From the NCBI GenBank assembly GCA_945892755.1, contig CAMDDO010000014.1, positions 1-48,648 of the forward strand: 48,648 bases of DNA, read 5' to 3'. A model generated the notes under the pieces. The model made no database searches. It worked only from the letters and a program-made list of their open reading frames with translations, and was not told the origin of the DNA. A program made the position numbers and the translations under genes. Every line of letters begins with the position of its first letter. The stretch's first letter is position 1. This stretch comes from Rhizobium sp. Q54 (GTDB taxonomy: Bacteria; Pseudomonadota; Alphaproteobacteria; UBA828). Of the stretch, positions 1 to 48,648 are shown one piece after another.

Positions 1-43
1 GTACACATTCACGCCGCCATCCGGCACATTTTGTCTCCGCCCT

Positions 44-823
44 TTACAGCGCCTTTTGTTCTTTATCTAAATTACCGGCCGGGTCAAAGTATAATATATA
101 TACGTGAGCGTTCTTAACCGCACGGATCGGAAGATCGGGATAGTTCACCTCACCTTGCCGCGCCTTGGCGGCAACCGCACTTGAGGCATAACCTTCCGGA
201 GCTTTGTAGCCTTTCACACCGACGCTGGAAATGAGCTCCGCGAGGCGATCTTCGGGGTGCCAGTTCGGGTCTTGCGAACGGCAATAGGCCGCGGTCAATA
301 CATCCGTCTGATTCTGTCCGATGTCCTGGGAGGGGACGCGTGCCGAAATAGTTGCTCCCCAGCGGTGATTGAATCCGACGCAATTTCGCGTACCGGCCGT
401 GAAGAACACGTAGTTGTAGTCGCCGAGAAGCCCGCTCGTCGTGCCACGGGCGGAGACATCGGAAATCGAGCTTTCACCGAGCAGCGCCGCCATCATTTCT
501 TCGATGGGTGAGGGTTTTATGTAGACGTCATCCCGGTTCGTGGCCTCATAGCTAATCACGGCAATCTTGACAATCGACAACCGGAACATCCTGAACTCTG
601 CGTAGGCCACGCCGCTGAATCCTCCCTTGCCGAAGTGAGATTCTGACGCGGCGCCGCGAAACCCCGGATGAACGAAGACGATTTTCGCGTCTTTCTCCGA
701 CAAGGGCTGCCAGTCGTCGGCGATGGCCGGCGATGATACCGCGGCGAGTGCCGCAAGGCTGAGCGCGCCCACGAGCAGGCGCATCGTGGCGCGACGCGAG
801 ATCTGGAGCGTGACCCGGTTCAT
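44..823 (-). CDS. Predicted exported protein of unknown function
   Basis: 259 residues; I do not recognise the family. The N-terminus is a plausible Sec signal peptide: an arginine-rich start, a hydrophobic stretch (LLVGALSLAALAAV) and an AIA-type cleavage site before DDW, near residue 36. The mature part has two cysteines (in NCVGF and AAYC) and no transmembrane segment. The start is set by a strong ribosome-binding site (GAGGAGG on the minus strand, about 827-836) just before the ATG at 823. An upstream in-frame ATG at 922 has no such site. It stands alone at the left edge of the mobile-element-rich block, so neighbours give no clue. A periplasmic or secreted role is inferred from the signal peptide only. 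Confidence 0.6.
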   Translation of the reverse strand: MNRVTLQISRRATMRLLVGALSLAALAAVSSPAIADDWQPLSEKDAKIVFVHPGFRGAASESHFGKGGFSGVAYAEFRMFRLSIVKIAVISYEATNRDDVYIKPSPIEEMMAALLGESSISDVSARGTTSGLLGDYNYVFFTAGTRNCVGFNHRWGATISARVPSQDIGQNQTDVLTAAYCRSQDPNWHPEDRLAELISSVGVKGYKAPEGYASSAVAAKARQGEVNYPDLPIRAVKNAHVYILYFDPAGNLDKEQKAL

Positions 824-1195
824 CGTGACCTCCTCGAGCTCTCGGCAGTTTGGCTTTATTCGACGCCGCCCTGCCACCATGGACGTGGCGCGGCGCGCCC
901 TCGACCCTGGGCTCACCTCCAATATGGAGGCGCTGCGTCAACGGGTAACCCGCCGGCCGATCGGAGCGGCGTCAAAAGCGCGTCAAGGAGTGTCAAAACT
1001 GCTGGAATGTCGGTGCGAGCGGGCGGATTTGTGAATCGGCATGGAATAAGGGGTCTGACTCATTTCTGATGCAGTCCGATGCCATTTTGGCGCTGTTTTC
1101 CAGGAGGAACCAGCGCGATGGATCAGAGACTGCGGCCAGCGAGCCTTGTACCAATCGGATTTGTTGTTGAGCATACGACAGTTGACGCCAATGGT
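824..1195. other. Gene-free stretch upstream of IS remnant
   Basis: About 370 bases with no convincing gene. The left part is the upstream region of the exported-protein gene. At 1051-1059 is GGGTCTGAC, the same nonamer (in either orientation) that builds the hairpins at 1355-1437, so it may be another worn transposon end. Open frames here give no recognisable protein. Confidence 0.4.
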
Positions 1196-1354
1196 GTGGC
1201 CAAGGACGAACCAGCTGTTCGCGCCGCAATCTCCTCGCCGTGGTCGAATGGACAGACCGAAGGTCAGGTCACCAAGCTCAAGCTCGTAAAGCGCCAGATG
1301 TACGGCCGCGCCAAAATCGACCTGCTTCAAGCGCGTCTCATAGGGGCGACATAA
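1196..1354 (+). pseudogene. ISL3-family transposase, C-terminal remnant
   Basis: The last ~52 codons read as the conserved C-terminus of ISL3-type (IS204/IS1001/IS1165 group) transposases: DEPAVRAAISSPWSNGQTEG, then the KLVKRQMYGRAKIDLLQAR segment that closes the DDE domain. The glutamate in the NGQTEG motif is probably the third catalytic acidic residue. Everything N-terminal, including the zinc finger, helix-turn-helix and first two catalytic aspartates, is absent. The frame stays open back to 1079, but that part does not resemble the family. The remnant cannot be active. It ends immediately before the palindromic sequence at 1355-1437, where an ISL3 right end would be expected. Confidence 0.75.
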
Positions 1355-1437
1355 GGATCTGACTGCACCGAGAGTGCGTCAGACCCACGGTTGGATGCCG
1401 ATTGACAAACGGCGGCTCTGACGCACTTTCCGTGCAG
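1355..1437. repeat. Paired palindromes, probable ISL3-type terminal repeats
   Basis: 1363-1383 and 1417-1437 are inverted copies matching at 19 of 21 positions, separated by 33 bases. Each arm is itself nearly self-complementary: 1355-1386 folds as GGATCTGAC-TGCAC / GTGCG-TCAGACCC around CGAGA. The left arm directly follows the transposase remnant. The simplest reading is two IS ends facing each other, left by nested or deleted insertions. Assignment to ISL3 rests on position, not on a database match. Confidence 0.55.
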
Positions 1438-1647
1438 GGTCAGTTCGAGGCCGGTGCTGGGCGATGATTCGAGGGATTTTGACCGCGAGACGGGGACGGG
1501 GACGCCTGCGGACGCCAAGAATGCCGCCCGTGGCGACAGCACATGGTGTATTCCGCGAAAAATTCAGTCACGTCGATGAACGAGCCCACCCTGCCCCGAG
1601 ATTGAGCCAGAGCCCCGTTCCCATGCCGAAACACACCAAGCACCTGA

Positions 1648-2469
1648 TCAGAACCTAGACGCCTGTCCCACACGCTCGAGGAAGGCCACGAGATCGGCGG
1701 CGAAGCGCTCTGGTTCTTCCCAATGAGGACTGTGGCCGACCCCCTTGTACACGACCAGCTCCGCCCCACGGATACCGGAGGCAAGCTCGTCCTGCTGATT
1801 ACGATGGATCAGCCCATCCTGATCCCCCCAGACGATCAGCGTCGGTGCCTCGATAGCCTGAAGCTCAGAGGTGTGGTCTTCCTGAAGAAGACTTTCGAAA
1901 GCAGATCGCCATACGTGGGCAGGCACTTTGAGTGCATCTGCCACCATGGCATCGATGAACGACTGCGGGACCGGCTTGATGAACGTTCCCGTTTGGAATG
2001 CTCGTACGAAATCTGGATCGATTGGGTCACGAAGATTCGAGATCATTGATGCCACGAACTGCTCGAGATTCTCATTGCCGCGGAGGGTGGCAAAGGATCC
2101 CTCGAGCACCATCCCGGTCGTACGCGTTGGGTTGTCGATCGCGAATCTCTGCGCCACGAGCCCATGCGAGGAGTGGCCAACGACAACGGCTCGCGCCAAG
2201 TTGAGAGCGGCGAAGAAGTCGGCCAGATCTGATGCAAAATCCCGTATTCGATAGCCAGATTCGGGCTTGTCCGAGTCGCCGTGCCCCCGCTGGGACACGG
2301 CGATAGCTCGGAAAGATAAAGGTATGCATCCGAGCACGCGCTCGAAGCTACGCCACGAGTCGGTAAGGCCCGGAAGCAGCACTACGACGGGCGCATGGCG
2401 ATCTCCCTGTTCAACATAGGAAAGGGTCAGCCCGTTGCGCAACGAGACGGTCGTTGGAGCGAGTGCCAT
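1648..2469 (-). CDS. Alpha/beta hydrolase
   Basis: 273-residue single-domain alpha/beta hydrolase of the haloalkane-dehalogenase / enol-lactonase type. Visible landmarks: oxyanion strand VVVLLPGLTDSW (residues 28-39), nucleophile elbow GHSSHG with Ser100, catalytic acid Asp218 in WGDQDG, and His246 in GVGHSPHW. The elbow is GHSSH instead of the classical GxSxG, a variant I have seen in other members. No signal peptide, so cytoplasmic. The start is supported by AGGAAG upstream of the ATG at 2469. It lies alone between IS remnants, so the substrate cannot be inferred. Confidence 0.85.
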   Translation of the reverse strand: MALAPTTVSLRNGLTLSYVEQGDRHAPVVVLLPGLTDSWRSFERVLGCIPLSFRAIAVSQRGHGDSDKPESGYRIRDFASDLADFFAALNLARAVVVGHSSHGLVAQRFAIDNPTRTTGMVLEGSFATLRGNENLEQFVASMISNLRDPIDPDFVRAFQTGTFIKPVPQSFIDAMVADALKVPAHVWRSAFESLLQEDHTSELQAIEAPTLIVWGDQDGLIHRNQQDELASGIRGAELVVYKGVGHSPHWEEPERFAADLVAFLERVGQASRF

Positions 2470-2532
2470 CTAACTTCCTAGCCGGCGCTTCAACGCCCCA
2501 AGGGCGTCCGTTCGATGTGTCCGTGGTCAAAA

Positions 2533-2724
2533 TTATCTATACAGGAAGAGGCGGTTTAGCTTGCTGCCGGTCTTGTTGACAGCCCCTTGAGCCAAACCGG
2601 CCTGCATCTCGAAGTCCACAGGGCTGCTATATCCGATCGTCGAGTGCCTGCGTTTCGGGGTGTAGAAGCGCTCGATGTAGTCGAACACGTCGGCCTTGGC
2701 TTGGTCGAGCGTGAGATAGTCGAG
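2533..2724 (-). pseudogene. IS3-family transposase (OrfB), C-terminal remnant
   Basis: About 63 codons matching the end of IS3-group integrase-type transposases: AKADVFDYIERFYTPKRRHS, then TIGYSSPVDFE. This is the last part of the rve domain with its arginine-rich PKRRHS motif. There is no upstream catalytic core; the homology stops where the VOC gene ends at 2738. It is a dead fragment, cut at its 5' side by the neighbouring gene or by a deletion. Confidence 0.8.
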
Positions 2725-2737
2725 CATCACCACCGTG

Positions 2738-3124
2738 CTATTTCGCCTTGGCGCAGTAGGCGCAGATCTTGTTGCCGTCCGGGTCGCGGGCGTAGGCCAC
2801 ATAGTTGCTTGCACCGGCGGGGCGGGGTCCGGGCTTGCCTTCATCAGTGCCGCCGTTCGCGAGCGCGGCCGCGTGGAACCCATCGACCGCCCGCCGTGAT
2901 TTCGCCGCGAGAGATATCAACGTGCCGTTGCCGAACGTCGCCGGCTTCTTGTTGTAGGGCTTGGTGACGTAGAACTGGGATTTCTTCGGTGCGCTTTTCT
3001 TAGCGTAGCCAATGTGTCTGTTGTCGCCCCCGGCCTGCACAAGCCCGAGCGGCGCGAGCGTGGCATCGTAGAACTTGGCCGAGCGCTTCAAGTTACTGGT
3101 TCCAACCATGACGTAGGCGAGCAT
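2738..3124 (-). CDS. VOC (glyoxalase/bleomycin-resistance) family protein
   Basis: 128 residues, one vicinal-oxygen-chelate fold: starts MLAYVMVGTSNLKRSAKFYD, a beta-alpha-beta unit with the FYDATLAPLGL signature, and ends YARDPDGNKICAYCAKAK with the DPDGN turn typical of the last strand. Proteins of this short type are usually metal-dependent dimers acting on small electrophiles, but many have no known substrate. A good ribosome-binding site (GGGGAGGT) precedes the ATG at 3124. The stop codon touches the IS3 remnant, so the 3' flank has been rearranged, but the protein end looks normal. Confidence 0.85.
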   Translation of the reverse strand: MLAYVMVGTSNLKRSAKFYDATLAPLGLVQAGGDNRHIGYAKKSAPKKSQFYVTKPYNKKPATFGNGTLISLAAKSRRAVDGFHAAALANGGTDEGKPGPRPAGASNYVAYARDPDGNKICAYCAKAK

Positions 3125-3173
3125 GTTGACCTCCCCTGAATCGACATTTCCCCGATCAATCGGCGTCGAGGTG

Positions 3174-3602
3174 TCAGCTTGGACTGTCCCAGCTTTCCCG
3201 GCAAGGCTGGCTGCTGCTGCCGTGCGCGAGGCCCGTGGTGAAGTTGCGCATCATGAACTGTTGCCCCCACCCCACGGGAAACGGCCTCATCAACCCCGCC
3301 AGCGTCATCTCCGCCGGCTGCCGTCCATGGAGGATGGCATCGACGGTGTCGGGCGCCAGCAGCGTGAGCCGCAGGACACGGCAGACATAGGACGCATTGA
3401 TCTTCTCCGCCGCAGCCATCTCGTCGATCGTGGCGTAGACGCCCGCCTCGAGGAGCCTGCGCCACCTGAACGCGCGCGCCAACGCCTTGACCAGGGCGCT
3501 GTCGACTCGAGGGCGCGACGACACCATGGTCGAAACACCGTCGGGCGAAATGACCGACTTGCGCCCGCCGCCCTTTCCAATGTTCGCCTTTGCCGCGCCC
3601 AT
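3174..3602 (-). pseudogene. Recombinase/resolvase C-terminal fragment
   Basis: 142 codons. Residues ~10-115 resemble the C-terminal part of large serine recombinases found in alphaproteobacterial mobile elements: GGGRKSVISPDG, then ALVKALARAFRWRRLLEAG, a helix-turn-helix-like stretch, and AEMTLAGLMRPFPVGWGQQ. The catalytic resolvase domain is missing. After residue 115 the sequence no longer looks like the family. A second, more decayed copy lies at 5656-5907 in the same orientation, on the other side of the adenylate cyclase. It may be expressed as a small protein, but the gene is best taken as a remnant. Confidence 0.6.
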
Positions 3603-3626
3603 GGCGGCGGGCGCCTAGGCTGGCAA

Positions 3627-3883
3627 TCAGGCTGCGGGTAGGCCGGCTTTGCGCAGGCCATCGAGGATCCGCTCCACGTCCTCAGGCCGAAGCGGCAACC
3701 GGCTCAGGTGTTCGGAGGCGGCGTAGTGGAGTGGGGGTCGATAGCCATCAGCTCCTGCCAGACGTCTTTGGCTTGCTCGAATTCGCCCAGATGAGCGAGC
3801 GCGGACGCCAGGTAGGCGCGAGAGAAATCGGTCGCCGGATTGAGCGCTATTCGTTCGCGGAAGTACGTCACCGCCTTGTCATA
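3627..3883 (-). pseudogene. Detached 3' end of the adenylate cyclase gene
   Basis: Directly after the TAA at 3884-3886 the same frame continues with coding-like sequence (YDKAVTYFRERIALNPATDF, then SRAYLASALAHLGEFEQA), which is the next TPR unit. It runs to a TGA at 3704. Shifting frame near 3724-3730 recovers the expected family ending (LSRLPLRPEDVERILDGLRK to a TGA at 3627-3629). The shift coincides with CACTC followed by CACTA, so a 5-base duplication would explain it. Two lesions (nonsense and frameshift) therefore cut about 85 residues from the ancestral protein. Confidence 0.75.
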
Positions 3884-5407
3884 TTAGCCACCCAAAAGAT
3901 ATGCCATGCCAAGGAAGTGTAAATAAAACTGCCGGAAGGCGGGGTCGGCGCGAATGGCCTTCTCGATGAAGGGAACAGCCTTTAGCGGCTCACCGTCGGC
4001 GAAAAAGAAAACGCCCCGCGAATTGAGCGCGAGCGCGAAACTGGGATTGAGCGCGAGCGCCGCGTCGGTCTCTTTCTGCCAGCGCTCAAAATCCTTCTCG
4101 AACATGGCCACGAGGGCGCCGACATAGTGAATGAAAGCGTCGTTTTGATCGCGGGCGAGCGCTTCATCGGCAAAGCGCCGGGCGCTCTTGAGGGCCTCTT
4201 TGGGGTCGGCACCCCAATGGTTTTGATGCTCAAGCAAATAAACTTGGGTCAGCCCGCCATAGCCCCCAACATAGCCGGGATCGAGTTCGATGGCCCGGCG
4301 AAACCAAATGGCCGCCTGGTTCGCGCCTTCCCTTTGGTAATTGGTGGCATGAAAGCACTCGCGGCCGCGCAGGTAACAATCATGCGCCTCCACGCTCCTG
4401 GTGCCGGCGTTCGAAAGCCTCGCCGGGTCCGCCTTGCCCAGCTTGAGTTTGAGCGCCGAGACGATCTCACGCGTGAGCTCATCCTGCAGGTCAAAGATAT
4501 CGGTCAGCAGGCGATCGTAGCGTTCGGCCCAGAGATGCCCACCGCTCGCGCCGTCTATCAGCTGCGCCGTGATGCGCACCCGCTGGCCGGCCTTCCGAAC
4601 GCTGCCCTCGAGCGCGTACTTGACGCGAAACTGCTTGCACACGTCGGCGACGTTGATCGCTTTGCCCTTGAAGGCGAAGGCCGAGTTGCGGGCGATCACT
4701 AGGAGGCCCGGGACCTTGCTGAGGTCGGTGATGATGTCCTCGCTGATGCCGTCGCTGAAATACTCCTGCTCCGGGTCACCGCTAATGTTGTTGAACGGCA
4801 GCACGACGATCGAAGGACCTTCTGAAGCAGCTGTGACGGTCGATTTGCTTTGGGCCGGCGCCTTCAGAGCCGGGTTGTCGCGGAGTAACACGCGAAACAC
4901 ACGTACTGGTCTGGCGATGTTCTTGATCTCGACATCACCGAGGTCCTCGAAACGGCAATCGAGCTTGTCGCGAACCTGATCTCGGACGGACCGAGAAATG
5001 CAAATGCCGCCCGGCTCAGCAAGCCCTTCGAGACGCGCTGCGACGTTTACGCCGTCACCGTAGATGTCTTCTCCGCGAACGATGATGTCGCCAAGATTGA
5101 TGCCGATGCGGAACTCGAGCTTCTGTTCCGTTGGCACATTGGCGTTGCATGTCAATGTGGCCAACTGAACCTCAACCGCGCACCGCACGGCGTCAACCGC
5201 GCTCGCGAACTCGACGAGCGCGCCGTCGCCCATAAGCTTGACAATCCGTCCGGCATGCGCCGCGATTGTAGGGTCGATGAGATCGCGGCGGTGCGCCTCG
5301 AGACGTCTCAGCGTGCCTGTCTCGTCGGCCTCCATCATTCGGCTATAGCCGACGACATCCGAGCTCAAGATGGCGGCAAGGCGCCGTTCGACGCGATCAT
5401 CGGTCAC
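3884..5407 (-). CDS. Class III adenylate/guanylate cyclase with TolB-like and TPR domains (C-truncated)
   Basis: 507 residues. Residues 8-175 form a class III nucleotide cyclase domain with a full catalytic set: metal-binding Asp17 (SSDVVGYS) and Asp61 (MGDG), purine-selecting Lys57 and Asp114, and transition-state Asn121 and Arg125 (NVAARLE). Residues ~199-320 are a FlgO/TolB-like region (IVVLPFNNIS, then DGISEDIITDLS), followed by TPR helices to the end. No transmembrane segment, so a cytosolic cAMP (or cGMP) producer is expected. The start is GTG at 5407 with GTGAGG upstream. Full-length relatives are near 590 residues; this one stops early (see the detached tail). Catalysis may survive, but the TPR array is incomplete. 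Confidence 0.85.
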   Translation of the reverse strand: MTDDRVERRLAAILSSDVVGYSRMMEADETGTLRRLEAHRRDLIDPTIAAHAGRIVKLMGDGALVEFASAVDAVRCAVEVQLATLTCNANVPTEQKLEFRIGINLGDIIVRGEDIYGDGVNVAARLEGLAEPGGICISRSVRDQVRDKLDCRFEDLGDVEIKNIARPVRVFRVLLRDNPALKAPAQSKSTVTAASEGPSIVVLPFNNISGDPEQEYFSDGISEDIITDLSKVPGLLVIARNSAFAFKGKAINVADVCKQFRVKYALEGSVRKAGQRVRITAQLIDGASGGHLWAERYDRLLTDIFDLQDELTREIVSALKLKLGKADPARLSNAGTRSVEAHDCYLRGRECFHATNYQREGANQAAIWFRRAIELDPGYVGGYGGLTQVYLLEHQNHWGADPKEALKSARRFADEALARDQNDAFIHYVGALVAMFEKDFERWQKETDAALALNPSFALALNSRGVFFFADGEPLKAVPFIEKAIRADPAFRQFYLHFLGMAYLLGG

Positions 5408-5655
5408 GTAAGGGCCTCACTCAAGCGATATGCGTTTGCCACGATTATCGGTTTGGCGCTTGCGAGAGTCCACACGCCACATCGCGCGCTGTCTGCGTCC
5501 GGTCATCCTCCGTCACATGGCAAGTCCCGCGTGTATGACCGGGTTCAGGCGACCAGCGGATGGCGCCACGGTCAGGGCCAATGAGACAGAACGAGCCGAT
5601 TGAACGTCCTCGTGGACCGCGTCCTAAGCCTGCCAGACCAGCGTCTCTCGCTGCT

Positions 5656-5907
5656 CCCCCACCCCACCGGAGACGGCCGAACCAGCACCGCCAACGTCAT
5701 CTCCGCCTCGGCAATCTGCCACCTGCCGAGTATGCCAAGCTCAGCGCCTCCCATGTGCTACGGGACGAGGCGCTCGAGCTCTACGGGGGCTCCGCGCCCC
5801 GTCCCGTAGCATCATCGAGCCATCACGGCTCAAATGAAGCTCGGACTCTACCTATCGCTGGATGAAACAAGGGGCTCACGTCAGCCCGCCTCAAGGAGCC
5901 TGCGCCA
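5656..5907 (-). pseudogene. Second recombinase C-terminal relic, interrupted
   Basis: Two pieces match the fragment at 3174-3602 in the same order and orientation. 5881-5907 reads WRRLLEAG then a stop, and 5656-5706 reads AEMTLAVLVRPSPVGWG. Between them the sequence does not match and contains the hairpin at 5757-5810. The two pieces are 251 bases apart end to end, against 203 in the other copy. No continuous frame exists. The rest of 5408-6059 holds the upstream region of the cyclase gene (to about 5560) and otherwise nothing I can identify. Confidence 0.6.
5757..5810. repeat. Long hairpin inside the recombinase relic
   Basis: Arms 5757-5773 and 5794-5810 pair at 16 of 17 positions: GCTACGGGACG/CGTCCCGTAGC plus GGCGC/GCGCC around one mismatch, with a 20-base loop. 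No T-run follows on either strand, so it is not a typical terminator. It looks like a REP-type palindrome or a small miniature element. Confidence 0.6.
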
Positions 5908-6059
5908 AGGCAACACCCATCCCGAAAATTCGACTGGATGTAAGTGAACCAATCGTCGAGGATATTGATCCGCTCGAGAGTCGGACGGCGAATTGCCCGA
6001 CACCACGCGGCTCCGCTAGCGCAACGTCCCTAGCGCGAACGCATTGAGGGAGACGCGCG

Positions 6060-7004
6060 ATGCCTCGAAAGATCGTCGTTGCCGCAGCGCAAATGGGCCC
6101 CGTCGCGCGAGACGAGAGCCGATGGCACGTCGTCGACCGCCTGATTTCAATGATGCGCGAGGCCCATCGTCGCGGTGCGAGGCTCGTGGTGTTTCCGGAG
6201 CTCGCCCTGACGACGTTCTTTCCGCGCTGGGCGCTGCAAAGCGAAGAGGAAGTGGACAGCTTCTTCGAGACCGAAATGCCGAACAACGCGACCGCGCCTC
6301 TATTCGAGGTCGCCAAGGAACTCGGCGTCGGCTTTCACCTGGGCTATGCGGAGATCGAGGCTGTCGCCGGCGGCAAGAGGCATCACTACAACACGGCGAT
6401 CCTTGTCGACCAGAAGGGAAAGATTGCCGGAAAGTATCGCAAGGTGCACCTGCCGGGCTATGCGGAACCGCAGCCCCACCATCCGGTTCAGCACTTGGAG
6501 AAACGGTATTTCGAGGTCGGCAATCTCGGCTTCCCGGCGTTCCGCACCATGGACAGCATCATGGGCATGTGCATCTGCAATGACCGGCGCTGGCCCGAGA
6601 CCTACCGTGTGCTCGGCCTGCAGGGAGCGGAGATCATCATGCTCGGCTACAACACACCGAGCGCCAACCCGTCTAGCGCGTCGGAGCCTCTCCATCTCGG
6701 CATGTTTCACAATTTGCTGTCAATGCAGGCCGGCGCCTATCAGAACGCGGCCTGGGTGATCGGCGCGGCGAAGGCGGGAATCGAAGAAGGCGTGCACCAT
6801 ATGGGCGGCAGTTGCATCATCGCGCCAACCGGCGAGATCGCCGCGCTCGCGACAACCGAGGGCGACGAGGTGATCACGGCGGAGTGCGACCTCGACAAGG
6901 GCACCTATATCCGCGAGACCATCTTTAACTTCGCCGCTCATCGGCGCATCGAGCACTACAAACTGATCACCGAGCAGACCGGCGTGGTGCCGCCGCCCGA
7001 ATAA
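6060..7004 (+). CDS. N-carbamoyl-D-amino acid hydrolase (D-carbamoylase)
   Basis: 314 residues of the nitrilase superfamily. The protein follows the Agrobacterium D-carbamoylase closely over its whole length: FPELALTTFFPRW, GKYRKVHLPG, CNDRRWPETYRVLGL, LLSMQAGAYQN. The catalytic triad is Glu47, Lys128 and Cys173. Such enzymes hydrolyse N-carbamoyl-D-amino acids to the D-amino acid, CO2 and ammonia, normally after a D-hydantoinase. No hydantoinase, racemase or transporter is present here, so it is an orphan of that pathway. Cytoplasmic. GAGGGAGA lies 7-14 bases upstream of the ATG. Its place between recombinase relics and an IS6 element suggests it came with the island. Confidence 0.9.
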   Translation: MPRKIVVAAAQMGPVARDESRWHVVDRLISMMREAHRRGARLVVFPELALTTFFPRWALQSEEEVDSFFETEMPNNATAPLFEVAKELGVGFHLGYAEIEAVAGGKRHHYNTAILVDQKGKIAGKYRKVHLPGYAEPQPHHPVQHLEKRYFEVGNLGFPAFRTMDSIMGMCICNDRRWPETYRVLGLQGAEIIMLGYNTPSANPSSASEPLHLGMFHNLLSMQAGAYQNAAWVIGAAKAGIEEGVHHMGGSCIIAPTGEIAALATTEGDEVITAECDLDKGTYIRETIFNFAAHRRIEHYKLITEQTGVVPPPE

Positions 7005-7037
7005 ACCTATGGCTCAGCGCGCGGGCGGCTCGTCTGT

Positions 7038-7840
7038 GGGCTTTGACACATTAACGCCGGTCGGTCGCAGTTTGCACCTGACGTGTCGATCCTAGGCCGC
7101 GGTCGTCGCTTGATTCCAGACGGAATGAGCTCGTGCCCGGAATCGATGAAATATAGAACGCGAAATCAGATGCCGTTGAACATTGAAGACGTTGTACACG
7201 GCAGCGTGGACAGAGACGAAGCGTTGGGCTGATCCAGCCGATTTGAAGCCCTGCATCTTGCGTTCTCGTCGCCGCAACGGCTGATGCGCGTTTTCCGCTC
7301 GGTTGTTGGCCCGCAGGCCCCGCTCGTGCTGCCCTGAAAAGCCGAGCACCTGGAGCGCCGCGCGGTAGGATCCAAGCTTGTCGGTGACCACGACGCCTGG
7401 CACGAAGCCCTGTCGCTTCAGCAGTGTCTTGAACAATTTCAATGCCGCTGCCTTGTCCCGCCTCGGCTGGACCAGCATATCGAGCACTTCGCCTTCACTG
7501 TCCACCGCGCGCCACAGATAAAGGTGCCGGCCACAAACGGAAATCACCATCTCATCGAGATGCCAGCGATCCCGCGACGCCACTCGTCCTCGCCTGAGGT
7601 TCCGTGCGACCATCGACCCGAATTTCAGCACCCAACGGCGGATGCTTTCATTGCTGACCGATAGCCCCCGTTCTGCCAGCATGTCTTCGACATCGCGATA
7701 GCTTAAAGTGAAGCGCAGATAGAGCCAAATTGCGTGCCGGATGACCTCCGGCGGGAAGCGGTGGCGAGCGTAGGAAATTGTCTTCATGCACCAGGGTAGC
7801 ACCATCCGACCTAGCGCCATCGGTTTACGTGTCAATGCCC
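7038..7840 (-). mobile_element. IS6-family insertion sequence, about 803 bp
   Basis: The transposase gene is bounded by imperfect inverted repeats: GGGCTTTGACACATTAA at 7038 and, on the opposite strand from 7840, GGGCATTGACACGTAAA. The total length near 800 bp fits the IS6 family. The 8-base flanks (7030-7037 and 7841-7848) differ, so there is no target-site duplication. That suggests an old insertion, or one formed or reshaped by replicative transposition or recombination. The right end lies only 88 bases before the start of the cyanophycin-synthetase-like gene. Confidence 0.75.
7092..7787 (-). CDS. IS6-family transposase
   Basis: 231 residues from the ATG at 7787. The DDE triad is intact: Asp78 (WHLDEM), Asp136 (VVTDKLGSYR) and Glu165 (NNRAENAHQP), followed by the family's RRRERKMQGFKS segment. 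The N-terminus (FPPEVIRHAIWLYLRFTLSY) is the usual helix-turn-helix region. Longer starts at 7802 and 7850 are open, but the latter begins outside the inverted repeat, so I use 7787. No internal stop is visible, so the enzyme may be active. Confidence 0.88.
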   Translation of the reverse strand: MKTISYARHRFPPEVIRHAIWLYLRFTLSYRDVEDMLAERGLSVSNESIRRWVLKFGSMVARNLRRGRVASRDRWHLDEMVISVCGRHLYLWRAVDSEGEVLDMLVQPRRDKAAALKLFKTLLKRQGFVPGVVVTDKLGSYRAALQVLGFSGQHERGLRANNRAENAHQPLRRRERKMQGFKSAGSAQRFVSVHAAVYNVFNVQRHLISRSIFHRFRARAHSVWNQATTAA

Positions 7841-7927
7841 AGGCCCCCACGCTGGCGCCAAATGTGGCGCTAAACTAACATTCAACGTGGATTCCTTTAG
7901 GGAGTCGGGCATGCCCGGGCGATCTCG

Positions 7928-10072
7928 TTGAAGCTGCTTCGCCAAAAACTATACAAAGCCTCGAACTTGCTAGCGCCGGTCCCGGTCGTCCGCATCAAGA
8001 TTGCCGTCGGACCAGACGAAATGGCAGGGGCCGAGGCCCGTGCGCGCGCCGCTGTCGGGCATCTGGCTGAGTTCATGCCGCCGATCCCGCCGCGCTCCGT
8101 TCTGAACCGGCCGGCGGTGCCCGTCTTTCCTCAGGAACGGATATATGCGCCCGAAGAAATGGCGGCGTACGTTGCACTCGCGCTGCAGAGGGAATTCGGC
8201 TTCGAGATGGACGTCGCACGAATTTTGTCGGCGTCGGCAGATGGGGCGTGCGAAGCTTGTTTTCAGTACCAAGACGCGGGGTTGGGATTGGCGTCCGGCC
8301 GGCTGGCCGTCACGCTGGTCGATGCCGCGTGGTCCGCGGCCGGGGCCCCGTCGGGTTCCCGCGCTCACAGTCCCCTGCCGGGGCTTCTCGCCGACGGGAT
8401 GAAGGCCTTGAGGGCGCAGACCCTCGGGGTGCTGACCCGCCGGATCGTTTGGGAAGGCGAGCGGCGAGACATTCCGTGGTCGCGCATCGATTCTCATTCG
8501 TCCCAAAAGACCGTGCAGCTGGGCCACGGGCACAAACTCCGAAGCTTTCGGGGCAGCTACACCAGCGACACCTCGTACATCGCGACGATGCTCGCTACGT
8601 CGAAGCATGGCGCCTGCGAGCTTTTCCGTTCCCACGGGATTCCGGTGCCGCGACAGCTTCTCGTCAATGATGGTGATGCGGCGGTCGCCGCGGCGCGACG
8701 CATCGGTTATCCGGTGGTGGTCAAGCCTGAACACGCGGACATGGGGTATGGCGTCCGCATCGATCTGAACGACGAGCGAAGCATCCGTGATGCGTTCGAG
8801 GCGGCCCGCTCTTACGGACTGCCCGTACTCGTCGGAGAGCAGATTCGGGGCGATGACTATCGCGTCACGCTGATCCACAACCGCATGGTGGCAGCGGGGC
8901 GTGATATCCCAGCCCACGTCATCGGCAACGGGCGCTCGACGATCGAAGAGTTGATCGCAATTCTCAACAGCGATCCGCGGCGCGGGCGTCAAGACTACTG
9001 CGAACTCACCACGATCGTCGTCGACGACGAAATCCGCCGCAGCCTGGAAGACCAAGACGTCACTCTGGAGTCGGTTCCGCTGCGGGGCGCCGTCATTCGG
9101 TTGCGCCGCTGGTGGCGCCAGTCCAGCGATCATACGGCGGAAGACGTGACCGACGTAGTCCACCCGGACAACAGAGCGATGTTCGAACGCGTAGCGCGAC
9201 TGATTGGACTCGATATCGCCGGGATCGATTTCGTCACGTCGGATATCCGCCGCCCGTGGACCGAGGTCGGCGGTGCAATACTGGAAATCAATCCAACGCC
9301 GGGCCTCAACACCCATGTGCGCGCCGGCTCCCCGGATATTGTAACGATGGTCGTCGATGCGTTCTTTCCGCCGGGCGACAACGGCCGCATCCCAACCGCG
9401 GCCATCGTTGGCCCTGTGAGCGCGGTGCGCAGCGTCGCCGAGATTTTGAATGCCGCCGGGTACAAGGTGGGTCTAGCCACCGACGAAGGGATTGAAATCG
9501 ACGATACGATGATTGTCCGGGGCAATTTTCCTGGCCCGGCCCGGGCACACATGGTCCTAGGCGATCCCCTGACGGAGGCCGCGGTGCTGCAATTCTTCGC
9601 GGGCGGAGTCATCGACGACGGATTGGGCCTTGATAAGGCCGGGGTTGGGGCCGTGCTGTGTTTGGCGGCAAGCGGTGAGACGGCAGCGGAAACGGACGCC
9701 CCCCAAAAGCTAGAAGACTGCGCGGGATTGGTTGTCAAGGCCGCCCGCGATGTTGTCGTCCTCAATGCCGAAGATTCGGGCTGCGCCCGCCTCGCCAAGC
9801 AAAGCCAAGCGAAGCGCCCTTGTTGGATCGCCAATAACTCCGAGCTGCCTATGGTCGCCGATCACATCGCCCACGGTGGCTTGGCGGTCACGCCAGTCGA
9901 ACGGGACGGCATGACCTCGCTGTGCCTGTGGGACGGCAAGAAACCCTCTCCACTCGCGGCGGCGACTGGAACCGACGCCGAGATAATCGAAACCATGTTT
10001 GCGGCCGCGATCGCTTTTGGGCTGGGCATATCCGCGCCTGTCATAGCCGAGGCGCTCGCTAAAAAGCTGTGA
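7928..10072 (+). CDS. Cyanophycin-synthetase-like ATP-grasp protein with degenerate Mur-ligase domain (CphA2-like)
   Basis: 714 residues. Residues 1-200 resemble the N-terminal domain of cyanophycin synthetase. Residues ~205-480 are a complete ATP-grasp domain: VQLGHG, TSDTSYIA, VVVKPEHADMGYGV with Lys266, HVIGNGRSTIEEL, and metal ligands Glu453 and Asn455 in LEINPTPGL. Residues 488-700 follow the Mur-ligase part in order (GIEIDDTMIVRGNFPGP, DPLTEAAVL, GLGLDKAGVGAVL), but the P-loop GTNGKTT is replaced by GPVSAVR and the C-terminal ligase subdomain is missing. CphA is near 870 residues. The layout fits CphA2-type enzymes, which polymerise beta-Asp-Arg with the ATP-grasp site only; the true substrate is unknown. 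The start is TTG: no ATG or GTG lies between the stop at 7898 and residue 32. No cyanophycinase is nearby. Confidence 0.8.
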   Translation: MKLLRQKLYKASNLLAPVPVVRIKIAVGPDEMAGAEARARAAVGHLAEFMPPIPPRSVLNRPAVPVFPQERIYAPEEMAAYVALALQREFGFEMDVARILSASADGACEACFQYQDAGLGLASGRLAVTLVDAAWSAAGAPSGSRAHSPLPGLLADGMKALRAQTLGVLTRRIVWEGERRDIPWSRIDSHSSQKTVQLGHGHKLRSFRGSYTSDTSYIATMLATSKHGACELFRSHGIPVPRQLLVNDGDAAVAAARRIGYPVVVKPEHADMGYGVRIDLNDERSIRDAFEAARSYGLPVLVGEQIRGDDYRVTLIHNRMVAAGRDIPAHVIGNGRSTIEELIAILNSDPRRGRQDYCELTTIVVDDEIRRSLEDQDVTLESVPLRGAVIRLRRWWRQSSDHTAEDVTDVVHPDNRAMFERVARLIGLDIAGIDFVTSDIRRPWTEVGGAILEINPTPGLNTHVRAGSPDIVTMVVDAFFPPGDNGRIPTAAIVGPVSAVRSVAEILNAAGYKVGLATDEGIEIDDTMIVRGNFPGPARAHMVLGDPLTEAAVLQFFAGGVIDDGLGLDKAGVGAVLCLAASGETAAETDAPQKLEDCAGLVVKAARDVVVLNAEDSGCARLAKQSQAKRPCWIANNSELPMVADHIAHGGLAVTPVERDGMTSLCLWDGKKPSPLAAATGTDAEIIETMFAAAIAFGLGISAPVIAEALAKKL

Positions 10073-10169
10073 GCCTGGCGGGTCGCCCCCTGTCCTCACC
10101 GGAAACTAGATTCGACAGTACCGATGGTGCAACTCACCGAGGATCGGGAGCGCGGTGATCGCACCGGAC
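10073..10169. other. Start of a 410-base gene-poor stretch before tRNA-Met
   Basis: From the end of the ATP-grasp gene to the tRNA there is no intact gene I trust. The stretch holds the inverted repeat at 10170-10360 and a recombinase-tail-like frame. A minus-strand frame (10106-10291, 61 codons) is open but unassigned. Confidence 0.4.
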
Positions 10170-10360
10170 TGTGAAATCGCGCCCAATCGTGACCCCACCA
10201 TCAGGTAGCGCCAATTTATTGATGGAACAATCGGATCGAGTGTCTGCGAGGGGTCACGGTTGGACGCGAAACGCAACCCCACCGAATTCAACTATTCTGC
10301 AATGAATGCAACGCGCTATATGGCTTCGCGGGGGTGGTCACGATTGGGCACGATTTCACA
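10170..10360. repeat. 25-bp inverted repeat with a third partial copy
   Basis: 10170-10194 and 10336-10360 are inverted copies identical at 24 of 25 positions (right arm begins GGTCACGATTGGGCACGA). A partial third copy, in the orientation of the right arm, lies at 10252-10269 with 16 of 18 matches. About 140 bases separate the main arms. The arrangement next to a tRNA 3' end suggests the ends of a small element or recombinase binding arms. Confidence 0.65.
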
Positions 10361-10368
10361 TCCTGAGT

Positions 10369-10483
10369 CCGGGCAAGCGCCGCGGCGAGATCCACGCCGA
10401 GCTCCGCGGAGAGCTTGCCGGGCTTCTCCATTTCTCTGATGCGAAAACCAAAACCGCCACTTCAAGCGAAGTATTGGCCTCGT
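10369..10483 (+). pseudogene. Possible recombinase C-terminal tail ending in the tRNA
   Basis: The frame reads SPGKRRGEIHAELRGELAGL, then a short linker and SLVAGEGFEPPTKGL, ending at 10527 inside the tRNA. The EIHAELRGELAGLL part recalls the ends of serine recombinases from alphaproteobacterial islands. The VAGEGFEPPT ending is what translation across the complement of a tRNA 3' half gives in many integrated elements. There is no catalytic part. This is a tentative call based on resemblance. Confidence 0.4.
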
Positions 10484-10558
10484 TGGTAGCGGGGGAGGGA
10501 TTTGAACCCCCGACCAAGGGATTATGATTCCCCTGCTCTACCGCTGAGCTACCCCGCC
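10484..10558 (-). tRNA. tRNA-Met (CAT), elongator type
   Basis: 75 bases including an encoded CCA. The minus strand folds as a full cloverleaf: acceptor GGCGGGG/CCCCGCT, D-stem GCTC/GAGC, anticodon stem GGGGA/TCCCT with loop ATCATAA (anticodon CAT), and T-arm GGGGG-TTCAAAT-CCCTC. The sequence matches the alphaproteobacterial elongator methionine tRNA pattern rather than the initiator, whose first pair is unpaired. Its 3' end faces the accessory block at lower coordinates, the usual geometry for an island attachment site. Confidence 0.95.
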
Positions 10559-10602
10559 GCCGCCGGAAGATCGGTGGCTATACGAAGTTCGGGCTCCGCC
10601 TG

Positions 10603-11778
10603 TCAAGCGGACGCCGCTTCGACCGCCACGGCTGGTTCGATCCCCGGTATCGCTTCAACCGCTTCGGGCGCCATACGGGCGATCCAGCCGCCGCCGAGCA
10701 AATGCAAGCCATCATAGAGCACACAGGCCTGGCCCGGCGCGGTGGCGGGCTCGGCCTCGTCGAGCCTGATGGTCGCGCCTGTCGCATCGACGCGTTCGAT
10801 GCGCGCGCCGACGCCCGGATGGGTCGAGCGCAACCGCGCGGTGACCGCCCTTCCCTCGCCCGGCAGCGCGCCGAGCCAGTTGGCGGCGCGCAGTTCGATG
10901 CGACGCGCCATCAACGCCGCGCGTGGTCCGACCACGACGCGGTGGGCCTCGGGCTCGATGCGCACGACGAAGAGCGGCTCGGGCGCCGCCACGCCGATGC
11001 CACGACGCTGGCCAATCGTGAAATTGATCGTGCCGTCATGCCGACCGAGCACGCGCCCCGCCAGATCGACGATCGCGCCGGGTTCCGCCGCGCCCGGCTT
11101 CAATCGACCGACCAGCGAGGCGTAGGAGCCGTTCGGCACGAAGCAGATGTCCTGGCTGTCAGGCTTCTCGGCGACGCCAAGGCTTAGCCGCGCGGCTTCG
11201 GCGCGGACCTCGGCTTTGCTCAGCCCGCCAAGCGGAAAACGCAGGAAGTCAAGCTGCGCGCGCGTGGTCGCGAACAGGAAATAGCTCTGGTCGCGCGCGG
11301 CATCGACGGCGCGGTGCAGTTCGGGTCCATCGGCCCCTTCGATCCGGCGCGCGTAATGGCCGGTGACCAGCGCATCGGCGCCGAGCGAGCGCGCGGTTTC
11401 CAACAGGTCGCGAAACTTGACTCGCTCATTGCAGCGAATGCACGGGATCGGCGTTTCGCCGCGCGCATAGGCATCGGCGAAATCCTCGATCACGTCGCGG
11501 CGAAAGCGCGCCTCGTAATCGAGCACATAGTGCGGAAATCCGAGCCGGTCCGCGATGCGCCGCGCGTCGTGAATATCCTGCCCGGCGCAACACGCCCCCT
11601 TCTTTCCGATCGCCGCGCCGTGATCGTAAAGCTGCAAGGTCATGCCGATCGCCTGATAGCCGCTCTCGACGACGAGCGCCGCCACGGTCGAGGAATCGAC
11701 GCCGCCCGACATCGCGACCACGACGCGGCTCTCGGCGCGCGGCTTAGCGAGACCAAGGTCAATGTCGAAGCGCGTCAT
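10603..11778 (-). CDS. mnmA: tRNA-specific 2-thiouridylase MnmA
   Basis: 391 residues. It activates and thiolates U34 of tRNA-Glu, -Gln and -Lys with ATP and persulfide sulfur. Seen: PP-loop SGGVDSS at 24-30, the catalytic cysteine Cys116 in [11 protein letters not shown], and the second cysteine Cys212 in SQDICFVP. Length is normal. The true start is the ATG at 11778, which overlaps the ferredoxin stop (ATGA, 11775-11778); a longer open frame upstream is the other frame of the ferredoxin gene. It is the last gene of the iscR operon, so its sulfur donor is encoded two genes upstream. It is followed by tRNA-Met on the same strand. Confidence 0.95.
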
Positions 11779-12104
11779 GTCATCACGTTCCGTACTTCTC
11801 TCGGCAGGCTCACCACGAGCCCGTCGAGCTCCTTGCTCATCGCGATCTGACAACCCAGCCGCGATGTCTTGGTCAGGCCGAAAGCGAGATCGAGCATGTC
11901 CTGCTCGTCCTCGCTGGGCGGCGGCAGTTTCTTGTACCACTCGGACGCGACGATGACATGGCAGGTCGAGCAGGCGAGCGAGCCCTCGCAGGCGCCCTCG
12001 ATGTCGATGTTGTGCTTGTGGGCGAGCTCGAGCAGCGTGGCGCCGACCGGGGCGTCGATCTCGTGGCGCGTGCCGTTCGGATCGACGAAGGTGACCGTGG
12101 GCAT
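11775..12104 (-). CDS. fdx: [2Fe-2S] ferredoxin, adrenodoxin/ISC type
   Basis: 109 residues. The cluster ligands are Cys39, Cys45, Cys48 and Cys85, with the vertebrate-type spacing ([14 protein letters not shown], then LGCQI). Proteins of this class donate electrons during Fe-S cluster assembly; here the partners would be the cysteine desulfurase upstream and possibly MnmA downstream. Cytoplasmic. The start at 12104 has GAGGA about 12 bases upstream. The ATGA overlap with mnmA suggests translational coupling. Confidence 0.95.
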
Positions 12105-12171
12105 GATTGCGGGGTCCTCGGCGGCCGCGCCCGCGGGCCTTCCGGCCCCGGTGGGTCCAACGAAACGGGTC

Positions 12172-13314
12172 TTAGAGCGCGCTTGAAATGCCGGAGCGCC
12201 AGCGGTTGGTCAAGCCCGCATAGAGCGCGCGCCAGGCTGCGAGAAAGGTTTCGATGTCCTCTTCGCGCGTTGCCCAGCCAAGGCTCACTCGGATCGCGCA
12301 GCCGGAGACCGCATCCGGCACGCCGCTCGCCCGCAGCACGTGCGACGGCTCGACCTTGCCCGACGAGCAGGCCGAGCCGGCGCTGACCGCGACACCCGCG
12401 AGGTCGAGCGCCATGACTTGCATCTCGCTTTGCACGCCCGGCATGGTCAGACACGAGGTGTTGGGCAGACGCGGCGCCTTGGCGCTGAAGACATGGAGCC
12501 TGGGCTCGATTTCGAGCAGCCGGGATTCAAGCCGATCGCGCAGCCGCGCGAGCCGCGGCGCATTGGCGAGGTCCTGCGGAGCAAGCCACGCCGCCTCGCC
12601 AAACCCAACGATGCCCGGCACGTTCTCCGTGCCGGCACGCCGACCGCGCTCTTGCCCACCGCCGATCACGACCGATTTCAAGGGCGCGCCGTCGCGCACG
12701 ATCAGCGCGCCGACGCCCTTCGGTCCGGCGAATTTGTGGGCCGACAGACAGAGATAATCGACGCCGAGCGTGGCCAACGAAAACGCCAATCGACCGGGCG
12801 CCTGCACCGCGTCGCAATAGATCAGCGCGCCATGGTCATGGGCCAGGCGCGTGGCCTCGGCGACCGGCTGCACGGCGCCGGTTTCGTTGTTCGCCAGCAT
12901 AAGCGCGACCAAGGTCGGCGTCGTGCTGTTCTTCAGGGCCGCTTCAAGCGCTTCCAGCGCGACCACGCCATCGCCATCGACCGGCAGCACGACAGTCTCG
13001 CCGGGCAAGGACTGAGCGGTCTTGAGCACGGCCGGATGCTCGATCGCGGTGACGATACGGCGCGTCCGCCCTGCCCCGGCGAGGACCAGGTTGTTGGCCT
13101 CGGTCGCGCTCGCGGTGAACACGACCTCGGCCGGCGTCGCGCCTGTGAGCGCCGCGACGCGTTCGCGCGCGTCCTCGACAGCCTTGCGCGCGGCGCGCCC
13201 ATAGCTATGGACCGACGACGGATTGCCGACGAGGTCGAGCGCGCGCGCCACCGCCGCGGCCACCTCGGGCTTGACCGGCGCCGTCGCGTTGTAATCGAGA
13301 TAGGCGGCGTTCAC
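12172..13314 (-). CDS. Cysteine desulfurase (NifS/IscS class)
   Basis: 380 residues. PLP enzyme that releases sulfur from cysteine as an enzyme-bound persulfide. Seen: YLDYNATAP start, His93 in IEHPAV, Asp168, the Schiff-base lysine Lys194 in SAHKFAGPKG, and the persulfide-forming Cys316 in SAGSACSSGK (group I, long-loop type). The start is GTG at 13314, overlapping the IscR stop as GTGA, so translation is probably coupled. No scaffold (iscU/sufU) follows; the next genes are ferredoxin and mnmA, so tRNA thiolation is the likely outlet, although general Fe-S supply cannot be excluded. Confidence 0.93.
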   Translation of the reverse strand: MNAAYLDYNATAPVKPEVAAAVARALDLVGNPSSVHSYGRAARKAVEDARERVAALTGATPAEVVFTASATEANNLVLAGAGRTRRIVTAIEHPAVLKTAQSLPGETVVLPVDGDGVVALEALEAALKNSTTPTLVALMLANNETGAVQPVAEATRLAHDHGALIYCDAVQAPGRLAFSLATLGVDYLCLSAHKFAGPKGVGALIVRDGAPLKSVVIGGGQERGRRAGTENVPGIVGFGEAAWLAPQDLANAPRLARLRDRLESRLLEIEPRLHVFSAKAPRLPNTSCLTMPGVQSEMQVMALDLAGVAVSAGSACSSGKVEPSHVLRASGVPDAVSGCAIRVSLGWATREEDIETFLAAWRALYAGLTNRWRSGISSAL

Positions 13315-13811
13315 GGCATCAAATCACTGCGCCGTTCTTCCGCGCGCGCGATCGACACCGCGCTGGCGAGCGGCTCGCGCGAGCCCTTGATCCGTCGCGC
13401 GCAGACATCCTCCAATGTGACGCCCTTCAGATACTGGTAAATCTGATTGCCCAGTTCCTCCCACAGTTCGTGGGTCAGGCACCGGCTGCCATCGGGCGAG
13501 CAACCGCGACCACTATCGGGGCTGCAGCGCGTGGTTCGGATCGGCTCATCGACCGCGAGAACGATATCGGAAATCCGGACCTTATCCGCCGCGCGCGCCA
13601 GAACGTAGCCGCCGCCCGGGCCCCGTACACTTTTTACGATGCCCGCCTTGCGTAGCTTGCTGAAGAGCTGCTCCAGGTAGGAGAGCGAGATCTCTTGACG
13701 CGCCGCGATGCCGGACAACGTCACCGGCCCAAGATCGGGCTGGGCGGTCAGCTGGCCCGCCAAATCCACCATGGCCATGACGGCGTACCGTCCCTTTGTG
13801 CCAAGCTTCAT
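13311..13811 (-). CDS. iscR: Rrf2-family Fe-S regulator IscR
   Basis: 166 residues from the ATG at 13811 (GGGGA upstream); an in-frame ATG nine codons earlier lacks conservation. N-terminal winged helix (MKLGTKGRYAVMAMVDLA, then SLSYLEQLFSKLRKAGIVKS), GPGGGY wing, and three cluster cysteines Cys96, Cys104 and Cys111 with His114 in CLTHELW. In this family the [2Fe-2S] form represses its own operon, so cluster shortage raises expression. A matching binding site lies upstream at 13966-13990. It heads the operon with the desulfurase, ferredoxin and MnmA. Confidence 0.95.
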   Translation of the reverse strand: MKLGTKGRYAVMAMVDLAGQLTAQPDLGPVTLSGIAARQEISLSYLEQLFSKLRKAGIVKSVRGPGGGYVLARAADKVRISDIVLAVDEPIRTTRCSPDSGRGCSPDGSRCLTHELWEELGNQIYQYLKGVTLEDVCARRIKGSREPLASAVSIARAEERRSDLMP

Positions 13812-13965
13812 ATGTCCCCGTCCTCTCCAACGCCCCACGACTTCGCGTCATTGCCGCCGTTCCCGGCCGATTCCGTGGCGGCGATGCTTGAACCCTTATC
13901 GGCCGACCCGTATATGTAATAAAATGTGTGGAGCCCTGGGGCAATGGGCTGCCCATCGAGCTATA

Positions 13966-13990
13966 TTAACTGAGTAATTTGGTCAAGTAT
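13966..13990 (-). promoter_or_regulatory. IscR type 1 binding site, probable operon promoter
   Basis: Read on the minus strand the 25 bases begin ATACTTGACC and end ACTCAGTTAA. They match the E. coli type 1 IscR consensus (ATASYYGACTRwwwYAGTCRRSTAT) at 21 of 25 positions. A possible -35, TTGACC (13986-13981), lies inside the site and TATAGC follows 15 bases later. The site is 155 bases before iscR, consistent with autorepression, and 91 bases before the divergent hydrolase, which could share the control. Confidence 0.75.
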
Positions 13991-14080
13991 ACGCCCCGGT
14001 TTCCCCGATGCTTCGTGTCCGATGCGCCAATCATCGCGCCGGTCTAAGATGGGGGATGGGAGCGAACCTAGGATCGCGTC

Positions 14081-14749
14081 ATGGTTGAAGTAATGATCAA
14101 CGGCCCCGATGGCCGGCTCGAAGCGCGCTACCACCACGCCGAGACACGCGGCGCGCCGGTCGCGCTCGTGCTCCATCCGCACCCGCAGCACGGCGGGACG
14201 ATGAACAACAAGGTGGTCTACGCGATCTACCAGTGTTTCCGTGAGCGCGGTTTTTCGGTGCTGCGCTTCAATTTCCGCGGCGTCGGGCGGTCCCAGGGAA
14301 AATTCGATCAGGGCTTCGGCGAGTTGAGCGACGCCGCCGCCGCGCTCGATTGGCTGCAAACCCACAACGCCAATGCGAGCCGCTGCTGGATCTCGGGCTT
14401 CTCGTTCGGCGCTTGGATCGCGATGCAGGTGCTGATGCGCCGACCCGATATCCACGGCTTCGTCGCGGTCTCGCCGCCGGCCAATCATTTCGACTTTACG
14501 TTTCTCGCCCCCTGCCCGTCCTCCGGCTTGATCGTGCAGGGCAACAAGGACGATGTCGTGCCCGAGGCGAACGTCGCGAAACTGGCGCAGCGCCTGCAAA
14601 GCCAGCGCCACATCGAGGTCGACTACCGCATCATCAAGGGCGCCAACCACTTCTTCGAAGACAAGTTGGACGTCTTGACGAGCACGGTGAGCGGCTATTT
14701 GTTGAAGAGCGTCGCGCCGCCGGCGAAAAAGGCCGCCGCAGCTTCTTGA
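14081..14749 (+). CDS. Alpha/beta hydrolase
   Basis: 222 residues of the small dienelactone-hydrolase-like group often annotated only as alpha/beta hydrolase. Landmarks: LHPHPQHGGTMNNKVV near residues 31-46, FRGVGRSQG, nucleophile Ser108 in ISGFSFGAW, acid in QGNKDDVVPE, and catalytic His in KGANHFFEDKL. The C-terminus is alanine/lysine-rich. No signal peptide. Divergent from iscR with about 270 bases between, including the IscR site. The stop overlaps the start of the Ada-domain gene (TTGA). Substrate unknown. Confidence 0.88.
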   Translation: MVEVMINGPDGRLEARYHHAETRGAPVALVLHPHPQHGGTMNNKVVYAIYQCFRERGFSVLRFNFRGVGRSQGKFDQGFGELSDAAAALDWLQTHNANASRCWISGFSFGAWIAMQVLMRRPDIHGFVAVSPPANHFDFTFLAPCPSSGLIVQGNKDDVVPEANVAKLAQRLQSQRHIEVDYRIIKGANHFFEDKLDVLTSTVSGYLLKSVAPPAKKAAAAS

Positions 14750-14985
14750 GCGCCGCGCTCGTCTCGCCCACCGACGACGACGCGTGTTGGCGCGCGGTCG
14801 AGCGCCGCGACTCGCTTGCCGATGGCCAGATCATCGTGGCGGTCAAAACGACCGGCATCTATTGCAAGCCAAGTTGCCGATCGCGTCAGCCGAAGCGAAG
14901 CAATGTGCGGTTTTTCACCACCCCCGGCGAGGCGCGCGACGCCGGCTTTCGCGCCTGCAAGCGTTGCCGACCCGACAGCCCCTGA
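14746..14985 (+). CDS. Stand-alone Ada zinc-binding (methylphosphotriester) domain protein
   Basis: 79 residues from the TTG at 14746, whose last two bases belong to the hydrolase stop. The protein is only the N-terminal zinc domain of Ada: DDACWRAVERRDSLADGQ, then VKTTGIYCKPSC and FRACKRCRPDSP. The four cysteines Cys40, Cys44, Cys71 and Cys74 have the Ada spacing; in Ada the first takes the methyl group from methylphosphotriesters in DNA. The AraC-type DNA-binding and O6-methylguanine methyltransferase domains are absent. Such single-domain proteins occur in other bacteria. Translation probably depends on the hydrolase. A longer start within the hydrolase frame is open but lacks support. Confidence 0.8.
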   Translation: MSAALVSPTDDDACWRAVERRDSLADGQIIVAVKTTGIYCKPSCRSRQPKRSNVRFFTTPGEARDAGFRACKRCRPDSP

Positions 14986-15003
14986 AGCCGTCGACGAATA
15001 GAC

Positions 15004-16122
15004 TCAGCGCCGGCGCACTTCCGCTAAGGTTTGCGCGCGATGGTGCGCGCCGCCGGTGGTCGGCCGCGGCACGCCGGTGGTGCCGGGAAAACTGAGCGGC
15101 AGGCCGCGCAGCGAGCGCACCGCGAGATAGGCGAAGGCCTGCGCTTCGAGCGCATCGCCGTCGGCGCCGATCGCCTCGATCGGCTCGACTGGAACGCCGA
15201 GCGCGGTCGCGAGCGCGCTCATCAGGACCGGGTTATGTCGCCCGCCGCCGGTGACCAGCCAGCGGCTCGGCGGCGTAGGCAGGAACTGGAGGCTGCGGGC
15301 GACCGCGGCGGCGGTAAAGGCGGTCAGCGTGGCCGCGCCATTGGCCGGGCTCAGCCGCATCAGCGGCGCGAGGTCGAAGGCGTTGCGATCGAGTGATTTC
15401 GGCGGCGGCCGATTGAAGTAGGGCGCGTCGAGCAGGGCACCGAGTGCACGCCGGTCTACCTGGCCGGATGAAGCGAGCCGCCCGTCGCGGTCGATCGGCT
15501 CGCCAGTGTGGCGCAGCGCCCAATCATCGATCAACGCGCCGCCGGGACCGGTATCGAAGGCGATCAGCCTGGTCTCCGCCGCCTCGCCCGCGGGCACGAA
15601 GCTGACGTTGCCGACGCCGCCCAGATTGAGCACGGCGACCGGCCGCTCGATCGCACTAGTCAACGCCGCGTGAAAAGCGGGCGCGAATGGTGCCCCCTCG
15701 CCGCCCGACGCGACGTCATGACGGCGGAAGTCGCTCACCACGTCGATGCCGCTGAGCGCGCACAGCCGCGCCCCGTCGCCGATCTGCACGGTCAGCCGCT
15801 CGTCCGGCGCGTGGCGGATGGTGTGGCCGTGAAAGCCGATGACGCGCACCACGGCCGGCTTGAGCGAAGCCCGCATGAGCAGCGCCCTGACCGCCTCGGC
15901 GTGGCGGTCGGTTAGCTCGCGCTCGACGCCATAGGGATCCGCGTCGCCATGGGCCGCCTCGGCGAGCCGCGTGCGAAACACCGCGTCATAGGGAATGCTG
16001 AGCCGCATGCCGGGAGACACGCGCAAGGCGCCGTCGGTCTCGATCAGGGCGGCGTCGATCCCATCCATCGACGTGCCGCTCATCAGACCGAGCGCAAGAA
16101 CCGGCTGAAACTCCACCCCCAT
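15004..16122 (-). CDS. anmK: Anhydro-N-acetylmuramic acid kinase
   Basis: 372 residues, the usual length. It phosphorylates and opens 1,6-anhydro-MurNAc from cell-wall turnover to MurNAc-6-phosphate. Seen: phosphate-binding ALGLMSGTSMDGIDAAL at the start, GFHGHTIRHAP, LNLGGVGNVSFVP, AFDTGPGGALIDDW and the late VTGGGRHNPVLM. The ATG at 16122 places MSGTSMDG at the normal distance from the N-terminus; the open frame extends upstream into the tyrS leader but that part is not conserved. Divergent from tyrS, the usual partner of anmK in alphaproteobacteria. Confidence 0.94.
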   Translation of the reverse strand: MGVEFQPVLALGLMSGTSMDGIDAALIETDGALRVSPGMRLSIPYDAVFRTRLAEAAHGDADPYGVERELTDRHAEAVRALLMRASLKPAVVRVIGFHGHTIRHAPDERLTVQIGDGARLCALSGIDVVSDFRRHDVASGGEGAPFAPAFHAALTSAIERPVAVLNLGGVGNVSFVPAGEAAETRLIAFDTGPGGALIDDWALRHTGEPIDRDGRLASSGQVDRRALGALLDAPYFNRPPPKSLDRNAFDLAPLMRLSPANGAATLTAFTAAAVARSLQFLPTPPSRWLVTGGGRHNPVLMSALATALGVPVEPIEAIGADGDALEAQAFAYLAVRSLRGLPLSFPGTTGVPRPTTGGAHHRAQTLAEVRRR

Positions 16123-16243
16123 GCCGCGTTGTGCCCCGTAGGTTCCCTGTGTTACACAGCCCGGCGCGGCCGCAACGCCCGGTCGGCGCACTTGTGAACC
16201 GGCCGAGGCCGGCCCGTCAATCCTAGGATTTACCGGTCGCGCC

Positions 16244-17497
16244 ATGGCGCAGTTTCGTTCCGAATTTCTCACCACTTTGGCGGCCCGCGGGTTCATCCAC
16301 CAGATGACCGACGAGGCCGAGCTCGACACACGCGCCGCCAAGGGCCCGATCACCGCCTATATCGGCTTCGATTGTACGGCGCCGAGCCTGCATGTCGGCA
16401 GTCTGGTCCAGATCATGATGCTGCGCTGGCTGCAGAAGACCGGCCACCGGCCGATCGTGCTGATGGGCGGCGGCACGACGCGGATCGGCGACCCCTCGGG
16501 CCGCGACGAAACGCGCAAATTGCTGACCGACGCGGCCATCGCCGCCAACATGGCCGGCATCAAAAGCTGCTTCGCGCGCTTCTTGACGTTCGGCGAGGAC
16601 GGCGTCGGCGCGATCATGGTCAACAACGCGGATTGGCTGAACGGCCTCGCCTATATCGACTTCCTGCGCGACTATGGCGCGCACTTCACCGTCAACCGTA
16701 TGCTGAGCTTCGATAGCGTGAAGCTGAGGCTCGAGCGCGAGCACTCGCTGACCTTCCTCGAATTCAACTACATGGTGCTGCAGGCCTATGATTTCCTGGA
16801 GCTGGCGCGGCGCCGCGATTGCCTGCTGCAAATGGGCGGTTCGGATCAATGGGGCAACATCGTCAACGGCGTCGAGCTGGCGCGCCGGGTCGATGGTCGG
16901 AGCCTCCATGGCTTGACCACGCCGCTGATCACGACCGCTTCGGGCGCCAAAATGGGCAAAACCGCCCAGGGCGCCGTCTGGATCGATGACGGGCTGCTTT
17001 CGCCCTACGACTACTATCAGTTCTGGCGCAATACCGACGATAAGGACGTCGGCCGCTTCCTGCGCCTGTTCACCGAGCTGCCGCTCGATGAAATCGCGCG
17101 GCTCGAGGCGCTCGAAGGGGCCGAGCTCAATGAGGCCAAGAAGCGCCTCGCGCTCGAAGCAACTATGCTGTGCCACGGCGTGGCTTCGGCCGAGGCTGCG
17201 GCGGAAACCGCCCGGCGTACCTTCGAGGAAGGCGGCATCGGCGCCGACCTTCCGGTCATCGACATTCCGCGCGACGAACTCGCGGCCGGTGTTCCCGCCT
17301 TCAAATTGTTCCAGCGCGCCGGCCTCGCCCCTTCTGGCGGCGAAGCAAGGAGGCTCATTCAGGGCGGCGGCGCCCGGTTGAACGACCAAACCCTGAATGG
17401 CGAGACGACATTGATAACCCTGGCCGATCTCGGCGCTTCGGGCGCCATCAAGCTTTCGGCCGGGCGCAAGCGACACGCCCTGGTGCGCCCAGGTTGA
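16244..17497 (+). CDS. tyrS: Tyrosyl-tRNA synthetase
   Basis: 417 residues. Class I synthetase charging tRNA-Tyr. HIGH-type motif HVGS at 50-53, tyrosine pocket and GGSDQWGNI at ~198-206, KMSKS-type motif KMGKT at 236-240, and a C-terminal S4-like RNA-binding domain (about 350-417, ending [12 protein letters not shown]). Starts at the ATG at 16244 with AGGA upstream. Divergent from anmK with a 121-base gap; convergent with the TetR gene. Full length and intact. Confidence 0.97.
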
Positions 17498-17502
17498 AGC
17501 AT

Positions 17503-17538
17503 TTCACGCCGACGAGAATTAATTCACCGGATCGTGAA
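17503..17538. repeat. 36-bp operator-like repeat, copy A
   Basis: Matches copy B (18231-18266) at 26 of 36 positions in the same orientation. It contains the 16-bp palindrome-like site TTCACCGGATCGTGAA (17523-17538) and, 20 bases upstream, TTCACGCCGACGAGAA. It lies between the convergent ends of tyrS and the TetR gene, an odd place for an operator. Confidence 0.6.
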
Positions 17539-17554
17539 GACGTATTTCCCTAGG

Positions 17555-18211
17555 CTATGAATTGATCGATTTGGGCCGATCAGGGGTGCCGGACCGCAAG
17601 GCGTCGAACTGAGCACGCGCGCCGGTCATGACGGCCGCCTCCAATCTGGTCCAGGTCGCATCGCCGGTCCCGAGCTCGATGCCATAGACCGTCTTTGCCG
17701 AGCCGCGGCCCAGCAGAGCCGCATAGGTGATGGCGTGCATATAGGTCGTCAGTCCGACCATTTCGTCGGCGCTTGGGGGCGCGCCCAGCAGCCTTGCCAA
17801 GGCGCCGAACAGGCGTTTCGTCTCTCGCTCACGTTTCACCGAAAGAATATCAGATAATATATTGTTATTATTAACTTCATAGGCGAGAACGGCCAGCGCC
17901 ACGGGGCGCCGCCGCAGCGCCTTCACAAGACGCACGAGAACAAGGCTATAAAGCATTGTCTTATTGATCTTAAGGGTCTCATCGAGCAAGCCCGCCAAGA
18001 GCTCCTCGGCGCTCCACCACAGATCGGCCATCTCGGCATAACGCTTGAGCAGCGCGTTGAGATCGCCGAAGTATTTGTAGACGAGAGCCTTATCGACGCC
18101 GGCCCGCGCCGCGACGGCACTCGCGCTCAGCGCTAGGACGCCGTCGCGCTCGAGCACCTGCCCGACCGCGTCGACCAGGCGCTGCTCGGTCAGTTGCCGG
18201 TTCCTCCGCAT
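17555..18211 (-). CDS. TetR-family transcriptional regulator
   Basis: 218 residues. Residues 1-55 are a TetR helix-turn-helix (TEQRLVDAVGQVLERDGVLA, then VAARAGVDKALVYKYFGDLN). The ligand-binding half is helical and not assignable. I take the ATG at 18211 because GAGAAGG precedes it by 8-9 bases; the GTG at 18235 is open but lies inside an operator-like repeat and lacks a ribosome-binding site. Sites of the form TTCAY-N6-GTGAA occur at 18251 and 18274 upstream and at 17523 downstream, so it probably binds its own upstream region. No obvious target operon: upstream, 18290-18475 holds no gene. Confidence 0.88.
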   Translation of the reverse strand: MRRNRQLTEQRLVDAVGQVLERDGVLALSASAVAARAGVDKALVYKYFGDLNALLKRYAEMADLWWSAEELLAGLLDETLKINKTMLYSLVLVRLVKALRRRPVALAVLAYEVNNNNILSDILSVKRERETKRLFGALARLLGAPPSADEMVGLTTYMHAITYAALLGRGSAKTVYGIELGTGDATWTRLEAAVMTGARAQFDALRSGTPDRPKSINS

Positions 18212-18230
18212 GGCGCGGCCCTTCTCGCTA

Positions 18231-18289
18231 TTCACGCATGAGAGAATTATTTCATGGATCCGTGAATTTATTGTTCATGTTCGCGTGAA
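18231..18289. promoter_or_regulatory. Operator-like array upstream of the TetR gene (copy B plus extra site)
   Basis: Two 16-bp sites of the same shape lie in tandem: TTCATGGATCCGTGAA (18251-18266) and TTCATGTTCGCGTGAA (18274-18289), plus a half-matching TTCACGCATGAGAGAA at 18231. Spacing is 20 and 23 bases, about two helical turns, which would put bound dimers on one face of the DNA. Together with copy A at 17503-17538 the TTCAY-N6-GTGAA form is seen three times. Binding by the adjacent TetR protein is inferred. Confidence 0.6.
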
Positions 18290-18475
18290 TTGATCGCCGG
18301 CCGCCGAGAGGAGAAGGACGGCTGGCCGCGCGGCTGGGGGGGCACGAGATCCGCGGTTCCGGCGCCGTAATTCGAAGCGAGGCTTAGGAGCTCAGTCGAG
18401 AGCGTTAAATAGCTTCACGTGGAACATTACCAAGGCATTAGGAATTGAAGCCGCGCCGGACCTTAGCGCGCGGCG

Positions 18476-18835
18476 CTATTCCGGTTTCCAAGGCTCGTAA
18501 TCGCCCGTCGCCGGCGCCCGCTTGCCGCCGCGCAGCGTATGGCCCGGCGGGCGATAGGCGAGCGGCGTGCCGGTCAGATTCGGCTCATGCGGCTTCTCCC
18601 AGCGCTGCGCCGCGAGCGGCCTGCTGCTTGGCGGATCGTCCCGACTGTGATTGAGCCAGGCATGCCAGCCAGGGGGCACGCGCGAGCCATCATCATCGCC
18701 GACATAGAGCACCCAGCGCCGCTCCGGCCGATTCTTGGAGGGCCGGCGCTCCCTGAAATAACGATTGCCAAACTCGTCGGCGCCGACCGAGCGACCGCAC
18801 AGCCACGTATTGATCAATGTGCCGACACTTGCCAT
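18476..18835 (-). CDS. NADH:ubiquinone oxidoreductase accessory subunit, NDUFA12 family
   Basis: 119 residues of the NDUFA12 (17.2-kDa/B17.2) complex I accessory family, found in alphaproteobacteria and mitochondria. Seen: GTLINTWLCGRSVGADEFGN near the start, YFRERRPSKNRPERRWVLYV, VPPGWHAWLNH, and the tail GDYEPWKPE. It associates with the peripheral arm of complex I at the membrane. The ATG at 18835 has GGAGAG upstream; a longer frame to 19015 is not conserved. No other complex I genes are near. Divergent from nrdJ. Confidence 0.93.
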   Translation of the reverse strand: MASVGTLINTWLCGRSVGADEFGNRYFRERRPSKNRPERRWVLYVGDDDGSRVPPGWHAWLNHSRDDPPSSRPLAAQRWEKPHEPNLTGTPLAYRPPGHTLRGGKRAPATGDYEPWKPE

Positions 18836-19206
18836 TGAAGCCGCTCTCCGCGATCGAGTTTGTCGGGCGCGGATCATGCCGCCCAAAGGTTGCGACGTAA
18901 AGCCCCGGCGCGCTCGTTGGGCCGCGAAGTCTTCGGCGAATGGATGGGCGACTTTACCACGCCGAGGACATGGAATTCTCAATAAGGGTTGTTTTTGCCA
19001 TTTATGACGGTGCATTTTCGCAACAGATTGATCACGGTATTCTCGCTCACCCCAAAATCTTGTTGCTGACGCGAAATCTGGTAGGCTAGACTAATACTCT
19101 AACAAGATGTCGCCCCTCGGGATCGAGTCGATCTTGAGCCGAGCGGGTGGCGCGCATTCTCCGGGGCGCAGGCCGGGGCCGATTCCGATTTTCGAGGGGG
19201 GAACCG
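18836..19206. other. Intergenic region between NDUFA12 gene and nrdJ
   Basis: 371 bases with no gene. Both divergent promoters must lie here, but no close match to a -35/-10 pair stands out. ATCTTGTT (19057-19064) and AACAAGAT (19101-19108) form an exact 8-base inverted repeat 36 bases apart. I looked for a cobalamin riboswitch (B12 box) and NrdR boxes and saw neither. Confidence 0.5.
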
Positions 19207-22200
19207 ATGCGCATTGCGCGGCGCTTCACGAGCGACGGCGAATCGCCCTATGGCGCGATCGAATTCTGCCGTACGACGAGCGAAATCCGCAATCCCGATG
19301 GCTCGGTCGTGTTCTGCCAGCGCGATATCGAAGTGCCCTCCGGCTGGTCGCAGGTCGCGGCCGATATTCTGGCGCAGAAATATTTCCGGCGTAAGGGCGT
19401 GCCGGCCGCGCTTCGCAGCCTTCCCGAGGAAGGGGTGCCGGCGTGGCTGTGGCGGCGCGAAGCCGATCGCGCCGCGCTTGAGCGCCTGCCCGAGAGCGAG
19501 CGGAGCGGCGGCGAGAACTCGGCCAAACAGATTTTCGACCGGCTTGCCGGGACCTGGACCTATTGGGGCTGGAAGGCCGGCTATTTCGACGGCGAGAGCG
19601 ATGCGCGGGCGTTCTTTGACGAGCTGCGCGTCATGTTGTGCCGTCAAATGGCGGCGCCCAATTCGCCGCAATGGTTCAACACTGGTCTGCATTGGGCCTA
19701 TGGCATCGATGGACCGGCGCAAGGCCATTATTACGTCGACTTCGAATCGGGCGAGCTGACCGCGTCGAGCTCCGCCTATGAGCATCCGCAGCCGCACGCC
19801 TGTTTCATCCAGAGCATCAACGACGATCTCGTCAATGAGGGCGGGATCATGGACCTCTGGGTGCGCGAGGCGCGCCTGTTCAAATACGGCTCGGGTACCG
19901 GCACGAACTTCTCATCGCTGCGCGGCGAGGCCGAGCCGCTCTCGGGCGGCGGTCGTTCCTCGGGCCTGATGAGCTTCCTCAAGATCGGCGACCGCGCGGC
20001 CGGCGCGATCAAGTCGGGCGGCACGACACGGCGCGCCGCCAAAATGGTGATCGTCGACGCCGATCATCCGGACATCGAGCAATACATCAACTGGAAGGTG
20101 ATCGAGGAGCAGAAGGTCGCCGCGCTGGTCGCCGGCTCGAAGCTGGCCGACCAGCACCTCAACACGATCATCAAACGCTGTCATGAAGCCGAGGGCGACG
20201 CACGCTTCGATCCCAAACAGAACCTCGCTCTCGCGCGCGCGATTCGCGAGGCACGCAAGGCGGCGATCCCTGAGAACTACATTCAGCGCGCCATCCAGCT
20301 CGCGCGCCAGGGCTACAAGCGGATCGACTTCCGCATCTACGATACCGATTGGCAATCCGAAGCCTATCTCACCGTCTCGGGCCAGAACTCGAACAACACG
20401 GTGCGCGTGACCAACGATTTCCTCGAGCGCGTCGAGCGCGACGAGGACTGGCAGCTGTACCGCCGCATCGACGGCAAGGTGGCGCGTACCCTGAAGGCAC
20501 GCGACCTTTGGGAGCAGATCGCCCAGGCGGCCTGGCATTCAGCCGATCCGGGCGTTCAGTTCGACACCACCATCAACGAGTGGCACACCTGCCCGGCCGA
20601 TGGCCGCATCAACGCGTCGAACCCGTGCTCCGAGTACATGTTTCTCGACGACACGGCGTGCAATCTCGCCTCGCTCAATCTTTTGGCGTTCCGCAAGGCC
20701 GATGGCCGCTTCGATGTCGACGGGTTCGAGCACGCGGTCAGGCTATGGACCGTGGTGCTCGAGATCTCGGTGCTAATGGCGCAATATCCGTCGCGCGAGA
20801 TCGCCCAGCGTTCGTTCGACTTCCGCACGCTCGGCCTGGGCTTCGCCAATATCGGCGGCCTCATGATGTGCGCCGGCATTCCTTATGACAGCCCCGCTGC
20901 GCGCGCGATGTGCGGCGCGATCAGCGCGGTCATGACCGGCGTTTCCTACGCGACGTCGGCCGAGATGGCGGGCGAGCTTGGCGCCTTTTCGCGCTTCGCG
21001 CACAACCGCGACGCCATGCTGCGCGTCGTCCGCAATCACCGGCGCGCCGCGCACGGCGAGACCACCGGCTATGAAGGCCTCGCCGTCCAGCCCGTGCCGC
21101 TCGATGTCGGCAATTGCCCGGACGAGGCGTTGATCGACGCCGCCCGGCGCGCATGGGACAACGCGCTCGAGCTCGGCTCGCGTCACGGCTTCCGCAACGC
21201 CCAGACCACGGTGATCGCGCCGACCGGCACGATCGGGCTGATCATGGATTGCGACACCACGGGCATCGAGCCCGATTTCGCGCTCGTCAAATTCAAGAAG
21301 CTCGCCGGTGGCGGCTATTTCAAGATCATCAACCGTTCGGTGCCCGACGCGCTCGCCGCGCTGGGCTACGACGAAAAGCTGGTCGAGAGCATCGTGCGCT
21401 ATGTCGTCGGCCACGGCACGCTGGCCGGCGCGCCGCACATCAATCACGAGGCGCTGGCCGCCAAGGGCTTTCCGCGCGCGGTGATCGACAATGTCGAATC
21501 CGCGCTCGCCGCCGCGTTCGAGCTCCGTTTCGCCTTCAACAAATGGACGCTGGGCGAAGACTTTTGCACGCGCGGCCTTGGCTTTTCGAAGGAGCAGCTC
21601 GCCGACCCCTCGTTCGATATCCTGACCGCGCTCGGCTTCGGCGCGAAGGAGGTCGAGGCCGCGACGATCTATTGCTGCGGTGCCATGACGGTCGAAGGCG
21701 CGCCGGGCTTGAAGGCCGAGCATTTGCCGGTGTTCGACTGCGCCAATCCGTGCGGTCGGCTCGGCAAGCGCTATTTATCGGTCGAAAGCCATATTCGCAT
21801 GATGGCGGCGAGCCAGCCGTTCATCACCGGTGCGATCTCGAAAACCATCAACATGGCGGCGTCGGCCACGGTCGAGGACTGCAAGGCCGCCTACCGTCTG
21901 TCCTGGCGCTTGGGTCTCAAGGCGAATGCGCTCTATCGTGACGGCTCGAAGCTGTCGCAGCCGCTGAACGCTTTGGTGCTGGGTGACGATCTGGCCGAGA
22001 CACTCGAAGACGCGACGCAGCCGGAGCGCATCGCGCGCGTTGCCGAGCGTATCGTCGAGCGCATCATCACCAAGCCGACCGAGCGGCGGCGTCTGCCGCA
22101 GCGGCGGCGCGGCTACACCCAGAAGGCGATCGTCGGCGGCCACAAGGTTTATTTGCGCACCGGCGAGTTCCAGGATGGCGGGCTCGGTGAAATCTTCATC

Positions 22201-22998
22201 GACATGCACAAGGAAGGCGCCGCCTTCCGTAGTCTGATGAACAATTTCGCGATCGCGATTTCGATTGGCCTGCAATACGGCGTGCCGCTCGATGAGTTCG
22301 TCGACGCCTTCACCTTCACGCGCTTCGAACCGGCGGGCATGGTTGAAGGCAACGAGGCGATCAAGATGTCGACCTCGGTGCTCGATTATCTGTTCCGCGA
22401 ACTCGCCATCTCCTATCTTGGGCGGAGCGACCTCGCCCATGTCGAGGCGGCCGATCTGCGTCAGGACGAGCTCGGGCGCGGCGTGCGCGAAGAGCAGCGC
22501 GGCCTGCCCGAGGTCGACAAGCCGGCCACGGGCGGCGTGCTCCACGACCTGCTGAAGACCGGCGTGGCGAGCGGCGTGGTGAGCGCCGGCTTCGTGCGCA
22601 GCCTTTTGGTCCTGAACGGCGGCGCCGGGCGCGGCGATGGCGGCGCGAGCAAGGCGAGCCTCGGGCACTACGACGTCCAAGGCATCACCTCGCTCGACGT
22701 GATCGAGAATGACCCGATGCCGGCCGCGCGGGGCCTCGCCGCCGGCGGCCTTAGCCAAACCACCGTCGCCGCGCTCGGCGGCGAACACTTTTCGAACGGT
22801 TCTGCGGCCGTCGCTCTGTCCGTGACCACCGAAACCCAAACGGCCTTCGTCGCCGCCGCCGCGCTCGAGCGCGTGCGGAAAGCGAGGCTGAAGGGTTATG
22901 TCGGTGAGTCCTGCGGGGAGTGCGGCAACTTCACGCTTGTGCGCAACGGCACCTGCCTGAAGTGCGACACGTGTGGCGCTACCAGTGGCTGTTCCTAA
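19207..22998 (+). CDS. nrdJ: Adenosylcobalamin-dependent ribonucleotide reductase (class II)
   Basis: 1263 residues. Reduces ribonucleotides to deoxyribonucleotides using adenosylcobalamin, without oxygen dependence or a second subunit. Seen: [11 protein letters not shown], the catalytic Asn-Cys-Glu set in [28 protein letters not shown], and a C-terminal cysteine-rich tail ([20 protein letters not shown]) that cycles reducing equivalents. The ATG at 19207 follows GAGGGGGGA; a frame open to 19147 is not conserved. The length, with the extra domain before the zinc-type tail, is normal for alphaproteobacterial NrdJ; no intein is visible. Followed by a strong terminator. No class I genes occur in the window. 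Confidence 0.97.
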
Positions 22999-23039
22999 CG
23001 ACCGTTCATCTCCCGCGGTCTAAGCTGCTGGTAACTTGT

Positions 23040-23074
23040 GGGGGTGCGTGCAATGCGCACCCCCTCTTTTTTTT
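23040..23074 (+). terminator. Rho-independent terminator of nrdJ
   Basis: Perfect 9-bp stem GGGGGTGCG/CGCACCCCC (23040-23048 with 23056-23064), 7-base loop, then TCTTTTTTTT. It lies 42 bases after the nrdJ stop. Confidence 0.95.
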
Positions 23075-23296
23075 CGCGCTTCGGAACAGCCACGGGTAGT
23101 CCAGGCGCGCAGTATGGCGCAGCCCACGGCGCGCGCAACTGGTCTTTGCGAAAATTTTTAGCGTATTGAAATTAAACGGTTATTTTTTGCCACCGGGCAG
23201 TGCGAACAGCGCATACTTTGGCCTAGCCAGAGGCCGCCAAGGGTCACGCGATGGCGGCGAGCGGCGCCGGACTTGGCGCTGGATTCGATGCCCGAA

Positions 23297-24217
23297 TCAG
23301 CGTGGCGCGCGCGTCGCCAGATCGACAAAGCGCCAGTCGGATTGCCCTGCCAGTTGGTCAATGAAGAGGCGGACCTTGGCCGATAACAGACGCGACGAGG
23401 GATAGACCGCGCTGATCGGCAATGTCGGTGCTTCATACGCAGCCAACACCACCTCGAGCCGGCCGGCTCCCACATCATCCATCACTTGATAGGCCATCAC
23501 GCGGGCGAGCCCACCGCCCGCGAGCACATGGTCAATCGCGGCCTCGTTGCTGTTGGTGAGGAGGCGCGGTGACAGGCGGACGCGAATATCGCCGCCGCCC
23601 TCCGCGAAGAAATGCCATTCGTGCGGCGCATCAGGCGAAGCGAACAACGCGATCTGGTGCTCGGCCAGCCGCTCTGGCCGCTCGGGCCGGCCGAAACGGG
23701 CCAAATAGGCGGGACTCGCGACCACCACGCGCCGTGTCTCGCCGAGCCGGCGCGCCACCAAACTCGAGTCATCGAGCGCGCCGATGCGGATCGCGATATC
23801 GATCCCCTCTTCGACCAGATTGACCACGCGATCGTTCAATTGCAGGTCGACGATGACGTCAGCGTAGCGGATCATGTAGGCCGAGAGCCGCGGCGCGACG
23901 TGAAGGCGCCCGAACATGCGCGGCGCGGACACGACCAAGCGACCGCGCGGCACGGCCCGCTCGTTCTGCAATTCGGCGTTCGCCTCGTCGAGATCGGCGA
24001 GAATACGTCGCGCCTGTCCGAGATAGCGTCGGCCCGCTTCCGTTAGGCCGAGCGATCGCGTGGTCCGCTGAATCAGTCTGACGCCAAGCTCGCTTTCGAG
24101 CGCGCCGATCAATCGCGTGACGGCCGAAGGCGAGACGCCGAGACGCCGCGCCCCGGCGGCGAAGCCGTTGGCCTCGGATACAGCGACGAACGCGGACAAG
24201 GCGTCGAACCGGTCCAT
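23297..24217 (-). CDS. LysR-family transcriptional regulator
   Basis: 306 residues. N-terminal winged helix-turn-helix (MDRFDALSAFVAVSEANGFA, then VTRLIGALESELGVRLIQRT) and a C-terminal effector-binding domain (GRLVVSAPRMFG, LNDRVVNLVEEGIDIAIRIG). The ATG at 24217 has AGGA upstream; an extension to 24253 is not conserved. It is divergent from the flavin-type oxidoreductase gene at 24334, with 116 bases between, the classical layout for a LysR activator and its target. The 220 bases between the nrdJ terminator and the end of this gene hold no gene. Confidence 0.92.
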   Translation of the reverse strand: MDRFDALSAFVAVSEANGFAAGARRLGVSPSAVTRLIGALESELGVRLIQRTTRSLGLTEAGRRYLGQARRILADLDEANAELQNERAVPRGRLVVSAPRMFGRLHVAPRLSAYMIRYADVIVDLQLNDRVVNLVEEGIDIAIRIGALDDSSLVARRLGETRRVVVASPAYLARFGRPERPERLAEHQIALFASPDAPHEWHFFAEGGGDIRVRLSPRLLTNSNEAAIDHVLAGGGLARVMAYQVMDDVGAGRLEVVLAAYEAPTLPISAVYPSSRLLSAKVRLFIDQLAGQSDWRFVDLATRAPR

Positions 24218-24230
24218 GATATTATTCCTA

Positions 24231-24256
24231 ATTTTGCAATTATATGATGACAAAAT
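24231..24256. promoter_or_regulatory. Inverted repeat in the LysR/oxidoreductase divergent region
   Basis: ATTTTG (24231-24236) and CAAAAT (24251-24256) form a perfect 6-base inverted repeat with 14 bases between, in an AT-rich region that stands out from the surroundings. The position fits a LysR-type site, but the sequence is not a clear T-N11-A box. Confidence 0.4.
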
Positions 24257-24333
24257 ACCATATTATCCTGAAATACGCCATACAGTAGCCTGGCTGCACA
24301 TCGGATTTGCGGGAATGCCGAAGGAGCCAAGCC

Positions 24334-24978
24334 ATGACCACGCCGACAAGCGACGTCGCCTTCACGCCAAGGGTAAAGGCGATCCAGGCCAAACGCGGCT
24401 CGCGTCAAGCCTATGAGCGGCTCGAGGCGCGCGGCGGCTGGCAGAGCGCGGTGACGCCCGAGCTCGCGGCCTTCATCGCCGAGCGCGACAGCTTCTACCT
24501 CGCGACCTCGAACGCCGCAGGCCAGCCTTATATCCAGCATCGCGGCGGCCCGAAGGGCTTCCTCCGCGTGATCGACCAGCGCACGCTCGGCTTCGCCGAT
24601 TTTCGCGGCAATAAGCAATACATCACGCTCGGCAATTTGGCCGAGAACGACCGCGCGTTTATCTTTCTCATGGACTACGCGCACCAGGCCCGCGTGAAAA
24701 TCTGGGGCCGCGCACGCGTGATCGAGGATGATCCCGCTCTGCTCGCACGCCTGACGCCCGAAGGCTATGACGCCAAGCCCGAGCAGGCGATCCTGTTCAC
24801 CATCGACGCGTGGGACGGCAATTGCCGCCAGCACATCCCGCAATTCCTCGCGGTTTCCGACGTGACGAAAGCGGTCGAGGCGCTGCAGAAGCGCCTCGCA
24901 GCCGCCGAACAGGACAATGCGGCGCTGCGTCAACGACTAGGCGAGGCACGCTTGACGCAGGTCGGCACGGGTTTGTGA
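24334..24978 (+). CDS. Pyridoxamine 5'-phosphate oxidase-family flavoprotein
   Basis: 214 residues. Residues ~50-165 form a split-barrel FMN-binding domain of the PNPOx-like group: FIAERDSFYLATSNAAGQPY, HRGGPKGFLRVID, NLAENDRAFIFLMDY, VKIWGRARVIEDD. These proteins bind FMN or F420 and reduce small molecules; the substrate is unknown and this is not PdxH itself. The C-terminus (about 175-205) looks like a coiled coil. AAGGAG precedes the ATG at 24334. Probably controlled by the divergent LysR gene. Confidence 0.87.
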   Translation: MTTPTSDVAFTPRVKAIQAKRGSRQAYERLEARGGWQSAVTPELAAFIAERDSFYLATSNAAGQPYIQHRGGPKGFLRVIDQRTLGFADFRGNKQYITLGNLAENDRAFIFLMDYAHQARVKIWGRARVIEDDPALLARLTPEGYDAKPEQAILFTIDAWDGNCRQHIPQFLAVSDVTKAVEALQKRLAAAEQDNAALRQRLGEARLTQVGTGL

Positions 24979-25097
24979 GGCATCGAAGCTTTTCGATCGC
25001 GCGAGCGAACCTCGATTTACCGGAGGTTTTCCAAGGTGTAGCGTCCCTGACGAGCCGCCGCACAAGTCGGCCATCCAACACGGAAAGGGAGTTCACC

Positions 25098-26189
25098 ATG
25101 CTACGCAAGTCGATGCCGATACCGCTTGCTGAACGGTCACTCAGTCGTCGCCGGTTCCTGACCATGGCCGGCACGGTCGCGCTTGCCGCCGGAGCGGTCG
25201 GCGCCACGCCTTGGCGGCTCGCCCGAGCGGCGGGCGAGAGCGACGCGATGGTTTTGCAAACCGTGCTCGGGTCGGTGAACGGCGCCGCGGTCGAATGGGC
25301 GCTGCCGCATGAGCATCTCTACGTCGATTTTCACGGCCCCGCCGATCCGGCCTATATGGACGTCGACTGGGCCGACGTCACGGGCGCGGTGGTCAACAGC
25401 CTGATGGAGGTCAAAGCTCAGGGCGTGAACCTGTTGGTCGACTGGACCAACATCGGCGTCGGCCGTAACGCGCTCCTGCTGCGCAGCGCGTCGCGCCAGA
25501 CCGATGTGCACATCGTCTGCGCGACCGGTATCTACAAGAGCCTCGTCCCGCCGGCCTTGGCCAACAAATCGGTCGAACAGATCGCGCGGCGCTTCGTTGA
25601 CGATCTGACGCTTGGCATCGACGATACCGGCATTCGCGCAGGCTTCATCAAGATCGCCACGACCGAGGCCGGACCAACCGAGACCGACGCCGTGATCCAT
25701 CGCGCGGCGGCGATCGCGGCGCGCGAAGTCGGTTGCACCATCACGCTGCACAGCCCGCACGCCGCGGCGACCAAAGCCGTCGTCGCCACGCTCGAGAAAG
25801 AGGGATTCGACCTCAAGCGCTTCGTCTGGGGCCACTCCCAACCCTCGAGCAGCGAGGACCACAAGGCCATGGCCGAGCGTGGCGCCATGGTTCAGTTCGA
25901 TGCCATCAGCGCTGACAGCGATCCGTTCTTCAACGGCCCGACCGACGATGAATCGATGCTGAAGCGCATCGAGGCGATGATCGCGGCCGGCTACGGCGAT
26001 CGCGTGATCGTGTCGATCGACGCCTCGGTCTTCGTCCATCCACCGAAATGGCAATACGATCGCGACAACACCTACATGTACCGCTATTTCAAGCCCAAGA
26101 TGGAGGAACGCCTGGGCGCGGACGCGACCCGGCAGATTTTGCGCGACAATGTCATTCGCGCGTTCCGCCGTGGCGACAAGGTGACCTGA
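25098..26189 (+). CDS. Phosphotriesterase-family amidohydrolase with Tat signal
   Basis: 363 residues. The N-terminus carries a twin-arginine signal: SRRRFLTMAG at 16-25, a hydrophobic stretch, and cleavage after about residue 45, so export folded to the periplasm is likely. The mature part is a TIM-barrel metal hydrolase with the ligand set of the phosphotriesterase family: His71 and His73 (PHEHLY), bridging Lys185 (FIKIAT), His218, His246 (WGHSQP) and Asp308 (SIDAS). The family includes lactonases and organophosphate hydrolases; the substrate cannot be told. AAGGGAG precedes the ATG at 25098. It follows the flavoprotein gene by 119 bases on the same strand. Confidence 0.88.
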   Translation: MLRKSMPIPLAERSLSRRRFLTMAGTVALAAGAVGATPWRLARAAGESDAMVLQTVLGSVNGAAVEWALPHEHLYVDFHGPADPAYMDVDWADVTGAVVNSLMEVKAQGVNLLVDWTNIGVGRNALLLRSASRQTDVHIVCATGIYKSLVPPALANKSVEQIARRFVDDLTLGIDDTGIRAGFIKIATTEAGPTETDAVIHRAAAIAAREVGCTITLHSPHAAATKAVVATLEKEGFDLKRFVWGHSQPSSSEDHKAMAERGAMVQFDAISADSDPFFNGPTDDESMLKRIEAMIAAGYGDRVIVSIDASVFVHPPKWQYDRDNTYMYRYFKPKMEERLGADATRQILRDNVIRAFRRGDKVT

Positions 26190-26232
26190 TCAGCGCAGCC
26201 GCGCCGGCGTCGAAGGCGACATCCCGGCGCCG

Positions 26233-28023
26233 CTATACCTTCTTGATCTGGGGCGGCAGGGTGATCTGGATGTGCAATTCCTTGAGCTGCTTCGCGGTCG
26301 CCGGCGCGGGCGCCCCCATCAGCAAATCCTGCGCCTGCTGGTTGACCGGGAACAGGATCACCTCGCGGATGTTTGGTTCATCCGCGAGCAACATCACGAT
26401 GCGGTCGATGCCGGGCGCGATGCCGCCATGCGGCGGCGCGCCATATTTGAAGGCCTGGAACAACGCGCCGAAGCGAGTCTCGACATCGTTGCGCGTATAG
26501 CCGGCGAGCTCGAACGCGCGCACCATGACATCGGGCAGATGATTGCGGATCGCGCCCGACGACAGCTCAACGCCGTTGCACACGATATCGTATTGGTAGG
26601 CGAGGATGTCGAGCGGCGCCTTGCTGTTGAGCGCATCGAGCCCGCCCTGCGGCATCGAGAATGGGTTGTGACTGAAGGCAATCTGCCCGCTCTCCTCATC
26701 GAGCTCGTACATCGGAAAATCGACGATCCAGCAGAATTTGTAGCAATCGGGCTCGATCAGGCCGAGCTGGGTGCCGAGCTCGGTCCTGACCGCGCCGCCG
26801 TATTTCGCGGCGGCGAGCGGCTTGTCGCAGGAGAGGAACACCGCGTCGCCATCGCCAACCTTGGCGGCGGCGCGGATTTCGGCCTGCACGGCCGACGGAA
26901 TGAACTTGGCGATCGGGCCCTTGCCCTCGCCGCCCTCGAAGATGACGTAGGCGAGCCCGGCGGCGCCCATGGCTTTGACATGCTCGATCATCTTGTCGAA
27001 GAAGCTGCGCGGCTTGTCGGCGACCTTGGGCGCCGGAATCGCACGCACCACCGCGCCCTTCTCGATCGCGCCCTTGAACGCCTTGAACTCGACATCGGGC
27101 CGGGCGAACAGCGCGGTCACGTCGGCGATCTCGAGCGGGTTTCTGAGATCGGGCTTGTCCGTGCCATAGCGCAGCATGGCATCGCGATAGGCGATGTGCG
27201 GGAAAGGCCGGGACGTGATCTTGCGTTTGGAAAATTCGGCAAACACGCCATGGATCACTGGCTCGACCGCCTGGAACACGTCGTTTTGCTCGACGAACGC
27301 CATTTCGAGATCGAGTTGATAGAACTCACCCGGCGAGCGGTCGGCGCGCGCGTCCTCATCGCGAAAGCATGGCGCGATCTGGAAATAGCGATCGAAACCC
27401 GAGCACATGATAAGCTGTTTGAATTGCTGCGGCGCTTGCGGCAGCGCATAGAACTGGCCGGGATGCAGCCGGCTCGGCACCAAAAAGTCACGCGCGCCTT
27501 CGGGGCTCGACGCTGTCAGGATCGGCGTCTGAAATTCAAGAAAGCCTTGCTCGATCATGCGCCGGCGAATGCTGGCGATGATCTGGCTGCGCAGCACGAT
27601 GTTCTGGTGCATGCGCTCGCGGCGGAGATCGAGGAAGCGGTAGCGCAACCTGATGTCCTCGCCATAGTCGTGATCGCCATGCACGGGCATGGGCAGCGGC
27701 TCGGCCTGGGATTGAATGCCAAGTGCGCGCGCGCGCAGCTCGATCTCGCCGGTCGGTAGCTTCGGGTTGACGGTCTCGGTCGAACGCGCGGTGATTTCGC
27801 CGGTAATCGTGACCACGGTCTCGGCCTTGAGCGCGCTGAGCTGATCAAACAGCGCCTCGCCGCTCTCGGCAACGCATTGGGTCAGTCCGTAATGGTCGCG
27901 CAGATCGACAAAGACCAAATGCCCATGGTCGCGCACCCGGTGCACCCAACCCGAAAGGCGCGCGGTGATGCCGACGTCGGATTTGCGGAGCTGGGCGCAA
28001 TGATGGCTTCGGTAGGGATGCAT
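26233..28023 (-). CDS. aspS: Aspartyl-tRNA synthetase
   Basis: 596 residues. Class II synthetase of the bacterial type: N-terminal OB-fold anticodon domain ([20 protein letters not shown]), motif 2 at [20 protein letters not shown], the bacterial GAD insertion (about 300-420), and motif 3 [14 protein letters not shown] near the end. Alphaproteobacterial enzymes of this type are usually non-discriminating and also charge tRNA-Asn when an amidotransferase is present; that cannot be checked here. Start ATG at 28023 with GAGGT upstream. Convergent with the phosphotriesterase-like gene. Confidence 0.97.
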
Positions 28024-28201
28024 GGCGGACCTCGGGCTTCCGATTCGGGCGGGCGCAGGCGGCGCGAACAGCGCACCAGCCCGCCTGCCTTGTCAAGGGT
28101 CGGGAAGAAGCCGCCCGGCTCGGCCATTTTACCCGTCGGGGGCTGACGCTGCGTGTCGGCGCACTGGCCCGCTTGGTCGGAATCGCGTAAACAGCGCTGG
28201 C

Positions 28202-28792
28202 ATGCGCGTCCCCCTCCCCGCCCTCCTGATTCTCGTCATCCTCGTCCTGCCACTGCCGGCGGGCGCGCGGCCGGCGGACGAACCGAAGGCGCCCGGCGAG
28301 GCGCTCGCCGCCGCAGTCAAGGCCGGCGACACCGCCCAGGTCAGGGCAATCATCGCGTCGGGCACGCCGGTCGACGCACCGGATTGGGCCGGCTGGAGCG
28401 CGCTCAATTGGGCGGCGCTCCTACTCGAAACCGAGATCGCAACCTATTTGCTCGACCAGGGCGCCGACCTCGAGCATCTGGCGCCGGGCGGGCGTAGCTC
28501 GGGCAGGCCGCTCACGCTCGCGGCCAAGAAGTACCGCGGCGCCGCCATGGTCAGACTGTTGCTCGAACGCGGCGCCAAGGTTGATGGCACCGATCTCTTG
28601 GGCCGCACGGGCTTGATGCGCGCCGCCGAGCATGGCTGGCTCGAGACGGTCGAACTGTTGCTTGCCCACGGCGCCGACCCCAACCGCGCGACGCCGGGAT
28701 CCAAACCGCAGACCGCCCTCATCCTCGCGCGCGATCGTGGCCACCCTGTGGTCGCCCAGCGCCTGATCGCGGCGGGAGCCAAAGAAAAATGA
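28202..28792 (+). CDS. Exported ankyrin-repeat protein
   Basis: 196 residues. N-terminal signal peptide (MRVPLPALLILVILVLPLPA, cleaved near residue 22), then at least four ankyrin repeats (AVKAGDTAQVRAIIASGTPV, WSALNWAALLLETEIATYLL, GAAMVRLLLERGAKVDGTD, GLMRAAEHGWLETVELLLAH). A protein-binding role in the periplasm is inferred. The stop overlaps the rnd start (ATGA, 28789-28792). The start at 28202 is the first ATG that gives a clean signal sequence. Partner unknown. Confidence 0.85.
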   Translation: MRVPLPALLILVILVLPLPAGARPADEPKAPGEALAAAVKAGDTAQVRAIIASGTPVDAPDWAGWSALNWAALLLETEIATYLLDQGADLEHLAPGGRSSGRPLTLAAKKYRGAAMVRLLLERGAKVDGTDLLGRTGLMRAAEHGWLETVELLLAHGADPNRATPGSKPQTALILARDRGHPVVAQRLIAAGAKEK

Positions 28793-30036
28793 CCACCGGC
28801 GGCCCGACCATCATCACCACCACGGACGAGCTCGCGCTCCGCTGCAAGGCGTGGCGCGCGGCCCCCTACGTCGCGGTCGATACCGAATTCATGCGCGAGA
28901 AAACCTACTGGCCGCAGCTTTGTTTCATTCAGGTCGGCGCGCCGGAGGAATCGGTCGCGATCGATCCCTTGGCGAACGGCATCGATCTCGCGCCGTTCTT
29001 CGAGTTGTTATGCGAGCCGGCAGTGCTCAAGGTGTTCCATGCGGCGCGGCAGGATATCGAGGTGTTCCATCACCTGATGGGCAAGATTCCGGCGCCGATC
29101 TTCGATACCCAGATCGCCGCCATGGTGTGCGGCTTCGGCGAATCGGTGAGTTACGAGAAGCTCGTCAACAAGATCGAGGGCGCCGAGGTCGACAAGGCGA
29201 TTCGCTTCACCGATTGGGCGCGCCGGCCGCTGACCGATCGTCAGGTCCTCTATGCGCTTTCCGACGTCAGCCATCTGCGCCCGATCTACGAACACTTGGC
29301 GCGTGAGCTCGAACGCACCGGGCGGCGGCCCTGGCTCGACGAGGAGCTGGCCGCGCTGAGCGATCCAAAGATATACGCCGCCGACCCGCGCGAGGCTTGG
29401 CGTCGGCTCAAGCCGCGCACCAGCAACCGGCGTTTCCTCGCCATCCTGCGCGAGCTCGCGGATTGGCGCGAACGCGAGGCGCAACGGCGCGACGTGCCGC
29501 GCAACCGCATCGTGCGCGATGAAGCGCTGACCGAGATCGCCGCCCATGCGCCGACCGCGGCCGAGGAGCTTGGCCGGGCTCGCGCGATGTCGCCGAAGAT
29601 CGCCGAGGGTCCGTTTGGCGAAGCGATCCTTGCCGCGGTCAGGCGCGGCAAGGGTCTGCCGGAGACCGAATGTCCATCACTGCCGCCAGCGCCGGCGCGC
29701 GGCCTCGGTGGCTCGCCGCTGGCCGATCTCTTGCGCGTGCTGCTGAAAATGAAATCGGAGGAATCGGGTGTCGCGCCGCGCCTGATCGCGAGCGCGGACG
29801 ACCTTGATTTGATCGCCGCGCCGGGCGATGCAAGCGAGGTTCAGGCGCTAGGCGGCTGGCGCTACGAGGTGTTCGGCGCGGACGCGCAGGCCCTGAAGGA
29901 GGGTCGGCTGGCGCTCGCCGCCGAGCGCGGGCGTATTCTGCTCGTGCCGCGCGAGCCAGGCGGCGCGCTCGGCGAACCGATCAAGCGGAGCGGGCGGCGT
30001 CAGGGCGGCCGGCGACACGGACCGCCCGCGACTTGA
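28789..30036 (+). CDS. rnd: Ribonuclease D
   Basis: 415 residues. 3'-to-5' exonuclease acting in tRNA 3' maturation. DEDDy residues are present: Asp31 and Glu33 (AVDTEF), Asp89 (ARQDIEVF), Tyr155 and Asp159 (LYALSDVSHL). An HRDC domain follows (about 205-290, with NRRFLAILRELADWREREAQ). Alphaproteobacterial RNase D has this layout. The ATG at 28789 overlaps the ankyrin gene, suggesting coupled translation. The last 56 bases overlap the end of the convergent ppx gene. The C-terminal arginine-rich tail is low complexity. Confidence 0.95.
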   Translation: MTTGGPTIITTTDELALRCKAWRAAPYVAVDTEFMREKTYWPQLCFIQVGAPEESVAIDPLANGIDLAPFFELLCEPAVLKVFHAARQDIEVFHHLMGKIPAPIFDTQIAAMVCGFGESVSYEKLVNKIEGAEVDKAIRFTDWARRPLTDRQVLYALSDVSHLRPIYEHLARELERTGRRPWLDEELAALSDPKIYAADPREAWRRLKPRTSNRRFLAILRELADWREREAQRRDVPRNRIVRDEALTEIAAHAPTAAEELGRARAMSPKIAEGPFGEAILAAVRRGKGLPETECPSLPPAPARGLGGSPLADLLRVLLKMKSEESGVAPRLIASADDLDLIAAPGDASEVQALGGWRYEVFGADAQALKEGRLALAAERGRILLVPREPGGALGEPIKRSGRRQGGRRHGPPAT

Positions 30037-31573
30037 TGTCGAGCAACTCGGCGATCTCTTCGATCACGCGCTCGAGCCGCTTCAGCATTGCCGCTTCCGG
30101 CACTTCACTCAGGACCAAAACGAGCTCGGAAGAATCGGTTCGCGTCAAACGCGTCGGCGCGAGCAATTCGGGCCGGCCGTTCGCGATTAGGCCGGCAAGG
30201 CGCATCGCCAGACCGAGGGCGTGCGCGCGCCTTTCATCGGCCGGCGCGAGCAGCGCCTCGACCACCGGCGACGCCCAACGCGCCGTACCGGCGCGATAGC
30301 GCGACGCCGCGGCGACCGCGAGGAACGTCCGCTCGGCATGGTTGAGGCCGACGAACGGCGCACGCAGCACCTGGTGAAAGGCGTGCTCGGCGCGGAAGTC
30401 CGGATGGTCGCGCCAGCACAATTCGGCCAGATCGCAGGCCGCGCGACGCAGGATCGCGTCCCGCGCCGCTCTGTCTTGAAACGCTCCGACAAGCCACTGA
30501 TCCAGCATGCCGCCATAGCCGGAGCCACGGCCAAGTCGGGCCGAAAGATCGGCGGTTCCGGCGAGCAGTGGGTCGACCGCACGCTCGGCGGCGGACAGTC
30601 GCTCGAAAAGTAAGCCTTCGCGCAAACCATAGGCCGAGAACACCACCTCGCTCGGCATCGCGCGCGCAAGCAGGCGGCCAAGCACGAGCGCGCCAAACGG
30701 CAGCGCTTCCTGACGCCGCTTCGGCACGCTCGCCACTTTGCGCATCGTCTTCGGGCTCAGCCCGGCAACCAGCTTCGCCAGCGCCTCGGCCTCGGGGCGC
30801 AACAGCCGATGGCCATGAATGATCGGTAGCGGATAATCGGTATGCGCCATATGCAGCCGCGCCAAGGCGCGCCAGGTGCCCCCCACCAAATGCAACGGTC
30901 GACCCTTGGCCGAGGCGAGCCATGCCGCACCAGCAAACTCGCGATCGATCACCGCGGCGAGCCGCTCAGCCTTGGCTTCGACATCCTTGAAGCGCAACGG
31001 CCCGATCGCCAGCGTACTGGAGCGCGCCGGTACCCCGTCCACGACCTCGATCAGCTCGAGGCTGGCACCACCGAGATCGCCGACGACACCGGTCAGTCCA
31101 GGAGCCGCCGACGCGGCGCCGAGCGCCGAAAGACGCGCCTCTTCGAGCCCCGAAATGATTCGAATGTCGAGTCCGGTGCGACGCTTGGCCTCGCGCACGA
31201 ATTCGGCGCCATCCTCTGCCTCGCGGATCGCGGCGGTCGCGACGACATCGAGGCTGTGGGCGCCAAGGTCGTTTGCCGTGCGCGCGAAGCGCTCAAGGCA
31301 GCCAAGCGATGGTTCGATCGCATCGGGATCGAGCCGGTGGCTCGCCTCGATGCCGCTGCCAAGACCGCATTGGACCCGCTCGTTGAACAGGGTCGCGGGC
31401 GTGCGGCTGAGCGCCTCGAAGACGACCAGACGGATCGAGTTCGAGCCGATGTCGATGACACCGTAGGCACCGCCGAAACCGGACGCGCTCAGCCGACGCC
31501 GGCCGTTCTTGGGCTCGTTCACGCGATTTGGGGCGTCGATCGTGGAACCGGACCGCGGCTCAGGTACCGGCAC
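29981..31573 (-). CDS. ppx: Ppx/GppA-family exopolyphosphatase
   Basis: 530 residues. ASKHA-fold phosphatase removing terminal phosphate from polyphosphate (or pppGpp). Seen: [17 protein letters not shown] near residue 37, [25 protein letters not shown], and a C-terminal helical HD-like half. Start GTG at 31573, 14 bases inside the ppk frame, so the two are one unit. The order ppk-ppx is common, pairing polyphosphate synthesis and breakdown. Ppx versus GppA cannot be separated by eye; the neighbour favours Ppx. Confidence 0.92.
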
Positions 31574-33800
31574 TAGTGGGCTTGCCGCGCTTGGCCTTGC
31601 CGCGACCGGACAGGCTGGGATTGGTCATGAAGAAGGTGTGGCAGCTGAAGGCGCCCGGTTGCATCGCCGCCGCGGCGCGAACGTAGCGGCCATCCGGCTG
31701 AAGCGTCCAGCTTTGCGCCACGTCTTTCAGATTGGCTCCCATGATCTGCCCCATGACTTGTTCATGCACGGTCGGATTCTCGACCGGTACGAGCACTTCG
31801 ACGCGCCAGTCGAAGTTCCGCACCATCCAATCGGCGGACGAAAAATAGACTTTGGCCTGGGGCGAAGGCAATCCGTGGCCAGCCCCGAAACACACGATCC
31901 GCGCATGTTCGAGGAAGCGTCCGACGATGCTTTTGACGCGAATGTTCTCGGATAGGCCTGATACGCCCGGCCTGAGGCAGCAAACGCCACGGATCACGAG
32001 ATCGATCTGCACGCCGGCCTGGCTCGCGGCATAAAGCGCGTCGATGATCTCGGGATCGACCAGCGAATTGAGCTTGACCCAGATCGCCGCTGGTTTGCCG
32101 GCGCGCGCGAAGTCGATCTCCTCCTGAATTAGCTGCCGCAGGCGCGCACGAACGCCGACCGGCGAAACCGCGATGCGCTCGAAGCTTTCGGGACGCGCGG
32201 CCCCCGTCAGGTAGTTGAACAAATACGCCGCATCGCGGCACAACGATTTGTCGCAGGTGAAGAACGACAGGTCGGTATAGATCTTGGCCGTAATCGGGTG
32301 ATAGTTGCCCGTGCCGAAATGAACGTAGCTGCGCAGGCCGTCGCTCTCGCGCCTAACCACGAGCGATGCCTTGGCATGCGTCTTCAAATTGACGAAGCCA
32401 TAGACCACCTGCGCGCCCGCGCGCTCGAGATCGCGCGCCCATTTGATATTGGCTTCCTCATCGAAGCGTGCCTTGAGCTCGACCAAGGCGGTGACCGACT
32501 TGCCGGCCTCCGCCGCGAGGATCAGCGCTTTCACGATCGGCGAATCATTGCTGGTGCGATAGAGCGTCTGCTTGATCGCGATGACGGCCGGGTCCTGCGC
32601 CGCTTGATTGAGGAACTGCACCACCACGTCGAAGCTTTCATAGGGGTGATGCACGACGATGTCTTTTTGGCGGATCGCCGCGAAGCAATCGCCGCCCACG
32701 TCGCGGATGCGCTGCGGAAAGCGGGGCCGGTAAGGCTGGAACAAAAGATCGGGCCGGCCGCAATTGACCAGCGCCGCGGTATCGGCGAGGCCAAGTAGCC
32801 CGTCGACCTTGACCGCGTCCTGCGCGGCGACCTTCAAGCTATCGAGCACGAAATCGAGCAGGCCGCTCGGCGTGTCGCTGCGCACCTTGAGGCGAATGAC
32901 GTCGCCGCGGCGCCGGCGCTTGAGCGCCGATTCGAACAGGCGGACGAGGTCTTCCGCCTCCTCCTCCACTTCGATGTCGCTGTCACGGATGATACGGAAC
33001 TGGCCAACCTCGTTCACCGCATAGCCAGGGAACAGACGACCAAGAAAGAGCTGGACCAGGTCTTCGAGCGCGAGAAAGCGAATCTCGCCGCTCGCGACCG
33101 CCGGCAATCGGATGAAGCGATCGACCTGGCTCGGCAGCGGCACCAGCGCGGGTGCGCGCCGACCATCGCGCTTGCGCTGGAGCTCGAGGACCAGCACGAA
33201 GCCGAGATTGGGAACAAACGGAAACGGATGCGCGGGATCGATCGCCAGGGGCGTCAAGACCGGGAACAGCCGGTCCATGAAATAGCCTTCGAGCCAAGCG
33301 CGCTCGCCTTCGGCAAGCTCACCGACATCAAGCACCGATACGCCTGCTTGGCGCAACTCGCCGCGCAGCTCGATCCAGCGTCGCTGCTGCTCGGCCATCA
33401 GCTCGTTGCCGCGCTCGTTCACGGCACGCAATTGCTCGGCCGGGGTCAGACCATCCGGGCTTAGCTCGGTCACGCCGGCCGCGACCTGGCCATGCAGGCC
33501 GGCGACGCGTACCATGTAGAACTCGTCCATGTTGTTGGCCGAGATCGAGAGAAAACGCAGTCGCTCGAGCAGCGGATGCACGTGATTTTCGGCCTCCTCC
33601 AGCACGCGCTGGTTGAAGGCGAGCCACGACAATTCGCGGTTGATGAAGCGATCGAGCTTGAGCGCGGCGGCGACCGGCGCATTGACCGGCACGGCGTCCG
33701 GCGTCGGCGGCCGCGCCTCCGACACCGACCGAGCCTGAAGCTCCGCCTGTCCCACCAATTGAACCATCGCCATCGTCTCGCGCTTGAACTTCGGCATCAT
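31560..33800 (-). CDS. ppk: Polyphosphate kinase PPK1
   Basis: 746 residues. Makes long-chain polyphosphate from ATP, reversibly. Seen: N-terminal [20 protein letters not shown] and [37 protein letters not shown], the autophosphorylated histidine near residue 475 in [24 protein letters not shown], and the second catalytic His in [15 protein letters not shown]. Length normal. Start ATG at 33800. Overlaps ppx downstream by 14 bases. hda lies 45 bases upstream on the same strand, so hda-ppk-ppx may be one transcript. Confidence 0.97.
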
Positions 33801-33844
33801 AACACCTGCACCGCTGGCACCGCAAAATTGGGGACCCGGCAGGG

Positions 33845-34561
33845 TTAAGATTTCATTGCTTCGTCACAGGAGGAGGCGGCTTCCGCCAGCACGGCCCGAA
33901 TCAGCGGAATGGTTACCGCCCGGGCCTCGCTCAGCGCCGCCTGATCGAGGGCCTCGACCACGGCATGGATCGCGGCGTAGGAGCGCTCGATTCGGGGCAA
34001 CAAATAGGTGATCGCCTCGGCGCCGACATTGAGCTGCCGGTCGGCGAACAGCTTGCCGATCAGCGCCGGCAGGATCGTATCGTCCGGCACGCCGATCTCG
34101 GCGAAGGGCAGGACGCGAAGGCGCGAGGCGAGATCTGGCAGTGCAAGCGGCCAGCGCGCCGGCGGCTCAATCGCGGTCAGCAGGACAAAGCCGCCGGCTT
34201 CGAGCACGGCGTTGAAAAAATGCAGCAAGACCGGCTCGTCGACGCCGCCATCGAGGTCCTCGATCACGCGCGCCGGCGCATTCTGGTCGAAGGCGGGTGC
34301 CGAGGTCGCGAGGGCTCGCGCCTGCCACACCGACGCGCCGGAGCGTGCCGCGAAGGCGCGCGCCAAATGGCTCTTGCCCGAACCGCGCGGGCCAATGATT
34401 GCCGCGGCGTGGCCGAAACGCCAATTCGGCCAGTCGTCGATCAGGCGCGCCGCCTGGGCGTTGCAGGCGGAGACGATGAAGTCTTCGCGTCCGAGCGCGG
34501 GTTGGTGGCGAAGCGGTAGGCCGAGCTGGCCGACGTCAAGAAAACGGCCGGCGCGACTCAC
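33845..34561 (-). CDS. hda: DnaA-related regulator Hda / HdaA-type ATPase
   Basis: 238 residues. Short DnaA-like AAA+ protein without the DNA-binding domain: [20 protein letters not shown], Walker [12 protein letters not shown] near 57-67, a degenerate Walker B (VIEDLDGG), and a C-terminal lid ending [11 protein letters not shown]. In alphaproteobacteria such proteins, with the beta clamp, stimulate hydrolysis of DnaA-bound ATP. The N-terminal QLGLPL is a good clamp-binding motif. The start is GTG at 34561, overlapping the perM stop (GTGA). A longer upstream frame is the other frame of perM. Confidence 0.88.
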
Positions 34562-35688
34562 GTTGTCGTCGGACCCGCAGGCGGCCCGGCCGGAGGCTGA
34601 CCCTCGGTCTCCTCGGCGCCATGGTAAAGTGGGCTGGTCAGATAATGCGAAATGCCGAAGCGCACCAGCACGCCGATCACGGCCGCCACCGGCAACGAGA
34701 CCAGCATGCCGACGAAGCCAAACAGCGAGCCGCCCGCCAGCACTGCGAAAATGACCCAAACCGGGTGCAGCCGAACCCGATCGCCGACCAGCTTCGGCGT
34801 CAGCACGGTCCCTTCCATGACCTGGCCAATCGCGAAGATCGCGGCCACCACACCGATCCTCCACGCCTCGTCGAATTGCAACAGCGCGAGGCCGAGGCCG
34901 ACCGCAAGGCCGCCGACCGAGCCGACATAAGGCACGAACGAGATGATGCCGGCGGCGACGCCGACCACCAGACCAAATTCGAGCCCGGCGATCGAAAGCC
35001 CGGCGCCGTAATAGGCCGAGAGGATGAGGCAGACCATGCCCTGGCCGCGCACGAATCCGGCCAGGGTCTCATCGATCTGGCGCGCCTGCTGACGGATCGT
35101 GTCGGCGTGGCGCTTGGGCAGCCAGCCATCGATGCGCTTGAGCAGCGAATCCCAGTCGCGCAGCAGATAGAACGTCACCACCGGCGTGATGAAGAGGAAG
35201 CCGAGGAAGCCGACCAGCGCCATGCCGCCCGCCCAGATATTGTCGACCAGGCCAAGAACGTATTGGATGGCACGTCCCGAGAAGGCGCCGACCGCCTCCT
35301 CGACGCGCTTGACCTCGTCGGGCTCGAGCTTGCTCATCCAGCTCTCGATGGCCGGCTGAGCCCATTCTTTGATGCTCTGGAAATAGCCGGGCAAATTGCC
35401 CAGGAAGGCGACCAGCTGGCGCTGCAGAACGGGAAGCAGAAAGGCGATCGCGAGGAACACGACGATCAGGAAGGCAATCGTGAGCAGCGTGGTCGCCAGC
35501 GCGCGCGACAGGCCCCAACGCTCGAGCCGATCGGCCACCGGGTCGAGAAAATAAGCGACCGCCATGCCGATCACGAACGGCAACAGCACGCCGCGCAAGA
35601 CCACCATGAGAATGATCAGCGCGACAAAGATGCCGAGCCAGATCAGGACGTAGTTGCGGGCCTTCAGGCCGCGGACCGGTTCACTCAC
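34558..35688 (-). CDS. AI-2E/PerM-family membrane protein
   Basis: 376 residues with about eight hydrophobic segments (two near the N-terminus, YVLIWLGIFVALIILMVVLR and the next, then a cluster from residue ~150). Family markers: VAYFLDPVADRLERWGLSRA, PVVTFYLLRDWDSLLKRID, PYVGSVGGLAVGLGLA, GDRVRLHPVWVIFAVLAGGS. Members are secondary transporters or permeases of mixed function; PerM is the E. coli name. Start GTG at 35688 overlapping the DUF2066 stop (GTGA). The C-terminus is proline-rich. The order DUF2066-perM-hda is conserved in alphaproteobacteria; the link between membrane protein and Hda is unexplained. Confidence 0.88.
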   Translation of the reverse strand: MSEPVRGLKARNYVLIWLGIFVALIILMVVLRGVLLPFVIGMAVAYFLDPVADRLERWGLSRALATTLLTIAFLIVVFLAIAFLLPVLQRQLVAFLGNLPGYFQSIKEWAQPAIESWMSKLEPDEVKRVEEAVGAFSGRAIQYVLGLVDNIWAGGMALVGFLGFLFITPVVTFYLLRDWDSLLKRIDGWLPKRHADTIRQQARQIDETLAGFVRGQGMVCLILSAYYGAGLSIAGLEFGLVVGVAAGIISFVPYVGSVGGLAVGLGLALLQFDEAWRIGVVAAIFAIGQVMEGTVLTPKLVGDRVRLHPVWVIFAVLAGGSLFGFVGMLVSLPVAAVIGVLVRFGISHYLTSPLYHGAEETEGQPPAGPPAGPTTT

Positions 35689-36854
35689 AGCGTACCGACC
35701 GTGGTGCCGGGCGCTGGTCGCGGCGCCAACGTGAAGCCGCCGTCCGGGCGCGGCGTCAGTGTGAAGTCGCGGGCGCCAAGCGCGGCTTCGAGCTGCGCTT
35801 GGTCGCCATAATAGTGCAGCACGATATCGGCACCCAGGCGCGCCAGCGCGACAACCTCGACCTCCGCGACCAGCGAGAGGCCCGCCAAGGTGTCGCGCAG
35901 CGTGATCCAATCGCGCAAGCCAGTTAGCGGCACGACCGCGCGAAGCGAACCGGGTGTGTCATAGCGTATGACGTTGGCAATTTTCCAACGCTCATTGAGC
36001 CTGGCCGCAATAAGATCGGTTGCCAATTTCATCACCTCGTCGAGCGACTGACCCGCGCCGCCGCGCACCTGCTCGTCAAAAATCTCGTTGGTCTCGCCGC
36101 CGAACCGTTCAACGCTCAGTGCCACCGTCGCGACGCCCTTGGCGTCCGATGGCGGTTTGACTCGCGCCTTGGCCACGATCGCCTCACCGGCGCCATAGCG
36201 TTCCGCGAAGGCGCGAAGCGCGACAGCATCGCCACTGATCGCCTGCGCCGCGCTCAGCGATTCGATGTCGGCCAAATCGCCGAGCGGCACGACGACCGGC
36301 ACCAACCCGCCGGGCACATCGCGTGCGCTCCATGTTTGCAGCCAGAGATTGTCATCGCTCCAAAGTACCGCGCCGCCGTCCTCGATCATGACCGGAATGA
36401 CCACGACCGATCGGCCCGAACTCTCGGCAAAGCGCAATTGAAGCGCGCGCAACATCGGCTTGATGCGGTCCTCGCGGAACGTCACGGTCAAATTGGCGCG
36501 ATAGCGGGTCGCCGAAACTCGCTCGTCGGCGATCTCGAAACCTTCGATCAAATCGGCGATCTCAGGATCGCCGAGTGCCGGCAATCGCGCCTGATCTTCG
36601 GCGACCACGAGACGAGACAGCATCAGGCCATAGGCTTCGCGCTGGCCCTTGGCGAGCGCGACCTCGCGCGCCGCGGCGGCCGACTTCGCCTCGGCGTCGA
36701 CCGGCAAATCCCGCACCGTGTAGGCTTCGCTCGCCGCCCACGCCGTCGACGCAGCCCAGTGGCTGCCGGCATGAAGGCCGAGCCCGAAAATCAACGTCAG
36801 GATGAAGGTCCGTGGCAGGAGGCCGGGGCGCCACGCAGCGAGGGGGCGGAGCAT
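35685..36854 (-). CDS. DUF2066 domain-containing exported protein
   Basis: 389 residues. N-terminal hydrophobic segment (RTFILTLIFGLGLHAGSHWA, then a cleavable-looking AWAA), followed by a DUF2066 region (YTVRDLPVDAEAKSAAAARE, KGQREAYGLMLSRL, and RYRANLTVTFREDRIKPML). The function is not known. A periplasmic or membrane-anchored location is expected. The start at 36854 is the ATG that places the hydrophobic segment near the N-terminus; the ribosome-binding site is weak. Divergent from purM. First gene of a GTGA-linked series with perM and hda. Confidence 0.82.
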   Translation of the reverse strand: MLRPLAAWRPGLLPRTFILTLIFGLGLHAGSHWAASTAWAASEAYTVRDLPVDAEAKSAAAAREVALAKGQREAYGLMLSRLVVAEDQARLPALGDPEIADLIEGFEIADERVSATRYRANLTVTFREDRIKPMLRALQLRFAESSGRSVVVIPVMIEDGGAVLWSDDNLWLQTWSARDVPGGLVPVVVPLGDLADIESLSAAQAISGDAVALRAFAERYGAGEAIVAKARVKPPSDAKGVATVALSVERFGGETNEIFDEQVRGGAGQSLDEVMKLATDLIAARLNERWKIANVIRYDTPGSLRAVVPLTGLRDWITLRDTLAGLSLVAEVEVVALARLGADIVLHYYGDQAQLEAALGARDFTLTPRPDGGFTLAPRPAPGTTVGTL

Positions 36855-36930
36855 TGCAAACCGCTTTGATTCGGGTAAGGTCGCCGCGATTGTCCCGAAT
36901 GCCGAGCATTGAAGCAAGAGCGAGCCGGCC

Positions 36931-37998
36931 ATCACCAGCCAAACCTACAAGAACGCCGGGGTCGACGTCGCGGCCGGCAACGCGCTCGTCGACCTGATCA
37001 AGCCCTTGGCCGCGGCGACGCGGCGCGCCGGCGCCAGCGCAGAGCTGGGCGGATTTGGCGGCCTCTTCGACCTCAAGGCGACTGGGTTTCGCGACCCCAT
37101 CTTGGTCGCCGGCACTGATGGGGTCGGCACCAAATTGCTGGTCGCGCAAGCGGTCGGCAGGCATGACACGATCGGCATCGACCTGGTCGCCATGTCGGCC
37201 AACGACGTTGTCGTGCAGGGCGCGACTCCACTCTTCTTCCTGGACTATTTCGCGACCGGCAGCCTCGACGTCGGGGTCGCGGCCGAAGTCGTGGCCGGGA
37301 TCGCCGCTGGCTGCCGCGAGGCCGAATGCGCGTTAATCGGCGGTGAAACCGCCGAGATGCCCGGCATGTACGGGCCCGGCCACTATGATCTTGCCGGCTT
37401 CTGCGTCGGCGCGGTCGAGCGCGGTGATATCCTGCCGCGTGCCGATGTCGCGGAAGGCGATGTCGTGCTCGGGCTTGCCTCGAGCGGCCTGCATTCGAAC
37501 GGCTATTCTCTGGCGCGCCGTGTGGTCGAGACCAAACGCCTCTGCTATGACGCGCCGTCCGGTTTCGCGCCGGGACGCACGCTTGGCGAGGCGCTCCTGG
37601 TGCCGACCAGGCTTTATGTCAAATCGTGCCTTGGCGCGCTCCGCTCGGGCACGGGGTTGAAGGCGCTGGCCCACATCACCGGCGGCGGCTTGGTCGAAAA
37701 TATTCCGCGCGTGCTGCCGGAAGGGCTCGGCGTCCGGCTCGATGCCACGGCCTGGCAATTGCCGCCGATCTTCCTCTGGCTCGCCGAGGCCGGCCCGGTT
37801 GCGCCGGCCGAACTGGCGCGCACCTTCAATTGCGGTATCGGCATGATCGCCGTGGTGGCACCCGCGGCCGCCGAGCGGATCGCCGCGGCCTTCAGCGCGG
37901 CGGGTGAACGCGTCATGCGCATCGGTAGCGTCGTTCGGGTCAAGGGCGAGACGCCGCGTGTCGTGATCGATGGCTGGGAGACCGCATGGCGCGTCTGA
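36931..37998 (+). CDS. purM: Phosphoribosylformylglycinamidine cyclo-ligase, with non-standard start
   Basis: 355 residues. AIR synthetase, step 5 of purine synthesis. Seen: [67 protein letters not shown], and [15 protein letters not shown]. The conserved YKNAGVD begins five codons after an ATC (36931), but no ATG, GTG or TTG lies in frame between the stop at 36910 and the TTG at 37006, which would remove this conserved part. I therefore place the start at the ATC; a single base change or a sequence error (ATG to ATC) would explain it. Overlaps purN by 13 bases. Confidence 0.9.
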
Positions 37999-38654
37999 GG
38001 CTCGGCGTGCTGATTTCGGGCCATGGCAGCAATCTTCAGGCCCTGATCGACGCCAATCTGAAACGCGACTTTGGCGCCGAGGTCGCCCTCGTTGTCTCAA
38101 ACCAAAGCGATGCCTACGGACTTGCGCGCGCGCGCGACGCCGGCCTCGCCGCCGCGCTGATCAGCCATCGCGACTACCGGACGCGAGACGAATTCGATGC
38201 CGCGCTCGACGACGCGCTGAACGCCGAAGGCGTCGAACTGGTCTGTCTGGCGGGTTTCATGCGCGTGCTTGGGACCGGCTTCGTTGAGCGCTGGAAGAAC
38301 CGGCTCATCAATATTCATCCGAGTCTGCTGCCCGCGTTCAAGGGACTCGACGTGCATCGGCGCGTCATTGCCGCCGGCGTCCGCCTCTCGGGCTGCACGG
38401 TTCACTATGTGCGTGCCGAAATCGACAACGGACCGATCATCGTGCAGGGCGCGGTGCCGGTCCTCGCCGGCGATACGGCCGAGACGCTCGAGGCCCGGGT
38501 GCACGAGATCGAGCACCAATGCTATCCGCTCGCCGTCGACCTGATCGCGAAAGGCCGCGTGCAGATCGAGGGCGAGTGCGTGCGCCTGCTCGACGTGCGC
38601 GACGCGCGGGGCCGCTTGATCAACCCGGCGCCGGGCGATCCAAAGCCGGCTTGA
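37986..38654 (+). CDS. purN: Phosphoribosylglycinamide formyltransferase
   Basis: 222 residues. Uses 10-formyl-THF to formylate GAR, step 3 of purine synthesis. Seen: [19 protein letters not shown] at the start, [38 protein letters not shown] with the catalytic Asn-His pair, and [18 protein letters not shown] with the catalytic Asp. The ATG at 37986 is inside the purM end, so translation is coupled. Followed by a terminator. Confidence 0.97.
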
Positions 38655-38661
38655 GAAAACG

Positions 38662-38694
38662 AAACGCCCGAGCCGGTGCCGTCTCGGGCGTTTT
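38662..38694. terminator. Terminator between purN and phasin, probably bidirectional
   Basis: Stem AAACGCCCGAG (38662-38672) with CTCGGGCGTTT (38683-38693), loop of 10 bases, and T-rich sides on both strands (GTTTT after on plus, and on the minus strand TTTCGTTTT after the stem). It separates convergent purN and the phasin gene. Confidence 0.85.
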
Positions 38695-38732
38695 GAAACG
38701 ATGTCAGGCCGATACCGACGGCCGCGGCAAAA

Positions 38733-39149
38733 CTAGGCGGCGCGGCTGTACTTCGCGACGACTTCGTCGACCCGCTTCTGGATCGGCTCAAGCGCTTCGG
38801 TCGTGGTCTTGACGCCGAGCTCTGAAATCCTGCTCGCCTCGTTGACATAGCGATCGAAGGTCGAACGCGCGAACCTGCTCTGCAGTTCCATGGCGTCCTT
38901 GACATTCTTCGTGCCGAACACCGCGCGCGCGGTCTCGACACTCTGGTCGAGCGTCGCCTTGGTGAAATCGGCCCAATGCTGGGCAATGGAGCTATAGCCG
39001 TGTGCGGCGATCGTGGAGGCGCGCACAAGGGCTTCGAGGTTCTCGCGGCCCATGCCGGCGAACTCGGCAAAGCCCGCCTGGGCATCCCACTTGGTGCCGG
39101 CGAAGCCGCCGTGGCCGTCTGAACCGTTGCTGATCTTGCTCATGGTCAT
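38733..39149 (-). CDS. Phasin family protein
   Basis: 138 residues. Small amphipathic helical protein that coats polyhydroxyalkanoate granules: FAGMGRENLEALVRASTIAA, HGYSSIAQHWADFTKATLDQ, SVETARAVFGTKNVKDAMEL, and QSRFARSTFDRYVNEASRIS. Start ATG at 39149 with GGAAGGA upstream; ATG at 39143 is a possible second start. It stands alone with a promoter framed by TGC-rich boxes (39228-39310). The organism presumably makes PHA; no synthase is in the window. Confidence 0.9.
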   Translation of the reverse strand: MTMSKISNGSDGHGGFAGTKWDAQAGFAEFAGMGRENLEALVRASTIAAHGYSSIAQHWADFTKATLDQSVETARAVFGTKNVKDAMELQSRFARSTFDRYVNEASRISELGVKTTTEALEPIQKRVDEVVAKYSRAA

Positions 39150-39227
39150 CTCGATCCTTCCAAAATCGTGCCGTAGGGCGAACCGAGGGCTCTCACAGGC
39201 TCCCGCAGGGTCCGCACGTTGGCGGTT

Positions 39228-39310
39228 GATGCTGCATTGCACAACGTGCTGCGCTGCAACATAGGGATTTCAGCCACAATGTCAACGAGACTTTTGTGCA
39301 CTGCAACAAA
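39228..39310 (-). promoter_or_regulatory. Phasin promoter with TGC-rich (PhaR-like) boxes
   Basis: Minus strand: a perfect -35 TTGACA (39285-39280), 16 bases, and -10 TATGTT (39263-39258). Upstream of the -35 is a TTTGTTGCAGTGCACAAA-type box (39293-39310) and downstream a TGC-rich run (39228-39260) with TTGCAGCGCAGCA and TTGTGCAATGCAGCA. PhaR regulators are known to bind TGC-rich DNA in phasin promoters. Binding here is inferred. Confidence 0.65.
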
Positions 39311-39355
39311 TCTGAGGTCATTTGGTTACCATTCTGTAACTTAGAAAGAACCCGT

Positions 39356-39868
39356 TTAGCTTGACGGCTCCTCCTCGGCTGCGATCGCATCTTTAGGCGG
39401 TGGGGCGGGTTGAGCCGGGGCGTAGAACATTTGATGGTCGACGGCATCGCCCTGACCCGGCTTGCCGAATGGTTGACGGACGCGGACCACGCCAGCCCGG
39501 CCTTTCGACTTCGCCTCGCGGCGCGCCTTTTCGAGAGATTCAGCCTGGTTCGGATTCCAGGGCAGGCTGTAGGCGCGTGGCTCGCCCTCGCCTGGCAATT
39601 GCAACCAAAGATAAATCGCCTCCCCTTCCTCATAGCTTGAGCCAAGCAGGGTGGCATCGACCGTCGCGCTTTCGGCCCAAGCCAGGCGCACCGGTTTCGG
39701 CCGGCTTAGGAGATCGGCAAAGCCGAAATAGCCCGAGCCGAGCAAGAGCCCGGTCGCGACCACCGCCCCGACCCGCATGAGCAGCCGACGTGGCGCAAGC
39801 ACGGCGATCGTGGCGAGCGCTATGGCGCTCACCGCGGCGCAGACATAGATCGCCACAAAGCCGCTCAC
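39356..39868 (-). CDS. Membrane protein of the ExbB/ExbD-like cluster, unknown
   Basis: 170 residues. Two N-terminal hydrophobic segments (FVAIYVCAAVSAIALATIAV, then VGAVVATGLLLGSGYFGFA near residues 34-52), followed by a periplasmic or cytosolic domain with LGSSYEEGEAIYLWLQLPGE and a proline-rich tail. I do not recognise the family. The GTG start at 39868 overlaps the stop of the upstream gene (GTGA). It is third in a minus-strand set with an ExbB/MotA-like channel and an ExbD-like protein, so a role with them is likely. Confidence 0.7.
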   Translation of the reverse strand: MSGFVAIYVCAAVSAIALATIAVLAPRRLLMRVGAVVATGLLLGSGYFGFADLLSRPKPVRLAWAESATVDATLLGSSYEEGEAIYLWLQLPGEGEPRAYSLPWNPNQAESLEKARREAKSKGRAGVVRVRQPFGKPGQGDAVDHQMFYAPAQPAPPPKDAIAAEEEPSS

Positions 39869-40485
39869 CAGCGTGACTCGCTTTCGCGCAGAGGCTTGGG
39901 CAAATGATTCAAACTGCCCTTCACGATCTCGCCATTGTCGTCGATCTGAAAGCGAAGCGCGGTTACCTCCTCGCCGACCCGCTCGAGCGTCACATTCTCC
40001 GTAAATTGGCGGCTCACCGCACCGGTCGATGATGAGCGCGTGCTGACGACGACGGTCGCCGGCACCTGTTCCACCTTCGAGCCGAGGCCTAGCGCCAGCC
40101 CATAAAAATGGAGGTTGACGACGTATTCGCCCGCCGGGAGGCCGCGGCTGAAGCTGACTTCGTAGTTCAACTCGGTCGGATCGTCGTAATGGCCGCGATC
40201 GTCGCGCAGCAAATTGAACGTGCGCCCGCCTTTGTTGGAATAGCCTACCGGCGCTTCCTCGGGGGCACGCACCCAAAGATCGATGTCGGCGTCCATCTCG
40301 TCGGGCCAGCGCACCTCGATGATCGCCGAGCCCGGCGGATCGATCGCCGCCTTGGTCAGTTCCGCCCTCGGATGGATGTGCGGAACCAGCAGAAACACCG
40401 CCGCGCAAAAGCCGCCGAGCGCAAGCGTGATGACGTCGCGGAACACGGTTCCCGTATCGTCGCCGTACTCGTCAACTCCGAGCAT
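39865..40485 (-). CDS. ExbD/TolR-position protein with DUF2135-like periplasmic domain
   Basis: 206 residues. One transmembrane segment (about 17-36) begins VFRDVITLALGGF: Asp17 sits where ExbD and TolR have their proton-carrying aspartate (FIDVMLVLL type). After a linker the periplasmic part (about 50-200) has a beta-rich domain with ADIDLWVRAPEEAPVGYSNK, then LNYEVSFSRGLPAGEYVV, which recalls DUF2135/YfaP rather than a TolR or peptidoglycan-binding domain. Similarity to ExbD is by position and motif only. The start at 40485 has GGGGAG; it overlaps the channel gene by 14 bases. Confidence 0.72.
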   Translation of the reverse strand: MLGVDEYGDDTGTVFRDVITLALGGFCAAVFLLVPHIHPRAELTKAAIDPPGSAIIEVRWPDEMDADIDLWVRAPEEAPVGYSNKGGRTFNLLRDDRGHYDDPTELNYEVSFSRGLPAGEYVVNLHFYGLALGLGSKVEQVPATVVVSTRSSSTGAVSRQFTENVTLERVGEEVTALRFQIDDNGEIVKGSLNHLPKPLRESESRW

Positions 40486-41254
40486 TGCGCTCCCCGAGGT
40501 CGATGATGGCCGTCGTCAGACTGATGGTCCCGGTGACGAGCACCCGATGGACGGCCATGAGCCAGAGGTTGAGAACCGAGCCGACCAATGTGGAATAGAG
40601 CGAAACCGACATGCCCTGAATCAGGGTGGAGACCATTGGCCCGATCGCGTCCGTATTGCCCGCGGAGTTCGAGTTGATGCCGCCGAGCGCGGCGATCAGG
40701 CCGAACACGGTGCCGATCAGGCCAAGCAGAACCAAGGTGTTGGCGACATGGCGCACCGTGCCGAGCCGGTCCGCCAGCCTGAGCTTGAGCGCCTCAGACG
40801 AGATCGCGCGCGAACCAGCGTCGCGCGAACGGACGACTTCGAGATATTGGCGTACGCGCGACGGAAGCAAAGGATTGTAGTCGCGCACCAGATTGAGCTC
40901 TCGGCTCATGCGGTAGGCACGCAGCGTGGCGAGGCCGAGGCCGAACAAGAAGACCGCCGTGATCACCAAGGTCATGCCGCTCGAATCGGCGCTCAGAATG
41001 ATATCGATCCAGCCCTGTCCATAGCCGACGCCGACCAGCGCGAAACCGGCCAGGTTGATCAACGCGAAACGGAGCAGAAGGCGATAACTCAGCCGGTCGC
41101 GCGATGTGGCCCGATCTTCAAGTGCTTGTTCCAGCGCCGCCAAGGGCCCGAATGCGCCTGGCGAGACGTCGCTCGTCGGGCGCGACGCGGCCTGAGCCTG
41201 TGCGCCGCGTCCGCCCTCGGGCGAGTTGCCGGATCCAAATCCGAAAAGCGCCAT
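40472..41254 (-). CDS. MotA/TolQ/ExbB proton-channel family protein
   Basis: 260 residues. Four hydrophobic segments: about 61-79, 93-112, 168-190 and 205-236. The last two carry the family signature (LLGLIGTVFGLIAALGGI, then GMSVSLYSTLVGSVLNLWL). In known systems the channel and its ExbD-like partner use the proton gradient to move a load across the envelope. The N-terminal 60 residues are a low-complexity cytosolic leader. Start ATG at 41254, AAAGGA upstream. First gene of the three-gene set; no TonB, TolA or flagellar gene is near. Confidence 0.88.
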   Translation of the reverse strand: MALFGFGSGNSPEGGRGAQAQAASRPTSDVSPGAFGPLAALEQALEDRATSRDRLSYRLLLRFALINLAGFALVGVGYGQGWIDIILSADSSGMTLVITAVFLFGLGLATLRAYRMSRELNLVRDYNPLLPSRVRQYLEVVRSRDAGSRAISSEALKLRLADRLGTVRHVANTLVLLGLIGTVFGLIAALGGINSNSAGNTDAIGPMVSTLIQGMSVSLYSTLVGSVLNLWLMAVHRVLVTGTISLTTAIIDLGERNARS

Positions 41255-41519
41255 CGACCGATCCTTTCGCGGCCGGCAAGAACCGGCCGTGAGAAGCGGA
41301 CGACGCAGGGCCTTGGGACGCGCTGGCGTCGTCAGCTTTACCACCCAGACGGCAAACCTAGACCGATTGCGTTAACCTTCCCTTTCCAGCGCACAAGCAA
41401 GGCGGCGCTCGCCGATGGAAAAGGCCAGGTCGGTTGACCTCTTCGATCCCCGTCGCCATCATGCCGCCCGCGCGCCGCTCGCGCGCCTTTCCAGAAACCC
41501 GCGAACGCGAGACCGGCGC

Positions 41520-42398
41520 ATGAAGCTCTGCACCTTTCGTCATAGGCAAAAGACCGACATCGGCCTGATCGACCCGGGCGCTGGCCGAGTGTGGCCGATT
41601 GGCCACGCAGTGCCGGAAATCGGCGACGACATGATTTCGTTGATCCGCCGCTATGACGAAATCAAGGACCGGCTCCAAGGCGCCGGTGCGGGTCTCGCGC
41701 TCGGCGAGGTCAAACTCCTTGCCCCGGTTCAGAGGCTTCTCCGTAACATTCTCTGCGTCGGCAAGAACTATCGCGAGCATGCCAAGGAATTCGCCGCGAG
41801 CGGCGCCGACGCCACCGGGAAGCTCGGCTCGGAGATTCCGGAAGATCCGATCATTTTCACCAAGGCGTCAAACGCGCTGCGTGGCCCCGACGACGACGTG
41901 CCGCTGCATGCCGAGCTGACCAAGCAGCTCGACTACGAAGCCGAGCTCGCCGTGATCATCGGCAAGGGCGGCCGGCGCATTAAGAAATCCGCCGCGATGA
42001 GCCACGTGTTCGGCTACACCATGGCGAACGACATCACGGCGCGCGACCTGCAGCTCAAGCATCGCCAGTGGTTTCTCGGCAAATCGCTCGATGGCGCTTG
42101 CCCGATGGGGCCCTATATCGCGACCGCCGACGAGCTCGACGGTTCGGCTTTGGATATTCGCTGCTGGATCAACGACGAATTGCGTCAGGACGCCAATACG
42201 CGCGATCTGATCTTCGATATTCCGACGCTGATCGAGACGATCTCGCTCGGCATGACGCTTGAGCCCGGCGACATCATCTCGACCGGCACGCCGGCGGGCG
42301 TCGGCATCGGCTTCAAGCCACCCAAATTTCTGAAGTCTGGCGACGTCATGCGCGTCGAGGTCCAGGGCCTCGGCAAATTGATCAATACGGTGCGCTAG
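41520..42398 (+). CDS. Fumarylacetoacetate hydrolase-family protein
   Basis: 292 residues of the FAH superfamily (cytosolic C-C bond hydrolases/decarboxylases). Seen: NILCVGKNYREHAKEF, metal-binding acids in LDYEAELAVIIGK, GYTMANDITARDLQ, GKSLDGACPMGPYI, and the closing ISTGTPAGVGIGFKPP. An aromatic- or hydroxy-acid-degrading role is common, but the substrate is unknown. Start ATG at 41520; the ribosome-binding site is weak, and the frame is open upstream to 41415 without conservation. Followed 53 bases later by an alpha/beta hydrolase on the same strand. Confidence 0.9.
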   Translation: MKLCTFRHRQKTDIGLIDPGAGRVWPIGHAVPEIGDDMISLIRRYDEIKDRLQGAGAGLALGEVKLLAPVQRLLRNILCVGKNYREHAKEFAASGADATGKLGSEIPEDPIIFTKASNALRGPDDDVPLHAELTKQLDYEAELAVIIGKGGRRIKKSAAMSHVFGYTMANDITARDLQLKHRQWFLGKSLDGACPMGPYIATADELDGSALDIRCWINDELRQDANTRDLIFDIPTLIETISLGMTLEPGDIISTGTPAGVGIGFKPPKFLKSGDVMRVEVQGLGKLINTVR

Positions 42399-42451
42399 AC
42401 GCCGGTTCGCGATCACGCGCCACACGAACGCGCGTCACAGGGAGAAATGCG

Positions 42452-43222
42452 ATGGTCGACGTGAATGGAAAGACGCTGGCGCTTGAGCTGCATGGCGATG
42501 GCGCGCCGCTCGTCATGGTGCATGGACTCGGCGGCACCAGTAACACCTTCTTTCCGCAGGCCGCGCTGTTCACGCGCTGGTTCAAGCTGATCCGTCCCGA
42601 CCTCGAAGGCTCGGGCCGCTCGCCGCTCAACGGCTCCTTGTCGATCGAGCGATTCGCCGACGACATCATCGCGGTGATGGATTCGGTCGGCGCCAACGAG
42701 GCCCATCTGGTTGGCCACTCGATGGGCACGATCATATGCCAACACATCGCCGCCAAGCATTCGAAGCGAGTCAAGAGTCTGGCTTTGCTTGGCCCACTCG
42801 CCGAGCCGCCTGAGCCGGCACGCGCCGCGATCCGCGCCCGCGCGGAGACGGCACGCAAGGACGGCATGGTCGGCATCGCCGACACGCTGGTCAATGCGGG
42901 CACGTCGGCCGAGACCAAGGCGCACCGGCCGTCGGCCGCGGCTTTCGTGCGCGAGATCCTGATGCGCCAAAGCGCCGAGGGCTATGCCGCGACGTGCGAG
43001 GCGCTGGCCGCCGCCAAAGCGGCCGACGCGACCAAGATCACCTGCCCGACGCTGCTGATCACCGGCGACGAGGACGCCACCTCGCCACCGCCTGCGGTGC
43101 AGCGCCTGGCTCATTCGATCAAGGGCTCGAAGATGGTCGTGCTCAACGGTTGCGGCCACTGGACGCCGATCGAGAAACCGGCCGAGGTCAATGCCGCCCT
43201 GGTCAATTTCTATTTCGGTTGA
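42452..43222 (+). CDS. Alpha/beta hydrolase, 3-oxoadipate enol-lactonase-like
   Basis: 256 residues. Oxyanion motif VMVHGLGGTSNTF, nucleophile Ser90 in LVGHSMGTII, acid in LLITGDEDATSPP, and histidine in LNGCGHWTPIEKP. The overall pattern resembles PcaD-type enol-lactonases, but other members have other substrates. GGGAGA lies upstream of the ATG at 42452. Likely cotranscribed with the FAH-family gene, suggesting one catabolic route. Its last 13 bases overlap the end of the convergent sensor kinase gene. Confidence 0.85.
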   Translation: MVDVNGKTLALELHGDGAPLVMVHGLGGTSNTFFPQAALFTRWFKLIRPDLEGSGRSPLNGSLSIERFADDIIAVMDSVGANEAHLVGHSMGTIICQHIAAKHSKRVKSLALLGPLAEPPEPARAAIRARAETARKDGMVGIADTLVNAGTSAETKAHRPSAAAFVREILMRQSAEGYAATCEALAAAKAADATKITCPTLLITGDEDATSPPPAVQRLAHSIKGSKMVVLNGCGHWTPIEKPAEVNAALVNFYFG

Positions 43223-45462
43223 ACCTGATCGGAATCGGCGGGTCCGGCGCTCGCCGGCTCTCCGGTCTCGGGCGGCACGACCGGCAGCACCGCGATCACC
43301 GTGGTGCCAACACCCTCTTCGCTTTCGATGCCGACCATGCCGCCATGGCGCTCGGCGGCCCGCTTCATGATCGCGAGACCGAGGCCGGTTCCCGAGATCG
43401 TGCCGACATTCGCGAAGCGGTGAAAGGCGTCGAAGATTCGCTCGCGCCCTTCCGCGGGTATTCCGATGCCACGATCGCTGACGCTCAGTCGAAGATCATG
43501 CTCCCCGCACCTTAATGTGAGCACGATCAAGCCGCCATTCGGCGAGTATTTTACCGCGTTCGAGAGCGCGTTGGTCAGGATGTGCAGCAACAGCTGCTCG
43601 TCGGCGAAGACCGCCGCGCAATTGCCGGCCCAGTCGAATTTGAATTCGTGCTCGGGCTTGGCGATGAGTCGGGCCTTTTCAATCTGATCGAGGCAGAGCG
43701 CACGCAGATCGAGCACCACCGGGTGGAACTCGGTGCGCCCCGCATCGGCTTTGCCGAGCGTCAGAATATCTTCGAGCAACGCGGTGACGGCGACGATTTC
43801 GCGGCTGATGCCGCGCAGATTCTCTAGCTTCTGCTCGTCCGACATGCGCGCGCCGTAATGGCGCAACAGATCGACCGAAGCCTGGATCGACGTCAGCGGC
43901 GTACGGAATTCATGCGAGGCCATGGCGACGAAGCGAGACTTGAGCTCGCTCAGCTCGCGTTCGCGGGCTAGCGCCTGCTCGAGACTTTCGCGGCCACGCG
44001 CCCGATCGCTGACGTCGACCCCCATGCCCCAACTCGCCCAGCCTGGAATCGGGAAACTGCCGGAAATATTGAACCACGAGACCGTTCTGACCGACCCGTC
44101 GGCGCAGGCGACACGCGCCTCCCAATCGCGGAAATCCTCATGCGCGAAAATCGTGCGGCGCATCTCGTCGCGATAGACCGGATCGGGAAACAGATGATCG
44201 AAGGCGTCGAGCCGGCCGACGATCTGTTCGGCGTCGAAGCCGGTGACCCGCTCGCATTCGCGGTTCCACACGATGATGCTCCCGTCGGCATCAAGCGCAT
44301 ACATCATCACGGGCATGTTCTGGATGACGCGGCGGAGACGCTCCTCGCTCTCGCGCAACGCCTGCTCGCGCTCGCGCTCTTCGGTCAGATCGACGATCAG
44401 GCTGAGTATGCTGGTCCCGGGTCCGCTCTCGCCCGCCTGCGGCACGAACGTAACGCGCAAGCGGCGCTCGAAATGCGGCCTGACCTCCTCGAAATGATCG
44501 TGTCCGATCACGTCCGCGACGTGTCGCCCGACGATCTCCTCCGGGCCGCGGCTGAAACTCGAGCGATATTTTGCGTTCGCGAAGCGATAGCGGTAATCCG
44601 GACCGAACAACGAAATATAGACGGGAAGGTTCTCGGTGATCAGGCGGAGCTGCGCCGCCGCCTCGCTCAAAGCGAGTTCGGCGCGCGCGCTTTCACGAAC
44701 GCGACGTTCGAGGTCGCGATTGGCTTGGCTCAGGGCCTGGGTACGCTCGACGACCAGCGCCTCGGCGGCCTCGCGCGCGTTTCCGAGATCGGTAATCAAG
44801 TCGAGATTTTCGAAATGCAGCGCCGTCGATTTCACCATGGCGTGGTGCACGTTCCGGCTGAAATAGGCGAGCGCGGCCGCGAAAACGAGCACCATCGCGC
44901 CGAGCACCGGATAGGGAGAGTCTCCGCGCACGAACATCGCCGCCGCGCAAGGCAACAAATTCGGCAACATGCTGGAATAAAACACGGGCGGGTAGCCGCT
45001 GAGCCCCGCGGCCGCGCCGGCGCCGATGCCGGCCGAGACGAAACCGATCAGGAGGACACCCCAGTCCGAGCTTGAGGTCAGAATGACATACGCGCCGATC
45101 GCGCCCCACAGGACGCCACCCAAGGCTGCGCCGGCGAGCAACCCCCATCGAACATGCGCGCGCCATGCCAATGGCGTGGCCCGACCTTGCGTACGGTACC
45201 AGAGCCAAAACCGCCCGATCGTGCTGGCCGCAATCAGAACCGCCCACGCGATGAGGGGCGCGCGCGGCACCGAGTCCCAGACAGCGAAGGCGACCAGGCC
45301 GGCGCAGATCAGGCTGGCGCCGAGCGCCGCCGGAATCTGCCGCAGCAGCGTGCGAACCGTTTCCGCGCGCGCGCGGTCGCGTTGCACGGCCTGCATCGTC
45401 AGCTGATCGGATTGGCGATGGGTCGCGGACGTCGAGCGACCCGCTTCCGACTTAAGACTCAT
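43210..45462 (-). CDS. Membrane-bound sensor histidine kinase with two PAS domains
   Basis: 750 residues. About six hydrophobic segments in the first 210 residues form a membrane sensor. A coiled coil (~220-265) leads to PAS1 (~270-360) and PAS2 (~375-490). HisKA follows with the phospho-acceptor His517 in MASHEFRTPLTSIQ, and then HATPase with N-box LTNALSNAVKYSPNGG, DRGIGIP and GTGLGLAI. PAS1 looks about 20 residues short. No response regulator is adjacent, so the partner is elsewhere. Start ATG at 45462 with GGAG upstream. The signal sensed is unknown. Confidence 0.93.
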   Translation of the reverse strand: MSLKSEAGRSTSATHRQSDQLTMQAVQRDRARAETVRTLLRQIPAALGASLICAGLVAFAVWDSVPRAPLIAWAVLIAASTIGRFWLWYRTQGRATPLAWRAHVRWGLLAGAALGGVLWGAIGAYVILTSSSDWGVLLIGFVSAGIGAGAAAGLSGYPPVFYSSMLPNLLPCAAAMFVRGDSPYPVLGAMVLVFAAALAYFSRNVHHAMVKSTALHFENLDLITDLGNAREAAEALVVERTQALSQANRDLERRVRESARAELALSEAAAQLRLITENLPVYISLFGPDYRYRFANAKYRSSFSRGPEEIVGRHVADVIGHDHFEEVRPHFERRLRVTFVPQAGESGPGTSILSLIVDLTEEREREQALRESEERLRRVIQNMPVMMYALDADGSIIVWNRECERVTGFDAEQIVGRLDAFDHLFPDPVYRDEMRRTIFAHEDFRDWEARVACADGSVRTVSWFNISGSFPIPGWASWGMGVDVSDRARGRESLEQALARERELSELKSRFVAMASHEFRTPLTSIQASVDLLRHYGARMSDEQKLENLRGISREIVAVTALLEDILTLGKADAGRTEFHPVVLDLRALCLDQIEKARLIAKPEHEFKFDWAGNCAAVFADEQLLLHILTNALSNAVKYSPNGGLIVLTLRCGEHDLRLSVSDRGIGIPAEGRERIFDAFHRFANVGTISGTGLGLAIMKRAAERHGGMVGIESEEGVGTTVIAVLPVVPPETGEPASAGPADSDQVQPK

Positions 45463-45592
45463 CGTCGCTCCAAGGGCCTAGCATTCACGTCTGTCACAAG
45501 TCCTCCTGCCGTATTGGCGAAGGAAAGTCTTTCCGGTCACGCGGCCTCGGCTGTAGCCGAGCGCCCGCCGGGCGTGATAGTAGCATCGGGCG

Positions 45593-46438
45593 ATGATGGA
45601 TTTCGCTGATCCCGCTTATGAAGCGGAATACAATTTGCGGGCGCGCCACGCCGATGCCGACGCCCTGATCGGGCGTTGGACGGCCGCGAGCACGCGGAGC
45701 CGCGCCGCGCTTGGCGGCGGCATTGACGAACGCTATGGCGAGGGATCGAAGGCGACGCTCGATTTCTTTCCGGCCCGCGAACCCGGATCGCCGGTGCTTG
45801 TCTTTATCCATGGCGGCTATTGGCGGCGCATGGACAAAATTGACCATTCCTTCGTCGCCGACGTGCCGGTCGCGGCCGGCGCCGCGGTTGCCGTCATTAA
45901 TTACGATCTGTGCCCAACCGTCACGATCGACACGATTGTCGCGCAATGCCGCGCGGCGATTGCTTGGGTCTATCACAATGCCAAACGCTTCAATGGCGAC
46001 CCGGACCGGATATTCGTCTCCGGCCATTCGGCGGGCGGCCATTTGACCGCCATGACCATCGCGACAGACTGGAAGGCGCGAGGCCTTCCGGCCGATCTGA
46101 TCAAGGGCGGCCTGCCGATCAGCGGCATTTTCGATTTGCATCCAATCCGTCGCACCTCGATCAATGTCGAGGCGCGGCTCGATCAGGAATCGGCCGACCG
46201 ACTGAGCCCGATTTATATGAAGCCTTTAAGCATGCCGCCGATCGTCGCGGCGGTCGGCGCCAAGGAGACGTTTGGCTTCATCGAACAGAACCGCGCCTTC
46301 GCCGACCGCTGGCGCCATTGGGGTGGACAAGTTGAGCTACTCGAAGTGCCGAACGTCCATCATTTTGATGTGCCGCTCGAATTGGCGCGAGCCAATAGCA
46401 GCCTAAGCCGCGCTTTGCTTGGATTGATGGGTCTCTAA
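45593..46438 (+). CDS. Alpha/beta hydrolase, kynurenine formamidase-like
   Basis: 281 residues. Hormone-sensitive-lipase-type fold: oxyanion motif HGGYW (73-77), nucleophile Ser146 in GHSAGGHLTA, and a late histidine in VPNVHHFDVP. The pattern resembles arylformamidase (KynB-type alpha/beta) and related esterases; the substrate is not certain and no other tryptophan-degradation gene is present. Start ATG at 45593 (45596 also possible). The MFS transporter gene follows after 16 bases, probably in one operon. Confidence 0.85.
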   Translation: MMDFADPAYEAEYNLRARHADADALIGRWTAASTRSRAALGGGIDERYGEGSKATLDFFPAREPGSPVLVFIHGGYWRRMDKIDHSFVADVPVAAGAAVAVINYDLCPTVTIDTIVAQCRAAIAWVYHNAKRFNGDPDRIFVSGHSAGGHLTAMTIATDWKARGLPADLIKGGLPISGIFDLHPIRRTSINVEARLDQESADRLSPIYMKPLSMPPIVAAVGAKETFGFIEQNRAFADRWRHWGGQVELLEVPNVHHFDVPLELARANSSLSRALLGLMGL

Positions 46439-46454
46439 AGAGACCAAACTCATC

Positions 46455-47681
46455 ATGTCGGTCCCTTCCGTCGAGCCGGGCGCCTCCGCCGTCGCGTCGC
46501 GCGATCAGAGTTGGCGCAATGTTTGGCTCTTGGCCTTGTGCCAGGCGCTCTTCATGACCGCGACCTCGGGCATGATCTCGGCGGCGGCGCTGGTCGGCTT
46601 CGGCCTGGCCGACGACAAGGCGCTGGCGACGCTGCCGACCTCGCTCCAATTCGTCGCCATCATGGTGGCCACGACACCGGCGTCGTTTCTGATGCGCCGC
46701 ATCGGTCGGCGCGATGGCTTCACGGTCGGCGCCTTGATCGGGCTGGCCGGCGCTTTGCTCGCCGTCAAAGGGTTGTTCGACGCTGACTTCGTGTTGGTCT
46801 GCCTCGGTCATTTCCTGGTCGGTATCTTCAACGGCTTCGCGCAATTCTATCGCTTCGCCGCGGCCGACGCCGCGATCGAAAGCAAAAAGGCCCGCGCGAT
46901 CTCGCTGGTCATGGCGGGTGGCGTCATCGCCTCGGTCGGCCCGCTGCTCGCGAGCCTAATCAAGGATTGGTTCGCGCCGATCGATTTCGCCGGCATCTAT
47001 CTGGGCGTCGCGGGGCTCTATGTCGCGACCATCGTGATCCTGCGCTTCGTCACCATCAAGCGGCCGAGCCTCGAGGAACGCACCGCGCGCGGGCGGCCCC
47101 TCGGCGTCATCATGCGCCAGCCGATCTTCATCGTCTCGGTCCTGGCCGCGCTGGTCGGCTATGCCACGATGTCGGTGGTCATGACTTCGATCCCACTCGC
47201 CATGAAGGTGTGCGGCCTGTCGTTCTTCGATACCGCGCAAGTTATCCAATGGCATGTCTTCGGCATGTTCGCGCCGTCGTTCTTCACCGGCCATCTGATC
47301 CGGCGCTTCGGCGTCTACAACGTCATGCTGGCGGGCGCCGCGATCGAGGCGCTATGCGTCGCGGTCAACGTCACAGACACCTCGCTCGCCAATTTCTGGG
47401 TCGGCGGCATCTTGCTTGGCGTCGGCTGGAATTTCCTGTTCGTCGGCGCGACCACTCTGGTGACCGAGGCCTACACCCCGGCCGAGAATGCCAAAACCCA
47501 GGCCGCCAACGATTTCCTGGTGTTCACCTCGGTGGCGATCGCCTCGCTCGCGTCTGGCGTGCTGCACGAGACGATCGGTTTCGTGCCGATGAATTTCGCG
47601 GTCCTGCCGCTGCTCGCTATTACCGTGGTCGCGACGATCGCGATCGCCCGCATGAAGCGGCGACAGGCGCGCGCCGTCTAA
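46455..47681 (+). CDS. MFS transporter
   Basis: 408 residues with about 12 hydrophobic segments in two halves and a central cytosolic loop (KRPSLEERTARG, about 195-215). MFS features: RRIGRRDGF after the second segment, and FFTGHLIRRFGVYNV as the matching loop in the second half. No signal peptide. Substrate unknown; coupling to the esterase just upstream suggests a related small molecule, or its product. Inner membrane. Confidence 0.92.
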   Translation: MSVPSVEPGASAVASRDQSWRNVWLLALCQALFMTATSGMISAAALVGFGLADDKALATLPTSLQFVAIMVATTPASFLMRRIGRRDGFTVGALIGLAGALLAVKGLFDADFVLVCLGHFLVGIFNGFAQFYRFAAADAAIESKKARAISLVMAGGVIASVGPLLASLIKDWFAPIDFAGIYLGVAGLYVATIVILRFVTIKRPSLEERTARGRPLGVIMRQPIFIVSVLAALVGYATMSVVMTSIPLAMKVCGLSFFDTAQVIQWHVFGMFAPSFFTGHLIRRFGVYNVMLAGAAIEALCVAVNVTDTSLANFWVGGILLGVGWNFLFVGATTLVTEAYTPAENAKTQAANDFLVFTSVAIASLASGVLHETIGFVPMNFAVLPLLAITVVATIAIARMKRRQARAV

Positions 47682-48648
47682 TCAGCGCCAGCCCGCCCGG
47701 TCGGCGATGCGCAGCGCCTCGACATTGTGCGTGCCAAGTTTGGCGACCTCGAGCGTATCGGCCTTGAACGGACCCCAGGCGGCGACGGTCGGCGCCAACG
47801 CAATGCCCTCGCGGATCGGATATTCAAAGACCTCGCCGGCATAGATCGCCTGCGCCTCGTCGCTCGCCAAAAACTCGATCAGCTTGACCGCGTTGTCCTT
47901 GTTGCGCGCGCTCTTGGTCACGCCGGCAGCCGAGACGTTGACGTGGACGCCGAAGCCGTCTTGGTCGGGCCAGACAACGGTGATCTTGGCCGCCGCGTCG
48001 CGGTCGCTCGACTCCTCAGAATTCGCCATCTGTCCGAGATAATAGGTGTTGGCGATCGCGATATCGCATTCACCGGCCGCGACCGCCTTGATTTGATCGC
48101 GGTCGCCGCCTGCGGGCGGCCGAGCGAAATTAGCGACCAAGCCCTTGGCCCATTCTTCGGTTCTTGCCACACCATGATGCTCGATCATCGCGTCGAGCAT
48201 CGATTGATTGTAGACGCTGCCCGATGAACGCACGCAGATCCTGCCCTTCCACTCGGGATCGGCGAGCCCGAGATAGGTCTTGATGGCACCCGCCGCGACC
48301 CGCTCGGTCGCAACCATGATCGGTCGCGCGCGCACCGAGAGCGCATACCAGAGACCGTTGGGCTCACGGTATTGCGCGGGCACCAGGCGTTCGAGATCGG
48401 GCGAGCTTACCGGCTGCAAAAGCTCGGCTTCGACCGCGCGACGCAGGCGCCCGGCATCGACCGTCACCAGAATATCGGCCGGGCTATTCACGCCCTCCGC
48501 CTTCAGGCGCTCGAGCAGCGCATCGTCCTTGCCGCTAACCAGATGGACCGCGATCCCGGTCTTTTGCGTGAAGGCGTCGAGCAGCGGCCGAATCAGCTGT
48601 TCCTGGCGAAACGAGTAGATGTTGACCGCCGCGTCGGCGGCCTGCGCG
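47682..48648 (-). CDS. Iron(III)-type ABC transporter substrate-binding protein, 5' end outside window
   Basis: At least 321 residues, without the start codon. The visible N-terminus is the end of a signal peptide (AQAADAA) followed by VNIYSFRQEQLIRPLLDAF, then LVSGKDDALLERLKAEGVNS; this is the FbpA/FutA-type opening. GRICVRSSGSVYNQSMLDAM and IAIANTYYLGQM follow; the adjacent tyrosines in NTYYLG are the Fe(III) ligands of this family. Binds iron in the periplasm. The GTG at 48491 is internal, not a true start. Convergent with the MFS gene. Permease and ATPase genes are not in the window. Confidence 0.88.
   Translation of the reverse strand, partial: AQAADAAVNIYSFRQEQLIRPLLDAFTQKTGIAVHLVSGKDDALLERLKAEGVNSPADILVTVDAGRLRRAVEAELLQPVSSPDLERLVPAQYREPNGLWYALSVRARPIMVATERVAAGAIKTYLGLADPEWKGRICVRSSGSVYNQSMLDAMIEHHGVARTEEWAKGLVANFARPPAGGDRDQIKAVAAGECDIAIANTYYLGQMANSEESSDRDAAAKITVVWPDQDGFGVHVNVSAAGVTKSARNKDNAVKLIEFLASDEAQAIYAGEVFEYPIREGIALAPTVAAWGPFKADTLEVAKLGTHNVEALRIADRAGWR

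Follow-up and report, generated by a model that had tools for sequence, protein, structure and literature searches.

Does a gene that resembles a cyanophycin synthetase gene encode an enzyme that makes cyanophycin? The question is raised by an open reading frame at 7928-10072 (+) in 48,648 nucleotides of Rhizobium sp. Q54 DNA, a stretch referred to here as the window. The original prediction described the product as a CphA-family ATP-grasp enzyme outside cyanobacteria, and this is borne out by an intact CphA-type reading frame with homologs among alphaproteobacteria. By similarity, proteins of this kind readily receive the label cyanophycin synthetase, though residues needed to make cyanophycin are gone.

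Domain organization and predicted fold

The 714-residue protein begins at a TTG codon, in agreement with the N-terminus of the family. Alignment to CphA1 divides it into an N domain (7928-8422, +, residues 1-165), a complete ATP-grasp or G domain (8423-9388, +, residues 166-487) and a Mur core, or Mcore (9389-10069, +, residues 488-714). CphA1 (PDB 7LGN, 7LGM and 7WAC/7WAE) has the same three parts over the whole length of the window protein. CphA1 chains were the best matches in a phmmer search of the PDB (7LGN, E = 2e-110; 7LGM, 7e-106), with CphA2 far weaker (7e-42 and 2e-37). The hmmscan matches were cyanophycin synthetase models, at scores far under the curated cut-offs (TIGR02068, 443.8 vs 850 bits; PRK14016, 480.1 vs 877 bits). 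Within 7899-7931, a six-codon ATG mini-ORF follows a possible ribosome site, and its TGA shares bases with the TTG start codon of the gene (TTGA); translational coupling is possible.

An AlphaFold2 model built from 16 sequences (mean pLDDT 85.8, pTM 0.81) superposes over residues 1-714 on TeCphA1 1-722 with Z 35.8, and on CphA2 7TA5 over 562 residues with Z 24.7. Both the sequence and the predicted fold put the window protein nearer to CphA1 than CphA2. The predicted fold also matches GshF, LysX/ArgX and Ddl. The structure prediction that had been proposed for residues 488-714 aligns them with the TeCphA1 Mcore, ending at 722. The Mlid of TeCphA1 comprises residues 724-876 (PMC9427784), so the missing part is exactly this C-terminal Mur subdomain, the absence of which had been claimed from the sequence.

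The Mur core is also catalytically dead, as had been concluded from its P-loop. At 9410-9430 (+) it has GPVSAVR in place of the GTNGKTT of CphA1, with a three-residue gap in the alignment, and none of the four Mur residues is kept (K499 and T500 are missing, with D in place of T522 and Q in place of E558). The N domain lacks HxxEH, the primer-making motif of the CphA1 N domain, and has A and Y in the columns of TeCphA1 E82 and H83.

The ATP-grasp site and the substrate pocket

Residues were compared, in TeCphA1 numbering, across an alignment of alphaproteobacterial, cyanobacterial and Bacteroidota sequences. The claim of a complete ATP-grasp site was upheld, with all six ATP/Mg residues (K226, K266, R312, D434, E453 and N455) identical to those of CphA1 (TeCphA1 K220, K261, R309, D431, E450 and N452). 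K266, the E453/N455 pair and HVIGNGRSTIEEL supply the ATP-grasp motifs. Judged from the alignment, the ATP/Mg site and the equivalent of the carboxylate-binding Arg309 are intact, and the protein has the ATP/Mg-binding residues and the fold of an ATP-grasp carboxylate-amine ligase.

The substrate pocket is another matter. Of the contacts to cyanophycin and aspartate in TeCphA1 (E215, H267, R323, N394, S396 and R458), five are replaced (E215M, H267M, R323D, N394R and R458N) and only S396 is kept, giving the pattern MMDRSN. The roles of these residues and the effects of mutating them are taken from PMC9427784. E215 recognises the arginine of cyanophycin, and the catalytic H267 stabilises the cyanophycin acylphosphate (PMC9427784). 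Arg323 binds the beta-carboxylate and Arg458 the alpha-carboxylate of the aspartate substrate, which both hold together with N394 (PMC9427784). In the window protein, the Glid phosphate loop at 8729-8752 (+) reads EHADMGYG (LDGNHGRG in TeCphA1), with Met272 for His267, and Asp326 occupies the Arg323 position (8903-8905, +). The G-omega loop at 9110-9133 (+), where model confidence is reduced (pLDDT about 66), reads WWRQSSDH vs TANLSTGG and has Arg397 for Asn394, and EINPTPGLN (9284-9310, +) keeps E453 and N455 and has Asn461 for Arg458. Read from the alignment and from the structures of a remote homolog that is about 30% identical, the aspartate and cyanophycin contacts appear replaced.

The replacements are shared with one other protein. 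The homolog in MAG MO_074.B3 (L072/L085), which belongs to another order and is 47-48% identical, also lacks the Mlid and has a dead Mur site (GTRGATG at the P-loop position). Its pocket pattern is MMDRAN, and L085 is the only other protein having all five replacements. Since the same five occur in a homolog this distant, they look selected and not the result of decay. The homolog in the ERR599062 MAG (L033/L087; 35-39% identical) is likewise Mlid-less with a dead Mur site; unlike the window protein, L033 has Leu at position 323 and keeps N394. Among the other compared sequences whose ATP site is intact, L085 (Asp) and L033 are the only ones without Arg at position 323. The G-omega loop of L085 is WWRIAPDS; the Asn loop is retained in nearly all other sequences.

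Protein-level constraint on the gene is indicated by comparison with L072. The G domains are 60% identical, the Mur cores 47% and the N domains 25%, and codon differences are fewest at the second position (0.31) and most at the third (0.57). As the Mur core is 47% identical to that of L072, it is conserved despite being dead, presumably as structure.

Phylogenetic placement

A phylogeny against CphA1 and CphA2 had been suggested as a check. A tree of G domains groups the window protein with L085 (support 100) and L033 (99), apart from the CphA1 and CphA2 of cyanobacteria. Its next neighbours in the tree of full-length proteins are non-canonical and come from alphaproteobacteria, including L082, L036 and L086, and the best trees place it among such homologs. 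For both alignments, a placement with canonical CphA1 is rejected by the AU test (p = 0.02 each). Constraint with cyanobacterial CphA2 gave p = 0.06 and 0.11; this grouping is disfavoured, though the test does not reject it at 0.05. L036, L082 and L086 are full-length CphA1-like proteins that have lost E215 and H267, as the window protein has, but differ from it in keeping R323, N394 and R458. Because these relatives have a live Mur site and the Mlid, the tree suggests that the Mur half was lost in the window lineage separately from its loss in CphA2.

Cyanophycinase and the type of G site

The genome that contains the gene (3.27 Mb, estimated 100% complete) was searched for other parts of a cyanophycin pathway. 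The original prediction noted no CphA1, cyanophycinase or isoaspartyl dipeptidase nearby. This holds genome-wide, where canonical CphA1 was not detected and cyanophycinase (Peptidase_S51), IaaA (Asparaginase_2) and IadA (isoaspartyl dipeptidase) had no match at 1e-5, but a second CphA-like gene (L032 1662-3817, G000:C71) is present. Its product, 34% identical, keeps the P-loop GTSGKTTT, lacks the Mlid and has Gly at both Mg-ligand positions. A glutathione synthetase gene seems, judged by eye, to lie just downstream of L032 1662-3817 on the opposite strand. A same-genus genome (G002) has the C71-type gene only.

Co-occurrence was surveyed in 22 alphaproteobacterial genomes with CphA-family genes, a canonical-type (NHGRG-type) G site being defined by H267 and the aspartate residues, not by all six contacts. 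Cyanophycinase is present in all five genomes with such a site (G036, G100, G174, G241 and G322; in G036, Gly takes the place of E215) and in 0 of the 17 sampled genomes lacking one (Fisher 3.8e-5, a statistic that ignores kinship). The split runs through one genus, with G241 on one side and G137 on the other. The canonical-type G site and cyanophycinase thus go together in the sampled genomes, which offers a simple test of which 'cphA' means cyanophycin.

Genomic setting

The gene sits on the side of the window with lower G+C, between an IS6-family element and a tRNA-Met gene (10484-10558). The IS6 element, directly upstream (7038-7840, -; NF033587, 219.6 bits), has inverted repeats at 7037-7055/7823-7841 and is present once in the genome. 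It has no target duplication, the 8 bp beside each end differing (TCGTCTGT and AGGCCCCC). Beyond it lies a carbon-nitrogen hydrolase gene (6060-7004, +; PF00795, 8e-57), whose nearest model is N-carbamoylputrescine amidase, at a score below its cut-off. An operon of the two genes was considered and rejected; the element lies between them, and in the absence of a target duplication their adjacency may be secondary. A functional link of the hydrolase to the CphA-like gene is doubtful. A polyamine as amine donor, considered from Asp326 and the nearby hydrolase, was likewise set aside.

An island around the gene is likely; the 3' end of the tRNA-Met, sought as its end repeat, occurs only once in the window. 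No conserved gene neighbourhood was found across homolog loci. The neighbours of the L072/L085 and L033/L087 genes differ from those of the window gene, and homologs adjoin an amidase and a branched-chain-type ABC transporter (L033), an ABC transporter (L035) or a PLP enzyme (L072). No relatives were found on viral contigs. An ARAGORN tRNA-Glu call at 10722-10816 (+), probably spurious, falls within a tRNA-thiouridylase-like gene of the opposite strand.

Probable function and alternatives

With the arginine-adding half and nearly all of the residues known to hold aspartate lost and the ATP site kept, the window enzyme probably joins other building blocks instead of making cyanophycin. The reading we favour, and consider reasonably probable from sequence comparison, is that of an amide ligase of the ATP-grasp type, built on a CphA1-derived scaffold, with substrates other than Asp and beta-Asp-Arg. 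Such a ligase would have arisen from an alphaproteobacterial CphA1-like ancestor. It would still phosphorylate the carboxylate of its substrate and couple it to an amine, with the Mur core retained as a structural element. Activity at the remodelled site would point to an undescribed product. A broader proposal is more tentative: that an alphaproteobacterial lineage of CphA-derived ligases gave up arginine addition and aspartate recognition, kept the Mur core as scaffold and makes an undescribed peptide or amide. No description of such a variant was found in the open-access literature (subscription papers lay outside the search).

The original prediction likened the protein to CphA2, and in layout the likeness stands; CphA2 (PDB 7TA5, 8FXH/8FXI) also has the ATP-grasp site as its only live site and lacks the Mur P-loop and the Mlid (PMC9427784). 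The likeness is weak in the substrate residues, in the more distant sequence and in the Mur region, which is fuller in the window protein than in the shorter cyanobacterial CphA2s (616-674 residues), where it is more reduced. Nearly all of the CphA2s compared keep four of the six substrate residues (D/E215, R323, N394 and S396), for which the window protein has M, D, R and S. Membership of CphA2 was therefore rejected. The substrates of CphA2 are dipeptides set free from cyanophycin. All four CphA2 genomes checked also have cyanophycinase, and none was detected here to supply dipeptides. That the protein works like CphA2 and polymerises beta-Asp-Arg dipeptides into cyanophycin is accordingly improbable, even with a CphA2 grouping not firmly rejected by the AU tests.

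The product had been foreseen as cyanophycin-like or a different peptide polymer. The replaced contacts speak against cyanophycin itself; a different polymer is compatible with the data. A polymerase of another dipeptide or amino acid, yielding a cyanophycin-like polymer of other composition, would account for the retention of the CphA scaffold, including the N domain and the complete Mur core, and for the specific and conserved replacement of the contacts to arginine and aspartate. We nevertheless regard it as unlikely, since conservation is lowest in the N domain, which lacks HxxEH, and no nearby partner enzyme was found to make the monomer or degrade the polymer. The dead Mur site, the IS6 element directly upstream, the patchy occurrence and the lower-G+C location could also mark a pseudoenzyme, or a gene that is decaying within a mobile region. 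Against this stand the intact reading frame with its coding-type codon-position pattern, the complete set of ATP residues and the conservation of the G domain in another order, and there is little chance that either is the explanation.

Other CphA-like arrangements

Several further arrangements were seen among the homologs. Genome G022 has three CphA paralogs (L036, L037 and L038), as if the two halves had been divided between genes: one is complete, one is Mur-dead without the Mlid, and one has a destroyed ATP-grasp site with a live Mur site and the Mlid. A Rhodospirillaceae MAG (L103 7686-11368) contains a tandem pair of short CphA-like genes that overlap by a few bases. At L079 8304-10232, L080 3818-5608 and L084 4565-6331, canonical CphA1 is followed by a gene for a protein of 588-642 residues with a live Mur P-loop and no alignable ATP-grasp residues.
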